Origin: Rhodanobacter lindaniclasticus
Lineage (GTDB): Bacteria > Pseudomonadota > Gammaproteobacteria > Xanthomonadales > Rhodanobacteraceae
Reading direction: 5' to 3'
Assembly (NCBI RefSeq): GCF_004799035.1
Contig: NZ_MWIO01000031.1
Coordinates: 48,171-112,170 of the forward strand
DNA: 64,000 bases
The notes beneath the pieces are model-generated. The model saw only the letters and a list, made by a program, of their open reading frames with translations. It was not told the origin of the DNA and ran no database searches. A program made the translations under genes and the position numbers. This document shows positions 1 to 64,000 of this stretch, in pieces. Position 1 is the stretch's first letter. Each line of letters begins with the position of its first letter.

Positions 1-3000
1 CGCGGCCAGATCGAAACCGCCCTTCTCGCGCAAGGCCTCGGCGCAGGCATCGAACGCGTCGCGGAACACCGGCTCGCTGGCATGCAGCGCGCGCCCCATG
101 CCGGCGTACTGGGCACCCTGGCCAGGGAACAGGAACACCACGTCGCTCGCCTGCGCCGGCGCGCTGCGGGCCGCTGCCGCGGCGGTTTCCGCGCCGGCCA
201 GCTGCGCGCCGGCGCTGAGGGCGTCATCGGCGACCACGGCCAGCCGATGGGCGAAGGCCTTGCGCCCGACCGTCAGCGTCCACGCCGCGTCGGCAAGCTC
301 GAGGTCGGGCGCCGCAGTCAAGTGTGCGCCGAGCCGGGTGGCTGCCGCGCCCAGCGCGGTGGCCGTGCGCGCCGACAGCAACAGCAACTGCGGCCCGGCG
401 ATCGGCTCGCCCGGCGCCGGCGCCGGCGCTTCTTCCAGCACCACGTGCGCGTTGGTGCCGCCCACGCCGAACGAGCTCACGCCCGCGCGGCGCGGCACGC
501 CGGGGGCGCTGGTCCAGTCGTGCAGGCGATCGTTGACCACGAACGGCGAGCGGGCGAAGTCGATCGCCGGATTGGCCGCAGCGTAATGCAGGCTCGGCGG
601 AATCCGCCGCTCGGCCAGCGCCAGCGCGGTCTTGATCACCCCGGTCGCGCCGGCGGCGATCACCAGGTGGCCGACGTTGCTCTTGACCGAGCCGAGGCGG
701 CAGAAACCGGTATCTGGCGTGTCGCGGCGGAACGCCTTGACCAGGCCCTCGACCTCGATCGGATCGCCGATCGGCGTGGCCGTGCCGTGCGCCTCCACGT
801 AGGAGATGCTGCGCGCGTCGACGCCGGCGTTGCGCTGGGCCATCGCGACCACCGCGGCCTGGCCCTCGCTGCTGGGCGCCATGAAGCTGGCCTTGGTGCC
901 GCCGTCGTTGTTGATCGCACCGCCACGGATCACCGCGATGATCGGGTTGCCATCGGCCTGCGCGTCGGCCAGCCGCTTCAGCAGCACCACCGCCGCGCCA
1001 TCGCTGAACACCGTGCCGCGTGCCTCGGCGTCGAAGCTGCGCGTGTGGCCGTCCGGCGACAGCATGGCGCCGTCCTGGAACAGATAGCCGCTGCGCGGCG
1101 GGCAGGTGATCGAGGCGCCGCCGGCCAGCGCCATCTCGCACTGGCCGTTGCGCAGGCTCTCCATTGCCTGGCAGATCGCCACCAGCGAGGTGGAACAGGC
1201 GGTATGCACACTCACCGTCGGGCCGGTGAGATCGAGCTTGTGCGCGACCCGCGGCGCGATGAAATCCTTCTCGTTGTCCAGCATGACCTGGAACGCCCCG
1301 AGCTTTTCGACCTGGTCGGGATGCGCGCTGACGTGATGCTGGAAATAGGTCGCGTTGTACATGCCGGCGAACACGCCGACCGGACCGTCCTGTGCGCCGG
1401 GCGCATGGCCGGCGCGTTCCAGGCACTCCCAGCACAACTCCAGGAACAGCCGCTGCTGCGGATCCATCAACTCCGCCTCGCGCGGGCTGATGCCGAAGAA
1501 CGCGGCGTCGAACAGCTCCACGCCGTCGATCACGCCGCGTGCGGGGACGTAGGCCGGGTCGTCGCGCAGGCTGGCCGGAATCGACGGGTCGAGCTCGCCC
1601 GGCGCGAAACGGGTGATCGACTCGCGCCCTTCGCACAGGTTCTGCCAGAAGCTCTCGATGTCCGCGGCCCCGGGGAAGCGGCCGCTCATGCCGATGATCG
1701 CGATCGGTTCGGCGCCGGCGTGCGCGCCGGCGGAACGGGGGCGGGCCAGCCGCGCCGGTTCGATGCCGTCGGCGCCGGCGTGATCGCGGTGACGGGCCAG
1801 CGCCAGCGGCGTGGGATCGCGGAAGAAGGTCAGCACGTCCAGCGTGGCATCGCCGTCGCGACGCAAGCGATCGACCAACCGCACCGCCAGCAGCGAGCTG
1901 CCGCCCAGCTCGAAGAAATTGTCGCGGCGGCCCACCTTGTCCAGCGCGAGGCTGGCGGCAAACGCCGCGCACAGGCGTGTCTCCGCCTCGCCCACCGGAG
2001 TCTCGTAGGCCGCGGCCAGCTCCGGCCGCGCGCTGCCCGGTGCCGGCAACGCGGCGCGGTCGAGCTTGCCGTTGGCGGTGACCGGCAGCGCGTCCAGCAC
2101 CACCCAGGCGGCCGGCAGCATGAACTCCGGCAGTTCGGCGGCCAGGCCGCGGCGCAACGCCGGCAGGTCGGGACGGGCGGCGGCGGGCGCCACATAGGCC
2201 ACCAGGCGCTTGCCCAGCGGCGGGTCGTCGCGCAACACGACGGCGCAAGCGCGTACGCCGGGCTGGCGCAGCAGCGCCGCCTCGATCTCGCCGGTCTCGA
2301 TGCGGTAGCCGCGGATCTTGACCTGGCCGTCGCGGCGCCCGACGAACTCCAGCACGCCATCATGGCGCCAGCGCACCAGGTCGCCGGTGCGATACAGCCG
2401 ATCGTCGGCGCCGCCGAACGGATCGGCCACGAAACGCTCGGCGGTCAGCTGCTCGCGCCCGAGATAGCCGCGCGCCACGCCGGCGCCGCCGACGTACAAC
2501 TCGCCGACCACACCCGTCGGCAGCAGCTCACCGGCGGCGCCCATCACGTACACGCGGGTGTCGGCGATCGGCCGACCGATCGGCACCGAGCGCGCGTCGG
2601 CAGGCAGGTCGCGCGGGATCGGCCAGGTGCAGGTGAACGTGGTGCACTCGGTCGGGCCGTAGCCGTTGATGATCTCCACGCCGGGCAACGCGGCCAGCGC
2701 GCGACGCACGTGGTCGACCGACAGCGCCTCGCCGCCGATCAGCAACTGGCGCAGCCCGTCGAGCCGACGCGGCTCCTCGTCGACCACCGCATTGAACAGC
2801 GACGAGGTCAGCCACGCCGTGCTGACGCCTTCGCCGGCGATGGTTGCGGCCAGGCCGGCGGCGGTGGGGATCGTTTCGGGATGGACTACCACGCGGCCGC
2901 CGTTCAACAGCGCGCCCCAGATTTCCAGGGTCGACGCATCGAAACCGAGCGGCGCGGCGTGCAGCATGCGCGTGTCCGAATCCAGCCGCACGTAGTCGAC

Positions 3001-4158
3001 GCCGCATACCAGTCGGATGATCGAACGATGGGCGATCGCCACGCCCTTGGGCGTGCCGGTGGAGCCGGAGGTGTACATCACGTAGGCGAGCGCATTGCCG
3101 TCGACCGCAGGCAGCGGCGCGTCGTGCGGCGCGGGTGCGGACTCGACGGCATCCAGCGCCACGCACGCCACGCCCTCGGGCAACGACGGTGACGACGACG
3201 TCGACGCCACCAGCACCATCCGCGCGCCCGCATCGGCCAGCGCGAACGCCAACCGCTCCGGCGGGTAGTTGCGGTCGAGCGGCAGATAGGCCGCGCCGGC
3301 CTTGAGCACGCCGAGGATCGCCACCAGCGCCGCCGCCGAGCGCTCCAGCGCGACGCCGACGATGTCGCCGGGCACGACGCCGACATCGCGCAGATGCCGG
3401 GCCAAGGCGCTGGACCGCTCATCGAGCCGGGCATAGCTCAGGGCGCGTCCGTCCTCGACCACCGCCGGTGCGTCGGCATGTGCGGCGGCGGTGCGGGAGA
3501 ACAAGGCGGACACGCTGTCGCCGCGGTTGCGCGGCACCGTGGTGTCATTCCACTGCACCAGCAAGCGCTGGCGTTCGGCCGGGACAAGCAGATCCAGTTC
3601 GGCGAGGCTGGCCTCGCCTTCGTCGAGCAGGCCCGCCCATGCGCGCTGCACGCCACCGGCCAGCAGCTCCACGCTGGCCGCGGTCAGCGGACTGCGCCAG
3701 CGCAGTTCGAGGGCAGCGGTATCGCGATCGATGCGCCAGGTGGAGAGCGCGGCGGCGTCGCCCGGTACCGCCGTGTCGTGCAGCACCATCCACGCGACCG
3801 TGGCCGGAGCCACCGACTCGCCCGGCGCGGACAGCACGCCTTCCAGCCACGCCTTGCGCTGCGCGCCGCGAGGCACCGGCACGGTCAGCTGCCGGATGCG
3901 TCCGGCCTGGTGCAGTGTCGCCACGGCGGACTCGGCGCCGGTCAGTCGCGCCTCGACCAGGGCCAACGCGGCCAACAGGGTCAGCGCAGTGCGCGCGGGA
4001 TCGACCGCGTCCATCGCCGCCACGCGCGCAACCAATGCTTCGTCGAGCGGTACGCGGCGGCTTTGCCAGGCTTCGTCGCCGACAGGCGCGATGCCCGGCA
4101 GCACGTCCAGCAACGACACGCCGTCGTCAATTGCCACTGGATTGGATGCCGCGCCCAC
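1..4158 (-). CDS. Hybrid non-ribosomal peptide synthetase / polyketide synthase (A-PCP-KS-AT), 3' end outside window
   Basis: A modular megasynthase whose frame stays open to the left edge, giving about 1386 residues with the C-terminus missing. In order: a region of about 195 residues that resembles only the C-terminal half of a condensation domain and ends in the usual C-A linker (LLVQWNDT near 199); an adenylation domain with [10 protein letters not shown] near 361, NGYGPTE, YRTGD and ANGKLDR; a carrier domain with the phosphopantetheine serine in [10 protein letters not shown] near 752; a ketosynthase (about 816-1233) with Cys in TACSTSL, EAHGT and KSNVGH; and the start of an acyltransferase (FLFPGQGAQ near 1345), cut before its active serine. 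It should activate one amino acid and extend it with a malonyl-type unit. The start is a GTG 5 nt after AGGAGG; a GTG at 4137 and an ATG at 4242 are alternatives. Substrate specificity is not assigned. Confidence 0.9.
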
Positions 4159-4328
4159 CGCCCCCTCCTGGTCGGGGCGGCGATGACCGCCACGACACTC
4201 GCCGATCTCCTTCGGGCAGGATGCGCATCGTTCGCGAGGCATCGCGGATCGACCGGCATCTGCCCAGCGGAACTGCCTGGAGGCGCCCGCTTGTCGCGTC
4301 GTCACCAAACCAGCCCCTGGACGACAAG

Positions 4329-4359
4329 ATTAGCGCAAAATCGTGCAGAACTGTGCAAC
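4329..4359 (-). promoter_or_regulatory. Possible promoter of the NRPS-PKS gene
   Basis: On the minus strand the 242-bp gap before the synthase contains TTGCAC followed after 18 bp by GCTAAT, a weak sigma70-like pair about 170 nt upstream of the GTG. Nothing else stands out in this gap. The assignment rests only on consensus similarity. Confidence 0.25.
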
Positions 4360-4400
4360 AGAACACGCCATTCTAGATGCCTGTGTGCTATGCAGCAAAG

Positions 4401-5237
4401 CTAGGGCGCAGCGGCGGACTGGAACGCAAACAGCCACAGGATCGCCCGCTGGCGCGGGCTGCCACTCCAGCTCACCCGATAGGTGCCGGCACGGTCGACC
4501 TGACGGTAGGCCACCGCGCACTGCACGCCGCTGATCGGCGGCAACTGCAGATAGCTGTCGATCACCGTGAAACCGTTGTCCGGCACCGCGCTCATCTGGC
4601 GCACGTTGCCGTCACCCCACCACACCGCGATCAAGGTGGCCGGCCCGGTCGTGGCGACCTCGCCGCTGGTCACGCTGAAGCGGTCGTCCGGTTCGGAGAG
4701 CATGCCTTCCAGCGTGCGCTTGAGCTTGCCCGCGATGCGCTGGGTCAAGGTCGGCGCGGGGTAATTCTGGGCGAAATCCTGCAGCACGGCGGCGTGGCGG
4801 ATCTCCACGAAGGGAATGGTGATCTCGCGGTCGGGCTCGCCCGGCTTGTCGATGCTGACCGTGTGGTGCGGACCGCCGGGGCCGGCCAGCGACACGTAGG
4901 CCTTCACGTCGAAGCGGCCCTGGTAGCCGTCGTAGACGGCGGTGGGGCCGACCTGGGTCCAGTGCCGCCCATAGCTGTCGGTCGGCGGCACCGCGTTACT
5001 GGCAAAGCCGCCATTGAGCACCAGCAACGCACTGCCCGTGGGTGCCGTGTCGAGCGGCACGGTCACGGCAGGACGGCGGCCGCGGTGATCGGCCTGCGCC
5101 AGCAGGGTGTGGACGCCGAGCGCCGGCGGCGCGGGCACCGGAGGAACCGGCCCGTCGACGCCTGCCGCGGTCAGCGGAATGCAGGCCAGCATGAGCACCC
5201 GCCAGGCCCGGCGACCGCCACGCGACCGCCCGGACAT
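4401..5237 (-). CDS. Secreted beta-rich protein of unknown function
   Basis: A 278-residue protein with a basic N-terminus and hydrophobic stretch (RRAWRVLMLACIPLTAAG) typical of a signal peptide, then a Pro/Ala-rich segment and a globular part rich in alternating hydrophobic and Gly/Thr residues, likely a beta-sandwich. I do not recognise a catalytic motif. The pattern around residues 75-115 (LLVLNGG, DSYGRHWTQVG) resembles uncharacterised secreted domains in which short DS-x-G-x-x-W/Y-T turns recur. Its ATG overlaps the stop codon of the upstream oxygenase gene (TGATG), so the two are probably translated together. It is transcribed toward the NRPS-PKS, 242 bp away. Role unknown; periplasmic or outer-surface location is inferred from the signal peptide. 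Confidence 0.75.
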   Translation of the reverse strand: MSGRSRGGRRAWRVLMLACIPLTAAGVDGPVPPVPAPPALGVHTLLAQADHRGRRPAVTVPLDTAPTGSALLVLNGGFASNAVPPTDSYGRHWTQVGPTAVYDGYQGRFDVKAYVSLAGPGGPHHTVSIDKPGEPDREITIPFVEIRHAAVLQDFAQNYPAPTLTQRIAGKLKRTLEGMLSEPDDRFSVTSGEVATTGPATLIAVWWGDGNVRQMSAVPDNGFTVIDSYLQLPPISGVQCAVAYRQVDRAGTYRVSWSGSPRQRAILWLFAFQSAAAP

Positions 5238-6160
5238 CACGAATCGCCGACTTTGGCGTACGGCGCGGCATCCGAATCGACGGACGCGCCGGCCAGTCGC
5301 CGCGCCAGCCGCTTGGCGCCGGTGTAGAGGCCGCCGGCCGCCAGCGTGGCGGCGTCGAACAGCGGGAAGCGACCCACCACTGGCGGCACCCAACCCCGAC
5401 CGCGCAGCATGTCGTGGGTGCGATGCAGCAGGGCGTCGCGCCGCGTCGACCGCGTGTAGTAGGTGAAGCTCATGGTGATCGACGGGCCATCCCCGTTCTC
5501 GACCATGTGCGGGCTGGTCGAGGGCATGTACGCGCCCATCCCGGGTTCCAGCTCGAACACCTGCGCGCGCTCGCGATACTCCTCGCGCCACTGCAGCAGC
5601 TCGCGCGAATGGGTGCGGTGAAAACGGTCGCGCGCATGCTCGCTGACCACCTGCGTGTCGCGATGGTCCCAGACGTAGATGCGCTTGCGGCCCTGTACCT
5701 GCAGGATGAAATTGTGTTCCTTGTCCATGTGGAACGGCGTCACCGCCCTCGGCGAGGTGAGGAAGATCCAGCCGGCGCGATAGCACATGCCCGGGTCGAC
5801 CACCTCCACCTGCGGCCGGATCGAATCGAGCACCTCGTCGACGACGGCGCGGTACTGCGGGTCGGACTGCACGTTGAGCAGCGAAGTCCATGCCGCGGCA
5901 TGCTCGATATCGCTCAGCGTCGCCTCGACACCCTTGGCGTTGGGGTGCAGGCGGGGGGCCTCGTTGAACGACGTGCCCGCCGTGGCGTCGCCGCTGTGCG
6001 AGCGCACGCGGCCACGCGCCTCCAGCCGCTTGCCCAGCTCGACCAGGGCCGGCAACTGCAACGCGGGGTGCGCCGCCAGATGATGCCGCACACCCTGTAT
6101 CCGCCAGGGATCGAACTGATCCCAGGCGACTTCCAGCCACTTGGACGATGGACCCGACAT
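5237..6160 (-). CDS. JmjC/cupin-8-like Fe(II) oxygenase family protein
   Basis: A 307-residue protein of the cupin-like/JmjC superfamily. The jelly-roll metal site is visible: His and Asp in PFHMDKEHNF near residues 142-144 and a distal His in PSTSPHMVEN near 217, with the conserved WDH after the first pair. Family members bind Fe(II) and 2-oxoglutarate and hydroxylate proteins or small molecules; related cupin-like proteins also sit in secondary-metabolite clusters. The start is the ATG at 6160, preceded by GGGAGGGGG a few bases upstream; upstream in-frame residues are low-complexity and unlikely to be translated. It overlaps the next gene by one base (TGATG). Placement just upstream of the NRPS-PKS suggests tailoring or regulation of that pathway, but no substrate can be read from the sequence. 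Confidence 0.8.
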   Translation of the reverse strand: MSGPSSKWLEVAWDQFDPWRIQGVRHHLAAHPALQLPALVELGKRLEARGRVRSHSGDATAGTSFNEAPRLHPNAKGVEATLSDIEHAAAWTSLLNVQSDPQYRAVVDEVLDSIRPQVEVVDPGMCYRAGWIFLTSPRAVTPFHMDKEHNFILQVQGRKRIYVWDHRDTQVVSEHARDRFHRTHSRELLQWREEYRERAQVFELEPGMGAYMPSTSPHMVENGDGPSITMSFTYYTRSTRRDALLHRTHDMLRGRGWVPPVVGRFPLFDAATLAAGGLYTGAKRLARRLAGASVDSDAAPYAKVGDS

Positions 6161-6236
6161 GCCCCCTCCCGCGATCCGCAAGCTGCGCCGCGGGATCGAA
6201 GCGGCAGTGTGCCCCGCACCCCGACGCCCCGCAAGC

Positions 6237-7076
6237 TCAGTCGCGGCGGAAGCAGAAGCCGTGGTAGCGGTCGACCGAGCAGGCGGGTTCGAACGGAATG
6301 CGCATGTGACGCTCGGTCGTCGACCAGTGATCGACCACACGATAGCCGGCTGCCGCAAACTCTTCGATGAAGGCATCCAGCGCGGACACCCGATATGGGC
6401 AGTTGGCAATGCCGACCCGGCGTCGGGTGACGCGCTGGAGGGTCACGAAGCTGCGCTCGGGGTGCAGCGGCGTCACGTTGACCAGCACGTGGCGCGGCGG
6501 CTCGCGCAACGGCCGCAGCAGCTCCGGCAGCGAATAATCGAGGTACTGCAGCACGCCACTGCAGAGCAGCACGTCGCAGCCGTTGGCGTCCTGCGGCGAA
6601 TCGGTGAAGCCGAGCTTGCCGGCGCCGTCCTCTCGCTCGGCCAGCGCGCGTCCGGCCGCGACCACGGCGGGGACATCGTGCACCAGCCAGCGCAGGTCAT
6701 CGGGATACGGCAGGTGGTGGCGGAAACCGAAATAGCTGGTGCCCACATTGCCGCCCAGGTCGAACAGTTTCCGCGCATCGGCGGCAAACAGCTGCGAGAG
6801 CCAGAACAGCACCGGGTAATCCACGATCTGCACGCGCTCCAGCCGGTCGGCGTAGAGCTCGCCCGATTGCGGCTGGTCGTAGCTGGTCGGCAACGAAGCC
6901 GGCGCCCCGGCACGCGCCGCCTCGACACTGGCGAACACGCCACCGTAGGCATTGCCGGGCAACACGTCGCTGGCGAACAGGCGCCGGTAGAGCGGCCGCG
7001 CGAGCAGGCGCACGCCCGGCAATTCGGCCACGCCGAGCGCAACGCCACGCAGGCTTGCGGACAGTCCCCTGGACAT
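6237..7076 (-). CDS. SAM-dependent methyltransferase, TIGR04325-like family
   Basis: A 279-residue protein with a Rossmann-type glycine motif (LFDLGGNVGTSYFGF near residue 105), an acidic loop (VHDVPAVVAAG) and a CSGVLQYLDY segment, the layout of the putative methyltransferases grouped as TIGR04325. These occur in polysaccharide and secondary-metabolite loci, and several are thought to modify sugars or lipids. The ATG at 7076 is chosen because it follows GGAGGAG with good spacing; a longer in-frame start at 7097 has no such site. It is the first gene of the minus-strand run leading to the oxygenase (76-bp gap) and NRPS-PKS. Substrate unknown. Confidence 0.8.
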   Translation of the reverse strand: MSRGLSASLRGVALGVAELPGVRLLARPLYRRLFASDVLPGNAYGGVFASVEAARAGAPASLPTSYDQPQSGELYADRLERVQIVDYPVLFWLSQLFAADARKLFDLGGNVGTSYFGFRHHLPYPDDLRWLVHDVPAVVAAGRALAEREDGAGKLGFTDSPQDANGCDVLLCSGVLQYLDYSLPELLRPLREPPRHVLVNVTPLHPERSFVTLQRVTRRRVGIANCPYRVSALDAFIEEFAAAGYRVVDHWSTTERHMRIPFEPACSVDRYHGFCFRRD

Positions 7077-7156
7077 CGTTGCTCCTCCCTCCGCCACCGG
7101 TGCGCCACGCTAGCACGAGCGCCCGCTGGCGCGCCCTGCCCTCCGCGCCGAACAGG

Positions 7157-7162
7157 TATAGT
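7157..7162 (+). promoter_or_regulatory. Likely -10 element for the J-domain gene
   Basis: TATAGT on the plus strand, about 70 nt before the GTG start of the J-domain gene. No convincing -35 hexamer precedes it at 16-18 bp, so it may need an activator. Confidence 0.3.
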
Positions 7163-7234
7163 CCCGCAGAACGGCGGCATGAACGAGGGTGCGCGACGGG
7201 CGACCCGGCTCGCAGCATTGGGGAGAAGCACGAC

Positions 7235-7891
7235 GTGGCGCGCGAGACCGATTTCCTGGACCTCTACAGGCTGCTTGACCTCGAACCGGGCTGTGGCCTG
7301 GGCGAGTTCAAGCATGCCTATCGACGCCGCGTGGCGGTCCTGCACCCCGATCGCCGCAGCGATGATCCGCACGGCGTGGCCGCGCAACGGCTGCAACAGC
7401 TCACCGCGATGTACGGCATGGCGATGGAGTTCCATCGCGCGCACGGCCGTTTGCCCGGCGCGGCAAGTGTGCGGCCGTCCCCATCACCGGCGGGCGAGGC
7501 CGGGCCGGCAGCGGTGGCGCCGCGGGTACGCACGAGCCGGCGGCGCTCCCGCCGCTGGTTGTTGCTGCCGGCCGCCGCCATCGCGGTGTGGCTGCTGTGG
7601 CCGGGCGAACCGCCCTCGCCGCCCGCTGCCCCGCCCGCCGAAATCGTGCATCACGCCGCGCCGACGCCGTTGGCGGAGCGGCCGGCGGCACAGCCGGCGT
7701 GGGGTTTGGGCATGGATGCCGCCAGCGTGCGCAGCATCGAAGGCGAACCCACCCTGATGCCCAGCGACCAGCGATGGGAGTATGGCCCGTCGTGGGTGCG
7801 CTTTGAAGACGGCAAGGTGGTCGACTGGTACAGCTCGCCGCTGTACCCGCTGCATGTCACCGCGCACGGCGGCGCGCCGCGGGGCCAGTGA
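7235..7891 (+). CDS. Membrane-anchored J-domain protein
   Basis: A 218-residue protein. Residues about 5-65 form a short J domain with the HPD tripeptide (LHPDRRSDDP near 37) that stimulates DnaK-type ATPases. A basic linker and one hydrophobic helix (about 106-124, RRWLLLPAAAIAVWLLWPG) follow, then a C-terminal domain of about 80 residues with several Trp/Tyr residues, presumably periplasmic. No Gly/Phe or zinc-finger region is present, so it is not DnaJ itself but a specialised co-chaperone. The GTG at 7235 is chosen because GGGAGAA lies 7-8 nt upstream; longer in-frame extensions run back into the promoter. It lies alone on the plus strand between two minus-strand blocks. Confidence 0.75.
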   Translation: MARETDFLDLYRLLDLEPGCGLGEFKHAYRRRVAVLHPDRRSDDPHGVAAQRLQQLTAMYGMAMEFHRAHGRLPGAASVRPSPSPAGEAGPAAVAPRVRTSRRRSRRWLLLPAAAIAVWLLWPGEPPSPPAAPPAEIVHHAAPTPLAERPAAQPAWGLGMDAASVRSIEGEPTLMPSDQRWEYGPSWVRFEDGKVVDWYSSPLYPLHVTAHGGAPRGQ

Positions 7892-7949
7892 GCGCGCGAT
7901 GCGCCGGACCGCCCCTGATCGACGGCGATCACGGCACGGAGGGGCGTCA

Positions 7950-7979
7950 GCCGCGACCGGTACTAACGCCGGTCGCGGC
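7950..7979. terminator. Hairpin between convergent genes
   Basis: A perfect 11-bp stem (7950-7960 with 7969-7979) with an 8-nt loop sits between the converging J-domain and heparinase-like genes. No T-run follows on either strand, so Rho-independent termination is only possible, not shown. Confidence 0.4.
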
Positions 7980-7984
7980 CCGAC

Positions 7985-10954
7985 TCAACCGCCGGGTTTG
8001 TACGGCGCCGGAAAACCGGGGACCGGCAGCGAGCTGATCGGCACCGGGACGTAAACCGGCGTCGGCGGTGGCGGCGGGTTGCCTTGCACCGTGCCGTCGG
8101 TCGTCACGTAGAAGCTGAGCACGCCCTTGTCGCTGCTCATGGTGGTACCACCCACGCTGATGTTGACGTTGCGCAGGCCGGCATTGGCCGAGGTGGTCAC
8201 CGTGTAGCCGGTGTCAGGCACCAGATCGGTGACCACGTGGTAGGCCGACAACGGCTGCACTCCGTAGACGATGCCACCACTGAGCGGGGTACCTGCGGCT
8301 CCGCTGCTGCTCACCACCACGCTGTTGCCGTCGCTGGCGAGCAGTTCCACGCCGACGATGCCACCCTGACTCACCGTCACCGGGCTGGCCGTGGCCACCT
8401 TGGCCGCGGTGCCGGACAGATCGAACACCGTCAGCCACTGCTGGCTGGTCTTGGTGTCGGCCGGGCGCACCTGCACCTGCCACGCCTTGACCGGGTTGTC
8501 GCCCGGATACATGCCCACTGTCGTCGTCTTGGTGCCGGCAGGCAGCACGGTGGTCATCGCTCCCATGTACTTGCCGCTGTAGGTGACGTCGAACCGGTTC
8601 TGCCCGGCCGGCGCGCTGCCGGCGGTCGGGTTGGCCGGGAAATGCCAGGCCATGTACTGATCATAAGTCGCGCTGCCTTCGGTCGTGCGATCGTAGACGA
8701 CGAAGCGGTTCGGGCGCAGGTAGACGATTTGCCGCGACCACGCCGACACGGCCGGCCCGGCCGAGAAGCTGCGGTACATGTCCTCCAGGTGGGTGGCCAG
8801 CATGTAGACATAGCCGCCGCCTTCCTCGTAGGCCGACACCTTGGTGCGCACGTTGTCGTCTTCGGTGGTATAGGCGCCCTGGCCGAAACGCTGCGCCACG
8901 GAACTGCCGCTCATGCTGCGCACATAGAAGACGTTGTACAGCTGGCGGTTGCCCGAGTATGGCGTGCCGTCGAGATCGCCGTAGTTGTCGTTGAAGATCT
9001 TGGTTTCGTCGGCATTGCCGCCGGGCTCGTGCACCAGCCAGCCGCCGGCGTTCACCAGCAACGGCGAGCCCCCGCGCACCAGGGCAAGACTGCCCTGGTC
9101 GAAGAACTCGTGCCCGGCGGCGGGGTTGTTGGTGTAGGGGCCGGCGCGGAACGACATCCAGCTGGCCGCGGTGGTCCAATCCGAGCGCGCCGAGACGGCG
9201 TTCATGCCCGGCGCGAAATAGGACAGCGGCAAGGTGGTCAGCGCCGCCTTCGGCGCATTCGGATCGATCGCCAAGAACTGCAGCCAGGCCGGAGCCTCGC
9301 TGTAGCCGCCGGTGGCCTGATCGACCGCCGCGAGGTACTGGTTGAACACCGCGAGCTTGGGCGATTGCCAGTAGCTCAACGCACCGATGATCTGCTGGAA
9401 CATGCCGACCGGGGTCGCGCCCGGCGGCGGTGAAGAGGGATCGCCGTTGGAGTGGTTGTCGTCGCGGTCGTCGAAGTAGACCAGCGACGGCCAGGTGAAA
9501 TGCATCGAGTAGTCGGCACTGTCCAGCGGGAAGGTGTACGGCGCGCTGGCATGCAGCAGGTCCTGTCCGGTGGCGGTCTTCACCTCACGCGCGGGCAGGC
9601 TCATGTTGAGGATGCTCAGCGGCGCGTAGTTGCCGTAACCCTCCGGCCAGCCGCCACCGAGCATGTGCAGGCGATAGTACGGCTGCACCCGCGCGCCGAA
9701 CTGGTTGCTCAGCCAGTCGGTCCACTGCGCCGGCGCGCTGGGATTCTCGTCATAGGTAGCCAGCGAGATCACCGCCTTGGCGTGAAAGTAACCGGCGTAG
9801 TAATTGCCGATGGGATTGCCTTCATAGGCAAACGCGGCACATCCGCCGGATTTTTCCCAAGCGGCGATCCACGCGTTCGCGGCGGTGTAGATCTGGGTGC
9901 GCTGGGACGCGGTCAGCAGGTCGTAGACCCAGTCGTAGCCCAGGCCGTAACCCACGCCGTAGAAGCGGATGCCGTAGCCGCTGTCGGTGCAGGGATCCCA
10001 GCCGTTGCTGCCCGGGTACGGCATCGACATCTTCATCAGGATGTCGACCGCCTTGGCGCCATAGGGCGCGGCGGCCGATGCATTGCTGGACTTCAGCACC
10101 TGGTAGCACATGCCCTCGGCCAGCAGCGCCGGCAGATACGATTCACCCTGGTAGCCCGAGCCAAGATTCGGCTTGTCGGGATACTGATTGCCGGTGGGAT
10201 ACTCCACCGTGCCGCCGATGTAGGAATCGCAGGTGGCTTTCAGCGCGGTCCACTGCGGCGTATTCGCCGCGGCGCGCTGGCGCAGCGCGGTCAGCGCGGA
10301 GGAGTCCAGGAGCAGCCGCGGATGCGCCGCCAGCGTCACGGCTTGCGGCTGCACCGGCACGGCGCTGAACGCGGCTGCCTGCGGCGCGCCCCGCACCGCC
10401 GAATCGCGGCCCGTCGGCGTGCCGGCCAGGCCGGCCGGCACGCCGACCGCATGCCCTGCAGCGGTGCTGTGTGAGGAGACACCGGCGGGCTCCAGCAGCG
10501 GCCGCGCACCGGCAACGCGGGTGATCAAGCGGGGCGTCGCTTCGGTCGTCGTCGCGCGTGGGAGCGCACGCGGCGCTTTCGCCGGCGGTGCCACCGCGGC
10601 GGCATCGACCCGGACCACGCGTCGGCGCGATGCCGCCGCGACGGTGGCGGGAACCTGGGCGTCAGCGGTATGTCGGAGCTTCTCCGCGGCAAGCGGCGAA
10701 GGCTTGGCGGGAGCCGCCGGCCGCCTGGCAGGCGCCGGCGCGGCGGCCGTCGGGCGGGAAGTCAGCGGTCGCGGTTCGTCATCACGGGCCAGCAACAGCG
10801 ATACCGCAGTGAACAGCAGCATCAGCACCACACCGCCACCGAGCAGCGCGGTACGCCTGCGTTGCGGGCGCAGGGATGACGGGAGGGGCGCGTCACCGCC
10901 CCGGGGCGATGCTGCAGGCCTGCCGTTCGGCGCAATCTGATCGGTACGGGACAT
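7985..10954 (-). CDS. Membrane-anchored heparinase II/III-like polysaccharide lyase
   Basis: A 989-residue protein with a short cytoplasmic N-terminus, one membrane helix (about residues 36-56, LLGGGVVLMLLFTAVSLLLA), and a Pro/Ala-rich spacer to about 215. A large periplasmic region follows, starting AHPRLLLDSSALTALRQRA, which matches the alpha-toroid entry motif of heparinase II/III and alginate-lyase-like proteins. The middle contains Tyr/His-rich segments (GNYYAGYFHAKA, PEGYGNYAPL, GHEFFDQGSLALVRGG) and beta-rich C-terminal domains, ending in a Pro-rich tail. It probably cleaves or trims an acidic polysaccharide. The neighbouring sugar transferase gene makes exopolysaccharide processing a reasonable inference. 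The start is uncertain: neither the ATG at 10954 nor the one at 10984 has a good ribosome site. Confidence 0.75.
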   Translation of the reverse strand: MSRTDQIAPNGRPAASPRGGDAPLPSSLRPQRRRTALLGGGVVLMLLFTAVSLLLARDDEPRPLTSRPTAAAPAPARRPAAPAKPSPLAAEKLRHTADAQVPATVAAASRRRVVRVDAAAVAPPAKAPRALPRATTTEATPRLITRVAGARPLLEPAGVSSHSTAAGHAVGVPAGLAGTPTGRDSAVRGAPQAAAFSAVPVQPQAVTLAAHPRLLLDSSALTALRQRAAANTPQWTALKATCDSYIGGTVEYPTGNQYPDKPNLGSGYQGESYLPALLAEGMCYQVLKSSNASAAAPYGAKAVDILMKMSMPYPGSNGWDPCTDSGYGIRFYGVGYGLGYDWVYDLLTASQRTQIYTAANAWIAAWEKSGGCAAFAYEGNPIGNYYAGYFHAKAVISLATYDENPSAPAQWTDWLSNQFGARVQPYYRLHMLGGGWPEGYGNYAPLSILNMSLPAREVKTATGQDLLHASAPYTFPLDSADYSMHFTWPSLVYFDDRDDNHSNGDPSSPPPGATPVGMFQQIIGALSYWQSPKLAVFNQYLAAVDQATGGYSEAPAWLQFLAIDPNAPKAALTTLPLSYFAPGMNAVSARSDWTTAASWMSFRAGPYTNNPAAGHEFFDQGSLALVRGGSPLLVNAGGWLVHEPGGNADETKIFNDNYGDLDGTPYSGNRQLYNVFYVRSMSGSSVAQRFGQGAYTTEDDNVRTKVSAYEEGGGYVYMLATHLEDMYRSFSAGPAVSAWSRQIVYLRPNRFVVYDRTTEGSATYDQYMAWHFPANPTAGSAPAGQNRFDVTYSGKYMGAMTTVLPAGTKTTTVGMYPGDNPVKAWQVQVRPADTKTSQQWLTVFDLSGTAAKVATASPVTVSQGGIVGVELLASDGNSVVVSSSGAAGTPLSGGIVYGVQPLSAYHVVTDLVPDTGYTVTTSANAGLRNVNISVGGTTMSSDKGVLSFYVTTDGTVQGNPPPPPTPVYVPVPISSLPVPGFPAPYKPGG

Positions 10955-11196
10955 GGGGGGAATCCATAGGTAGGCCGATGCCAACGACCCAGCCTCGCCA
11001 AACCGGCGGTTCGAGGTGGGTGGCTGATTATCCTGAACGCCCCTTGCCCGGAAAGCGTATCACCACACAATGCGGCGTCATAGCGGACTTGGCAGCTATG
11101 ACGCGCCAACCACGCCGCAGGTTCAGGAAGGGGGTTCGGGCTTGCCGGGCCGACGCGACGGGCGCGCCGGCCGCCGCCCGGGGAGGAAACCGCCGA

Positions 11197-12603
11197 TCAG
11201 CGCGCGCCGCGGCGGAACAGCACCACTTCGACCGTCTGGAACAGGATCAGCAGGTCGAACAGCAGGTTGTGGTTCTTGACGTAGTACAGGTCGTACTTGA
11301 GTTTTTCCTCGGCATCGGCCTCGGACGCGCCATACGGATAGCGCAGTTGCGCCCAGCCGGCCAGACCGGGCTTGAGGCAATGGCGGAGATCGTAGTAACG
11401 GATCTTCTGACCGAGATCGATCACGAATTGCGGTCGCTCGGGCCGCGGGCCGATGAAGCTCATCTCGCCCTTGAGCACGTTCCACAACTGTGGCAGTTCG
11501 TCCAGGCGCACCTTGCGCGTGAAGCGACCCACCCGGGTCACCCGGTCGTCATCCTTGTTCGCCCAGCGGGCGATGCCGTCCAGTTCTGCGTCGGTGCGCA
11601 TGCTGCGAAACTTGATCAGCTGGAACGTCTTGCCGCGCGCGCCGACGCGTTCCTGCCGGTAGAGGATGGGCTGGCCGGCCCCGGACTCGATGCGGATGGC
11701 CAGCGCCACCAGCAGCATCAGCGGCCAGGTCAGCAGCAGTACCAGCGCGGCGATCAGCAGATCGGAGCAGCGCTTGCTGAATCGGCGCAGCGGAGTGGCA
11801 TCGAAGCCGCCGGAGAACACCAGCCAGGAAGGATCGGTCAACGACAGCTGCACGCGGCCGGACTCGCGTTCGAAGAAGGTCGCCAGGTCGGTCACGTCGA
11901 TGCCGTTCTGGCGGCATTCCAGCAGGTCGCGCATGGGCAGGCCGCCGCGCCGGTCGTCGACCCCGACCACGATCTCGTCCACCTGGCGGTGCAGCGCCCA
12001 GTCCACCAGCGGGCCCTCGGGCGCCACCAGGAACTCCGGCCTGACCTGCGCCTCCTCCCCCTCTCGCGGCACGAAGCCCACCACGTTGAAGCCGATCCGG
12101 TCGGCGTGGCGACGCATGCGCGTCTGGATCTGCGAGGCGCGCTTGCCCGCCCCCAGGATCAGCACCCGCCGCTGGAACACCACGGCGTCCACCAGGCGCA
12201 GGAACACCAGCCGGAACCCCATCATCAAGGCAAAGGACAGCACCAGCGCGATGGTCAGCACGCCACGGCCGACATAGGCCTGCGGCAGCAGGTAATACAT
12301 GATGAATACGCCCACGCCACCGAGCACGAAACCCACGCTCTGGCGCGCCAACACGCCGAACCAGCTGGTCCGCATGTGCGACTGGTAGTGGCCGAGGGCG
12401 ACCATCGCCAGCAGCATGATCACGGCGAACGCCAGCGAGCGCTCGGGCATGTGGCGGGAGAATTGGGCTAGGTCGGCGGGCTGATTGAAATAGCGCAGGT
12501 ACATGGCGGCGTTGAGCGAAAAGCCCAGCAGCACCATGTCCACGGCCGCCAGCAGCAACAGCCAGCGGTTGGCTTTTCGACGCAGAAAGCGAAACATCTC
12601 CAT
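11197..12603 (-). CDS. Undecaprenyl-phosphate sugar phosphotransferase (EpsB/WcaJ-like)
   Basis: A 468-residue polyprenyl-phosphate hexose-1-phosphate transferase that starts exopolysaccharide repeat-unit assembly on the inner membrane. Four to five N-terminal membrane helices are followed by a nucleotide-binding-like segment (RVLILGAGKRASQIQ). A further helix precedes the C-terminal catalytic domain, with YRQERVGARGKTF, IKFRSM, RKVRLDELPQLWNVL and SFIGPRPERP. It belongs to the TIGR03013/TIGR03025-type group found in EpsB, GumD and WcaJ. ATG at 12603 is used; the next Met is two codons later and upstream frame is AT-rich promoter sequence. No other capsule genes are adjacent, so this is an isolated initiating enzyme next to a lyase-like gene. 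Confidence 0.92.
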   Translation of the reverse strand: MEMFRFLRRKANRWLLLLAAVDMVLLGFSLNAAMYLRYFNQPADLAQFSRHMPERSLAFAVIMLLAMVALGHYQSHMRTSWFGVLARQSVGFVLGGVGVFIMYYLLPQAYVGRGVLTIALVLSFALMMGFRLVFLRLVDAVVFQRRVLILGAGKRASQIQTRMRRHADRIGFNVVGFVPREGEEAQVRPEFLVAPEGPLVDWALHRQVDEIVVGVDDRRGGLPMRDLLECRQNGIDVTDLATFFERESGRVQLSLTDPSWLVFSGGFDATPLRRFSKRCSDLLIAALVLLLTWPLMLLVALAIRIESGAGQPILYRQERVGARGKTFQLIKFRSMRTDAELDGIARWANKDDDRVTRVGRFTRKVRLDELPQLWNVLKGEMSFIGPRPERPQFVIDLGQKIRYYDLRHCLKPGLAGWAQLRYPYGASEADAEEKLKYDLYYVKNHNLLFDLLILFQTVEVVLFRRGAR

Positions 12604-12684
12604 CCCCCCAACCCTGCCACTCCAGCCAGCATGGCGAACCGACGGCGCCGCTTGGCGCGCGCCCCGCCTGGCGGCGGGCATGCA

Positions 12685-12713
12685 CATATACACGAAAACC
12701 GTATTCAATACAA
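12685..12713 (-). promoter_or_regulatory. Sigma70-type promoter of the sugar transferase gene
   Basis: On the minus strand TTGTAT (12713-12708) and TATATG (12690-12685) are 17 bp apart in an AT-rich island unlike its surroundings. The predicted start site lies about 75 nt before the ATG at 12603. Confidence 0.6.
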
Positions 12714-12720
12714 CCGTATT
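12697..12720. repeat. Two 9-bp direct repeats overlapping the promoter
   Basis: AACCGTATT occurs at 12697-12705 and again at 12712-12720, a period of 15 bp, flanking the -35 hexamer of the sugar transferase promoter. This placement suits a regulator binding site, but no cognate protein is identified. Confidence 0.5.
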
Positions 12721-12777
12721 TGTCACAAATCTGAAAGCTGGTGGGCGGTCTGGCGCCAAACATTCCTTCGGTGAGGC

Positions 12778-13518
12778 TCAGACCCACTCCAGGCCGTGCT
12801 GGCCGACCAGTTTGCTCCCGACGGGCAGCGCCACGGCCCCCACCAGACCGGTCGGCAGATCCAGCGGGAGAGCCCGGCACGAAGGCATGTCGGCAGCCGT
12901 CGGGGGAGGGGCAACGGGTTCGGTCGCACCGGCATCGAAGCGCGCCGGGTCCACGCCGAGCCCCACGCCGAAGGCTTTCAACAGCGCCTCCTTGCGCGTC
13001 CACAGCACCAACAGCGCGTGCTCGCGCGCAGCCACGTCCAGCGCCATCACTCGCGTGGCCTCGGCGGGCGTGCAGACAACCTCGGCCATCTCCGCCAGGC
13101 GCACCCGCGAGGGCTGCTGCTCGATGTCGATGCCGCTGGTTTCATCAGCGCAGATCGACACCGCAGCCCAGTCGCCGGCATGGCTGAGGCTGGTGCTGAG
13201 CCCCGTACCGGGCAGGGTCGGTTGTCCCGACGGCGTCGCCAACAGCGGAACCGCGGCCGGCGCGACGTCCAGGCACGTGGCAAGCGCGATACGCCAGACC
13301 GCATGAGCCAGGACATGGCGGGTACGGTCACGGTCGAAACGGAAACGTGCCGCACGCTGGGCTTCGCCGGCATCCAGCACGGCCTGCGCGTGCGTGACCT
13401 GCGCCACCAGCGGCGTACACGCGAACACGATGGTGCGGCCCTCGTTCCGCGCTGGCGGCGTGAAGCCCGCCTGCGCCAGCGCTGCGTGCACGATGGAGGT
13501 GAAGTGACCTGTGTTCAT
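12778..13518 (-). CDS. 4'-phosphopantetheinyl transferase, Sfp type
   Basis: A 246-residue enzyme that transfers phosphopantetheine from CoA to the conserved serine of carrier proteins. The two signature regions are present: GIDIEQ near residue 130 (metal-binding Asp and Glu) and WTRKEALLKAFGVGL near 173. The length matches Sfp/EntD-type enzymes rather than AcpS. It is the natural activating partner for the PCP of the NRPS-PKS about 9 kb away on the same strand, although the two are not in one operon. The ATG at 13518 has GGAGG only one base away, a poor spacing, yet no better in-frame start is seen. It lies directly after the oxidase operon behind a hairpin. Confidence 0.9.
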   Translation of the reverse strand: MNTGHFTSIVHAALAQAGFTPPARNEGRTIVFACTPLVAQVTHAQAVLDAGEAQRAARFRFDRDRTRHVLAHAVWRIALATCLDVAPAAVPLLATPSGQPTLPGTGLSTSLSHAGDWAAVSICADETSGIDIEQQPSRVRLAEMAEVVCTPAEATRVMALDVAAREHALLVLWTRKEALLKAFGVGLGVDPARFDAGATEPVAPPPTAADMPSCRALPLDLPTGLVGAVALPVGSKLVGQHGLEWV

Positions 13519-13589
13519 GCCTCCCCCGGCGAACGCGGACGCGTGCAGTGTGGCACCGACGCGTACATTCCGCCGCCCGGAAACGAACC

Positions 13590-13608
13590 GGCCCGCCAGT
13601 GGCGGGCC
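13590..13608 (-). terminator. Hairpin after the cytochrome oxidase operon
   Basis: A perfect 8-bp GC stem (13590-13597 with 13601-13608) with a 3-nt loop, 26 bp beyond the ctaE stop. A short pyrimidine-rich stretch follows on the minus strand. It probably ends the oxidase transcript before the phosphopantetheinyl transferase gene. Confidence 0.55.
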
Positions 13609-13633
13609 GTTGCAACCGAGCGCGGAACGACGC

Positions 13634-14521
13634 TCAGAGGATATAGACGAACATGAACAGGCCCAGCCACACCACGTCGACGAAGTGCCAGTACCAGGCC
13701 ACCGCCTCGAAGCCGAAGTGATGGTCCTTGCTGAAATGACCTTTCAGCACGCGCAGCCAGATCACTGCCAGCATGATCGTACCCAGCGTCACGTGCAGTC
13801 CGTGGAAGCCGGTCAGCATGAAGAAGGTCGAACCGTAGACGCCGCTGCCCAGGGTCAGGTTGAGCTCGTGGTAGGCCTCGATGTACTCGTGTGCCTGGAA
13901 GTACAGGAAGGTGGCGCCCAGCAGCACGGTCAGGCCGAGGAACAGCAGGATCCGGCCGCGATGCCCTGCACGCAGGGCGTGGTGGGCAATCGTCACGGTG
14001 ACGCTGGAGGTCAGCAGGATCAGGGTGTTCAGCAGCGGAAGGCCCCAGGCCGGCACCGTTTCGAACGCGCCGCCGATCTTCGCCGGGCCGTTGCCGCCGT
14101 TGGCACCCCAGGCCGCGGTGTAGTCGCTCCACAGGAACTGGTGGGTCAGCACGCCATGGCCTTCGCCACCGAGCCACGGTACCGAGAACATGCGGATGTA
14201 GAACAGCGCGCCGAAGAACGCGCCGAAGAACATCACCTCGGAGAAGATGAACCACATCATCCCCATGCGGAACGAGGTGTCCACCTGCTGGTTGTAGTCG
14301 CCGGCCAGCGATTCGCGGATGACCGAACGGAACCAGCCGAAGAACATCGCCAGCACGCCGACCACGCCGACCACGAAGACCGACTTGCCGAAACCGGTTT
14401 CGCCCGGTTCGGCGTTGAGCCAGTGCCCGGCGCCGAACATGAAGATGAACATGACGACCGCGGCGACGATCGGCCAGTAGCTCTTGGCCGGTACAAAGTA
14501 AACGTCGTGTTGCTGACCCAT
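13634..14521 (-). CDS. ctaE: Cytochrome c oxidase subunit III
   Basis: A 295-residue inner-membrane protein with seven predicted helices, the normal size for subunit III of aa3-type oxidases. Recognisable family stretches include the N-terminal YFVPAKSYWPI, SEVMFFGAFFGAL, HEYIEAYHELN, GFHGLHVTLGT and the C-terminal WYWHFVDVVWLGLF. Subunit III stabilises the proton-pumping core and forms a lipid-filled cleft near the oxygen entry. It is the last gene of the ctaC-ctaD-small peptide-ctaE operon; the gap to the upstream 43-aa gene is 110 bp. Confidence 0.97.
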   Translation of the reverse strand: MGQQHDVYFVPAKSYWPIVAAVVMFIFMFGAGHWLNAEPGETGFGKSVFVVGVVGVLAMFFGWFRSVIRESLAGDYNQQVDTSFRMGMMWFIFSEVMFFGAFFGALFYIRMFSVPWLGGEGHGVLTHQFLWSDYTAAWGANGGNGPAKIGGAFETVPAWGLPLLNTLILLTSSVTVTIAHHALRAGHRGRILLFLGLTVLLGATFLYFQAHEYIEAYHELNLTLGSGVYGSTFFMLTGFHGLHVTLGTIMLAVIWLRVLKGHFSKDHHFGFEAVAWYWHFVDVVWLGLFMFVYIL

Positions 14522-14631
14522 GCTGAGACCCCGTGGATTTCTCTTGATGACTCTGCCCCGCCATGCCGCTCGGGGACCTGCCTGCCGGTCGTGCCGACCC
14601 GGGTGATTGAAGTGGAAAGGTGCTGGCGCGG

Positions 14632-14763
14632 TTATTTCATCAGCAGTATCTGCAGGAACGCCAGCAGATAGAAGCCGATCACCACCGCGACCAGGATCTT
14701 CACCGTGCGGCGCACGCCGCGGCGCTGGTCCGCGGCATGGATCTCGTCAACCGGCTGTGTCAT
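14632..14763 (-). CDS. Small membrane protein of the oxidase operon (cytochrome oxidase small assembly protein-like)
   Basis: A 43-residue frame on the minus strand: a charged N-terminus with the basic stretch QRRGVRRTVK, then a single membrane helix (about residues 22-41, ILVAVVIGFYLLAFLQ) and a short tail. Short single-helix proteins of this kind lie between ctaD and ctaG/ctaE in many beta- and gammaproteobacteria and are annotated as small assembly proteins. The gene begins 20 bp after ctaD, with GTGGAA just before the ATG. Size, charge pattern and position support a real gene; the assembly role is inferred from location. Confidence 0.75.
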   Translation of the reverse strand: MTQPVDEIHAADQRRGVRRTVKILVAVVIGFYLLAFLQILLMK

Positions 14764-14783
14764 TTCCACGGCTTCCCCGCCGA

Positions 14784-16406
14784 TCAGGCGTGCACGTTGC
14801 CGTGCGCCAGCTCTTCGTCATGGATCACGGGCGGCACCGAGAAGGTGTGGTGCGGCGCCGGCGAAGGCACGGTCCACTCCAGCCCCTTGGCGCCTTCCCA
14901 CACACGATCGGCGGCCTTCTTCTTGGAGAAGAACGCGCAGTGGATCAGCACGCCAATGAAGATCAGCTGCGAGGCGCCGAACAGGAAACCGCCGATGGAA
15001 CTGACCATGTTGAAGTTGGCGAAGGCCACGTTGTAGTCGGGAATGCGACGCGGCATGCCGGCCAGGCCCAGGAAGTGCTGCGGGAAGAACAACACGTTCA
15101 CCCAGATCACGCTGTTCCAGAAGTGCACCTTGGCCCAGAACTCGTTGTACATGTTGCCGGTCCATTTCGGCAGCCAGTAATAAGCCGCCGCGATGATGGC
15201 GAACAGGGCACCGGTCACCAGCACATAGTGGAAATGCGCGACCACGAAGAAGGTGTCCTGGTACTGGAAGTCCGCCGGCACCAGGGCCAGCATCAGGCCG
15301 GAGAAGCCGCCGATGGTGAACAGGATGATGAAGGCAATGGCGAACAGCATCGGCGTCTCGAACGTCATCGAGCCGCCCCACATGGTGGCCACCCAGTTGA
15401 ACACCTTCACGCCGGTGGGCACCGCGATCAGCATCGTCGCGTACATGAAGAACAGGTCAGCGCCCAGCGGCATGCCCACCGCGAACATGTGGTGCGCCCA
15501 CACGATGAACGACAGGAACGCGATGCAGGCCAGCGCGAACACCATCGCCTTGTAGCCGAAGATCGGCTTGCGCGCGAAGGTGGGCACGATCTCCGAGATG
15601 ATCCCGAATGCCGGCAGGATCATGATGTAGACCTCGGGATGGCCGAAGAACCAGAAGATGTGCTGATACAGCACGGGGTCGCCGCCGCCGCCCGGGTTGA
15701 AGAAGCTGGTGCCGAAGTACTTGTCGGTCAGCAGCATGGTCACCGCACCCGCCAGCACCGGCATCACCGCGATCAGCAGGAACGCGGTGATCAGCCAGCT
15801 CCACACGAACACCGGCATCTTCAGCAGATCCATGCCCGGCGCGCGCATGTTGAGGATGGTGGCGATGATGTTGATCGCGCCCATGATCGAGCTGATGCCC
15901 ATCAGGTGGATCGCGAACACCACGTAGGCCAGCGAACCGCCCTGCAACGAAAGCGGCGGATACATGGTCCAGCCGCCGGCGGGAGCGCCACCCGGCAGGA
16001 ACAACGTGGACAACATCAGGATGAAGGCGAACGGCAGGATCCAGAACGACAGGTTGTTCATGCGCGGCAAGGCCATGTCCGGCGCGCCCACCATCAACGG
16101 GATCATCCAGTTACCCAGGCCCACGAACGCCGGCATGATCGCGCCGAAGATCATGACCAGGCCATGCAACGTGGTCAGCTCGTTGAAGAAATACGGCTGC
16201 ACCAGCTGCAAGCCCGGCTTGAACAGCTCGGCGCGGATGACCATCGCAAAGCTGCCGCCGATGAAGAACATCGTCAGCGCGAAGATCAGGTACAGCGTGC
16301 CGATGTCCTTGTGATTGGTGGACATGCACCAGCGTTGGAAGAAACTCTTCGGCGCGCCGTGGTGATCATCGTGCTGATCATGGGTGGCTGCGTAGGACAT
16401 GGCCAT
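14784..16406 (-). CDS. ctaD: Cytochrome c oxidase subunit I
   Basis: A 540-residue heme-copper oxidase core subunit with 12 membrane helices. The ligands can be read: low-spin heme His in [12 protein letters not shown], the CuB His-Tyr pair in FGHPEVYI, the two CuB histidines in WAHHMF, and the heme a3/a His pair in VVAHFHYVL. The Glu of HPEVYI and the K-channel Tyr place it in the type A family. It reduces O2 to water while pumping protons. The ATG at 16406 has GAGGTGC before it; an ATG two codons on is also possible. It follows ctaC by 56 bp. Confidence 0.98.
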
Positions 16407-16462
16407 GCACCTCTAACCTGTAATGGAATGCGACTGCAACGAAAACGCTGATGGGATCGGGC

Positions 16463-17386
16463 TCAGCCCTGCGGAGGGGTCGCCGCGGCAGTGGCCGCCG
16501 CGCCCCCGTCGATCGGCGCGGGCGGCGGCAGGGACTTGCCGGAAGCGGCTTCCTGCTCGGCCAGCCACTTGGCGAAGTCCGCCTTCGACTTGGCCACCAC
16601 CACGATCGGCATGAAGCCGTGGTCCTGGCCGCACAGCTCGGCGCACTGGCCGCGGTAGGTACCCGGCTCCTTGATGTTGGTCCAGGCCGCGTTGACGATG
16701 CCGGGGATCGCGTCGAGCTTCCAGCCCAGTGCCGGCACCCACCACGAATGGATCACGTCGCCGCCGGTGATGACGAAGCGGATCTTGGTGTCGACCGGCA
16801 CCACCAGCGGCTTGTCGACGTTCAACAGATAGGTCTGCTCGTCGCCCACCTTGACCGCGTACGGGTCCATGCCCGAATCGAGCTGGCGGGTGTAGTCGCT
16901 CTGCTTGTCCAGCTTGGACATGAAGCCGACCTTGTCGATCGGCTTGCCCATGTAGCTGACATAGTCGTAGCGCCACTTCCACTGGTAACCGGTGACCTTC
17001 ACCGTCATCTGCGAGCCGGTGGTGTCGGCCCAGCTGGTGAGGCCGCCGGTGGCGAGGTAGGCCAGGGTGATCAGGATCAGCACCGGGATCGTGGTCCAGA
17101 CCACTTCCAGCGCGGTGTTGTGCGCCCACTTCTCGGCCACCGCGCCGCGCGATTTGCGGAAGCGGAACATCGCGACGAACATGGCGCCGAACACCAGCAC
17201 GCCGATCACCACGCAGACCCACAGCGAGATGTTGTTCAGATCGTAGGGGACGTGCGACCAGGTGCTCGCGCCGCGTTCCATGTTCAGCTGCCATGGATGC
17301 GGATTCGCCTGCACGGCACTGCCGAACGTCGCAAGGGCAAGACCCGCCGCTGCCATGAATGATCGCCTGATCCCGCCAGATGTCAT
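16463..17386 (-). CDS. ctaC: Cytochrome c oxidase subunit II
   Basis: A 307-residue subunit with a signal peptide ending around SAVQA, two membrane helices (about 50-70 and 92-112), and a periplasmic cupredoxin domain. The dinuclear CuA site is intact: CAELCGQDHGFM near residues 244-255 plus an upstream His in VIHSWWVP. It accepts electrons from cytochrome c. The ATG at 17386 follows AAGGTG at 6 nt; an ATG at 17404 overlaps the DUF2244 stop codon as ATGA and could be used by coupling. No C-terminal cytochrome c domain is present, only an Ala/Pro tail. Confidence 0.96.
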   Translation of the reverse strand: MTSGGIRRSFMAAAGLALATFGSAVQANPHPWQLNMERGASTWSHVPYDLNNISLWVCVVIGVLVFGAMFVAMFRFRKSRGAVAEKWAHNTALEVVWTTIPVLILITLAYLATGGLTSWADTTGSQMTVKVTGYQWKWRYDYVSYMGKPIDKVGFMSKLDKQSDYTRQLDSGMDPYAVKVGDEQTYLLNVDKPLVVPVDTKIRFVITGGDVIHSWWVPALGWKLDAIPGIVNAAWTNIKEPGTYRGQCAELCGQDHGFMPIVVVAKSKADFAKWLAEQEAASGKSLPPPAPIDGGAAATAAATPPQG

Positions 17387-17400
17387 GTCTTGCACCTTTG

Positions 17401-17886
17401 TCATTGCTGTTTGCGCCACTGTCCGGCCGAACCGGCCAGCAGCACCCTGAGTCGCTTCGCCAGCTCGACGCGTTCCGTTGCCGCCAGAAACGCACCGATC
17501 TCCAGATCGCGGCCATGCGATGTCAACACCAGGCGTCCATTGCCGGTATCCAGCCGCACGCGCACCCAGCAAGGCTGGAAGCGAGTGCAACGCCGGCCCG
17601 GCAGCGACTGCACCTCCAGCGACGATTCGTCGAGAGTGATGCGCTCGCAGCGGTCGCCGGCCCGCCAGGCCACGCTCAACGCGACGGCCATGGCGGCGGA
17701 TTCCACCAGGGCAAACAGCGGAGCAAACACGTTCCCCTGCCACGCCCCCAGTTCTGCCGTTGTCAGCGCCAATGCCACCAGAACCACGATCAGTCGACGC
17801 AGGCCGCGCCTGCTGAGCGAGCGATTTGGCTTGAGCCACATCGTCACGCAGGGCAAGCCGGCGCTGGCTGGTCGAAGCACGATCAT
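17401..17886 (-). CDS. DUF2244 membrane protein of the oxidase operon
   Basis: A 161-residue protein with two closely spaced membrane helices (LRRLIVVLVALALTTAELGAW and LFALVESAAMAVALSVAW) and a C-terminal beta-rich half with a CERITL/SLEVQ pattern, as in DUF2244 proteins. These are commonly encoded next to ctaC in proteobacteria and may help oxidase assembly; the function is not established. The ATG at 17886 gives the normal family length; earlier in-frame TTG codons would extend it into the promoter. Its stop codon overlaps a possible ctaC start (ATGA), making it the first gene of the operon. Confidence 0.8.
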   Translation of the reverse strand: MIVLRPASAGLPCVTMWLKPNRSLSRRGLRRLIVVLVALALTTAELGAWQGNVFAPLFALVESAAMAVALSVAWRAGDRCERITLDESSLEVQSLPGRRCTRFQPCWVRVRLDTGNGRLVLTSHGRDLEIGAFLAATERVELAKRLRVLLAGSAGQWRKQQ

Positions 17887-17945
17887 GGAGATCCGGCGTG
17901 CCTGGAACTGCCGGAATGATAGGCCGCGGCGGCGCGGTGGGCAAG

Positions 17946-17973
17946 AATGTCGCACCCGATTGACTTCGATCAA
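17946..17973 (-). promoter_or_regulatory. Candidate promoter of the DUF2244-ctaC-ctaD-ctaE operon
   Basis: On the minus strand TTGATC (17973-17968) and GACATT (17951-17946) are 16 bp apart, about 60 nt before the DUF2244 start. The -35 hexamer is part of an FNR-like palindrome. Confidence 0.4.
17960..17973. promoter_or_regulatory. FNR/Anr-like binding site
   Basis: TTGACTTCGATCAA matches the FNR/Anr consensus TTGAT-N4-ATCAA at 9 of 10 positions. It covers the -35 region of the presumed oxidase promoter, a position typical of repression, and lies about 170 bp upstream of putA on the other side. Confidence 0.5.
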
Positions 17974-18088
17974 CGCAGCGGATCACGTTTGCGAGCACCG
18001 CGAACCCGTCACGCGCGTGCGGCAAATCATCCAACCCGAGGCGCACCCGCGCGAGCGGCGACGCACCCCAATGGCCGGGCGCGAAGCG

Positions 18089-18094
18089 TACAAT
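18089..18094 (+). promoter_or_regulatory. Likely -10 element of putA
   Basis: TACAAT lies 43 nt before the GTG start of putA. No good -35 hexamer precedes it. The 251-bp gap between DUF2244 and putA holds this site and the FNR-like palindrome; I see nothing else in it. Confidence 0.35.
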
Positions 18095-18137
18095 CGCGGG
18101 TTTATTCCATCCTCCCGCGACCGGCATCGACACGACC

Positions 18138-21100
18138 GTGACCCCACCCATCCTGAGCCCCGAGCTGCCCGCTCGAACCACACCCGCGCGCGCGCGCATC
18201 ACTGCCGCCTGGCTGCGCGACGAGACCGAGGCGGTCAACGACCTGCTCGACCAGGCCGTACTGCCCCCGGAGGAACGCGAACAGGTGATCGACCGCGCCG
18301 CCGCACTGGTGACTCGCGTGCGGGCGCGGGCGAAGGACCAGAGCGTGGTCGAGTCCTTCATGCGCCAGTACGACCTGTCCAGCGAGGAAGGCATCCTGCT
18401 GATGTGCGTGGCCGAGGCGCTGCTGCGCATCCCGGACAAGACCACCACCGACAAGCTGATCCGTGACAAGCTCGGCGACGCCAACTGGCGCAAGCATCTG
18501 GGCCGCAGCGAATCGCTGCTGGTCAACGCCTCCACCTGGGGCCTGCTGCTCACCGGCCGACTGGTCAACCTGGCCGACGGCAGCGGCGACGATTTCAACG
18601 GCGCGCTGCGCCGGCTGGTCACCCGCGTGGGCGACCCCACGATCCGCGCAGCGGTGCGCCAGGCGATGCGCATCATGGGCCACCAGTTCGTGATGGGCCG
18701 CGATATCGAGGAGGCGCTCGACCGCAGCGTGAAGAAGGAGAACGCGGTATTCCGCTACTCCTTCGACATGCTCGGCGAAGCGGCGATGACCGCCGACACC
18801 GCCGAGCGCTACCAGCAGGACTACCGCAACGCGATCGCCGCGCTGGGCGCGCGCGGCCCGTACGCGAACCACACCGATGCGCCGTCGATCTCGGTGAAAC
18901 TGTCGGCGCTGTTCCCGCGCTACGAGGTCGCGCAGCGGGAACGCACGCACCGGGCGCTCACCGAAAAACTGCTGGAACTGTCGCAGCTGGCGATGAAGCA
19001 CGGCATCGCGCTGTCGGTCGACGCCGAGGAAGCCGACCGGCTGGAGCTGTCGCTGGACGTGATCGGCGACGTCTTCGCGCATCCCTCGCTGGAGGGCTGG
19101 AACGGCCTGGGCATCGTGGTGCAGGCGTACGCCAAGCGCACGCCGTTCGTGATCGACTGGCTGGTGGAGACCGCACTGGCCAGCGGCCGGCGCTGGTACG
19201 TGCGGCTGGTCAAGGGCGCCTACTGGGACGCCGAGATCAAGAAGGCGCAGGAACAGGGGCTGTCGGGCTATCCGGTGTTCACCCGCAAGCCGAACACCGA
19301 CGTTTCCTACCTGGCCTGCGCGCGGCGGCTGTTCAACGCCGGCGGCAACCTGATCTACCCGCAGTTCGCCACCCACAACGCGCACACCATTGCCGCCGTG
19401 CACCACATCGCACAGGGCCGGCCGTTCGAATTCCAGCGCCTGCACGGCATGGGCAGCGACCTGTATGCCGAGGTGATCGGCAAGAACAGCTTCAACGTGC
19501 CCTGCCGGGTGTATGCGCCGGTCGGCACGCACGAGGACCTGCTCCCCTACCTGGTGCGCCGCCTGCTCGAGAACGGCGCCAACACCAGCTTCGTCAACCG
19601 CGTGGTGGACGAGGACGTGCCCGCGCGCGAACTGGTGGCCGACCCCTGCGAGACGGTGCGCGCGTTCGACCACATCCCGCACCCGCGCATCCCGCTGCCG
19701 GCCAATCTCTACGGTGAACTTCGGAAGAATTCCATGGGCGTCAACTTTGCCAACGACAACGAACTGAACGACCTCGCCGCCGCGGTCAACGCGCAGACCG
19801 GTCCGTGGCACGCCGCCCCGCTGGTGCCCGGGGCCAGCAGCCAGGGCGCCACCGTGCCGGTCACCGACCCGGCCGACCGGCGCCGCACGATCGGCAGCTA
19901 CCTCAGCGCCGACCAGGCCACGGTGGACCGGGCCATGGCCAATGCGGCAGCCGCCCAGGACGGCTGGAACAACCTGCCGGTGGCCAACCGCGCCGCCATG
20001 CTCGAGTACGCGGCCGACCAGCTGGAGGCGCGCCGCGCCGAGTTCATCGCGCTGTGCGTGCGCGAGGCCGGCAAGAGCCTGCCCGACGCCATCGCCGAAG
20101 TGCGCGAGGCGGCCGATTTCCTGCGCTACTACGCCACCATGGCGCGCCGCCTGTTCGCCGAGCCCGAGCAGCTGCCCGGCCCCACCGGCGAGACCAACCA
20201 GCTGTACCTGGGCGGCCGCGGCGTGTTCGTCGGCATCAGCCCGTGGAACTTCCCGCTGGCCATCTTCATCGGCCAGGTCAGCGCCGCGCTGGCGGCCGGC
20301 AATGCGGTGATCGCCAAGCCGGCCGAACAGACCAGCCTGATCGGTCACCTCGCCACCCAGCTGCTGCACGAGGCCGGCGTGCCGAAGGAAGTGCTGCAGT
20401 TCGTCCCCGGCGACGGCCCCACCGTGGGTGCGGCGCTCACCCGCGACCCTCGCGTGGCCGGCGTGGTGTTTACCGGCGCCACCGAAACCGCCTGGGCGAT
20501 CAACCGCGCGCTGGCCGCGCGCGACGCGCAGATCGCGGTGCTGGTGGCCGAGACCGGCGGCCAGAACGCGATGATCGCCGACTCCTCCGCCCTGCCCGAG
20601 CAGATCGTCAAGGACGTGATCGCCTCGGCCTTCCAGTCCGCCGGCCAGCGCTGCTCGGCGGCGCGCGTGCTGTACATCCAGGAGGACATCGCCGACAAGG
20701 TGATCGGGATGCTGGCCGGCGCCATGGCCGAGCTGAAGGTGGGCGATCCGGGCCTGCTGTCGACCGACGTCGGCCCGGTGATCGACGAGGACGCCAAGGC
20801 GATCCTGGTGGCCCACGCCGAACGCATGGACAAGGAGGCGAAGAAGATCGCCGAGGCGCCGATGGACCCGGCCAGTACCGCGCACGGCACCTTCTTCGCG
20901 CCGCGCGCGTACGAGATCCCTTCGCTGTCGGTGCTCAAGCGCGAGGTGTTCGGCCCGGTGCTGCACCTGATCCGCTTCAAGGCCAGCGAACTGAAGAACG
21001 TCGTCGACGAGATCAACGGCACCGGCTACGGCCTGACGCTGGGCGTGCACAGCCGCATCGACGCCACCGTGCACTACATCAGCCAGCACGCGCGCGTCGG

Positions 21101-21293
21101 CAACTGCTACGTCAACCGCAACCAGATCGGCGCGGTGGTCGGCGTGCAGCCGTTCGGCGGCGAAGGCCTGTCCGGCACCGGCCCCAAGGCCGGCGGTCCG
21201 CATTACCTGCTGCGCTTCGCCGGCGAACGCACGCTGACCATCAACACCACCGCGGCGGGCGGCAACGCGTCGCTGCTGACGATCGGGGAGTAG
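18138..21293 (+). CDS. putA: Bifunctional proline dehydrogenase / L-glutamate gamma-semialdehyde dehydrogenase
   Basis: A 1051-residue enzyme oxidising proline to glutamate in two steps with FAD and NAD. The first half holds the proline dehydrogenase barrel (about 130-480, with VRLVKGAYWDAEIKKAQ). The second half holds the aldehyde dehydrogenase (about 530-1030), with Glu in VAETGGQNAM and the catalytic Cys in SAGQRCSAAR near 837. There is no N-terminal ribbon-helix-helix domain, so unlike E. coli PutA it should not repress its own gene. Start is the GTG at 18138; the Shine-Dalgarno match is weak and no ATG lies nearby in frame. It diverges from the oxidase operon and is followed by an AraC-type regulator gene. 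Confidence 0.97.
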   Translation: MTPPILSPELPARTTPARARITAAWLRDETEAVNDLLDQAVLPPEEREQVIDRAAALVTRVRARAKDQSVVESFMRQYDLSSEEGILLMCVAEALLRIPDKTTTDKLIRDKLGDANWRKHLGRSESLLVNASTWGLLLTGRLVNLADGSGDDFNGALRRLVTRVGDPTIRAAVRQAMRIMGHQFVMGRDIEEALDRSVKKENAVFRYSFDMLGEAAMTADTAERYQQDYRNAIAALGARGPYANHTDAPSISVKLSALFPRYEVAQRERTHRALTEKLLELSQLAMKHGIALSVDAEEADRLELSLDVIGDVFAHPSLEGWNGLGIVVQAYAKRTPFVIDWLVETALASGRRWYVRLVKGAYWDAEIKKAQEQGLSGYPVFTRKPNTDVSYLACARRLFNAGGNLIYPQFATHNAHTIAAVHHIAQGRPFEFQRLHGMGSDLYAEVIGKNSFNVPCRVYAPVGTHEDLLPYLVRRLLENGANTSFVNRVVDEDVPARELVADPCETVRAFDHIPHPRIPLPANLYGELRKNSMGVNFANDNELNDLAAAVNAQTGPWHAAPLVPGASSQGATVPVTDPADRRRTIGSYLSADQATVDRAMANAAAAQDGWNNLPVANRAAMLEYAADQLEARRAEFIALCVREAGKSLPDAIAEVREAADFLRYYATMARRLFAEPEQLPGPTGETNQLYLGGRGVFVGISPWNFPLAIFIGQVSAALAAGNAVIAKPAEQTSLIGHLATQLLHEAGVPKEVLQFVPGDGPTVGAALTRDPRVAGVVFTGATETAWAINRALAARDAQIAVLVAETGGQNAMIADSSALPEQIVKDVIASAFQSAGQRCSAARVLYIQEDIADKVIGMLAGAMAELKVGDPGLLSTDVGPVIDEDAKAILVAHAERMDKEAKKIAEAPMDPASTAHGTFFAPRAYEIPSLSVLKREVFGPVLHLIRFKASELKNVVDEINGTGYGLTLGVHSRIDATVHYISQHARVGNCYVNRNQIGAVVGVQPFGGEGLSGTGPKAGGPHYLLRFAGERTLTINTTAAGGNASLLTIGE

Positions 21294-21402
21294 GCCGGGA
21301 CTGGCGCGCCGCACTTGTGCAGCGCGCAAGCAGGCGCCGCGGCGGCCATGTTAGAAAGCGTGGACTGCAGGTGCTTCGCCTGCGCGTCGGAGCATCGGCA
21401 CC

Positions 21403-22497
21403 ATGGCACGTCCCGCCGGCATGATCGGCCTGCACTCCTCTCCCGCGGCGGTGGCGGCGGGGGATGATCCGCGCTACACCGCCGCGGAGTTTCCCACCAA
21501 CAAACTGCTGTACCTGACCCAGCTGGCGGATGCGTGCGGGATCGACTGCCGCACGTGGTTCGGCGGGCTGGCGCTGAACCGCGCCCAGCTGGCCGACCCC
21601 GCGTTGCGGGTTTCCTATCGCCAGGCGGCCACCTTCGTGCGGCGGGCGCTGGCGGCACTGCGCGCGGCGGGGGTGGCCGACGCCGGGCTGCGCATCGGGC
21701 GCGAGGGCACCATCGGCGGCTTCGGCCTGCTCGGGCTGGCGATGATGACCGCGCGCACCTTCGGCGAAGCCATGCAGGCCGGCATCGCCCATCACAAGAT
21801 CTGCGGCTGCCTGCTCGACCTGGCGTTCGAGGCGGTGGACGAACGCACCGTCGCGCTCACCGCGCTGCCGTTGTTCGACGACGTCGAACTGCTGCCGTTC
21901 TTCTGCGAGGAGCTGTTCGCCAGTTCCACCATGATCGCCCGCGAACTGATCGGCCCGGCGTTGCGTCCGGTGCGGCTGGAACTGGCCTACCCGCGCCCGG
22001 CCTATGCCGAGAAGTACCGTGCCTTGTTCGATTGCGAGGCGCGTTTCGATGCACCGCGTTGCCGCCTGCTGATCGACGTGCAGTGGCTGCCGCACCCGTT
22101 GCCCGGCTACAACCCGCTCACCGCGAAGCAGGCGCTGGCCCTGTGCGCGCAACAGCGCACGCCGGACGGCGGCGAGCCGCACCAGGAGATCGTCGCCGCC
22201 GTGGAACGGCTGCTGCGCAGTCGGCTGGCGCAGCAGCCGAAGCTGCACGAGGTGGCGCACACGCTCAACCTCAGCGAACGCTCGCTGCGCCGCAAGCTGG
22301 CCGAGAGCGGGCGGATCTTCCGCGACATCCACGATCGCGTGCGCGCCGAACGCGCGCTGCAGTTGCTGCAAGCGGGCACGTTGAGCGTGGCGGACGTCGG
22401 CAGCGCGGTGGGTTTCAACGACCCGCGCGAGTTCCGGCGGGCGTTCAAGCGCTGGACCGGGATGCCTCCGCAGGAGGCGAGGCGCGCCGGCGGCTGA
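21403..22497 (+). CDS. AraC-family transcriptional regulator
   Basis: A 364-residue regulator of the ArgR/OruR-like AraC subgroup. An N-terminal Arabinose_bd-type ligand domain (about 30-240) is followed by two helix-turn-helix motifs at the C-terminus (about 275-360: VAHTLNLSERSLRRKLAE and VADVGSAVGFNDPREFRRAFKR). The ATG at 21403 has GGAG 10 nt upstream. It lies between putA and the beta-helix/cytochrome/receptor cluster on the same strand. A pair of direct repeats immediately downstream, in front of that cluster, makes the cluster its most likely target, with putA as an alternative. No ligand can be predicted. Confidence 0.9.
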   Translation: MARPAGMIGLHSSPAAVAAGDDPRYTAAEFPTNKLLYLTQLADACGIDCRTWFGGLALNRAQLADPALRVSYRQAATFVRRALAALRAAGVADAGLRIGREGTIGGFGLLGLAMMTARTFGEAMQAGIAHHKICGCLLDLAFEAVDERTVALTALPLFDDVELLPFFCEELFASSTMIARELIGPALRPVRLELAYPRPAYAEKYRALFDCEARFDAPRCRLLIDVQWLPHPLPGYNPLTAKQALALCAQQRTPDGGEPHQEIVAAVERLLRSRLAQQPKLHEVAHTLNLSERSLRRKLAESGRIFRDIHDRVRAERALQLLQAGTLSVADVGSAVGFNDPREFRRAFKRWTGMPPQEARRAGG

Positions 22498-22504
22498 TCG
22501 AATA

Positions 22505-22543
22505 GGCCGGTTTGCCCCCCGTAAGCTGGCCGCTTTGCCCTCC
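22505..22543 (+). promoter_or_regulatory. Tandem direct repeats, candidate AraC-type operator
   Basis: Two 16-bp copies, 22505-22520 and 22528-22543, agree at 14 of 16 positions (core CCGNTTTGCCC) with a 23-bp period, about two helical turns. They start 8 bp after the AraC gene stop and 70-108 bp before the beta-helix gene, the geometry expected for an AraC-family activator. Confidence 0.5.
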
Positions 22544-22612
22544 CCTTGCCGGCCGGAATGGGCGAGAGTCGGGGCCATCGACGCGACGCTCTTCACACGG
22601 GGGAACCGGACC

Positions 22613-23848
22613 ATGCGCACGCTGCTCATCTCCATCGCGCTGACGGCCGCACTGGCCGGCTGCGGCAAACACGAGGCGCCGCCGCAAACCACCGCCGACG
22701 GCAGTTTCGAAGCCAAGCTGCAGGAGCAACTGCTGGACGCCAAGCCCGGCAGCGTGATCGAGATCCCCGCCGGCCATTACCACCTCAAGCGCGGCCTCAG
22801 CCTGCGCACCGACGGCGTCACCATCCGGGGCGCCGGCATGGACAAGACCGTGCTCTCGTTCAAGGGCCAGGTGGTCGGCCCCGAGGGCCTGCTGGTCAAC
22901 GCCAGCGACTTCACCATCGAGAACCTGGCGATTGAGGACAGCAAGGGCGACGCGCTGAAGATCAACCAGGGCAGGAACATCACCATCCACGGCGTGCGCA
23001 TCGAGTGGACCGACGGCCCGAAGACCACCAACGGCGCCTACGGCCTGTACCCGGTGAAGACGCAGAACGTGCTGATCGAGGACTCCGTGGTGATCGGCGC
23101 GTCGGATGCCGGCATCTACGTCGGCCAGTCGGACAACATCATCGTGCGCAACAACCGCGCCGAGCACAACGTGGCCGGCATCGAGGTCGAGAACTCCACC
23201 CGCGCCGACGTCTACGGCAACACTGCCACGCAGAACACCGGCGGCATCCTGGTGTTCAACATGCCCAACCTGTCCAAGGAAGGCCACAGCACGCGGGTGT
23301 TCAAGAACAAGGTCTTTGCCAACAACCTGGGCAACTTCGCCGCCAAGGGCGCGGCGGTGGCCAGCGTGCCGGCGGGTTCGGGCGTGGTGATCAACTCCAA
23401 CGACAAGGTGGAGATCTTCGACAACGACATCGCCGACAACCAGACCGCGAACATCATCATCGCCAGCTATTTTTCCACCAACTACTACAACACCCGCGGC
23501 GTGGCGGCGAGCTACAACCCGTACCCGAAGGGGATCTACGTGCTCGACAACCGCCTCAAGGGCGGCGGCGATTCGCCCGACGGCATCAAGCTGAAGACAC
23601 TCAAGACCGCCATGTACGGCCTCACCGGCAGCTTCCCCGACGTGCTCTGGGATGGCTACGTCGACAGCAAGACCCTGGTCGACGGCCTGCCGCCGCCCGA
23701 CGACCGCATCTGCCTGCAGGGCGTCAACGGCGTGCTCGATGCCGACGGCCCGCATGACTACAAGAACCCGGCCACGGACATGAAGCCGTTTGTCTGCACC
23801 CTGCCCCGGCTGCCGGCGGTGACGCTGAATCCCGAGCCGAAGGTCTGA
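22613..23848 (+). CDS. Parallel beta-helix repeat lipoprotein (TIGR03805-like)
   Basis: A 411-residue lipoprotein: signal peptide and lipobox LAGC at residue 17, then a right-handed parallel beta-helix with many short repeats built on N-x-x-V/I and G-I-x-V turns (for example IENLAIEDSKGDALKI, VIGASDAGIYVGQS, NRAEHNVAGIEVEN). Such helices bind or cleave polysaccharides, but no catalytic triad of pectate lyases is obvious. The family is known to occur beside an HNE_0200/SO_2930-type protein, as here. ATG at 22613 follows GGGGGAA at good spacing. It is the first gene of a probable operon with the diheme cytochrome, TonB receptor and aldehyde dehydrogenase. Confidence 0.85.
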   Translation: MRTLLISIALTAALAGCGKHEAPPQTTADGSFEAKLQEQLLDAKPGSVIEIPAGHYHLKRGLSLRTDGVTIRGAGMDKTVLSFKGQVVGPEGLLVNASDFTIENLAIEDSKGDALKINQGRNITIHGVRIEWTDGPKTTNGAYGLYPVKTQNVLIEDSVVIGASDAGIYVGQSDNIIVRNNRAEHNVAGIEVENSTRADVYGNTATQNTGGILVFNMPNLSKEGHSTRVFKNKVFANNLGNFAAKGAAVASVPAGSGVVINSNDKVEIFDNDIADNQTANIIIASYFSTNYYNTRGVAASYNPYPKGIYVLDNRLKGGGDSPDGIKLKTLKTAMYGLTGSFPDVLWDGYVDSKTLVDGLPPPDDRICLQGVNGVLDADGPHDYKNPATDMKPFVCTLPRLPAVTLNPEPKV

Positions 23849-23888
23849 GGAATGTTTCAAGTATTTCCGGTCACTGCAGGAGCGCATC

Positions 23889-23960
23889 CTGTGCGCGATG
23901 CTCTTCGTCACGTCACCCACAAACATCGCGCACAGAGCCTGCCCCGGACTCGATCCGGGG
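23889..23960. repeat. Dispersed palindromic repeat element in a gene leader
   Basis: A perfect 12-bp inverted repeat (23889-23900 with 23924-23935) is followed by a second hairpin with a 7-bp stem (CCCCGGA/TCCGGGG, 23942-23960). The second part matches the palindrome often scattered between genes in proteobacteria and read through as LDPGVR-type peptides. It separates the beta-helix stop codon from the signal peptide of the diheme cytochrome. Confidence 0.6.
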
Positions 23961-25114
23961 GTGCGCTCGTGCAGGGTTTCGCGCTGCTGCTCGCATTGCT
24001 GCTGGCCGGCTGCCAGCGCGGCATGCAGCCGGTGGCGTTCCATGCCGAAGGCCGCCCGGCCAAACTCAGCGACTGGCACGTGGTCGAGGTGCATGACGGC
24101 CAGCTGCAACTCAACGACGGGGTGGTGCCGTACGACCTCAACACGCCGCTGTTCACCGATTACGCGCACAAGCTGCGCACGATCTGGATGCCCAAGGGCG
24201 CGAGCGGCAAGTACCAGCCGGTGGACACGCTCGACTTTCCGGTCGGCACGGTGTTCAGCAAGACCTTCTATTACCCGCGTGCCGCCGACGGCAAGTTCAG
24301 CGACGTGGCACGCACCGCGGATTACTCGCGCGACTTCGCCGGCCAGGGCCTGGAGATGGCCAACGTCCGGCTGATCGAGACACGCATCCTGGTGCATCGC
24401 CAGAACGGCTGGGAAGCGATCCCGTACGTGTGGAACGACGCGCAGACCGAGGCCACGCTGGCGCGCACCGGCGCGGTGCTGCCGCTGACCCTGGTCGCCG
24501 CCAGCGCACGGGACGGTATCCCGGCGCGCGAGGATTTCAACTACGTGGTGCCCGACGAAAGCCAGTGTGCCAGTTGCCATGCGCAGGACTGGATCGATCG
24601 CAAGGTGCATCCGATCGGCCCGAAGGCGCGGCACATCAACAAGAACTACCTGTATGCCGATGGCGAGCACAACCAGCTCGAGCACCTGGCCAAGGTCGGC
24701 TATCTCGGCGGCGTGCCGGCGCTGGCCACGGTGCCGCGCGACGTCGACGCCGGCGATCCGAAGGCGCCGCTGGATGCGCGCGCACGCGCCTGGCTGGACA
24801 TCAACTGCGGGCATTGCCACAACCCGAACGGCGCGGCCAACACCACCGGCCTGTCGCTGATCCACGGCACGCCCGAGAATCACGAACTGGGCATCTGCAA
24901 GCCGCCGACCGCCGCCGGCCAGGGCACCGGCAACCACTTCTTCGACATCGTGCCGGGCCAGCCGGATGCTTCGATCATCCCGTACCGGCTGACCTCGACC
25001 GAGCCCGGCACGATGATGCCGGAGATCGGCCGCAGCACGGCCGACCACGAAGCCATCGCGCTGATCAAGGCGTGGATCGCGGCCATGCCCGGTACCTGCA
25101 CCGTGCTGCACTGA
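23891..25114 (+). CDS. SO_2930/HNE_0200-family diheme cytochrome c lipoprotein
   Basis: About 407 residues. A signal peptide with lipobox LLAGC is followed by a long beta-rich domain and two c-type heme motifs, CASCH and CGHCH, in the second half. The family (TIGR03806-like, SO_2930) is uncharacterised but nearly always sits beside the parallel beta-helix protein. Likely a periplasmic or outer-membrane redox lipoprotein. The start is uncertain: a GTG at 23891 has AGGAG 8 nt upstream but gives a 40-residue leader containing a dispersed repeat; a GTG at 23969 would put the Cys at residue 15; an ATG at 23852 has no proper ribosome site. The frame after the lipobox is secure. Confidence 0.82.
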   Translation: MRDALRHVTHKHRAQSLPRTRSGGALVQGFALLLALLLAGCQRGMQPVAFHAEGRPAKLSDWHVVEVHDGQLQLNDGVVPYDLNTPLFTDYAHKLRTIWMPKGASGKYQPVDTLDFPVGTVFSKTFYYPRAADGKFSDVARTADYSRDFAGQGLEMANVRLIETRILVHRQNGWEAIPYVWNDAQTEATLARTGAVLPLTLVAASARDGIPAREDFNYVVPDESQCASCHAQDWIDRKVHPIGPKARHINKNYLYADGEHNQLEHLAKVGYLGGVPALATVPRDVDAGDPKAPLDARARAWLDINCGHCHNPNGAANTTGLSLIHGTPENHELGICKPPTAAGQGTGNHFFDIVPGQPDASIIPYRLTSTEPGTMMPEIGRSTADHEAIALIKAWIAAMPGTCTVLH

Positions 25115-25175
25115 ACCGACAAACGACCGCCGCGGCGCATGGGTCGCGGCCATTCCATGCAACGGGGAGCACGGC

Positions 25176-27671
25176 ATGAACCTTCGTCAACGTCCACTTT
25201 CGACCGCGCTGCGCGGCTTGCTGTTCGGCGGCATGGCGCTGCTGCTGTGCGCCCCGCTGGCGGCGCAGACGAATACGAACACGGACGGCACCGCACCGGT
25301 CCCCGCCACGACCACCGCGGCGAACGCGGATCGGCCCACCGAGCTGGGCACCATCACCGTCACCGCGCAGAGCCGCAGTCAGCAGATGCAGTCGGTACCG
25401 ATCGCGCTGCAGATCGTCACCGCGCGGCAGATCGACACGCTGGCGGCCACCGACCTCAGCAAGATGAGCCTGTTCGTGCCCGGCCTGGTGGTCAGCGCCA
25501 ACCAGCCGACCCAGCCCAACTACGAGTTGCGCGGCATCAGCACCGACGACTTCGGCGTGGGCACCGAGTCGGCGGTGGGCGTGTATGTCGACGGCGTCTA
25601 TGCGGCGCGCTCCGGCGGCGCCCTGCTGGCATTCAACGACATCCAGCGCATCGAAGTGCTGAAGGGCCCGCAAGGCACGCTGTTCGGCCGCAATGCCGCT
25701 GCCGGCGCCATCTCGATCGTCACCAACGAACCCAGCGACAAACTGGAAGGCAAGGCGCGCATGCGCCTGGGCAACTACGGCAAGCGCTACGGCGACTTCC
25801 TGCTGAACCTGCCGCTCAACGCGGACATGGCCCTGCGCTTCAGCCTGTTCGACAACCAGAGCCACGGCTGGGCCCGCGACGCGGCCACCGGCAAGCGCTA
25901 CGGCCAGGACAACGACCGCGGCGCGCGCGGCGTCTACCGCTGGAACATCACGCCGAACACCCGCGTGCTGTGGTCGTGGGACCACGAGGAACTCAAGCAG
26001 CCACCGCAACCCGCCTTCGGCCTGATCCCGGCGTCGGCGTGGTCGGTGCGGCCAGACCCGAACGCCGGCGTGCCGAGTCCACCGTATCCGGCCAACCCCG
26101 CGCAGTACCTGAACCCGCTGCATGCGCCGCTGTACAACGACGCGGTCGGCGCGGCCGAGAGCCGTCGCTTCGACGGCTCCACCCTGATCGTCGACCACAG
26201 CTTCGGCTGGGGCAGCCTGACCTCGACCACCGCGTGGCGCAATTTCGACACCTTGAACCTGGGTGATTACGACGGTACCAACCAGCGCACCACCTACCTC
26301 GACACCGCCAACATCGAGCACAACAACAGCTGGTACCAGGAGTTCAAGTTCGCCGGCAGCACCGACCTGATCGACTGGGTGGCCGGTACCAGCTGGTACA
26401 GCGAACAGGCGCGCCAGACCAGTCGCACCGACGTGTTCACCGACAGCATCGACACGCTGGCGCTGAACGTGGGCGGCGCCAGCTACGCCGACACCTTCGC
26501 CGGTTTCGATTCGCTGCTGAAGTTGTTCGGCCTGCCTTACTCCGTGCTGGGCGCGCCGTGGCGCGAGCAGATCGAAAACCATGGCCGCTTCAAGGCGTAC
26601 GCCTTGTACGGCGACGTGATCTGGCATCTGGGCGACAAGCTCAACCTCACCACCGGCCTGCGTTACACCCGCGACCAGAAACGCTTCTCGTGGTTCAACC
26701 CGCAGCGCAGCGCGCCGGAACTGGACCAGACCATCGACGCGCTCGACGCGATGGGCTTGCTCGCGCTGGCCGGCGTCAATCCCGACGCGTTCCGCCAGAA
26801 CCTGATCTTCAACCCCGCCAGCGGCGCGCCGGTGGGCGTGCTGGTGCAAGGCAGGAACACCTGGAACGACCTCAGCCCGCGCGTGGTACTGGACTACGCG
26901 TTCAGCCCGGACGTGATGGTCTACGGGTCGGTCACCAAGGGCTACAAGGCCGGCGGCTACAACAGCGTGCAGGTCGGCTCGCACTTCGCGCCGGAGAAGG
27001 TGCTCAACTACGAGGCCGGCATCAAGAGCGTGTTCCCCGGCCCCAACCTGCTGCTCAACGCCAGCACCTATTACTACCGCTACGACAACCGCCAGTCGCT
27101 CACTCTCGACCCGAACAGCACCGGCTCCGGCGTGCCGCGCTACCTGGTGGCGAGTACCGACCAGCAGGCCCACGGCGTCGAAGTGGAGCTGCAATGGCAA
27201 CCGAACACGGCGTTCCGGCTTGGCGTCAACGGCGCCTACATCGACGCCACCTATCGCAACGCCACCGCACCTTCCGGTGCCAGCCTGGACGGCCAGCCCA
27301 CCGGCGAGCCGAAGTATTCGTTCGCCGCACACCTGGCCTATACCTGGCACGACGTGGCCGGCGGCGCGCTGCAATTCGACCTCAGCCATGCCTATCGCGC
27401 CCCGTCCCGCTGCAACAACGACTCGCAGTTGCAGGGCACCTGCCAGATCAGCCCCAATTTCCAGGTCGGCTCGGCGCGCCAGATCACCGACGCGCGACTG
27501 GGCTGGAGCGCGGCCGACGACCAGTGGGGCGTGGCGCTCTATGGCACCAACGTGTTCGACAAGCGCTACGTCGACGGTGTCAACAACATCACCACCAGCG
27601 TGTTCGGCACGCCGTTCGCCAGCGTCACGCCACCGCGGATGTGGGGCGTCGAGCTGCGTGCGCGCTTCTGA
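25176..27671 (+). CDS. TonB-dependent outer-membrane receptor
   Basis: An 831-residue outer-membrane transporter. The signal peptide ends near AAQT; the plug domain (about 55-165) contains ITVTAQSR, PGLVVSANQPTQPNYELRG, VGVYVDGVY and VLKGPQGTLFGRNAAAG; a 22-strand barrel follows and ends in the terminal Phe needed for Bam recognition. It resembles the broad family that imports carbohydrates, aromatic compounds or siderophores; no Fe-siderophore genes are nearby. ATG at 25176 with a GGGGAG site upstream. It follows the diheme cytochrome by 61 bp and likely imports the substrate of this cluster. Confidence 0.95.
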   Translation: MNLRQRPLSTALRGLLFGGMALLLCAPLAAQTNTNTDGTAPVPATTTAANADRPTELGTITVTAQSRSQQMQSVPIALQIVTARQIDTLAATDLSKMSLFVPGLVVSANQPTQPNYELRGISTDDFGVGTESAVGVYVDGVYAARSGGALLAFNDIQRIEVLKGPQGTLFGRNAAAGAISIVTNEPSDKLEGKARMRLGNYGKRYGDFLLNLPLNADMALRFSLFDNQSHGWARDAATGKRYGQDNDRGARGVYRWNITPNTRVLWSWDHEELKQPPQPAFGLIPASAWSVRPDPNAGVPSPPYPANPAQYLNPLHAPLYNDAVGAAESRRFDGSTLIVDHSFGWGSLTSTTAWRNFDTLNLGDYDGTNQRTTYLDTANIEHNNSWYQEFKFAGSTDLIDWVAGTSWYSEQARQTSRTDVFTDSIDTLALNVGGASYADTFAGFDSLLKLFGLPYSVLGAPWREQIENHGRFKAYALYGDVIWHLGDKLNLTTGLRYTRDQKRFSWFNPQRSAPELDQTIDALDAMGLLALAGVNPDAFRQNLIFNPASGAPVGVLVQGRNTWNDLSPRVVLDYAFSPDVMVYGSVTKGYKAGGYNSVQVGSHFAPEKVLNYEAGIKSVFPGPNLLLNASTYYYRYDNRQSLTLDPNSTGSGVPRYLVASTDQQAHGVEVELQWQPNTAFRLGVNGAYIDATYRNATAPSGASLDGQPTGEPKYSFAAHLAYTWHDVAGGALQFDLSHAYRAPSRCNNDSQLQGTCQISPNFQVGSARQITDARLGWSAADDQWGVALYGTNVFDKRYVDGVNNITTSVFGTPFASVTPPRMWGVELRARF

Positions 27672-27730
27672 CCCGGCCGACGGCGTTCGCCGTTTGCGTG
27701 CATGCTGCAGGACCTGTCCCGAGTAACGCC

Positions 27731-29146
27731 ATGACCACCGACCACGTTTCCACGCTCACCGACAGCCTGCGGCTGCTGCGCGCCGCGCAACGGGCGCAAC
27801 CGATGCCCGACTGGACCGTGCGGGCCGCCCGGCTGCGTGCACTGCAAACGCTGCTGCGCGAGAACCGCGAGCGCATGGTCGAGGCCATCCATGCCGATTT
27901 CGGTTGTCGGCCGCGGGAAGAAACGGAGTTGCTGGAGTTCTTCCCCAGCCTGTCGGCGATCCGCCACGCGCTGGCCCACGGCCGGCGCTGGATGAAGCCG
28001 CGGCGGCGGCTGGCCGATTGGCTGTTCCTGCCGGCGCGCACCGAGTTGCGGCCGCAGCCGCGCGGCGTGGTCGGCATCATCGTGCCGTGGAATTACCCGC
28101 TGTATCTGGCCGTCGGCCCGCTGGTCGACGCGCTGGTCGCCGGCAACCGCGCCATGGTGAAGATGAGCGAATTCACCCCGCGCTTTTCAGCGCTGCTGGC
28201 GGAACTGGCCGGGCGGTATTTCAAGCCTGACGAAGTGGTGGTGGTCACCGGTGACGCCGAGGTGGCGCAGGCTTTTTCCGCGTTGCCGTTCGACCATCTG
28301 CTGTTCACCGGCTCCACCGCCGTCGGCCACCACGTGATGCGCGCGGCGGCGGCCAACCTCACCCCGGTGACGCTGGAGCTGGGCGGCAAGTCGCCGGCCA
28401 TCATCGGCCCCGGCGCGCGACTGGAGCACGCCGTGGAACGCATCATGGTCGGCAAGCTGCTCAACGCCGGGCAGACCTGCATCGCGCCGGACTACGTGCT
28501 GCTGCCACGCGCACGCATGGCGGAGTTCATCGAGCTGGCCGGCAAGGCGGTGGCGCGGATGTATCCGCAACTGCAGCAGAACGCGCAGTACGCCAGCATC
28601 GTCTCGGACCGCCAGTACCAGCGCCTCGCGGCGCTGCGCGACGAAGCACAAACCGCCGGCGCGCACGTGCACGTGCTGGGCGAAGCCACGGAGGATCCGG
28701 CGCGCCGGTTGCTGCCCCCGCAGTTGCTGACCGAGGTCGACGACGACATGGCGGTGATGCGCGAGGAGATCTTCGGCCCGTTGCTGCCGCTGTTGCCGTA
28801 CGACACGCTGGACGAGGCGATCGCGCATGTCGCCGCCCACGCGCACCCGCTGGCGCTGTACCTGTTCGAGGACGACCCGGCGCGCATCGACCAGGTGCTG
28901 GCATGCACCCACGCCGGCGGCGTCAGCGTCAACGACACGCTGTACCACATTGCCCAGCACGGCCTGCCGTTCGGCGGCGTCGGCGCCTCGGGCATGGGCG
29001 GCTACCACGGCCAGGCCGGCTTCCGCACCTTCTCGCACTTCAAGCCGGTGTTCCGCCAGGCGCGCTGGAACGGCGCCGGCCTGCTCAACCCGCCGTACGG
29101 CGCGCGCTTCCGGCGCCTGCTCGACCTGCTGCTGCATCGCGGCTGA
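27731..29146 (+). CDS. Aldehyde dehydrogenase, coniferyl-aldehyde dehydrogenase type
   Basis: A 471-residue NAD(P)-dependent aldehyde dehydrogenase. Features: VPWNYPLYLAV, the nucleotide-binding FTGSTAVG, catalytic Glu in LELGGKSP, catalytic Cys in NAGQTCIAPDYVL, and EEIFGPLLPLL. The length and the C-terminal FSHFKPVFRQ place it with coniferyl-aldehyde and class 3-like dehydrogenases that lack a long C-terminal extension and often act on aromatic or medium-chain aldehydes. ATG at 27731, with only a weak GAG upstream, 59 bp after the receptor gene. It is the last gene of the cluster, closed by a strong hairpin terminator, and suggests that an aldehyde arises in the pathway. Confidence 0.92.
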   Translation: MTTDHVSTLTDSLRLLRAAQRAQPMPDWTVRAARLRALQTLLRENRERMVEAIHADFGCRPREETELLEFFPSLSAIRHALAHGRRWMKPRRRLADWLFLPARTELRPQPRGVVGIIVPWNYPLYLAVGPLVDALVAGNRAMVKMSEFTPRFSALLAELAGRYFKPDEVVVVTGDAEVAQAFSALPFDHLLFTGSTAVGHHVMRAAAANLTPVTLELGGKSPAIIGPGARLEHAVERIMVGKLLNAGQTCIAPDYVLLPRARMAEFIELAGKAVARMYPQLQQNAQYASIVSDRQYQRLAALRDEAQTAGAHVHVLGEATEDPARRLLPPQLLTEVDDDMAVMREEIFGPLLPLLPYDTLDEAIAHVAAHAHPLALYLFEDDPARIDQVLACTHAGGVSVNDTLYHIAQHGLPFGGVGASGMGGYHGQAGFRTFSHFKPVFRQARWNGAGLLNPPYGARFRRLLDLLLHRG

Positions 29147-29163
29147 TTTTCTTTCACGCACAA

Positions 29164-29191
29164 AAAACTCCCCGCCGAAGCGGGGAGTTTT
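29164..29191. terminator. Strong bidirectional Rho-independent terminator
   Basis: A perfect 12-bp stem with a CGAA tetraloop and flanking A and T runs that form part of the stem. It serves both the aldehyde dehydrogenase gene (+) and the FadL-type gene (-), which converge here. Confidence 0.92.
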
Positions 29192-29217
29192 CTTGTGCAG
29201 TTACCGCAGGCAGGGCG

Positions 29218-30714
29218 TCAGAACTTGTACATCGCCGAGAAGCTGAGCAGGTTGCCGTAGTCGTCGAAATTGCCGGTCAGCGTGTCGCCGGTGCTGTTGG
29301 TCAGCGAGACGTGCGCGTTGTTGACGAAGATGTGCGCGTACGACGCGTTGATCTCGAAGTTTTCGCTGGCCTTGTAGCCGATGCCGACGGTGGCCATCTT
29401 GCGGGTGGAGTCGGGCACGCGCGGGCTGCGGGTCTTCTCGTAGGTCGGGCTGCTGTCGACCGCGACGCCAGCGCGCAAGGTCAGCTTGTCGTTGACGTAG
29501 TAGTCGCCGCCGATCGAGGCGTACACGGTGTTGCGCCAGTTGTACGGCTCCGACGTCTGCGGCTGCGAGTTGCCGTAGTTCACCGTCAGGTTCTTGAACA
29601 CGTCCCACTTGGTGTACGCCACGTCGGCGCCGAGGCCGTACTTCTCGCCCTGGTGCCAGTAGCTCACGCTGGCCACGGCGGGCGTGGTGAAGTCGGCGGT
29701 GCCGGTGGTGTGCGAGAACGGCGGAATCGAACTGGCCAGCGCCGGGTTGGCCAGCAGCAGGTCGTAGCCCGGCGTGGTGGTGAAGTTGCCGGTGCCCTGC
29801 AGGCGATGGCTGATCTTGGCACGGTAGTTCAGGGCCAGCTTGTCGTTCGGGGTCAGCTTCCAGAAGCCGCCCAGCTGCCAGCCGTAACCCCAGTCGTCAC
29901 CCTTGATGCGCGCATAGCCGTCCACGCCCGGGGGCGTCACCGCCGCCACGCCGGCCGCGGCTGCCTGGCCCTGCTGCACGGCCGCCTGGATCATCGCGGC
30001 ACCCTGCGCCGCCGGGATCTGGCCGGCCGCGATGGCCGCCTGGATCTGCGCCACACCGGCGGCAGTCTGCGCACCGATGGCCTGCTGGATGCCGAGGCCG
30101 ACGGCGTTGAAGTTGACCGCACTGGTCAGCTCCGCGCTGGTCTTCTGCGCGATGAAGCTGGCGCCGAGGCTGAAGTTGTCGGTGACGTCGAACGATGCCG
30201 ACAGCGTCGCGTCGAGTGACTGGAACTTGGACTTGAGGCCGTGGTAGCGGCCGACCCAGTCTTTGTCGTACTCGGTCTGGAAGCCGAACGGCACCGAGAA
30301 ACCGCCGCCCACGTGCACGCGGTCGCTGACCTGGGTGGCAAAGAACAACGCCGGAACGGGCAAGGTCGTGCCGGCGTCACCGCCGTTGCCGCCGCTGATC
30401 GGGCGGCCCAGCACGTCGTGTGCACTGCCTTCGAACTTGGCGCTGAAATTGATGGCGGTAACGTCCGCCTGCAGGTAGGTGCCCTTCAACTCGGACATCG
30501 CGGCCGGGTTGTTGACCACCACCGAAGCATCACCACCGGCGGTGGCGGAGCCGGCGAAGGCGCGGCCCAGGCCCTTGGCGCTGTTTTCCTTGAGCTGGAA
30601 CGCGCTGGCATTCGCGCTCACGGGCGCAACCAGGGCACCCACGATCGCCATGCTCAGCGCGGCGAGCGCCAGTGGACGGGCAGCGCCCGTGAGGGAACGG
30701 AAAGACGTGTGCAT
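29218..30714 (-). CDS. FadL/TodX-family outer-membrane hydrophobic-compound channel
   Basis: A 498-residue outer-membrane barrel for uptake of long-chain fatty acids or aromatic hydrocarbons. After the signal peptide (ending about SANASA), the mature N-terminus AFQLKENSAKGLGRAFAG and the conserved NNPAAMSEL hatch motif are typical of FadL; the chain ends in MYKF. ATG at 30714 is chosen because AGGAG lies 6 nt upstream; a longer frame to 30777 has no such site. An Ala/Gln-rich insert of about 50 residues lies between the strands near residues 215-265 and is unusual for FadL. It converges on the aldehyde dehydrogenase gene. Confidence 0.92.
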   Translation of the reverse strand: MHTSFRSLTGAARPLALAALSMAIVGALVAPVSANASAFQLKENSAKGLGRAFAGSATAGGDASVVVNNPAAMSELKGTYLQADVTAINFSAKFEGSAHDVLGRPISGGNGGDAGTTLPVPALFFATQVSDRVHVGGGFSVPFGFQTEYDKDWVGRYHGLKSKFQSLDATLSASFDVTDNFSLGASFIAQKTSAELTSAVNFNAVGLGIQQAIGAQTAAGVAQIQAAIAAGQIPAAQGAAMIQAAVQQGQAAAAGVAAVTPPGVDGYARIKGDDWGYGWQLGGFWKLTPNDKLALNYRAKISHRLQGTGNFTTTPGYDLLLANPALASSIPPFSHTTGTADFTTPAVASVSYWHQGEKYGLGADVAYTKWDVFKNLTVNYGNSQPQTSEPYNWRNTVYASIGGDYYVNDKLTLRAGVAVDSSPTYEKTRSPRVPDSTRKMATVGIGYKASENFEINASYAHIFVNNAHVSLTNSTGDTLTGNFDDYGNLLSFSAMYKF

Positions 30715-30965
30715 CGCTGGCTCCTGCATGATGTTTGGGACCGCTCGAGTGGTGGCTGGTACGGCTGAGAAGAACAATTTTCATACGCGCGTTTGAACTT
30801 CCTGCGGAGGACTCTGCCCTCTCGGACAAGGCGTTGCAAGTGCGCTCGCAACAAGTTAATAACAAATACGGCCGCCGGGTCGGCAAAAACCCGCGCGCCG
30901 GCTAGCCGGCCGGCGCTGGTACTCTCGCTTTCCGGGCGTCCGCCTCGCCCCACCACGGTGCTGCC

Positions 30966-31259
30966 ATGCAATGTTTCGTCTATGCCAGTCTGTCCAAGGC
31001 TGACACCTATCTGTGGCTGGCCGAACGCGACGCGTTCGGGATACTGCCCGAGCCACTGACCCTGATGCTCGGCGAACTGCGCTTCGTGATGGAGGTGCAG
31101 CTGACCCTGGAGCGCAAGTTGCCGGTGGAAGACACCCGTCAGGTGCTCGAGCACCTGCGTGCGCAAGGCTGGCATCTGCAATTGCCGCCGCAGGAGACGC
31201 TGGCTGCCGCCAACCATCCCGCTTATACGCACTCGCCGCGGAATGATCGGGAGGAGTGA
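30966..31259 (+). CDS. YcgL domain-containing protein
   Basis: A 97-residue protein with the conserved YcgL core: MQCFVYASLSKADTYLWL at the start and the alternating segments FGILPEPL and LEHLRAQGWHLQLPP. YcgL proteins are small cytoplasmic alpha/beta proteins of unknown function that are widespread in gammaproteobacteria, often beside minC or rnd. Neither is adjacent here. The ribosome-binding site is weak. The 251-bp gap toward the divergent FadL-type gene is AT-richer than its surroundings (TTAATAACAAATAC at 30856-30869) and probably holds both promoters, but I cannot define them. Confidence 0.85.
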   Translation: MQCFVYASLSKADTYLWLAERDAFGILPEPLTLMLGELRFVMEVQLTLERKLPVEDTRQVLEHLRAQGWHLQLPPQETLAAANHPAYTHSPRNDREE

Positions 31260-31318
31260 ATCGCGCATCATCGCGCTCGCGTTAACGCTTGGTTACCGCC
31301 TGCACCGTCCACGATTTC

Positions 31319-31324
31319 TATACT
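31319..31324 (+). promoter_or_regulatory. -10 element placed for a leaderless transcript
   Basis: TATACT ends 6 nt before the ATG of the ankyrin gene. Transcription 7 nt downstream would begin at the A of the start codon, and no Shine-Dalgarno is present. A clear -35 is lacking. Confidence 0.4.
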
Positions 31325-31330
31325 GCCGCC

Positions 31331-34300
31331 ATGACCCAGACCAAATCCCGCCGCCGCCCTCCCTTCCTGCATGCGCTGGCCTGGTTCATTCCCGGCTTGC
31401 TGGCCGTGGCGCTGGCCGGCTTGACCACCCACCCGCTGACCCTGATCCCGCTGCTGCTGGCCAACGCGCTGACCATGGCGGCCATCTGCCACGCGATCGG
31501 CTTCGATCCGGAACCGAGCTTCACGCGCACCGTGCTGCGCCGCGGCGCCGCGCACCTGGTGATGTTCACCGGCTATACCGTGCTGGTATTCGTGCTGGTG
31601 GCCTGGCCGATGCTGCAACTCAGCCACAGCCCCAGCCTCAGTGCCGCGCTGCTGCTGGCCGCCGCACTGGTGCTGGCGCTGGTCTCGCTGTGGCGGCTGT
31701 GGCCGGCGTTCGGGCTGGTGTTCGTGTGGGACGACGCCTACCCGCCGCAGCGTGACGGTTCGTGGATCTTCACCGCCACTCTGCGCAGCATGGCGTTCGG
31801 CCGGCACCTGTCGCGCGAGGAGCGCTTCTTCACCCATTTCGTGCCCGCGGCGCTGTGCCTGCTCGCACTGGCCTTCAGTGCGATCGCACTGACCGGACTG
31901 GTGGGCATGCTGCCGGAGGAAATGCGTCTGGCGGCGCTGGCGATCTACGCGCTGGTGATCCTGCCGCTGGCCTGCCTGGTGGTGGCCAACCGCACCCTGC
32001 GTGCGATGCTGTGCGAACGCCATCGGCCGCGTCGCCGCAGCGACGCCGACCCGGTCGCCGCCGAATTTCCGCGCCCCGTGCTGAGCGAACCGGAACGCAC
32101 CGCCGGCACGCCCGAACAGGCCGCCGCGCTGCTGACCGCCACCCGTGCCGGCGACATCGAACGCGCGCTGGCCCTGCTGGAAGTGGGCGCCCCCTGCGAC
32201 ACCGTGCCGCAGCCCGACGACCGCGACCAGCGCCCGGTGCTGATGCTGGCGGCGCTGCTGCCCGACACGCGCCTGCTGCGCGCGCTGATCTCCCGCGGCG
32301 CCGACGTCAATCGCGCCAGTGGTGGACTCACTCCGCTGCTGGCGGCCACCCGCGACAGCTGGCACGGCCGCGCCGAAGCCGTCCTGATGCTGCTCGCCAA
32401 CGGTGCCAGCCCGCTGGCCACCGACGCCGACGGCAACACCCCGCTGCACGGCGCCGTGCTCAGCGCCGACGCCGGCGTCGCGGCGATGCTGCTCGATGCC
32501 GCCGCCCCGATCGACGCACTCAACCAGGCCGGCCTGAGCCCGCTGGCCACCGCCTGCCGCGCCGCCAACTGGACGCTGGCGAAGTTCCTGCTCGAACACG
32601 GCGCCAAGCCGGCCCCGGCCGGCGGCGAACCCGCCCTGGTCGCCGCCGCCACCATCACCGATGACGACCCGACCGGCGTCGCCCTGCTGCTCAAGCACCG
32701 CGCCGCGGTCAACGCCCTCGACGCGCGCCAGCGCCATGCCCTGCTCGGCGCCGCCGCCGAAGGCCACGAGCGCATTGCCCGCGCGCTGTGCGACGCCGGC
32801 GCCGACGTCAAGCTGGCCGACGAACACGGCAGCACCGCGCTGATGGAAGCTGCGCGTGCCGGCGCCAGCGGCATCGTGCAGCGGCTGGCCGAAGCGAAAG
32901 CCAACGCGCTGGCCCGCGACCAGCATGGCCGCGATGCACTGATGCTGGCCTGCCAGTCGCCGCACGCCGATGCCGCCACCGTCCGCGCCCTGCTCGAACT
33001 GGGTGCCGACGCCAGGGCCACCGGTGGCGACGGTCGCAGCGCCCTCGATCACGCCACCGCCTCCGGCCGTTGGGATCTGGTTGCGCTACTGGATCCGGAT
33101 ACGGCGCTGCCCGCCAACCTCAGCCACGACCTGCTGGACGAAGGCGCCGATACGCCGCAGCACCTGCTCGACGCGCTCCGCTTCGGCCACTGGGCTACCG
33201 TGTCCGCCTTCGGCGAGCGGGTGCAGTCCTGGCCGCAAGCCGACCTGGCCCGGCTCTACCTGGAACTGGCTACGCCGGGGCTGGGTGCGGCGAGGCGCTG
33301 GCTGCTGGACCACGGCCTCGCCGTCGAGGCCCGGCTGGAAGCGCCACGCGTCGACGAGCCCGACACCGGCGACGCGCACACCCAGGAGCCGCTGGGGCGA
33401 CGCCTGTTCGACGCCCTGCTCGAACGCCTGCCCGACGCCACCGAAGCGATCGATGACCTGCTGCAGGCCGGCGCCAGCCCCGCTGGTTGCGGTCTGCTGG
33501 CCGCGGCCCTGGTGCAGCTCGAAGGCGCGGCCCAGGCCACCGCGCTGCCACTCGGCCTGCTCGAGCGCGGCGCCGATCCGTTCGGCCCGGACACGAACCA
33601 GCGCACGCCACTGCACCTGGCCGCCCGCCACGCACACGGCGACCTGCTGCAGGCGCTGCTGGCGCGTGGCTGCGACCCCAACGCACGCGACGGCGACCAA
33701 CGCACGCCGCTGTTCGCCGCGCTGGAACACGGCGCTGCCGCGCTGCCGCTGGTGCGCAGCCTGATCGCCCACGGCGCCGACCCGGAAGCGGCCGACACCC
33801 ACGGCGAAACGCCGCTGGGGCTGGCGCTGGAGCACCCCGCGCTGGAGCGCTGGCTGGACTGGCGCGACTGGCCGTTGCCGCAGCGCCCGCTGCGCAGCAC
33901 TGACTTGCCCGCCGCCGCCGCTGCCGGTGCGCTGGCCGCAGTGCAGCGTCTGCTGCAACTGGGCTTCGCCGTCGACACCCGCGACGAGCAAGGCGCCACC
34001 GCGCTGCTGCGTGCCTGCGGTGCCGGTCATCGCGACGTGGCCGCCTGCCTGCTCGACGCCGGTGCCGACCCCGGTCTGCCTGCGCACAGCGGCGTCACCG
34101 CCCTGGTCGCCGCGGTCAGCGCGCGGCGCGAAGCGCTGGTGGCCCTGCTGTTGCAACGCCAGGTGGCCGTCGACCAGCGCCTGCCGAACGACGCCACCGC
34201 CCTGATGGTGGCCGCCGCGCTGGGCTACCCGGACATCGCCGAACAACTGCTGGCCGCCGGCGCCGAGGTCAAGGCGGTGGACAGCTCCGGCCGCAACGCA

Positions 34301-34765
34301 CTGCACGCCGCCGCCCAATTCGGCTTCGAACACAACGACAGCCTGCGCACCCGCCGCCTGTTCGACAGCCTGCTCAAGCACGGCGCCGAGATCAACCACG
34401 CCGATCGCGAAGGCAAGACCCCGCTGCTGCTGCTGCTGGGCGCGCAATTGCCGCCCGGCAGCGATGGCGACGCCACCCACCTGGGCGCGCTGGTGCCGCC
34501 GTTGCTCGATGCCGGCGCGCACGTCGCCCACGCCGACCAGCGTGGCGTCACCGCGTTGCACGCCTGCGCCATGCACGCCCTGCTCGCCCCGGCCCGCGTG
34601 CTGCTCTCGCGCGGCGCCGACCGCCAGGCCACCGACGCCTTCGGTCGCACCGCCGCCGAAGTGGCGCGCCAACTCGGCTTCATCGACATCGCCCACGAAC
34701 TCGGCGCGCGCAGCAGCCAGGCGATTCCCAGCGTGCGGCAGACGCTGCGGCAACCGGCGGAGTAG
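31331..34765 (+). CDS. Giant membrane-anchored ankyrin-repeat protein
   Basis: A 1144-residue protein. The first ~230 residues carry about six membrane helices in three pairs (PFLHALAWFIPGLLAVAL, LIPLLLANALTMAAI and others), similar in layout to small integral-membrane scaffolds. From about 255 to 1130 it is made of roughly twenty ankyrin repeats, recognisable by G-x-TPL-x-x-A and LL-x-x-GAD units; some, in the middle, are degenerate. Ankyrin arrays bind proteins, so a cytoplasmic scaffold tethered to the inner membrane is the simplest reading. Homologues occur in Xanthomonadales, function unknown. ATG at 31331 has no ribosome site but follows a -10 box directly. It converges with the kef gene with a 15-bp gap. 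Confidence 0.85.
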   Translation: MTQTKSRRRPPFLHALAWFIPGLLAVALAGLTTHPLTLIPLLLANALTMAAICHAIGFDPEPSFTRTVLRRGAAHLVMFTGYTVLVFVLVAWPMLQLSHSPSLSAALLLAAALVLALVSLWRLWPAFGLVFVWDDAYPPQRDGSWIFTATLRSMAFGRHLSREERFFTHFVPAALCLLALAFSAIALTGLVGMLPEEMRLAALAIYALVILPLACLVVANRTLRAMLCERHRPRRRSDADPVAAEFPRPVLSEPERTAGTPEQAAALLTATRAGDIERALALLEVGAPCDTVPQPDDRDQRPVLMLAALLPDTRLLRALISRGADVNRASGGLTPLLAATRDSWHGRAEAVLMLLANGASPLATDADGNTPLHGAVLSADAGVAAMLLDAAAPIDALNQAGLSPLATACRAANWTLAKFLLEHGAKPAPAGGEPALVAAATITDDDPTGVALLLKHRAAVNALDARQRHALLGAAAEGHERIARALCDAGADVKLADEHGSTALMEAARAGASGIVQRLAEAKANALARDQHGRDALMLACQSPHADAATVRALLELGADARATGGDGRSALDHATASGRWDLVALLDPDTALPANLSHDLLDEGADTPQHLLDALRFGHWATVSAFGERVQSWPQADLARLYLELATPGLGAARRWLLDHGLAVEARLEAPRVDEPDTGDAHTQEPLGRRLFDALLERLPDATEAIDDLLQAGASPAGCGLLAAALVQLEGAAQATALPLGLLERGADPFGPDTNQRTPLHLAARHAHGDLLQALLARGCDPNARDGDQRTPLFAALEHGAAALPLVRSLIAHGADPEAADTHGETPLGLALEHPALERWLDWRDWPLPQRPLRSTDLPAAAAAGALAAVQRLLQLGFAVDTRDEQGATALLRACGAGHRDVAACLLDAGADPGLPAHSGVTALVAAVSARREALVALLLQRQVAVDQRLPNDATALMVAAALGYPDIAEQLLAAGAEVKAVDSSGRNALHAAAQFGFEHNDSLRTRRLFDSLLKHGAEINHADREGKTPLLLLLGAQLPPGSDGDATHLGALVPPLLDAGAHVAHADQRGVTALHACAMHALLAPARVLLSRGADRQATDAFGRTAAEVARQLGFIDIAHELGARSSQAIPSVRQTLRQPAE

Positions 34766-34780
34766 TCGCGCCGACGTCGC

Positions 34781-36607
34781 TTATTCGGGGCTGTCCGGAG
34801 TGGCCGGGCCCTTGTCGCGCTGGCGTTCGGCGGCGCGCTCCGCATCGGCCTCGAACAGGCGCTGCAGGTCGACCAGTGCATCGCGGGTGCTCTGCATCAG
34901 CTTGGTCTCGTCGTCGTAGACCAGCGCCTGCTTCTGCAGCAGGTCCTCGTCGTAGCGGCGGAAGCGTTCGACGCGGTCCACCGCCAGCTCGTGCGACAGG
35001 CCCAGCGCCTCCAGCGTCTTGCGGGTCATCTTGAGGCTGGAATGGAAGGTCTCGCGCACCGGGTCGTCCACGCCCAGGTCGAGCAGGCGGAACACGTGCT
35101 GGCGGTTGCGCGCGCGCGCGACGATCTTCAGGTGCGGGTACTGCCGCTTGACCAGGCGCGCGGTGCGCAGGTTCGCCTCCGGGTCGTCGGTGGCCAGCAC
35201 GAACACCTCGGCGGTGGCCGCGTGCGCCGCGCGCAGCAGTTCCGGCCGCGCCGGGTCGCCGAAGAACAGGTTGATGGTGCCGAAGCGCCGCGAGAGATCA
35301 ACCTGGTCGGCCGAATGCTCCAGCGCCACGAAGGCAATGCCCTGCGCGCGCAGCACGCGGGCGATGATCTGGCCGACGCGGCCGAAGCCGGCGATGATCA
35401 CCCGTGGCGGCGCCGTGTCGATGGTGTCGAACTCGCGCGACGGCTGACGCGGGCGCAGGTCCAGCGCCTTCGCCGCCAGCACCACCAGCAGCGGCGTCAG
35501 CGCCATGCTCAGGGCGATCACCAGCATCAGCAAGTCGCGTTGCGCGACGCTGAGCAAGCGTTGCTCGGCGGCAAGCCGCAACACCACGAAGGCGAACTCG
35601 CCGCCGGCGGCAAGCAGCACCAGCAGGCGCAGCGTGTCCGAGCGATTGAGTCCGCACAGCCAGCGTCCCAGCGGCCACAACAGCACGCTCTTCAGCGCCA
35701 GCAGCAGCGCCAGCAGGGTCAGCACCAGGCCGGGGCGATGCCACAGCAGCGACAGCTCCATCGACATGCCGACGCTGATGAAGAACAGCCCCAGCAGCAA
35801 TCCCTTGAACGGCTCGATGTTCGATTCCATCTCGTGCCGGTATTCCGAATCGGCCAGCAGCACGCCGGCGAGAAATGCGCCCAGGGTGGCCGACAGGCCA
35901 GCCAGTTCCATCAGCCACGCCACGCCCATTACCACCAGCAAGGCGGTGGCGGTGGACACTTCGACCGAGTCGGCCTTGGCCACGAAACGGAACACCGCGC
36001 GCAACACATAGCGGCCGCCGACCACCACGCCGACGATCACCGCGATCGTGCGCAGCACGCCGAGCAGTTCCACGTGCGAAGCCGAGGACGCCGCCAGCAG
36101 CGGCAAGGCGGCGATCAGCGGAATCGCCGCCAGATCCTGGAACAGCAGCACGGCGAACACATGCCGCCCGTAGGCCGAACCCGCCTCCTTGCGCTCGGCC
36201 AGGATCTGCAGGCCGAACGCGGTGGATGACAGCGCCAGGCTGCCGCCAACGACAAAAGCCGCCTTGCCGTCGAGGCCGAACAGCCAGTACGCGACCGCGC
36301 CGATCGCCAGGCCACTGGCCAGCACCTGTGCGATGCCGGTACCGAACACCGAGCGCCGCATCACCCACAACCTCTGCGGCGACAGCTCCAGCCCGATCAC
36401 GAACAGCATCAGCACCACGCCGAACTCGGCGATGCTCGCCACGCCCGAGGTGTCGTGGATCAGCCCCAGCAACTGCGGCCCGATCGCCACCCCCGCCAGC
36501 AGATAGCCGAGCACCGCGCCGAGGCGGAAGCGCTTGGTCAGCGGCACCGCAATCACCGTGGCGAGCAAAAACACCAGGGCCGTCTGCAGCAGATGATGGC
36601 TGTCCAA
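34781..36607 (-). CDS. Monovalent cation:proton antiporter-2 (Kef-type) with TrkA-N domain
   Basis: A 608-residue CPA2 antiporter/channel: about 12 membrane helices (residues 1-385, with LGYLLAGVAIGPQLLGL, FGVVLMLFVIGLELSP and GAFLAGVLLADSEYRHE), a cytoplasmic RCK/TrkA-N domain with the Rossmann motif IIAGFGRVGQIIARVL near 402, and an acidic coiled tail. KefB/KefC exchange K+ for H+ under glutathione or electrophile control. The start is a TTG at 36607, supported by GGAG about 10 nt upstream and because the first helix begins at once; no ATG or GTG fits. No KefF/KefG ancillary gene is adjacent. Confidence 0.9.
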   Translation of the reverse strand: MDSHHLLQTALVFLLATVIAVPLTKRFRLGAVLGYLLAGVAIGPQLLGLIHDTSGVASIAEFGVVLMLFVIGLELSPQRLWVMRRSVFGTGIAQVLASGLAIGAVAYWLFGLDGKAAFVVGGSLALSSTAFGLQILAERKEAGSAYGRHVFAVLLFQDLAAIPLIAALPLLAASSASHVELLGVLRTIAVIVGVVVGGRYVLRAVFRFVAKADSVEVSTATALLVVMGVAWLMELAGLSATLGAFLAGVLLADSEYRHEMESNIEPFKGLLLGLFFISVGMSMELSLLWHRPGLVLTLLALLLALKSVLLWPLGRWLCGLNRSDTLRLLVLLAAGGEFAFVVLRLAAEQRLLSVAQRDLLMLVIALSMALTPLLVVLAAKALDLRPRQPSREFDTIDTAPPRVIIAGFGRVGQIIARVLRAQGIAFVALEHSADQVDLSRRFGTINLFFGDPARPELLRAAHAATAEVFVLATDDPEANLRTARLVKRQYPHLKIVARARNRQHVFRLLDLGVDDPVRETFHSSLKMTRKTLEALGLSHELAVDRVERFRRYDEDLLQKQALVYDDETKLMQSTRDALVDLQRLFEADAERAAERQRDKGPATPDSPE

Positions 36608-36697
36608 GCGTCGGCAACTCCAGTCGGGGATGCCCGATTATTCCATGCCGCCCCGCCTGCGCCGCATCGGCGACAGCGAATTCCGTCCCGGAAAAGC

Positions 36698-36723
36698 GAC
36701 AGGCCCGCCGAAGCGGGCCTGTC
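36698..36723 (-). terminator. Rho-independent terminator of the M3 peptidase gene
   Basis: A perfect 11-bp stem with a CGAA loop followed on the minus strand by a short T-run (GCTTTTCC), 20 bp after the peptidase stop codon. Confidence 0.85.
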
Positions 36724-36744
36724 CGGTTGCGTCGGGCGCGCCGG

Positions 36745-38955
36745 TTACTTCTTCGGCGCGTCCTTCAGGCCGCGGTTCTCCAGCATCGGCTCGATGCTGG
36801 GGTCCTGGCCGCGCCAGTCCTTGTACATCCTGGCCAAGTCCTCGGTGTTGCCGCGCGAGAGCACCATCTTGCGGAAGCGGTCGCCGTTGGCGCGGGTGAG
36901 GCCGCCGTTGTCCTTGAACTCGACGAAGGCGTCGTCGGCCAGCATCTGCGTCCACAGGTAGGCGTAGTAGCCGGCGGCGTAGCCATTGCCCCAGATGTGC
37001 TGGAAGTAGCTGGAGCGGTAGCGCGGCGGCACGTAGCTCAGGTCCACGCCGTCCTTCTTCAGCGCCGTGGCCTCGAACTTGTCCGCATCCTGCACCGGTG
37101 CGTCGGCGCCCAGCATGTGCCAGTTCATGTCGAGCATCGCCGCGGCGACCAGCTCGGTCATGTTGTAGCCCATGTTGAACTTGCCGGCCTTCTTCATCTT
37201 GTCGACCAGCGCCTGCGGCATCGGCGCACCGGTCTGGTAGTTCTTCGCATAATTGGCGAACACCTTGGGATTGGTCGCCCAGTGCTCGTTGAACTGCGAC
37301 GGGAACTCGACGAAGTCGCGCGCGGTGTTGGTGCCGGACAGGGTCGGGTATTGCTCGTCGGCGAACATGCCGTGCAGCGCATGGCCGAACTCGTGGAACA
37401 TGGTGATCACGTCATCGAACGACAGCAGCGCCGGCTGGCCCGCGGCCGGCTTGGTGAAGTTGGCGACGTTGTAGATCACCGGCTTGGTGTTCATCAGCTT
37501 CGACTGGCCGACGAAATTGTCCATCCACGCGCCGCCGCCCTTGTTGTCGCGCTTGAAGTAGTCGCAATAGAACAGCGCCAGCGACTTGCCGTCGTGGTCG
37601 AACACCTCGAACACGCGCACGTCCGGCTGGTACACCGGAATGTCCTTGCGCTCCTTGAAGGTCAGCCCGTAGAGCTGGTTGGCGGCGTAGAACACGCCGT
37701 TCTCGAGCACGTTGTCGAGCTCGAAGTACGGCTTGATCTGGTTCTCGTCGAGGTCGTACCTGGCCTTGCGCACCTGTTCGGCGTAACGGTTCCAGTCCCA
37801 CGGCTGCAGCTTGAAGCTGGGCTGCCCGGCCGCCTTCTGGTCCTGGTCGATCTGCGCCTGGATGTCGGCGGCTTCGCGCGTGGCGCGCGCCACCGCGGCC
37901 GGCGCCAGCTTCTGCATGAAGCCCATCGCGGTGGCCGGCGTCTTGGCCATCTGGTCTTCCAGCTTCCACGCGGCGTAGTTCGGGTAGCCGAGCAACGCAG
38001 CCTCCTGCGCGCGCAGCTGCGCCAGCCGCTCGATCGTCTTGCGGGTGTCGTTGGCGTCGTTCTGCTCGGCGCGGTTCCACGACGCCTCGAACAGCTGCTG
38101 GCGGGTGGCACGGTCGGCCAGATCCTGCAGCTCGGGCTGCTGGGTGGTGTTCTGCAGCGGCAACACGTACTTGCCGTCCTGCTTGCGATCCGCCGCGGCG
38201 CGGCTGGCCGCGGCGATCTCGGCGTCGCTCAGGCCGGCCAGCTTGCCCTTGTCGCCGATCACCGGCGCAGCGTCCTTGGTCGCCGCCAGCAGCTTGTTGG
38301 TGAACGCGGTGCTGAGGCTGGACTCCTCCTTGTTCATTGCCTTGAGCCTGGTCTTGTCGACGTCGGACAGCTTGGCGCCGGCATGCACGAAGTTGTCGTA
38401 GACCACCTGCACCAGCCGCGCGGATTCCGGATCGAGCTTCAGGGTGTCGCGCTGGTCGTGGACCGCCGCGATGCGCTTGAACAGCTTGTCGTTGAGATAG
38501 ATCGCGTCCTGGTGGGCGGCCAGCTTGGGCGCCTCTTCCTCCTGCACCTTCTGCAGGGTGGGGTTGGTGTTGGCCGCGGTGACGCCGTTGAACACCGCCA
38601 TCACGCGGTTGAGCATCACGCCGGTCTTCTCCAGCGCCACGTAGGTGTTCTCGAACGTGGCCGGCTCGGGGTTGTCGGCGATCTTCTGCACCTCGGCCAG
38701 TTGCTGCTTCATGCCCTCCTCGATCGCCGGCTGGTAGTCGGCGTCGGTGATCTTGTCGAACGGCGGCGCCTGGAACGGCAGCGTGCTGGCCTGGAAGAAC
38801 GGGTTGCTGGTCATGGCATCGGCCGGGGCAGTGGCGGAAGCGCTCGCCGTCGACGCAGGCGCGGGTGTGGGTGCGACATCGGCGCCGCCCGGCGATTGCG
38901 AGCAGGCGGCGAGGGCGATCGTGGTGGCAATCACGAGCAGGCGGAGTCGAAGCAT
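36745..38955 (-). CDS. dcp: M3-family peptidyl-dipeptidase, lipoprotein form
   Basis: A 736-residue zinc metallopeptidase of family M3 (Dcp/oligopeptidase A). The zinc motif HEFGHALH lies near residues 517-524, with the third ligand Glu in the following helix and the family SGTNTARDFVEFPSQ and GYYAYLWTQMLADDAF segments. E. coli Dcp is about 680 residues; this one has an extra N-terminus with a signal peptide and lipobox LAAC (Cys near 18) and a Pro/Ala spacer, so it should be anchored outside the cytoplasm. It releases dipeptides from the C-termini of peptides. ATG at 38955 follows GGGGAA; the longer frame to 39039 has no site. Confidence 0.93.
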   Translation of the reverse strand: MLRLRLLVIATTIALAACSQSPGGADVAPTPAPASTASASATAPADAMTSNPFFQASTLPFQAPPFDKITDADYQPAIEEGMKQQLAEVQKIADNPEPATFENTYVALEKTGVMLNRVMAVFNGVTAANTNPTLQKVQEEEAPKLAAHQDAIYLNDKLFKRIAAVHDQRDTLKLDPESARLVQVVYDNFVHAGAKLSDVDKTRLKAMNKEESSLSTAFTNKLLAATKDAAPVIGDKGKLAGLSDAEIAAASRAAADRKQDGKYVLPLQNTTQQPELQDLADRATRQQLFEASWNRAEQNDANDTRKTIERLAQLRAQEAALLGYPNYAAWKLEDQMAKTPATAMGFMQKLAPAAVARATREAADIQAQIDQDQKAAGQPSFKLQPWDWNRYAEQVRKARYDLDENQIKPYFELDNVLENGVFYAANQLYGLTFKERKDIPVYQPDVRVFEVFDHDGKSLALFYCDYFKRDNKGGGAWMDNFVGQSKLMNTKPVIYNVANFTKPAAGQPALLSFDDVITMFHEFGHALHGMFADEQYPTLSGTNTARDFVEFPSQFNEHWATNPKVFANYAKNYQTGAPMPQALVDKMKKAGKFNMGYNMTELVAAAMLDMNWHMLGADAPVQDADKFEATALKKDGVDLSYVPPRYRSSYFQHIWGNGYAAGYYAYLWTQMLADDAFVEFKDNGGLTRANGDRFRKMVLSRGNTEDLARMYKDWRGQDPSIEPMLENRGLKDAPKK

Positions 38956-39081
38956 CAGGTTCCCCAACGTTGGGTGTCCGCGACGGGACGGGATGGAAAT
39001 GCAGTCCCCGACTTTACCCATACGGCCGCCGCTTTCCAAACGTTCGCAGGAACCTGCGGACGGCGGATCCGCGCAGCGGAA

Positions 39082-39429
39082 TCACGCCACGCGCATGTCG
39101 CGCAGCTGCCAGCCGCCGCCGATCAGCAGGAACAGCCGATGGCGCACCACGCTCATCGGCAGGTCGGTGGTCAGCTCGACGTCGGTGCGCAGGTCGGCGA
39201 CTTTCGCCGTCACCTCGGCGGCCGGATCGGTGTTGCCGAGGCTGGCGTCCACCGCATCCGGGTCGGGCTGCGCCGCGCGCCAGCGCTGGAACAACTCGTC
39301 GTTGCGCAAGGCCTGCTGCAGCGCGCCGGCAAAATCATTCGGGCCGGCGCCGGCGTAGCTGAAGCGCGGATCCTCGCCGCGGGCGTGGCCGAGGTCGGCG
39401 ATGGAGAGGTAGTAACGGTTGCGGGGCAT
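39082..39429 (-). CDS. Conserved hypothetical protein
   Basis: A 115-residue soluble protein beginning MPRNRYYLSIADLGHARGE, with an acidic middle (QPDPDAVDASLGNTDPAAEV) and a C-terminal VRHRLFLLIGGGWQLRDM. No known domain is recognised. GGGAG precedes the ATG at 39429 by about 5 nt, and codon use resembles neighbouring genes. It lies between the M3 peptidase (same strand, 126 bp) and the divergent tricorn-like protease. The predicted N-terminus carries neither signal peptide nor membrane helix. Confidence 0.65.
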   Translation of the reverse strand: MPRNRYYLSIADLGHARGEDPRFSYAGAGPNDFAGALQQALRNDELFQRWRAAQPDPDAVDASLGNTDPAAEVTAKVADLRTDVELTTDLPMSVVRHRLFLLIGGGWQLRDMRVA

Positions 39430-39564
39430 GGCGGCTCCCAAGCTGGATTCCATTCCGATTCAAGCACGGCGGACGTGAAGCCGACGAGGCGAGTGCGGCA
39501 TCTGGCACCGCCGCCGGAAAGGGCGTATGAATCACGGTCTGTTTGTCCAAACCAGGGGCTTCCG

Positions 39565-42500
39565 ATGTCACGCATGACTGGCGTCCGTGTAATCAGGTCT
39601 GCAGGCTGCGGCCTGCTCATCGCGACAGCAGGCCTGCTGGGCGCCTGTTCCTCGTCCTCGCCACCGGCATCGGCACCCGTCGCCCCGGCCGGCGCTTCCT
39701 CCACGCCGCCTCCACCGTTATCCCTACCGGCAACCGCATCGAGTGCCGGCGGCGCCATCACGGCCGGCAGCGGCACGCGCCTGCTGCGCTTCCCTGACGT
39801 GTGCGGCGCACGCGTGGTGTTCACCTACGCCGGCGACCTGTGGCTCGCCTCGACCCAGGGCGGCACCGCCACCCGCCTCACCGCCGCGCCCGGCCTGGAA
39901 ATGGCGGCGCGCTTCTCGCCCGACTGCCGGCAGATCGCCTTCACCGGACAGTACGGCGGCGACAGCCAGGTCTACGTGGTGGCCACCGATGGTGGCGTGC
40001 CGACCCAGCTGACCTGGTATCCGGCGATGGGCCCGCTGCCGCAGCGCTGGGGTTTCGACAACCAGGTCTACGGCTGGACGCCGGACGGCAAGTCGGTGCT
40101 GTTCCGCTCGTGGCGCGAGGCACGCAGCATCTCCAATCCGCGACTGTTCAGCGTGGCTGCCACCGGCGGCCTGCCGACCGCGCTGCCGATGCCGGTGGCC
40201 GGCGTCGGCCGCTACTCGCCGGACGGCAAGCAGATCGTGTACTCGCCGAAGTACCGCGACTTCCGCGACTGGGACCGCTACCAGGGCGGCTGGGCACAGG
40301 ACCTGTTCGTCTACGACTTCGCCGCGAAATCGGCGAAGAACATCACCAGCGATCCGAATACCGATCGTGATCCGGTATGGATTGGCAAGGACATCTATTT
40401 CCTGTCCGACCGCGGCCCGCACCTCAACCTGTATCGCTACGACACCAGCGACGGCAAGACCGCCCAGGTGACCGACTACAAGAACAACGACGCGCGCTGG
40501 GCCAGCGGTGACGCAGCCGGGCAGATCGTGTTCGAGCTGGGCGGCGTGCTGCACCTGTACGACACGCACAACCAGAGCGACCGCGCGCTCGACATCCGCG
40601 TGCCGAGCGACCTGGTCGCCACGCGCGCGTCCGAGCGCAGCGTCAAGGATCACGTCGAGGACTTCGCGCTCAGCGCCAACGGCAAGCGCGCGGCCTTCAC
40701 CGCGCGCGGCGAGGTGTTCAGCGTGCCGCTGAAGCACGGCATCACGCTGGACCTGACCCACACTCCGGGTGCGCACGAGCGCGAAGTGGCGTGGTCGCCC
40801 GACGGCAAGCGCGTCGCCTACATCTCCGACCAGAGCGGCGAGGAAGAAGTGTGGGTACGCAACGCCGACGGCAGCGAACCGCTGATGCTGAGTCGCGGCG
40901 TGCTCGGCCGCCTGTACGCGCCCTCGTGGTCGCCCGACGGCAAACAGCTCGCCTTTGTGGATTCGAACAACCGGCTGCACCTGATCGGTACCAGCGCCGG
41001 CGCCACCGACAAGGTGATCGCGCAGGATCCCGGCCAGTCCCAGCGCGACTACGCGTGGTCGCCCGGCGGCCACTACCTGGCCTACTCGCTGACCGACAAG
41101 GACACCCTGCTCGCGCGGCTGATGGTGTACGACGTCGGCTCCGGCAAGGCCACCGAACTCGGCCGCGAGTACCAGAACGCGTATGCGCCGGCATTCTCGC
41201 CCGACGGCAAGTACCTGTACTTCCTCGGCGACCGCGAGTGGGCCCCGCAGATGTCCGGCGTGGAACTGGACTACGCCACCAGCCGCAGCACCCAGATCCT
41301 CGCCTACGCCCTGCGCGACAAGCTGGCGAATCCGTTCGCCCCGCGCAACGACGAGGCGACCGGCAGCGACCAGGGGCAGGCGGACAAATCCGCTGAAGAC
41401 CACGGCAAGGACGAGGCCAAGCCCAAGCCGCCGGCGCAGATCGACGACCGCATCGACTTCGACGGCATCGGCCAGCGCCTGATGCGCGCGCCGATCGAGC
41501 CCGACAACATCCGCTGGCTGGCGGTGACGACGAAGGCGATCCTGTACGCCAGCACCGGCGCGCAGTACCTGGGCCGCGACAGCGCCGTGCCGACCCGGAT
41601 CGAGTCGTGGTCGTTCAAGCAGCACAAGGCGGACAAGGTCTACACCTACGACAAGCCGGTCGACGGCACCGGTGTTCTGGCGCTGTCGCGCGACGGCAGC
41701 ACCCTGCTGGTGCGCGACGGCAAGGACTACAAGGCGGTCGACCTGGATGCCGACAAGCCCGATCCGAAGGACGTCAAGCTCGACGGCCTGTTCGCGCGCG
41801 TCGACCCCAGGGCGGAATACGCCGAGATCTTCAACGACGTGTGGCGGCGCTACCGCGACTATTTCTACGTCACCAGCATGAACGGCTACGACTGGAACGC
41901 GATCCGCGCCAAGTACGAGTCGCTGTTGCCGTACGTGGGCGATCGCACCGACCTCAACTACGTGCTCGGCCAGATGATCGCCGAGCTGTCCAACTCGCAC
42001 ACCTATGTCGCCGGCGGCGACCTTGGCCTGCCGGACAAGCCGCACGTAGGCCTGCTCGGCGCGGACTTCGAACTCGATGCCGCCAGCGGGCACTACCGCA
42101 TCGCCCACGTGTTCCCGGGCGAGAACGACGAACCGCGCTACCGCTCGCCGCTCACCCAGGTCGGCGTGGAGGTGAAGGCCGGCGATTACGTCCTGGCGAT
42201 CAACGGCGTGCCGCTGACCGCAGGCGACAACCCGTATCGCCTGCTGCGCATCGCCCCGGGCCAGCTGGTGCAACTCACGGTCAACACGCGGCCGTCGCCG
42301 GACGGCGCGCGGACCGTGCTGCTCAAGCCGATCTCCAGCGAGATGCCGCTGCACTATTACGACTGGGTGCAGGCGAACCGCCAGTACGTGGCCAAGGCCA
42401 GCGACGGCAAGATCGGCTACCTGCACATCCCCGACATGGGCGAGGACGGTGCACGCGAGTTCATCAAGTGGTTCTATCCGCAACTGCGCAAGCCGGGCCT

Positions 42501-43062
42501 GATCATCGACGTGCGCGACAACGGCGGCGGCTTCATGTCGCAGACGATGATCGAGCGGCTGTCGCGCAAGCTGCTGGCGTACAACTACTTCCGCGGCACG
42601 TCGATCACCGGCACCTACCCGGGTGCGACGCCGCTGGGTCACCTGGCGGCGCTCAGCAACGGCACCACCGCGTCCGATGGCGACATCTTCTCGTACATGT
42701 TCAAGCAGGCGAAGCTCGGGCCGCTGATCGGCACGCGCACCTGGGGTGGCGTGGTCGGCATCACCGACTGGGGTCCGTTGATGGACGGCGGTTCGGTATC
42801 GATACCGCAGTTTGCCGCGATCGTGAACTTCGAGGGCAAGTACGTGGTCGAGGGCCACGGCGTCGAACCCGACATCGTGGTGAACGAGGACGTGTCGCAA
42901 CAGCTCGCCGGCAAGGACCCGCAGCTCGACAAGGCGATCGAGGTGCTCGGCAAGGAGATCCAGGCGCATCCGCTGACCCTGCCGCCGCAGCCACCGGGGG
43001 TGGACAAGGCGCCGCCGGCGATGCGGCCGGCATCCGCCACCGCGCCACCGCCCGCCGGCTGA
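39565..43062 (+). CDS. Tricorn-like S41 protease, lipoprotein
   Basis: A 1165-residue protein with a signal peptide and lipobox LLGAC (Cys near 29). It contains two beta-propellers with PD40/WD-type blades (WSPDGKRVAYISDQSG, FSPDGKYLYFLGDRE), a Tricorn C1 domain, a PDZ domain (about 860-935) and the C-terminal S41 catalytic core. The tricorn catalytic set is readable: Ser-His in ELSNSHTYV near 811, nucleophile Ser in TTASDGDIFS near 1036, and Glu in VEGHGVEPD near 1095. Tricorn acts on peptides released by other proteases. Export as a lipoprotein suggests periplasmic peptide breakdown. ATG at 39565 with AGGGG upstream. Confidence 0.93.
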   Translation: MSRMTGVRVIRSAGCGLLIATAGLLGACSSSSPPASAPVAPAGASSTPPPPLSLPATASSAGGAITAGSGTRLLRFPDVCGARVVFTYAGDLWLASTQGGTATRLTAAPGLEMAARFSPDCRQIAFTGQYGGDSQVYVVATDGGVPTQLTWYPAMGPLPQRWGFDNQVYGWTPDGKSVLFRSWREARSISNPRLFSVAATGGLPTALPMPVAGVGRYSPDGKQIVYSPKYRDFRDWDRYQGGWAQDLFVYDFAAKSAKNITSDPNTDRDPVWIGKDIYFLSDRGPHLNLYRYDTSDGKTAQVTDYKNNDARWASGDAAGQIVFELGGVLHLYDTHNQSDRALDIRVPSDLVATRASERSVKDHVEDFALSANGKRAAFTARGEVFSVPLKHGITLDLTHTPGAHEREVAWSPDGKRVAYISDQSGEEEVWVRNADGSEPLMLSRGVLGRLYAPSWSPDGKQLAFVDSNNRLHLIGTSAGATDKVIAQDPGQSQRDYAWSPGGHYLAYSLTDKDTLLARLMVYDVGSGKATELGREYQNAYAPAFSPDGKYLYFLGDREWAPQMSGVELDYATSRSTQILAYALRDKLANPFAPRNDEATGSDQGQADKSAEDHGKDEAKPKPPAQIDDRIDFDGIGQRLMRAPIEPDNIRWLAVTTKAILYASTGAQYLGRDSAVPTRIESWSFKQHKADKVYTYDKPVDGTGVLALSRDGSTLLVRDGKDYKAVDLDADKPDPKDVKLDGLFARVDPRAEYAEIFNDVWRRYRDYFYVTSMNGYDWNAIRAKYESLLPYVGDRTDLNYVLGQMIAELSNSHTYVAGGDLGLPDKPHVGLLGADFELDAASGHYRIAHVFPGENDEPRYRSPLTQVGVEVKAGDYVLAINGVPLTAGDNPYRLLRIAPGQLVQLTVNTRPSPDGARTVLLKPISSEMPLHYYDWVQANRQYVAKASDGKIGYLHIPDMGEDGAREFIKWFYPQLRKPGLIIDVRDNGGGFMSQTMIERLSRKLLAYNYFRGTSITGTYPGATPLGHLAALSNGTTASDGDIFSYMFKQAKLGPLIGTRTWGGVVGITDWGPLMDGGSVSIPQFAAIVNFEGKYVVEGHGVEPDIVVNEDVSQQLAGKDPQLDKAIEVLGKEIQAHPLTLPPQPPGVDKAPPAMRPASATAPPPAG

Positions 43063-43078
43063 CCGCGCGGGCCGGCGG

Positions 43079-43762
43079 CTACGGCGTGCGCAAGGCGGCG
43101 ACGGCGTCTGCCAGCGCCGCCGTTGCCGCCGCAGCACCGGCACCGTGATCGATCACACCAAGGCATGGCGCCGGCAACAGCCGGCGCAGGGTGGCGAGGT
43201 TGTCCTCGCGCCGTTCCATCGCCGGGTCGACCGCATTGCCGACCCAGCCCAGCAGGTTGCAGCCGTCGGCCACGATCGCCCGTGCACCGAGTTGCGCGTG
43301 ATTGAGGCAGCCCAGCCGCAAGCCGACCACCAGGATCACCGGCAGGCCCAGCGCCTGCGGCAAGGCGCTGGCCAGCAGCGTCGGCGCCAGCGGCGCCAGC
43401 CACCCGCCGACCCCCTCGACCACCACCACGTCCGCACCGCCGGCCAGTTGCGCATGCGCCGCCTCGATCGGCGCCAGGGTCACCTCGGCATGCTCGGCGG
43501 CGGCGGCGAGGTGCGGCGACACCGCTTCGCCGAAGGCGAACGGATTGCAGCTCGCGTAATCCGGACGCGGTGCGCTGGCCTCGATCAGGGCCAGCGCATC
43601 GTCGTTGCGCAGGCCGTCGGGTGTCGCCACGCAGCCGCTGGCCACCGGCTTCATGCCCACCGCGCGCAGGCCGTCGGCGCGCAAGGCACGCAGCAGCGCG
43701 CAGCACACAAAGGTCTTGCCGATGCCGGTATCGGTGCCGGCGATGAAGACGCTCCTGCTCAT
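43079..43762 (-). CDS. bioD: Dethiobiotin synthetase
   Basis: A 227-residue ATP-dependent enzyme that closes the ureido ring of dethiobiotin in biotin synthesis. The P-loop FIAGTDTGIGKTFV at the N-terminus, KPVASGC, VVVEGVGGWLAPL and GLRLGCLNHA are all diagnostic. No other bio gene is in the window. The start ATG at 43762 overlaps the stop of the upstream TMEM175-type gene as ATGA, so translation is probably coupled. A longer in-frame start would run through that gene and is rejected. It converges with the tricorn-like protease gene with a 16-bp gap. Confidence 0.96.
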   Translation of the reverse strand: MSRSVFIAGTDTGIGKTFVCCALLRALRADGLRAVGMKPVASGCVATPDGLRNDDALALIEASAPRPDYASCNPFAFGEAVSPHLAAAAEHAEVTLAPIEAAHAQLAGGADVVVVEGVGGWLAPLAPTLLASALPQALGLPVILVVGLRLGCLNHAQLGARAIVADGCNLLGWVGNAVDPAMERREDNLATLRRLLPAPCLGVIDHGAGAAAATAALADAVAALRTP

Positions 43763-44445
43763 GCTGGCACGTAGCGCCGGTTGAAGCGGTTCACCACCGG
43801 CCCGATCAGGAACAGCAGCGAATACATCATGCCGGGAATCGCCCACATCCACCCTGGCGCCGACAACGGCAGCAGCAGGGCGGTCAGCGCGGAGGCCAGG
43901 CCAACCAGCGCGGGCACGCTCCACACGCGCATCTCGCGGCGCGCGCCCAGATTATCCAGCCCCTGCCGTGCCGAGCTGCCTGCCGCGTGCACAAACAGTA
44001 GTGCCAGCGTGCCTGCCATGCAGGCGTAGGCCAGCCCGTAGCAGGCGAACAGGATGCGCATGTCGATCGGGCCGCCGACGGGCGCGAAGTCGCTGGGCAG
44101 CAGGCCGCCGCTCAGCCAGGAGAACACCCCGGCAAACACCATGTGCAGGGGATAGACGAAGATCAGCGCGAAAAACACCAGCAGCAACGACCACCAGCGT
44201 CCGGCCGCCTCATCCCGCGGACAGAGCCTGCGCCAGCGCACGTGGCCGTGCCAGAAAAAGGCGACCTGGAAAAAGCACGCGGCAAATGCCGGCACGCCGC
44301 CGAGCGCGTGCAGCAGCTTCGCCGCACTGTCCGGGATCGAGGCGCCACCGATCAGCAGCAAGGTCAGGATGAAGGCGAACGCGCCGTCCACGAACGCATC
44401 CAGTCGCCCCGCTTCCGTCCCCTCGCGCTGCTCGACCAGGCCCAT
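43759..44445 (-). CDS. TMEM175-family (DUF1211) putative potassium channel
   Basis: A 228-residue membrane protein with about six helices. The first helix carries the family signature as RLDAFVDGAFAFILTLLL, close to the FSDG(V/A)FAIA(I/M)T pattern that lines the pore in TMEM175 proteins. Bacterial members conduct K+ and are leaky to Na+. The last four bases overlap bioD (ATGA), an unexpected partner that may reflect compact packing only. It diverges from the fRMsr gene with 58 bp between. Confidence 0.8.
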   Translation of the reverse strand: MGLVEQREGTEAGRLDAFVDGAFAFILTLLLIGGASIPDSAAKLLHALGGVPAFAACFFQVAFFWHGHVRWRRLCPRDEAAGRWWSLLLVFFALIFVYPLHMVFAGVFSWLSGGLLPSDFAPVGGPIDMRILFACYGLAYACMAGTLALLFVHAAGSSARQGLDNLGARREMRVWSVPALVGLASALTALLLPLSAPGWMWAIPGMMYSLLFLIGPVVNRFNRRYVPA

Positions 44446-44503
44446 GTGGCATTCTCGTCACGACGATTCGGCGCATGATATGCGTTTCACCACGGAAACC
44501 ACG

Positions 44504-44995
44504 ATGTTCAACGCCACGCCCCTGGCCACCGCCAGCAAGCCCGAGCTCTACCAGCACCTGGCGCAGCAGGCGCGCGGCCTGCTCGCGGGCGAGCCGGACC
44601 TGATCGCCAACGCGGCCAATTTCAGCGCGCTGGTCTACCACGGCCTGCCGCAGCTGAACTGGGCCGGGTTCTACCTGTTCGACGGCACCGAGCTGGTCGT
44701 CGGACCGTTCCAGGGCAAGCCGGCCTGCATCCGCATCGCGCTCGGCCGTGGCGTCTGCGGCACCGCGGCGAGCGAGCGCCAGACCCAGCTGGTGCGCGAC
44801 GTCAGCACGCACCCCAACCACATCTACTGCGACGCGGCCTCGCAATCGGAGATCGTGGTGCCACTGGTCCGCCGCGATGGTTCGCTGCTCGGCGTGTGGG
44901 ACGTCGACAGCCCGGTCACCGACCGCTTCGACGAGGACGACCGCGCCGGGATGGAAGCGTTGTGCGCGGTGTTCCTGGAAGCCATCAGCGGCTGA
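44504..44995 (+). CDS. msrC: Free methionine-(R)-sulfoxide reductase (GAF domain)
   Basis: A 163-residue single GAF-domain enzyme that reduces free Met-R-sulfoxide. The three cysteines of the catalytic cycle are in place: KPACIRI near 75, GRGVCGTA near 85 (ten residues later) and YCDAASQSE near 109. The substrate-pocket residues around LNWAGFYL and the C-terminal DVDSP.TDRFDEDD are conserved. Starts at the ATG at 44504; an ATG at 44479 in the same frame is possible but lies close to the divergent promoter. The gene ends just before a REP pair. Confidence 0.93.
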   Translation: MFNATPLATASKPELYQHLAQQARGLLAGEPDLIANAANFSALVYHGLPQLNWAGFYLFDGTELVVGPFQGKPACIRIALGRGVCGTAASERQTQLVRDVSTHPNHIYCDAASQSEIVVPLVRRDGSLLGVWDVDSPVTDRFDEDDRAGMEALCAVFLEAISG

Positions 44996-45006
44996 GCACT
45001 CCCCAT

Positions 45007-45086
45007 GCAGGAGTCCGCTCGCGGGTGGTGCTCCCGCGATTCCCCGTTTCCGGCGCAAGGGCATCGCCCGCGAGCGGGCTCCTACG
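45007..45086. repeat. REP doublet (two inverted copies, REPIN-like)
   Basis: A copy at 45007-45032 (GCAGGAGTCCGCTCGCGGG...) and an inverted copy at 45061-45086 (read on the minus strand GTAGGAGCCCGCTCGCGGG...) are 28 bp apart. The GTAGGAGCNCGC...GCG core is the REP sequence of Pseudomonas and Xanthomonadales, mobilised in trans by RAYT transposases. The right copy overlaps the engB stop codon. Confidence 0.75.
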
Positions 45087-45741
45087 ACTGCGCGGGATGG
45101 TCGGGTCGCGGCTGTTGCAGCAAGTTCGCCACCGCGTTGCGCGCCTCGTCCACGCCGGTGCCGGCGGACGACGAAAACACCTGCGCGCTGGCGTGCAGTC
45201 CCTCGGCGGCAAACTGCTTGCGCAAGGCAGCCAGGGCCTGGCTGGCGGCGCCGCGCGAGAGCTTGTCGGCCTTGGTCAGCAGCACGTGGCAGGGCAGGCC
45301 GGTGTCGGCGCAGAACTGCAGCATCAGGCGATCGAATTCCTTCAGCGGGTGGCGGATGTCGACGATCAGCACCAGCGCGCGCAGGCTGCGGCGGCGGTGC
45401 AGGTAGGCGTCGATCTCCTGTTTCCAATGCTCGCGCATGTCCAGCGGCACCTTGGCGTAGCCGTAGCCGGGCAGGTCGATCAGGCGCCTGGCAGGCTGCG
45501 ACGCCTGCTCCGGCGATCCATCCCTGGGCGGCGGCAGGCTGAAGGCGACCATCTGCTGGGTGCGTCCCGGCGTCTTCGAGGTACGCGCCAGGCCCTTGTG
45601 ATTGGTCAGCGCATTGAGCGCGCTGGACTTGCCTGCATTGGAGCGGCCGGCGAACGCCACCTCGGCGCCCTCGTCGGCGGGCAGCTGGCTGAGGCGGTGC
45701 GCGGCGAGCATGAACTGCGCGCCCTGGAGGGGATTGGGCAT
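45082..45741 (-). CDS. engB: Ribosome biogenesis GTPase EngB/YihA
   Basis: A 219-residue GTPase needed for assembly of the large ribosomal subunit. G motifs: AGRSNAGKSS (G1), a G2 Thr in RTSKTPGRTQ, DLPGYG (G3), TKAD (G4). The length is normal. Start ATG at 45741, with little Shine-Dalgarno similarity; longer frames upstream would cross the cytochrome c4 promoter. The TAG stop codon is contributed by the GTAG end of a REP sequence, so the insertion appears to define the present C-terminus (PRPDHPAQS). Confidence 0.93.
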   Translation of the reverse strand: MPNPLQGAQFMLAAHRLSQLPADEGAEVAFAGRSNAGKSSALNALTNHKGLARTSKTPGRTQQMVAFSLPPPRDGSPEQASQPARRLIDLPGYGYAKVPLDMREHWKQEIDAYLHRRRSLRALVLIVDIRHPLKEFDRLMLQFCADTGLPCHVLLTKADKLSRGAASQALAALRKQFAAEGLHASAQVFSSSAGTGVDEARNAVANLLQQPRPDHPAQS

Positions 45742-45750
45742 GGGAGCGGT

Positions 45751-45779
45751 TTGACCAAGGTGGATGGGCACGGGATAAT
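45751..45779 (+). promoter_or_regulatory. Sigma70 promoter of the cytochrome c4 gene
   Basis: TTGACC (45751-45756) and GATAAT (45774-45779) with a 17-bp spacer, one of the best promoter matches in the window. Transcription should start near 45786, about 68 nt before the ATG. Confidence 0.7.
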
Positions 45780-45853
45780 TCTGCGGTTTCTGCCCACCGC
45801 TTCGTTTCGGTGCGCCGTCGGCAGTGTTCGCAAGTCTCTCGGGAGTCAAGTGT

Positions 45854-46606
45854 ATGAGTTTTCGCTCTGCTGGTTTTCGGCCCGCCGCGCTCGGGTCCGC
45901 CCTGGCTCTCGCGCTGGCACTGTCCGCTACGGCCGTGATGGCCCAGGAAGCGCCGGCTCCCGCCGCCTCTGCGAGCGCCGCAGCGCCGGCTCCGGCCAGC
46001 GTGGCCGACGTGGCCGTCAAGCCGGGTGATGCCGCCGCCGGCCAGGCCAAGGCCGCCGTCTGCGGCGCCTGCCACGGCATGGACGGCAATTCCGCCGACG
46101 CGCAGTACCCGAAACTGGCCGGGCAGAGCGAGCAGTACATCGTGCGCCAGCTGACCGACTTCAAGTCCGGCCAGCGCCAGAACCCGATCATGCTGGGCAT
46201 GGCCACCCCGCTGTCGGTGCAGGACATGCACGACTTGGGCGCCTATTTCGCCAGCCAGAAATCGCGTCCGGGCGTGGCCGACCAGGCGCTGGTCGAGCCC
46301 GGCGAGACCCTGTTCCGCCAGGGCGACAGCACGCGCGGCATCCCGGCCTGCATGGCCTGCCACAGCATCGACGGCCGCGGCAACCCGGGCGCGATGTACC
46401 CGCAGCTGGCCGGCCAGCACGCGCAGTACGTGGAGGCCACGCTGAAGGCCTGGCACGACGGCACCAGTTGGGGCACCGACACCCGCTCGCAGATCATGCC
46501 CGCGATCGCCGCGAAACTTGACGCCAGGGACATCGCCGCGCTGGCCAGCTATATCGAAGGCCTGCACTCCGCCGAAAGCGAGCCCGCAGCTGCCGCCACA
46601 CCCTGA
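45854..46606 (+). CDS. Diheme cytochrome c4
   Basis: A 250-residue periplasmic cytochrome with a signal peptide ending near MAQEA, an Ala/Pro-rich linker, and two homologous heme domains, with CGACH and CMACH. Each has a downstream Met ligand (MLGMATPLS; QIMPAIAAKL). The internal duplication and YPKLAGQ/YPQLAGQ signatures identify cytochrome c4, which donates electrons to terminal oxidases, here plausibly the oxidase encoded 30 kb away. ATG at 45854 follows GGGAG. It is followed by two dsbA-like genes on the same strand (65 and 60-bp gaps), which fits shared thiol and heme maturation chemistry. Confidence 0.94.
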   Translation: MSFRSAGFRPAALGSALALALALSATAVMAQEAPAPAASASAAAPAPASVADVAVKPGDAAAGQAKAAVCGACHGMDGNSADAQYPKLAGQSEQYIVRQLTDFKSGQRQNPIMLGMATPLSVQDMHDLGAYFASQKSRPGVADQALVEPGETLFRQGDSTRGIPACMACHSIDGRGNPGAMYPQLAGQHAQYVEATLKAWHDGTSWGTDTRSQIMPAIAAKLDARDIAALASYIEGLHSAESEPAAAATP

Positions 46607-46671
46607 CCGCGTTCGTCGCGCCGACCCCGGCCCGCGCGGCGCGTCTCCCGTTTCACCGATTCGAGGTGGTC

Positions 46672-47550
46672 ATGTTCAAGCGTCTTCCGATTCTCTGCGT
46701 CATCCTGCTCGCCCTCGCCGCCTGCAGCAGCCATGACGAGGGCCAACCGGCCGCCGCGCCCGCCGCCAGCAGCACGATGACCGCCCCAGCGACCCCGGCC
46801 AGCGCACCGGCACCGGCGACCAGTGCACCTGCCGTCGACGACAGCAGCGCGCCGGCCACCGCCGTCAGCGCCGCGCCCGCCCCGGCCGAAAGCGCGCCGA
46901 CCGCTGCCGCACCGGCGGTTCCCTTCGTCGACAACGGCAAGTGGGTCGAGGGCAAGAACTATTTCCTGATCGAACCGGCGCAGCCGACCAGCCACCCCGG
47001 CAAGATCGAGGTGACCGAGGTGTTCTCCTTCGGCTGCCCGGCCTGCAACGCGTTCCACGCCACGGCCGACCAGATCCGCAAGAGCCTGCCCGCCGGCGCG
47101 GTGATGAACTACCTGCCCGCGGCATTCCGTCCGGACGAGAACTGGGTGGTCTACCAGCGCGCGTTCTATGCGGCACAGGCGCTGGGCGTGGCCGAGAAGA
47201 GCTATGACGCGATGTTCGACGCCACCTGGAAAACCGGCGAAACGGCCACATACAACCTCAAGGGCACCGGCCTGAAGCCGAAGGAAGCGTGGCCCACGAT
47301 CGAGGACATCGCGAAGTTCTACGCGCAGTTCGGCGTGGATCCGAAGGAGTTCGTCGCGGTCGCCAACTCGTTCTCGGTCAACACCAGGATGAAGCGTGCC
47401 GATGATCTGATCAAGGCGTACGGCATCGACGGCACGCCGTCGATGGTCGTCAACGGCAAGTACCGCTACGGACCGAGCACGGCCGGCGGCTATGCCCAGA
47501 CGATCGAGCTGACCCAGTGGCTGGTCGCCAAGGAACAGGCCGGCAAGTAA
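46672..47550 (+). CDS. Thiol:disulfide interchange lipoprotein, DsbA family (CPAC)
   Basis: A 292-residue protein with signal peptide and lipobox LAAC (Cys near 15), then about 70 Ala/Pro/Ser residues forming a flexible tether, and a DsbA thioredoxin-like domain from about 85. The active site is FGCPACNAFH near residue 123; the cis-proline loop is GTPSMVV. It oxidises or isomerises cysteines of exported proteins from a membrane-tethered position. The dipeptide PA in the active site differs from the PH of E. coli DsbA. ATG at 46672, GAGG 5 nt upstream. Confidence 0.9.
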   Translation: MFKRLPILCVILLALAACSSHDEGQPAAAPAASSTMTAPATPASAPAPATSAPAVDDSSAPATAVSAAPAPAESAPTAAAPAVPFVDNGKWVEGKNYFLIEPAQPTSHPGKIEVTEVFSFGCPACNAFHATADQIRKSLPAGAVMNYLPAAFRPDENWVVYQRAFYAAQALGVAEKSYDAMFDATWKTGETATYNLKGTGLKPKEAWPTIEDIAKFYAQFGVDPKEFVAVANSFSVNTRMKRADDLIKAYGIDGTPSMVVNGKYRYGPSTAGGYAQTIELTQWLVAKEQAGK

Positions 47551-47610
47551 GCCGCCAGCACAACCCGGCGCGTGCGGCGGCGCGCCGCCACCCGCGTGGA
47601 GAACGACCCG

Positions 47611-48261
47611 ATGTTCAAGCGATACGCCCGCCTGCCCGTCCTGGCCCTGCTCGCCGGCCTGCTGCTGGCCAGCGCCTGCACTGCGCAATCCAGCGACCCG
47701 GCGCCGTACGTCGAGGGCACCGATTACGTCACCCTGCCCTCCCCGCACCAGCGCTACGGCAGCGACGGCAAGGTCGAGTTGGTCGAGGTGTTCTCCTACG
47801 GCTGCATCCATTGCGCGCAGTTCGCGCCGGACGCCGAAAAGCTGCGCAAGGAACTGCCGGCCGGGGTCGAGTTCAAGCTGCTGCCGGCGCCGTTCAACCA
47901 GCAGTGGGTGCCGTTCGCGCGGGCCTACTACGCGGCGAAACAGCTGGGCGTGGTCGAACGCACCCACCTGCAGCTGTTCGTGGCCAAGTTCGGCGAGCAC
48001 TACCCGATCAACTCGATGGACGAGCTGGCCGATTTCTACGCCCGCGAAGGGGTCAACCGCGACGAGTTCATGCGCATCGCGATGGCGCCGGAAACCACCG
48101 AGAAGATGAAGCACGACCTCGACCTGCTGCGCACCTGGCAGGTCGACGGCACGCCGACCCTGGTGGTCGACGGCAAGTACCGCATTGCCACGGTGCGCTC
48201 GCACGAGCACATGATGGCGGTGGCGCTATGGCTGGCCAAGCGCGAACTGGCCGGCAAGTAA
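47611..48261 (+). CDS. Thiol:disulfide interchange protein, DsbA family (CIHC)
   Basis: A 216-residue DsbA paralogue of the preceding gene, of standard length, with signal sequence and possible lipobox ASAC, and active site YGCIHCAQF near residue 65. The cis-Pro loop GTPTLVV is conserved. The Ile-His dipeptide should give a strongly oxidising protein similar to E. coli DsbA. The two paralogues share the C-terminal GKYR...LAK(R)E(L)AGK ending, showing a tandem duplication. ATG at 47611 with GGAGAA upstream. Confidence 0.92.
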   Translation: MFKRYARLPVLALLAGLLLASACTAQSSDPAPYVEGTDYVTLPSPHQRYGSDGKVELVEVFSYGCIHCAQFAPDAEKLRKELPAGVEFKLLPAPFNQQWVPFARAYYAAKQLGVVERTHLQLFVAKFGEHYPINSMDELADFYAREGVNRDEFMRIAMAPETTEKMKHDLDLLRTWQVDGTPTLVVDGKYRIATVRSHEHMMAVALWLAKRELAGK

Positions 48262-48400
48262 CCGGCGCCAGGCGGCCCTGCGACGCGGTGGATCGCGCAT
48301 CCCCCGTCGCGTTCATGCGGCAGCGTGCATGCTGCAGGTCAAGCGGGCGGCCAGGCCGGCCGCTGAAGGCCTCCGCTTCCCTCTTCTGCCCCGTGTTGTC

Positions 48401-49216
48401 ATGAATCCTGCTGCTGCCCCTGCCACTGCCCCCGCCGAGCGCCGCCTGCGCCTGCTCAGCTGCAACATCCTGGCCGGCGCCAGCGTGGCGCATTACCGCG
48501 ACTACCTGACCCGCAGCCTCAAGGCGGTGCTGCCCGGGCGCAGCAAGATGGACAACCTCGACCGTCTGGCCGAGGTGCTGGCCGGGTTCGACGTGATCGG
48601 CCTGCAGGAAGCCGACGCCGGCAGCCTGCGTTCGGGCTTCCTCAACCAGACCCGTTACCTCGCCGAAACCTCCGGCCTGCCGTTCTGGAGTCACCAGCCG
48701 AACCGCGCGATGGCCAGGCTGGCGCACTCGGCCAACGGCCTGATCAGCCGGCTGGAACCCACTGCCGTGATGGACTACCCGCTGCCCAGCCGCATCCCCG
48801 GCCGCGGCGCCCTGCTGGCGCAATTCGGCGAAGGCGAGGACGCGTTGGCGGTGATGATCGCCCATCTCTCGCTGAGCGCCCCGGCGCGCGCGCGCCAGCT
48901 CGGTTTCATCGCCGAGCTGCTGCAGGATTTCCGCCATGCCGTGCTGATGGGCGATCTCAACACCGAGCCCGGCAGCGTGGAAATGCGCCAGCTGTTCGGC
49001 AAGAGCAGCCTGCAGCCGCCGGCGCAGCCCACGCCCACCTTCCCCAGCTGGAAGCCGCGGCGGGCGCTGGACCACATCCTCACCTCCGAGGCGATCCAGC
49101 TGGACAAGACCTGGACGCTGCCGCAGGCGTTCTCCGACCACCTGCCGGTGGCCGCGGAAATCCGCCTGCCCGCTCACGTCGGCGGCCGCAGCTCGAACCG
49201 GAAGAAGCGCCGATGA
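48401..49216 (+). CDS. Endonuclease/exonuclease/phosphatase-family hydrolase
   Basis: A 271-residue Mg-dependent EEP-fold protein (DNase I/sphingomyelinase superfamily). The metal and catalytic residues appear in order: Asn in SCNILAG, Glu in GLQEAD, the GDLNTEPGS segment, LDHILTS and SDHLPV. Without a signal peptide it is probably cytoplasmic; substrates in this family range from DNA to phospholipids, so I do not choose. ATG at 48401, no clear ribosome site; a longer in-frame start at 48329 is possible. The stop overlaps the next gene by four bases (ATGA). Confidence 0.85.
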   Translation: MNPAAAPATAPAERRLRLLSCNILAGASVAHYRDYLTRSLKAVLPGRSKMDNLDRLAEVLAGFDVIGLQEADAGSLRSGFLNQTRYLAETSGLPFWSHQPNRAMARLAHSANGLISRLEPTAVMDYPLPSRIPGRGALLAQFGEGEDALAVMIAHLSLSAPARARQLGFIAELLQDFRHAVLMGDLNTEPGSVEMRQLFGKSSLQPPAQPTPTFPSWKPRRALDHILTSEAIQLDKTWTLPQAFSDHLPVAAEIRLPAHVGGRSSNRKKRR

Positions 49217-49629
49217 CCTCGCTGCCGTGGCGCGCCGCGGGATGGTGGCTGGCGCTGCTGGCGGTGGGGCTGGGTGCCACCGCGCTGCGTTTCGGGCTGA
49301 TCGAATCCAGCGCGATCGGGCAGTTGTGCGGCAGCGGCCACGGCCCTGCGTGGTGCACGCTGCGCACGTGGCTGGTGCTGGGTTTCCTGCACCACGTCTA
49401 CGGCTCGCTCGCGCTCGTCGCGCTGCTGCCGGCGTGGCTGCTGCGGCGCCCGTCGCTGGCCTGGCTGGCTGCCGCGCTGGGCGTGTTCGCGATGCAGTTG
49501 TACGGCGCCGAGGCCGGCGCGCTGGCCTTGCTACTGGGCAGCCTGCGCCTGCTGCGCCTGCAGGCGGACGCCCGCGCGCCACGCACGCCACACCGGCCAG
49601 GCGAACAGCAGGTTCAGCACCAGCCATGA
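49213..49629 (+). CDS. Small membrane protein, unknown function
   Basis: A 138-residue protein with three predicted membrane helices (about 8-28, 52-74, 82-108) and a basic tail. No family recognised. Its start overlaps the stop of the EEP-family gene (ATGA), suggesting coupled expression. The last 99 bp overlap, tail to tail, the 3' end of the GH17 gene on the other strand, so one of the two C-termini may be shorter than drawn. The helices lie mostly outside the overlap, which supports a real gene. Confidence 0.6.
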   Translation: MTSLPWRAAGWWLALLAVGLGATALRFGLIESSAIGQLCGSGHGPAWCTLRTWLVLGFLHHVYGSLALVALLPAWLLRRPSLAWLAAALGVFAMQLYGAEAGALALLLGSLRLLRLQADARAPRTPHRPGEQQVQHQP

Positions 49630-51138
49630 CCACGCGGTCGGGTCGAGCCCGGCCTCCTGCACCACCACGACCACGCCCAGCAGCGGCAGGCACGCGGCGA
49701 GGAAGCGCTGCTCCAGCGCGGGCCGCACCCGCTCGCTTGCGCGGGACAGCCACCCCGCCAGCGCATGGCCCACGCACGGCAGTGCGAACAGGCCCAGCGG
49801 GAAATCGCGATAGCGTCCGTCGAAAACCAGCAACAGCCCGTAGTACGCCAGCGCGAACAGCCACGGCGTGCGCCAGCCGCCGGCGCCACCCGGCCGCGGC
49901 GCTCCGGCCAGCCGCCCGGCGATCCAGCGCGCCAGCCGCAGCGCGGTGAACACGGCCAGCACGCAGGCGGCCAGCGAGATCGTCCACTCCCACGGATTGC
50001 GGCACGCAAACCACATCTGCCGGAATTGCCAGGCGATGGCGCCACCGCTGGCCACGCCCGCCAAGCCCCGTGCCAGCCGCTCGCGCCAGCCGTGCCGGCG
50101 ACGTCGCCATGTGCCGGCCAGCGCGAAGATCACGCCACCCAGCGCCGCGGCCAGCCAGCCCAGCCACCAGCGCGTCATCTCCACCACCGGCCCGGTCATC
50201 GCAAACTTCGGCCGCGCCTGGGCATCGAAAATGCCCCAGTAGCCGCCTACCGTGCCTTCCTGCGCGCGCTTCCACGGCTGGTCGAACGCTTCGATCACGT
50301 TGTACGGCAGGCCGGTCTTCTCCGCGTAGCGCAGGAAGTCGCGCAGGTAGCGCGCCTCGTCCACCACGCTGGCGCTGGCCGCCTGGCGCGGGCGGCCGGC
50401 GCTGGGCCAGCCGGTTTCGCCGATCATCACGCGCCGCCCGGGAAATGCCGCGCTCACCTTCGCGTACACCGCCGCCACGTGCTGCACCGCGCGTTCCGGC
50501 GGCACCGGCCGGTCTTCCCAGTACGGCAGGATGTGGATGGTGAGGTAGTCCACCGAAGCGGCCAGCTCGGGATGGCGCAACCAGAACTCCCACACGTCGG
50601 CATAGGTCACCGGCTCGGGCACCGCCTCGCGCACGCGCGCCAGATCGGCCGCCAGCTGCGCCGACGACAGCTCGCCGCGCAACAACACCTCGTTGCCGAC
50701 GATCACCGCGCGCACCACGTCCGGGTAGGCGCGCGCGGTGGCGATGCCGAGACGGATCTGTTCGTCGTTCGCCTTGGGGTCCTGCCCCAGCCAGATGCCG
50801 AGCAGCACCTTCATGCCGTAGCGGCGGGCGATCCGCGGCACCGCGCTGAGGCCCTGCCCCTGCGAGTAGGTGCGCACGCAATCGAAGCGCTGCGACAGCG
50901 CGCGCAAATCCTGGTCGACGCGTTCGGCGCTGACGAAAGCGGAGGCGTCGAGCGGCGACTCGCCCGCCAGCCGGAACGGCGCATACGACACGCAGGCGAT
51001 GCGCGACGTGGGCGCATCGGGCAACGCCACCGGCCGGCCGATCGCCCACCAGCCGTACAGCGATGCCAGTGCTGCCAGCAGCAAGGCCAGCCACGCCAGA
51101 GGTTCCCGACGGACAACAGGCGCAGCTTCGGATGACAT
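49531..51138 (-). CDS. Membrane GH17-like protein (beta-1,6-glucan synthase type)
   Basis: A 535-residue protein: one N-terminal membrane helix (about 12-35), a periplasmic TIM-barrel of glycoside hydrolase family 17 type (about 45-310) and five to six C-terminal helices. The barrel has the paired glutamates of family 17: IVGNEVLLRGE near 148 (acid/base) and MIGETGWPSAG near 239 (nucleophile). Proteobacterial homologues are annotated as beta-(1-6)-glucan synthases and act as transglycosylases on cyclic or linear glucans together with NdvB-type GT2 enzymes; no GT2 partner is adjacent. Start ATG at 51138; a TTG start at 51210 is an alternative. It diverges from slt. Confidence 0.83.
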   Translation of the reverse strand: MSSEAAPVVRREPLAWLALLLAALASLYGWWAIGRPVALPDAPTSRIACVSYAPFRLAGESPLDASAFVSAERVDQDLRALSQRFDCVRTYSQGQGLSAVPRIARRYGMKVLLGIWLGQDPKANDEQIRLGIATARAYPDVVRAVIVGNEVLLRGELSSAQLAADLARVREAVPEPVTYADVWEFWLRHPELAASVDYLTIHILPYWEDRPVPPERAVQHVAAVYAKVSAAFPGRRVMIGETGWPSAGRPRQAASASVVDEARYLRDFLRYAEKTGLPYNVIEAFDQPWKRAQEGTVGGYWGIFDAQARPKFAMTGPVVEMTRWWLGWLAAALGGVIFALAGTWRRRRHGWRERLARGLAGVASGGAIAWQFRQMWFACRNPWEWTISLAACVLAVFTALRLARWIAGRLAGAPRPGGAGGWRTPWLFALAYYGLLLVFDGRYRDFPLGLFALPCVGHALAGWLSRASERVRPALEQRFLAACLPLLGVVVVVQEAGLDPTAWSWLVLNLLFAWPVWRAWRAGVRLQAQQAQAAQ

Positions 51139-51266
51139 GCGGCAAACCGTGGATGGCGACGAATCAGCGTGCCAGCTTAGCAGGGCGCGCCATGCGTTCA
51201 CCCGATCCAAACAAGACGTTGCAGACCATCCACTACACTGCCGCCAGATCGAATCGCGGAGTCCCC

Positions 51267-53309
51267 ATGCCTGTTTTCACTTCCTCATGCCTGGCGCGCG
51301 CGGGCGGCCTGCTGCTGGCCTGCGCCTGGCTGCTCGCCGGCAACGCGCAGGCCGCCGAGCCGACGCCGGCGCAACGCGCCACGTTCAAGCAGGCCTACGC
51401 GGCGGCCGAGCAAGGCGACGACTGGCGCGCGCTCGCCGGCACGCTGCACGACTACCCGCTGTATCCCTACCTGCAAGCGGCAGCGCTGGAACACGACATC
51501 CGCAACGTCGACCGCGCCACCGTCGAGGCCTACCTCAAGCAGTATCCGGACTGGATTCCCGCCGCCGACCTGCGCCGGGATTTCCTGCGCGAGCTGGCGC
51601 GGCGGCAGGACTGGAGCGGTTTTCTTGCGCTGTACCAGCCGGGCCTCGGCGACACGCTGAGCTGCGACGCGCTGCAGGCGAAGCTCGCACAAGGCGCCGC
51701 GCTGGACTTCGATCGCGACTTGGCTGCGCTGTGGTCGCAGCCGAACCTGCCCGACGCCTGCGACCCGGTGCTCGACGCCGCGCAGCGCCAGGGCCTGCTC
51801 ACCGCCGCGCGTTTGTGGACGCGCATCGACCGCGCCGCCGATGCCGGCCAGGCCGGCACCATCGCCAGCCTGGCGAGCTGGTTGCCCGCCGCCCAGCAGG
51901 ACGACGCGCAGCGGCTGGCGCTGGCCTTGCGCGACCCGGCCGCAGCGCTGGCCAAGGCCTCGCACTGGAGCGACACGCCGCGCGCACGCCAGGCTGCCAC
52001 CCTGGCGCTGGTGCGACAGGCCCGGCGCGACGTGGACAGCGCCGACGCCTCGTGGCAACAGTTGCAGTCGCGCTTCGCCTTCAACGCCCCGCAACGTGAC
52101 GCCATCCTGCGTGCGCTGGCGCTGTTCCACGCCACCGACTTCGACGACAACGCGCTCGCCCGTCTCATCGCACTGCCCGCTGCCGCACAGGACGACAGCA
52201 CCCGCGAATGGCGCGCGCGGGTGGCGCTGGCGCGCATGAACTGGCCGGCGGTGCTGGCGGCGATCGCGGCGATGCCGCCATCGCTGCAGCAAGACGACGA
52301 ATGGCAATACCTCCGCGCCCGCGCGCTCGCCGCCACCGGCGACACCGCTGCCGCACGACAGCAATACGCCGCGCTGGCCGGGCAGGCCACCTACTTCGGC
52401 TTCCTCGCCGCCGACCGCCTGCAGCAGGACTACGCGATCTGCCCGCTGAGCCTGGCCGGTGACCCGCCCCGCGAGCAGGCATTGCTGACGCAGCCCGCCC
52501 TGCAGCGCGCGTTCGAGCTGTTTGCGGTCGATCTGCCGTCGCTGGCGCGGCGCGAATGGAACCGCGCCCTGCACGGCGCCGACGAGGCGACCCGACGCCT
52601 CGCCGCGGACCTGGCCAATCGCCGCGGCTGGTACGACCGCGCGGTGTTCACGCTCAGCAGCGGCGACGCGCTGCGCCTGTATGACCTGCGTTTCCCGCTG
52701 GCCAGCCAGGATGGCCTGGTGCCGCAGGCCGAGCAGGCCGGCATCTATCCGGCATGGGCGTACGCGATCCTGCGCGCCGAGAGCGCGTGGATGAGCGACG
52801 CGCGTTCCGGCGCCGACGCCCGCGGCCTGATGCAGCTGCTGCCGAGCACGGGCGCGCTGGTGGCGCGCGCCGCCGGCCTGCCATGGAACGGCGGCGCCAG
52901 CCTGTACGACCCGGTGGTCAACATCGCCCTGGGCACGCGCTACCTGGCGCAGATGGCGCAGCGTTTCGACGGCTCGACTTGGCTGGCCAGCGCGGCCTAC
53001 AACGCCGGCCCGAACCGCGTCGACGTGTGGCTGGCCGAACGCGGCACGCTGGCGCCGGACTTGTTCGTCGCCACCATCCCGTACAAGGAAACCCGCGAAT
53101 ACGTCGCCCGCGTGATGGCCTTCAGCGTGATCTACGACTGGCGCCTCAACCGCGCGGTGGTACCGCTGGTGCAGCGCATGGGTCCGATCGGCCAGCAGTA
53201 CGTGCCGCCGGGGCCGGACACGCCGCGGCGGGCAGTGGCGTGTCCGGCACTTCCGCCGGCCGCAGGCGCGTCCGTGGCAGCGCCGGCGGCGTCCAGCGCA
53301 GGCTCGTGA
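51267..53309 (+). CDS. slt: Soluble lytic murein transglycosylase
   Basis: A 680-residue periplasmic enzyme of the Slt70 type. Signal peptide ending near AQA, a ring of alpha-superhelical repeats to about 470, and a C-terminal lysozyme-like domain with the catalytic Glu in ILRAESAWMSDARSGA near 505, GLMQLLPSTG, and AYNAGPNRVD. It cleaves peptidoglycan to 1,6-anhydromuropeptides. The C-terminus carries a Pro/Ala tail beyond the normal end. ATG at 51267, with CGGAG upstream. Confidence 0.95.
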   Translation: MPVFTSSCLARAGGLLLACAWLLAGNAQAAEPTPAQRATFKQAYAAAEQGDDWRALAGTLHDYPLYPYLQAAALEHDIRNVDRATVEAYLKQYPDWIPAADLRRDFLRELARRQDWSGFLALYQPGLGDTLSCDALQAKLAQGAALDFDRDLAALWSQPNLPDACDPVLDAAQRQGLLTAARLWTRIDRAADAGQAGTIASLASWLPAAQQDDAQRLALALRDPAAALAKASHWSDTPRARQAATLALVRQARRDVDSADASWQQLQSRFAFNAPQRDAILRALALFHATDFDDNALARLIALPAAAQDDSTREWRARVALARMNWPAVLAAIAAMPPSLQQDDEWQYLRARALAATGDTAAARQQYAALAGQATYFGFLAADRLQQDYAICPLSLAGDPPREQALLTQPALQRAFELFAVDLPSLARREWNRALHGADEATRRLAADLANRRGWYDRAVFTLSSGDALRLYDLRFPLASQDGLVPQAEQAGIYPAWAYAILRAESAWMSDARSGADARGLMQLLPSTGALVARAAGLPWNGGASLYDPVVNIALGTRYLAQMAQRFDGSTWLASAAYNAGPNRVDVWLAERGTLAPDLFVATIPYKETREYVARVMAFSVIYDWRLNRAVVPLVQRMGPIGQQYVPPGPDTPRRAVACPALPPAAGASVAAPAASSAGS

Positions 53310-53334
53310 GGCCGCGCGGGGCTGCCGCGTGGCC
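53310..53334. terminator. Hairpin between convergent slt and sulfotransferase genes
   Basis: A 10-bp stem with one G-U pair (53310-53319 with 53325-53334) and a 5-nt loop fills most of the 30-bp gap between the two stop codons. No U-tract follows on either strand. Confidence 0.4.
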
Positions 53335-53339
53335 GGCGC

Positions 53340-54941
53340 TCATTCGCCCGCGCCACGCATCCGCAGCAGGGCACGCAGGCGCTTGAGCTCCTTGCCGTAG
53401 GCGGCGCAGCGCTCGCTGTCCCGGCGCATCAATTCGGCCACGCTGCCGACGATGCGCTCGCCGCCGTCGTGCACGTCCACGCAGGCCGGCGCGAACGGCA
53501 GCGCACAGAACGCCAGCAGGCGACGTACCTGCAACACCGGTTCGGCGCGCCACGCCTCGTAGTGGTGTTCGAGAAAGCCGCCGGGAAACAGCTGCCGCCA
53601 GTGCAGGCACAGCGCGTCGTAATCGCTCCAGCAGCCGACCACGTGATCGAGGTCATAGCTGAATTCGTGGCGATCGAGGAACAGCTGCCGGTAGCAGGAG
53701 AAGCAGGTTTCCAGCGCACGACGACGACTGTCCACCACGCGCGCACCCGGCAGCATCGCGCGGATCGCGCCGACCAGCCGCCAGTTGTCCGGCGTGCGGT
53801 CGACCAGGCAAGCCCGGTCGCCGCGCCATGACGCGGTGCGGGCGAGGTACTCCTGGCCCAGCCGCTGCCAGTCCGCCGGCGTCGCGTGCGCCATCCACTG
53901 CGCACGGGGCTGCCTCAGCCGCTGCGTTTCGGCCTTGAGTACCTGCTCGACCACCTGCGTTTCGTCGACCACCGCCACGGCCGGATGCGCGGCCAGCACT
54001 TGCACGGTCAGCCGCGAACCGGCCTGCGGCATGCCGACCACGAAGATCATCCCCTCGCCCAGTCTCGCGTCGGCGGCACCGGCCCGCGGTGCGTCGAACA
54101 CGCGGCGCATCGCCTGCATCTGCGCCGTGGCCCTGGCCGGATTCCAGGCGAGCTGGCGGTACATCTGCGCATTGGCCTTGCGCAACGTGCGAAAGGCACC
54201 GGCGTAGTCGCCCTGGTCTTCCAGTGCGCGGGTCAACGCAAAACCCAGGCAAACTCGTGCCCGCGGACTGGCCAGTGGCGAGCCCAGCAGTTGTTCGAGC
54301 TGAGCCGCGTCCGCCGCGCTGAATCGCGCCGTTTCCAGGTCGGCCAGGCCGACCCATGCATCGGCCTGGTCCGGCTGCAGGCGCAGCACCGCGCGATAGT
54401 TTTCGCCGGCCGGCTCCAGCGCGCCCAGACTCGCCTGCGCCTGCGCCAGCAGCATCCGCGACGGCACGTGGCCGGGTTCGGCATCCAGCGCGCGGTGCAG
54501 GGCCGTGACCGCCCCGGCCGGACGCTGCTGCAGCATGTACATCTTGCCCAGGTTGAACCATGCCGGCGCGAAACCCGGCGCCATCGCGCAGCAGCGCTGC
54601 AAGCCGGCGATCGCCGCGGCGGGCTCGCCCGCGGCAAACAGCGCCGTCGCCAGGTTCATGCGCACCAGCGGATCATCCGGCTGCAACGCCCGCGCGCGCT
54701 GCAACACCGCCACGGCAGCCACGTAATCGCCGCGCAGGTGGCGCACCACGCCCTGCATGCGCAAGGCCTCGGCGCAATCGGGCAGTATCGCCAGCACGCC
54801 ATCGAGCGCCACCTCGGCGGCCTGCGGATCCTGCGCCTGCAGCGCGGCCTCCGCCTGCCCGAGCAGAACCGTCGCCGCCGCCGGCAAGCCGGCGGCGCGA
54901 TCAGTCAACAACGGGTGATCCTGCAACTCCCCCATCCTCAT
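53340..54941 (-). CDS. TPR-containing sulfotransferase family protein
   Basis: A 533-residue protein. Residues about 25-255 form six to seven tetratricopeptide repeats (ALRMQGVVRHLRGDY, FAPAWFNLGKMYMLQQRP). The C-terminal half is a sulfotransferase_3-type domain with a PAPS 5'-phosphate loop FVVGMPQAGSRLTVQVLA, PDNWRLVGAIRAMLPGARV and the 3'-phosphate strand DSRRRALETCFSCYRQLF. Related TPR-sulfotransferases are common in Xanthomonadales and resemble tyrosylprotein sulfotransferases, but acceptors are unknown. The loop has Q-A-G-S where many have R-S-G-T. ATG at 54941; a second ATG two codons later is possible. Confidence 0.88.
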   Translation of the reverse strand: MRMGELQDHPLLTDRAAGLPAAATVLLGQAEAALQAQDPQAAEVALDGVLAILPDCAEALRMQGVVRHLRGDYVAAVAVLQRARALQPDDPLVRMNLATALFAAGEPAAAIAGLQRCCAMAPGFAPAWFNLGKMYMLQQRPAGAVTALHRALDAEPGHVPSRMLLAQAQASLGALEPAGENYRAVLRLQPDQADAWVGLADLETARFSAADAAQLEQLLGSPLASPRARVCLGFALTRALEDQGDYAGAFRTLRKANAQMYRQLAWNPARATAQMQAMRRVFDAPRAGAADARLGEGMIFVVGMPQAGSRLTVQVLAAHPAVAVVDETQVVEQVLKAETQRLRQPRAQWMAHATPADWQRLGQEYLARTASWRGDRACLVDRTPDNWRLVGAIRAMLPGARVVDSRRRALETCFSCYRQLFLDRHEFSYDLDHVVGCWSDYDALCLHWRQLFPGGFLEHHYEAWRAEPVLQVRRLLAFCALPFAPACVDVHDGGERIVGSVAELMRRDSERCAAYGKELKRLRALLRMRGAGE

Positions 54942-55093
54942 TCGCCCCCGGCCATTTCATCGGCCCCGCTCGCCAGCTTACGCGAGGGTGCCGGCGGCTT
55001 CCAGACGCGTTCGCGGCGATGGCGTGCCGAGCTCGCCCCCTCCGCGTGCCAGCCATCACGCGCCATCCGTGCAAAGGCGGCCGGGAAAGGCCC

Positions 55094-57268
<2,175 letters not shown>

Positions 57269-57282
<14 letters not shown>

Positions 57283-57952
57283 CGGCGCCTTCCTGTTCGA
57301 TCTGGACGGCACCCTGATCGACAGCGTCTACCAGCACGTGCTGGCGTGGAAGCAGGCGCTGGACGCCGAAGGGCTGGACATTTCGGTGTGGCGGATCCAT
57401 CGCAAGATCGGCATGAGCGGCGGCCTGTTCGCCAACATGCTGTTGCGCGAGACGACTTTGCCGATCACGGCCGAGCGACTGGATCGCATGCGCGCGCATC
57501 ACGCCGAGGCGTTCAACCGCATGCATGCGCAAGGCGCGGTGCGACCGCTGCCCGGCGCGCGCGAACTGCTGGAGTACCTCGCCGCGCAGGACATCCCGTG
57601 GGCGATCGCCACCAGCGGGCGGATGGAAACGGCGCGGCACAACCTGGAGGCGCTCGGTGTCGATCCGTCGAGGGTCCCGGTGGTGACGCGCGACCAGGTG
57701 CGCCACGCCAAGCCCGACCCGGATCTGTTCATCGAAGCGGCCGAGCGGCTCGGCGTGGACATCCGGCAATCGCTGGTGATCGGCGACAGCGTGTGGGACA
57801 TGCTCGCCGCGCAACGCGCCCGCACGCTGGGCGTGGGCCTGCTGTCCGGCGGCTACGGCCACGCCGAGCTGCAGCAGTCCGGTGCATTTCGCGTCTACGA
57901 CGACCCCGCCGACCTGCTGCGCCACATCGACGAAGTGGCCGCACGCGACTGA
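57269..57952 (+). CDS. HAD-superfamily phosphatase (subfamily IA)
   Basis: A 227-residue phosphatase or beta-phosphoglucomutase-like enzyme. HAD motifs: FDLDGTLIDSV (I), IATSGRMET (II), Lys in AKPDPDLF (III), IGDSVWDM (IV). A helical cap lies between motifs I and II. Overlap with glk by 14 bp suggests it acts on sugar phosphates, for example removing 2-deoxyglucose-6-phosphate or other side products; this is inference. ATG at 57269 with GAGAG upstream. Confidence 0.9.
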
Positions 57953-58063
57953 GCCGACCGCGCTTCGCTGAACCCGCGCTGCGCGCATCATGAAAAGTTA
58001 ATCACCGGCGACAAGTCGGACGCTAGGCTGAACCGGCACCACCGTCCTTTCCGGAGCCGTCCC

Positions 58064-58384
58064 ATGCGCCGCCTCATCGCCAGCCTTCCGCTCGCCCTGC
58101 TGCTCGCCGCCTGCTCGCCCGCGCCCACGCCTCCGGCGCCCCCCGGCGAGACGCAGACGGCACCCGCCAATCCCGCCCTGGGTTCGCCGGAATGGCTGGC
58201 CTGGGTCGATCAGTCGCTGGGCATCAGTGACAAGGGCCACGGCCCTGACCCCGGTTCGCCCGAGTGGAACCAGGCCGTGCAGCGCAAGCTGGGCGAGGAA
58301 GCGCCGCAGTCCACGCCGGGCTCGCCGCAGTGGCAGCAGTCGGTCGACGCCCTGCTGCGCACGCGACTGCCGCCGGGGTCGTGA
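58064..58384 (+). CDS. Small lipoprotein with GSPxW repeats
   Basis: A 106-residue lipoprotein: signal peptide with lipobox LLAAC (Cys near 17), a Pro-rich spacer, then three units starting GSPEWLAWVD, GSPEWNQAVQ and GSPQWQQSVD, each about 25-30 residues apart. The repeats look like short amphipathic helices with a conserved Trp. No family recognised. CCGGAG lies about 8 nt before the ATG. It stands alone between the HAD gene and the convergent helicase gene. Confidence 0.75.
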   Translation: MRRLIASLPLALLLAACSPAPTPPAPPGETQTAPANPALGSPEWLAWVDQSLGISDKGHGPDPGSPEWNQAVQRKLGEEAPQSTPGSPQWQQSVDALLRTRLPPGS

Positions 58385-58422
58385 CACGACTCCCACCCGG
58401 ACGGGTGTGGTGAGCTGGCGCG

Positions 58423-61440
<3,018 letters not shown>

Positions 61441-61534
61441 CCGCGTGCGTTCCGTGGCGACGACCAAATGCTTGAGCTTAGCAGTGCCGGCACCGGATGC
61501 GACGATGATCGCGACGTTCGCCGCCACCACCGCG

Positions 61535-62560
61535 TCAGTCGCGGCCGAACAGGCCGTGCGGATATTCCGGCTTCTGCTCGCGCGCCATCAGTGCCTTGAG
61601 CCCCTCGGCCGGGGTGACCTCGCCGTGCAGCACGGCGCGCACGCCGGCGCTGATCGGCAGGTCCAGGCCGTGTTTGGCAGCCAGCCGCGCCACTTCATCG
61701 GCGGTGAGGATGCTCTCCACCACCTGGCCGATGCGGCGCACCGCCTCGTCGATTGCCACGCCCTGGCCCAACGCCAGACCGAGCCGGCGATTGCGCGAGA
61801 GGTCGCCGGTGCAGGTCAGCACCAGATCACCGAGGCCCGACAGGCCGATCAGCGTTTCCGGCCGCGCGCCCAGCGCCACACCCAGGCGCAGCATCTCGTT
61901 CATGCCGCGGGTGATCAGGCCGGCGCGGGCGTTGAGGCCCAGGTTCATGCCGTCGGCGATGCCGGTGGCGACCGCCAGCACGTTCTTCATCGCGCCGCCG
62001 AGTTCGGCGCCGAGCACGTCGCCGCCGGAGTACGCGCGCAGATTGGGCGCATGCAGCAGGCCGGCGAGTCGTTGCGCGAAAGCATCGTCGTCGGAGTGCA
62101 CGGTGACTGCGCTGGGCAGGCCGGTGGCCACTTCCTTGGCGAACGACGGCCCGGTGACCACCGCGGCTGGCCGGCCCGGCAACTTCTCCGCCACCAGCTC
62201 GTGCAGGAAACGCCCGGTACCGGGCTCGAAGCCCTTGGCCGCCCACGCGATCGCCGTGCCGGCATCGAGCAGCGGCACCAGCGCATCGAGCATCGCCGCG
62301 AACGCGTGACTGGGCACCACGATCAGCACGATGTCGGCACCGCGCACGGCCGTGCCCAGGTTGGCCTCGTACTGCAGGGTTTCCGGCAGGGCCACATCGG
62401 GCAGGTAGCGCGCGTTGCAACGCTGCGCCGCCATCTGCGCCAAGGCCCCCGCATCGCGGCCCCACAGGCGGGTAGGCACGCCGTTGCGGGCGCACAGAGC
62501 CGCCAGCGCCGTGCCCCAGGAGCCGGCGCCGAGCACCGTCAGCTTCGGCTTGTCAGGCAT
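61535..62560 (-). CDS. gpsA: NAD(P)H-dependent glycerol-3-phosphate dehydrogenase
   Basis: A 341-residue enzyme making sn-glycerol-3-phosphate for phospholipids. N-terminal Rossmann motif [11 protein letters not shown], catalytic-region [34 protein letters not shown] with the active Lys, and GLGDLVLTC are all present. It starts 9 bp after the secB stop, so the two form an operon, as in E. coli where secB and gpsA are adjacent. Confidence 0.97.
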
Positions 62561-62569
62561 GGTCCGGGT

Positions 62570-63073
62570 TCAGCTGTTGAGCATGACCGGGGTTTCGTCG
62601 CCGCCGGCGGCACGGCGCTGCTGTTCGGCGAACAACGCGTCGAAATTGATCGGCTGCAGCAGGAACGGCGGGAAGCCGCCTTCGAGCACCATCGAGGAAA
62701 TCACCTGGCGCGCATACGGGAACAGCAGGTTCGGGCAATAGCTGCCCAGGATGCCGGCCTTGTCGGTGTCGTTGAAACCGGCGATGCCGAACACGCCGGC
62801 CTGCTCCACTTCCGCCAGATAGGCGGTGCGCTGGCCCACGGTGCAGGTCAGGGTGAGGCTGAGCACCACTTCATACAGGTCGTTGCCCAGGTCGCTGGCC
62901 TTCTGGCCCAGGTTCAACTGCACCTGCGGCTGCGCGTTCTCGTCGATATCCTGGAAGATCTGCGGCGCGTTGGGCGCCTCGAAGGAGACGTCCTTCACGT
63001 AGATCTTCTGCATCACCAGCTGCGGCTGACTGGCCTGGCCGTTGGCCTGGTCGTTGGTGATCTCTTGTGCCAT
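62570..63073 (-). CDS. secB: Protein-export chaperone SecB
   Basis: A 167-residue cytoplasmic chaperone that keeps preproteins unfolded and hands them to SecA. Diagnostic segments: [39 protein letters not shown], and [36 protein letters not shown]. The short tail ends MLNS. AGAGGAA lies about 7 nt before the ATG. First gene of secB-gpsA and divergent from rpmB-rpmG, with a 313-bp gap. Confidence 0.97.
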
Positions 63074-63175
63074 CGGGTGTTCCTCTCAAAGTCTGGGCGG
63101 TCGAGCAAAGAGACAGATTGTTCCATACATCCCCGTCTGGCGCACCCATCGCGCCCTTGCGCGGATGGCCGAGGA

Positions 63176-63205
63176 TTGCGCCCAACCGCTTGTTTCTGCG
63201 ACAAT
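63176..63205 (+). promoter_or_regulatory. Likely promoter of rpmB-rpmG
   Basis: TTGCGC (63176-63181) and GACAAT (63200-63205), 18 bp apart. Transcription would start near 63212, leaving a leader of about 175 nt before rpmB. Together with the leader hairpins it fills the 313-bp gap after secB. Confidence 0.5.
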
Positions 63206-63226
63206 GCGCGGCTCGCCTCATGTCGG

Positions 63227-63304
63227 CCCGGTTCTCCGGGTGGTCCGCCACGCAATGCGGACCCACGCGACCGGGCCATGCAACATCTCCGGCATTGCGT
63301 GGCG
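63227..63304 (+). ncRNA. Structured leader upstream of rpmB
   Basis: In the predicted rpmB 5' leader a small hairpin (CCCGG-TTCT-CCGGG, about 63229-63242) is followed by a perfect 13-bp inverted repeat, 63246-63258 with 63292-63304, around a 33-nt loop. Such a long paired leader before a ribosomal protein gene suggests control by structure, but no known riboswitch or r-protein leader is recognised. Confidence 0.4.
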
Positions 63305-63386
63305 CACCAGCGTCGCTGGGCCGATGCCGCCCTGGCCAACGGGTGGCAATCACGGCTTCAACCGAAGCCATTCTTGGGAGGTCGTC

Positions 63387-63623
63387 ATGGCCCGTGTATG
63401 TCAAGTCACCGGAAAGGGTGTGCAGAGCGGCAACAATGTCTCGCACGCCAACAACAAGACCCGTCGCCGCTGGTTGCCCAACCTGCACGAGCGTCGTTTC
63501 TGGGTCCCCAGCGAAAGCCGCTGGATCAAGCTGCGCGTTTCCAACCACGCCCTGCGCACGATCGACAAGAATGGCATCGAAGCCGTGATTGCCGACATGC
63601 GTGCCCGCGGCGAAAAGGTCTGA
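63387..63623 (+). CDS. rpmB: 50S ribosomal protein L28
   Basis: A 78-residue ribosomal protein of the normal proteobacterial length, with [20 protein letters not shown], the [12 protein letters not shown] core and [24 protein letters not shown]. It has no zinc-binding cysteine pairs, so this is the zinc-independent form. GGGAGG precedes the ATG by about 5 nt. The rpmG gene follows after 10 bp. Confidence 0.98.
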
Positions 63624-63633
63624 GGAGCACACC

Positions 63634-63801
63634 ATGGCCAACAAATCGCAAGACAAGATCCGCCTGATTTCTTCGGCCGGCACCGGCCACTTCTACACCA
63701 CGCAGAAGAACAAGAAGAACACCCCGGAAAAGTTCGAATTCAAGAAGTACGATCCGGTCGTGCGCAAGCACGTGATCTACAAGGAAGGCAAGATCAAGTG
63801 A
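63634..63801 (+). CDS. rpmG: 50S ribosomal protein L33
   Basis: A 55-residue ribosomal protein: [36 protein letters not shown] and the C-terminal [18 protein letters not shown]. It lacks the CxxC pairs of zinc-type L33. GAGGAG lies 8 nt before the ATG. Its TGA stop codon is the first three bases of a long inverted repeat. Confidence 0.98.
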
Positions 63802-63849
63802 CGTCATGGCGCGTTCGCGCATCGCGCGAATGCCTTTGCCATGACGTCA
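63799..63849. repeat. Long inverted repeat starting in the rpmG stop codon
   Basis: TGACGTCATGGC (63799-63810) is repeated inverted at 63838-63849, and an inner 10-bp arm pair (63811-63820 with 63824-63833, one G-U) continues the stem: 22 bp in all with a 4-nt bulge and 3-nt loop. Confidence 0.65.
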
Positions 63850-63875
63850 TCCCTGCGCAGGCAGGGATCCAGTGA
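63845..63875. repeat. Dispersed CGTCATCCCTGC-type palindromic repeat
   Basis: ATCCCTGC-GCAG-GCAGGGAT (63849-63868) followed by CCAGTGA is a short palindrome of the kind scattered between genes in Xanthomonadales and other proteobacteria, recognisable when translated as SLDPCLRRDD. It lies between the rpmG inverted repeat and the terminator. Confidence 0.6.
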
Positions 63876-63882
63876 GATACTC

Positions 63883-63911
63883 AAAACCCGCCCTCGTGGC
63901 GGGTTTTTCTT
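63883..63911 (+). terminator. Rho-independent terminator of rpmB-rpmG
   Basis: A perfect 10-bp stem (AAAACCCGCC with GGCGGGTTTT) and 5-nt loop followed by TCTTT. The remaining 89 bases to the right edge (63912-64000) show no gene; the last bases are AT-rich and may be the next promoter. Confidence 0.9.
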
Positions 63912-64000
63912 TGCCCCGCACACCCACGCGAGCGATCTCGCCGCAACACCCGGCGAAAGCAGCAACGATGCACGCCTCGACGGCATCTGTCTCTTTTAAA

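What the first reader, a model, noticed from the sequence alone, without database searches (positions are those of the whole stretch)
21403..29146. Regulated cluster: beta-helix lipoprotein, diheme cytochrome, TonB receptor and aldehyde dehydrogenase
Five genes on one strand, ended by a strong terminator, combine an outer-membrane importer, a surface or periplasmic beta-helix lipoprotein, a diheme redox lipoprotein and a cytosolic aldehyde oxidiser, with their own AraC regulator. The beta-helix and diheme families are known to be paired (TIGR03805/TIGR03806) but have no assigned function. The set reads as a pathway that binds a substrate at the surface, oxidises it at a heme protein, imports it and oxidises the resulting aldehyde. 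The convergent FadL-type porin hints at a hydrophobic or aromatic substrate. This is the best candidate for an undescribed system here.
Basis: partly seen in the sequence, partly recalled or inferred. Interest (0 to 1): 0.8.

Follow-up and report, generated by a model that had tools for sequence, protein, structure and literature searches.

The report
Cytochrome P460-like diheme paired with beta-helix
A bacterium close to Rhodanobacter carries, beside an AraC-type regulator gene, genes for two predicted lipoproteins, one of them a two-heme protein likely to be an overlooked relative of the cytochrome P460 enzymes, so a widespread protein pair without an assigned function would have a chemistry that can be tested.

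The parts
21403..22497 (+). AraC-family regulator (Arabinose_bd + HTH_18)
   Evidence: Pfam PF12625 122.3 bits, PF12833 69.8 bits; a relative in 44 of 48 Rhodanobacter/Dyella-type loci and divergent next to the pair in 10 of 10 Lysobacteraceae-type loci
22504..22544 (+). Predicted operator: two direct half-sites TGGCCGnTTTnCCCYCCC at 22504-22521 (2 mismatches) and 22527-22544 (0), 23 bp apart
   Evidence: At least one site (3 mismatches or fewer, within 350 bp upstream of the beta-helix gene) in the window and all 48 Rhodanobacter/Dyella-type loci; both at 22-23 bp in 26 of these 49; 7 of 10 Lysobacteraceae-type, 5 of 7 other Lysobacterales-type, 0 of 14 Microbulbifer (no AraC relative there), 0 of 1 other (L089). 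Background at 3 mismatches: 28 other places in 1,654,266 bases. GGCCGNTTTGCCCYCCC with up to 1 mismatch occurs only at these two places in the genome. Binding by this AraC is inferred
22613..23848 (+). Beta-helix lipoprotein (predicted), TIGR03805; AlgE-like right-handed beta-helix
23969..25114 (+). Diheme lipoprotein (predicted), TIGR03806: P460-like N-terminal domain (about residues 21-250, CXXCH 200-204) plus C-terminal c-type heme domain (CXXCH 280-284)
   Evidence: TIGR03806 381.6 bits; model pLDDT 85.5, pTM 0.85; first 15 entries of the structural alignment all P460 or c'-beta; profile-profile 87.6-96.2%
24260..24262 (+). Codon of Lys98 of the diheme, at the P460 heme-crosslink lysine position
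   Evidence: Lys in 61 of 61 distinct sequences of two alignments and in 9 of 9 fused or second domains, one of them also among the 61; aligned with FPxGTxxxK of P460 profiles, where NsP460 K106 lies (PMC11928373)
25176..27671 (+). TonB-dependent outer-membrane receptor
   Evidence: PF07715 68 bits, PF00593 118.8 bits; directly downstream of the pair in 42 of 48 Rhodanobacter/Dyella-type and 10 of 10 Lysobacteraceae-type loci
27731..29146 (+). Class-3-type aldehyde dehydrogenase, substrate unassigned
   Evidence: PF00171 289.5 bits; best solved relative 9nxl, a steroid aldehyde dehydrogenase, E 5.4e-100; NCBIfam best MdlD 312.6 bits, below its 550 cut-off
29158..29198 (+). Terminator-like hairpin between the convergent ALDH and fadL genes
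   Evidence: -29.8 kcal/mol, z -7.1

Best explanation
The core of the cluster is a pair of predicted lipoproteins likely to work together as an envelope heme enzyme: the diheme protein is predicted to be a cytochrome P460-type enzyme with an attached c-type heme, and it would oxidise a substrate held on or near the beta-helix protein and pass the electrons on through its second heme. Steps: (1) AraC would sense the inducer and act at the tandem repeat (repeat shown, binding inferred). (2) Both proteins carry lipoprotein-like signals (shown); outer-membrane location is inferred. (3) The beta-helix model offers an AlgE-like fold in which AlgE4's Asp152 and His154 are replaced (model and alignment shown), so ligand binding rather than epimerisation is inferred. 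(4) The diheme's first domain resembles P460 in fold and profile, with the crosslink-position lysine invariant (shown); the heme-lysine crosslink and the reaction are inferred. (5) The second heme would hand electrons to the respiratory chain (inferred). (6) The TonB receptor would import the ligand or product, and in Rhodanobacter/Dyella-type bacteria the aldehyde dehydrogenase would finish an aldehyde (both inferred).
Confidence: 0.5

Rival explanations
1. The diheme is a maturation enzyme for the beta-helix protein, as MbnH is (recalled) for MbnP: it would oxidise a side chain of the beta-helix, which then binds a metal or acts as a redox cofactor, and the TonB receptor imports the metal complex.
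For: In six genomes and on the Ruegeria pomeroyi megaplasmid the beta-helix partner is a CCP_MauG diheme; the best NCBIfam models of the 3 of 7 that were scanned are MbnH (TIGR04039) and MauG. The MbnH/MbnP pair is a diheme plus partner, and its TonB transporter frequently neighbours the pair (PMC3621798, passages). The beta-helix matches NosD models weakly.
Against: MbnH scores of 195-220 bits are below the model's 362.85 cut-off. No Trp, His, Met or Cys is among the 27 columns invariant across both beta-helix types in 24 sequences, though two Tyr are. AraC with PF12625 and an ALDH suit catabolism better than metal uptake (established knowledge).
Confidence: 0.2
2. The P460-like heme detoxifies hydroxylamine, nitric oxide or peroxide in the periplasm, and the beta-helix is a scaffold.
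For: Two of three structurally characterised P460 proteins oxidise hydroxylamine, and c'-beta proteins have a proposed gas-binding role (PMC11928373). The pair stands among unrelated genes in loci such as L126-L130.
Against: It does not explain the AraC, TBDT and ALDH linkage in Lysobacterales or the GSDH fusions.
Confidence: 0.15
3. One reading: a hydrophobic or aromatic alcohol is bound at the surface, oxidised to an aldehyde at the diheme, imported and oxidised by the ALDH.
For: TBDT plus ALDH downstream in 42 of 48 Rhodanobacter/Dyella-type loci; the ALDH's nearest solved relatives are named steroid, fatty and benzaldehyde dehydrogenases, among others; a Novosphingobium plasmid has the pair with TBDT, ALDH and alcohol dehydrogenase genes around it.
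Against: An ALDH relative near the pair in only 2 of 41 phylum genomes; FadL not linked; no substrate evidence.
Confidence: 0.15

Closest known systems
Cytochrome P460 / cytochrome c'-beta superfamily (PF16694; NeP460, McP460, NsP460)
   Same: Similar beta-sheet fold, CXXCH near the end of the domain, FPxGTxxxK motif with the crosslink-position lysine
   Different: Longer loops, a second c-type heme domain, a lipoprotein-like signal, fusion to beta-helix or GSDH domains in relatives; below PF16694's cut-off
TIGR03805/TIGR03806 pair (SO2930-family diheme)
   Same: Both window proteins score over the curated cut-offs
   Different: The models' names carry no function; the P460 relation is proposed here
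MbnH/MbnP (TIGR04039/TIGR04052) and MauG
   Same: A diheme protein paired with a partner, its TonB transporter often nearby (PMC3621798); a MauG-type diheme takes the diheme's place in the second cluster type
   Different: The window's diheme has no CCP_MauG match at E 0.001, and the partner is a beta-helix
AlgE-type mannuronan C5-epimerases; NosD
   Different: AlgE4 Asp152 and His154 align with Tyr146 and Val148

Membership tests
TIGR03805 beta-helix | Score over curated cut-off | tested here: met
   425.1 vs 141.5 bits
TIGR03806 diheme | Score over curated cut-off | tested here: met
   381.6 vs 313.3 bits
Cytochrome P460 superfamily | P460 beta-sheet fold | tested here: met
Cytochrome P460 superfamily | Lysine at the crosslink position | tested here: met
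   Lys98 in 61 of 61, aligned by profile with the P460 lysine
Cytochrome P460 superfamily | Distal carboxylate (Glu96/Asp102) | tested here: inconclusive
   Glu137 in 61 of 61 and 8 of 9 fused or second domains, in a strand after Lys98, but the alignment register is uncertain
Cytochrome P460 superfamily | Heme-lysine crosslink formed; NH2OH oxidation | not testable with these tools
   Needs protein chemistry
Cytochrome P460, PF16694 as curated | Score over gathering cut-off | tested here: not met
   At E up to 10, 18 of 42 members match, best E 4.7e-4; the window's protein does not. It is therefore called P460-like, not filed in PF16694
MauG/MbnH (CCP_MauG) | CCP_MauG domain | tested here: not met
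   No PF03150 match at E 0.001; 0.099 at best
AlgE mannuronan C5-epimerase | Asp152 and His154 (recalled as catalytic) | tested here: not met
   Tyr and Val in the window; Phe and Gln in the aligned second type

The most novel reading that the evidence does not exclude
TIGR03806 is a third branch of the P460 fold, a lysine-crosslinked heme enzyme with a built-in electron-outlet heme, which together with an AlgE-fold beta-helix protein forms a new class of envelope oxidase in Proteobacteria; in other lineages a MauG/MbnH-type diheme has taken over the same job beside the same beta-helix.
Probability: 0.4. Interest if true: 0.82.

Novelty: new variant of a known kind. Interest (0 to 1): 0.62.

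Why it matters
The P460 fold is described as unique to two families, the cytochromes P460 and c'-beta (2025 review PMC11928373, section 5). If TIGR03806 is a third, P460-type hemes are far commoner than the known examples suggest (37 of 398 sampled genomes of the phylum have TIGR03806 over its cut-off), and a protein pair without assigned function becomes testable by colour: lysine-crosslinked P460 hemes absorb near 450-462 nm when reduced, against 431-434 nm without the crosslink (PMC11928373, section 8; oxidised, 434-442 nm in NeP460 and NsP460 but 419 nm in McP460).

Tried and rejected
Sequence searches of both proteins against solved structures found no significant relative; the WD-40 match of the beta-helix is made of repeated sub-threshold stretches. 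Foldseek alone found nothing significant for the diheme. Hints from the ALDH and from the regulator's nearest models (all below cut-off) were too broad to name a substrate. The FadL hint was set aside as chromosomal context. An inserted block between diheme and TBDT in four Dyella loci (L072, L082, L084, L085) was considered as a substrate clue and left, being confined to one subgroup. Paper searches for the two model names, SO2930, the set of gene types, P460 with beta-helix, and beta-helix with diheme cytochrome listed no paper that by title or abstract treats the pair's function; the 3 papers holding a model or locus name (2, 1) were not opened. Papers seen beyond listings: PMC11928373 (outline; sections 4 part 1, 5 and 8; passages) and PMC3621798 (passages).

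Rows and choices: one search kept 80 of 431 places. In one search I grouped loci by hand from record titles: 48 'Rhodanobacter/Dyella-type' (L041-L087, L117, including Frateuria, Fulvimonas, Pinirhizobacter, Dokdonella), 10 Lysobacteraceae-type (one an unplaced MAG), 7 other Lysobacterales-type or unplaced, 14 Microbulbifer; L089 was left out. Two of the 7, L088 and L101 (Rudaea), are Rhodanobacteraceae by NCBI taxonomy: both have the TBDT and neither shows the ALDH, L088 being a 5.8-kb contig. Counted with them, ALDH follows in 42 of 50. Four of the 45 genomes (G090, G284, G216, G075) had no long locus fetched and were left out. One search counts TBDTs by a profile made here, by BLAST (12 of 41). 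Related genomes are not independent in either.

Full report
What is there. The five genes and the hairpin are as described. The beta-helix and diheme proteins score well over the curated cut-offs of TIGR03805 and TIGR03806, and the cysteine of each lipoprotein-like signal is kept in at least 90% of 42 aligned sequences.

How conserved is it. One protein search of the genome collection found 431 places, of which the best 80 were returned. Grouped by hand from record titles: in 48 Rhodanobacter/Dyella-type loci the beta-helix gene is immediately upstream of the diheme in 48, TBDT then ALDH immediately downstream in 42, AraC directly upstream in 28 and somewhere in the locus in 44. In 10 Lysobacteraceae-type loci AraC is divergent and the TBDT downstream in 10, with ALDH in 0. 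In 7 other Lysobacterales-type or unplaced loci the TBDT follows in 7 and the ALDH in 1. In 14 Microbulbifer loci none of these relatives passes the thresholds. So AraC, pair and TBDT are the Lysobacterales set, and the ALDH is mostly a Rhodanobacter/Dyella-type addition; two further Rhodanobacteraceae (L088, L101) sit in the group of 7 without it.

Regulation. Aligning the beta-helix upstream regions showed two direct half-sites, TGGCCGnTTTnCCCYCCC. At up to 3 mismatches at least one lies upstream in 49 of 49 loci (the window and the 48), including loci where araC lies some kilobases away, and both, 22-23 bp apart, in 26 of 49; further, in 7 of 10 Lysobacteraceae-type, 5 of 7 other, 0 of 14 Microbulbifer and 0 of 1 remaining loci. 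The background at that stringency is 28 other places in 1,654,266 bases, 3 of them elsewhere in the window. At one mismatch a 17-base core occurs in the whole genome only at these two adjacent places. This is the best evidence that the AraC gene governs this cluster; binding itself is inferred.

Across the phylum. Of 398 genomes, 37 have TIGR03806 over its cut-off and 45 have TIGR03805 over its cut-off. All 37 have both genes adjacent or fused by the coordinates in those calls. In two more genomes (G078, G193) the beta-helix is fused to a TIGR03806 domain below that cut-off. In the other six the neighbour is a CCP_MauG diheme, and the beta-helix proteins scanned (L160-L164) end in a cytochrome c domain by weak Pfam matches. 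Five of the six loci (L159, L161-L164) also hold a small two-heme cytochrome and a TBDT, with an AraC-type gene confirmed by Pfam in the three tested, L161, L163 and L164. A MauG-type set with AraC, without a listed TBDT, is on the Ruegeria pomeroyi megaplasmid. Thus 45 of 45 beta-helix genes over the cut-off sit with a diheme protein, of two different families. A TBDT lies within 4 kb in 14 of 41 genomes against 3.55 expected from the TBDT counts per genome; 6 of the 14 come from one family, and one more (L131) was missed by the profile. An ALDH relative is near in 2 of 41, a FadL relative in 1.

Fusions. In three scanned giant proteins TIGR03806 directly follows a GSDH (glucose/sorbosone dehydrogenase, PQQ-type by recall) domain. 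The domain is therefore combined both with a sugar-oxidising enzyme and with a sugar-enzyme-like beta-helix.

Reading. I commit to a two-lipoprotein heme enzyme in the cell envelope, with the P460-like heme as the reactive centre, the c-type heme as outlet and the beta-helix as ligand-binding partner. The fold assignment I hold at about 0.85, the mechanism at 0.5. The strongest rival is an MbnH-like maturation role, because MauG/MbnH-type dihemes stand in for the P460-like one in the second cluster type.

Noticed in passing
L082:11146-17511 (also L072, L084, L085): In four Dyella loci a block with a TetR-like gene, an FGGY-like kinase, two aldolase-like proteins, a glutamate-semialdehyde-aminotransferase-like protein and an MFS-like transporter lies between the diheme and TBDT genes; names read from the sequence, no family scan run.
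   Followed up: partly
L168:5897-11260 (Ruegeria pomeroyi megaplasmid): AraC, c-type cytochrome, CCP_MauG diheme, TPR protein and a beta-helix protein with a C-terminal cytochrome-like stretch form a second cluster type near the bhc genes.
   Followed up: partly
L167:6042-9834 (Novosphingobium sp. EMRT-2 plasmid): A TonB receptor gene next to the beta-helix/diheme pair is annotated in two pieces on either side of an IS5 transposase; another TBDT, an ALDH and an AraC gene follow on the other side.
   Followed up: no
genome G000:C78:30844-31440 (L166): A second, weak TIGR03805 match (35.8 bits) in the window's genome; possibly a NosD-type protein, not identified.
   Followed up: partly
window 31331-34765: A 1144-aa protein with many ankyrin repeats next to a YcgL-domain protein (30966-31259); both recur in Rhodanobacter/Dyella-type loci and look like chromosomal context.
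   Followed up: partly
window 46001-46606: A separate 201-aa protein with two cytochrome c stretches, a conceivable electron acceptor but not linked to the cluster.
   Followed up: no
L121:11318-12565: Beside the fused beta-helix/diheme gene there is a second TIGR03806 gene: directly behind it in G330, about 1.5 kb away in G216.
   Followed up: no
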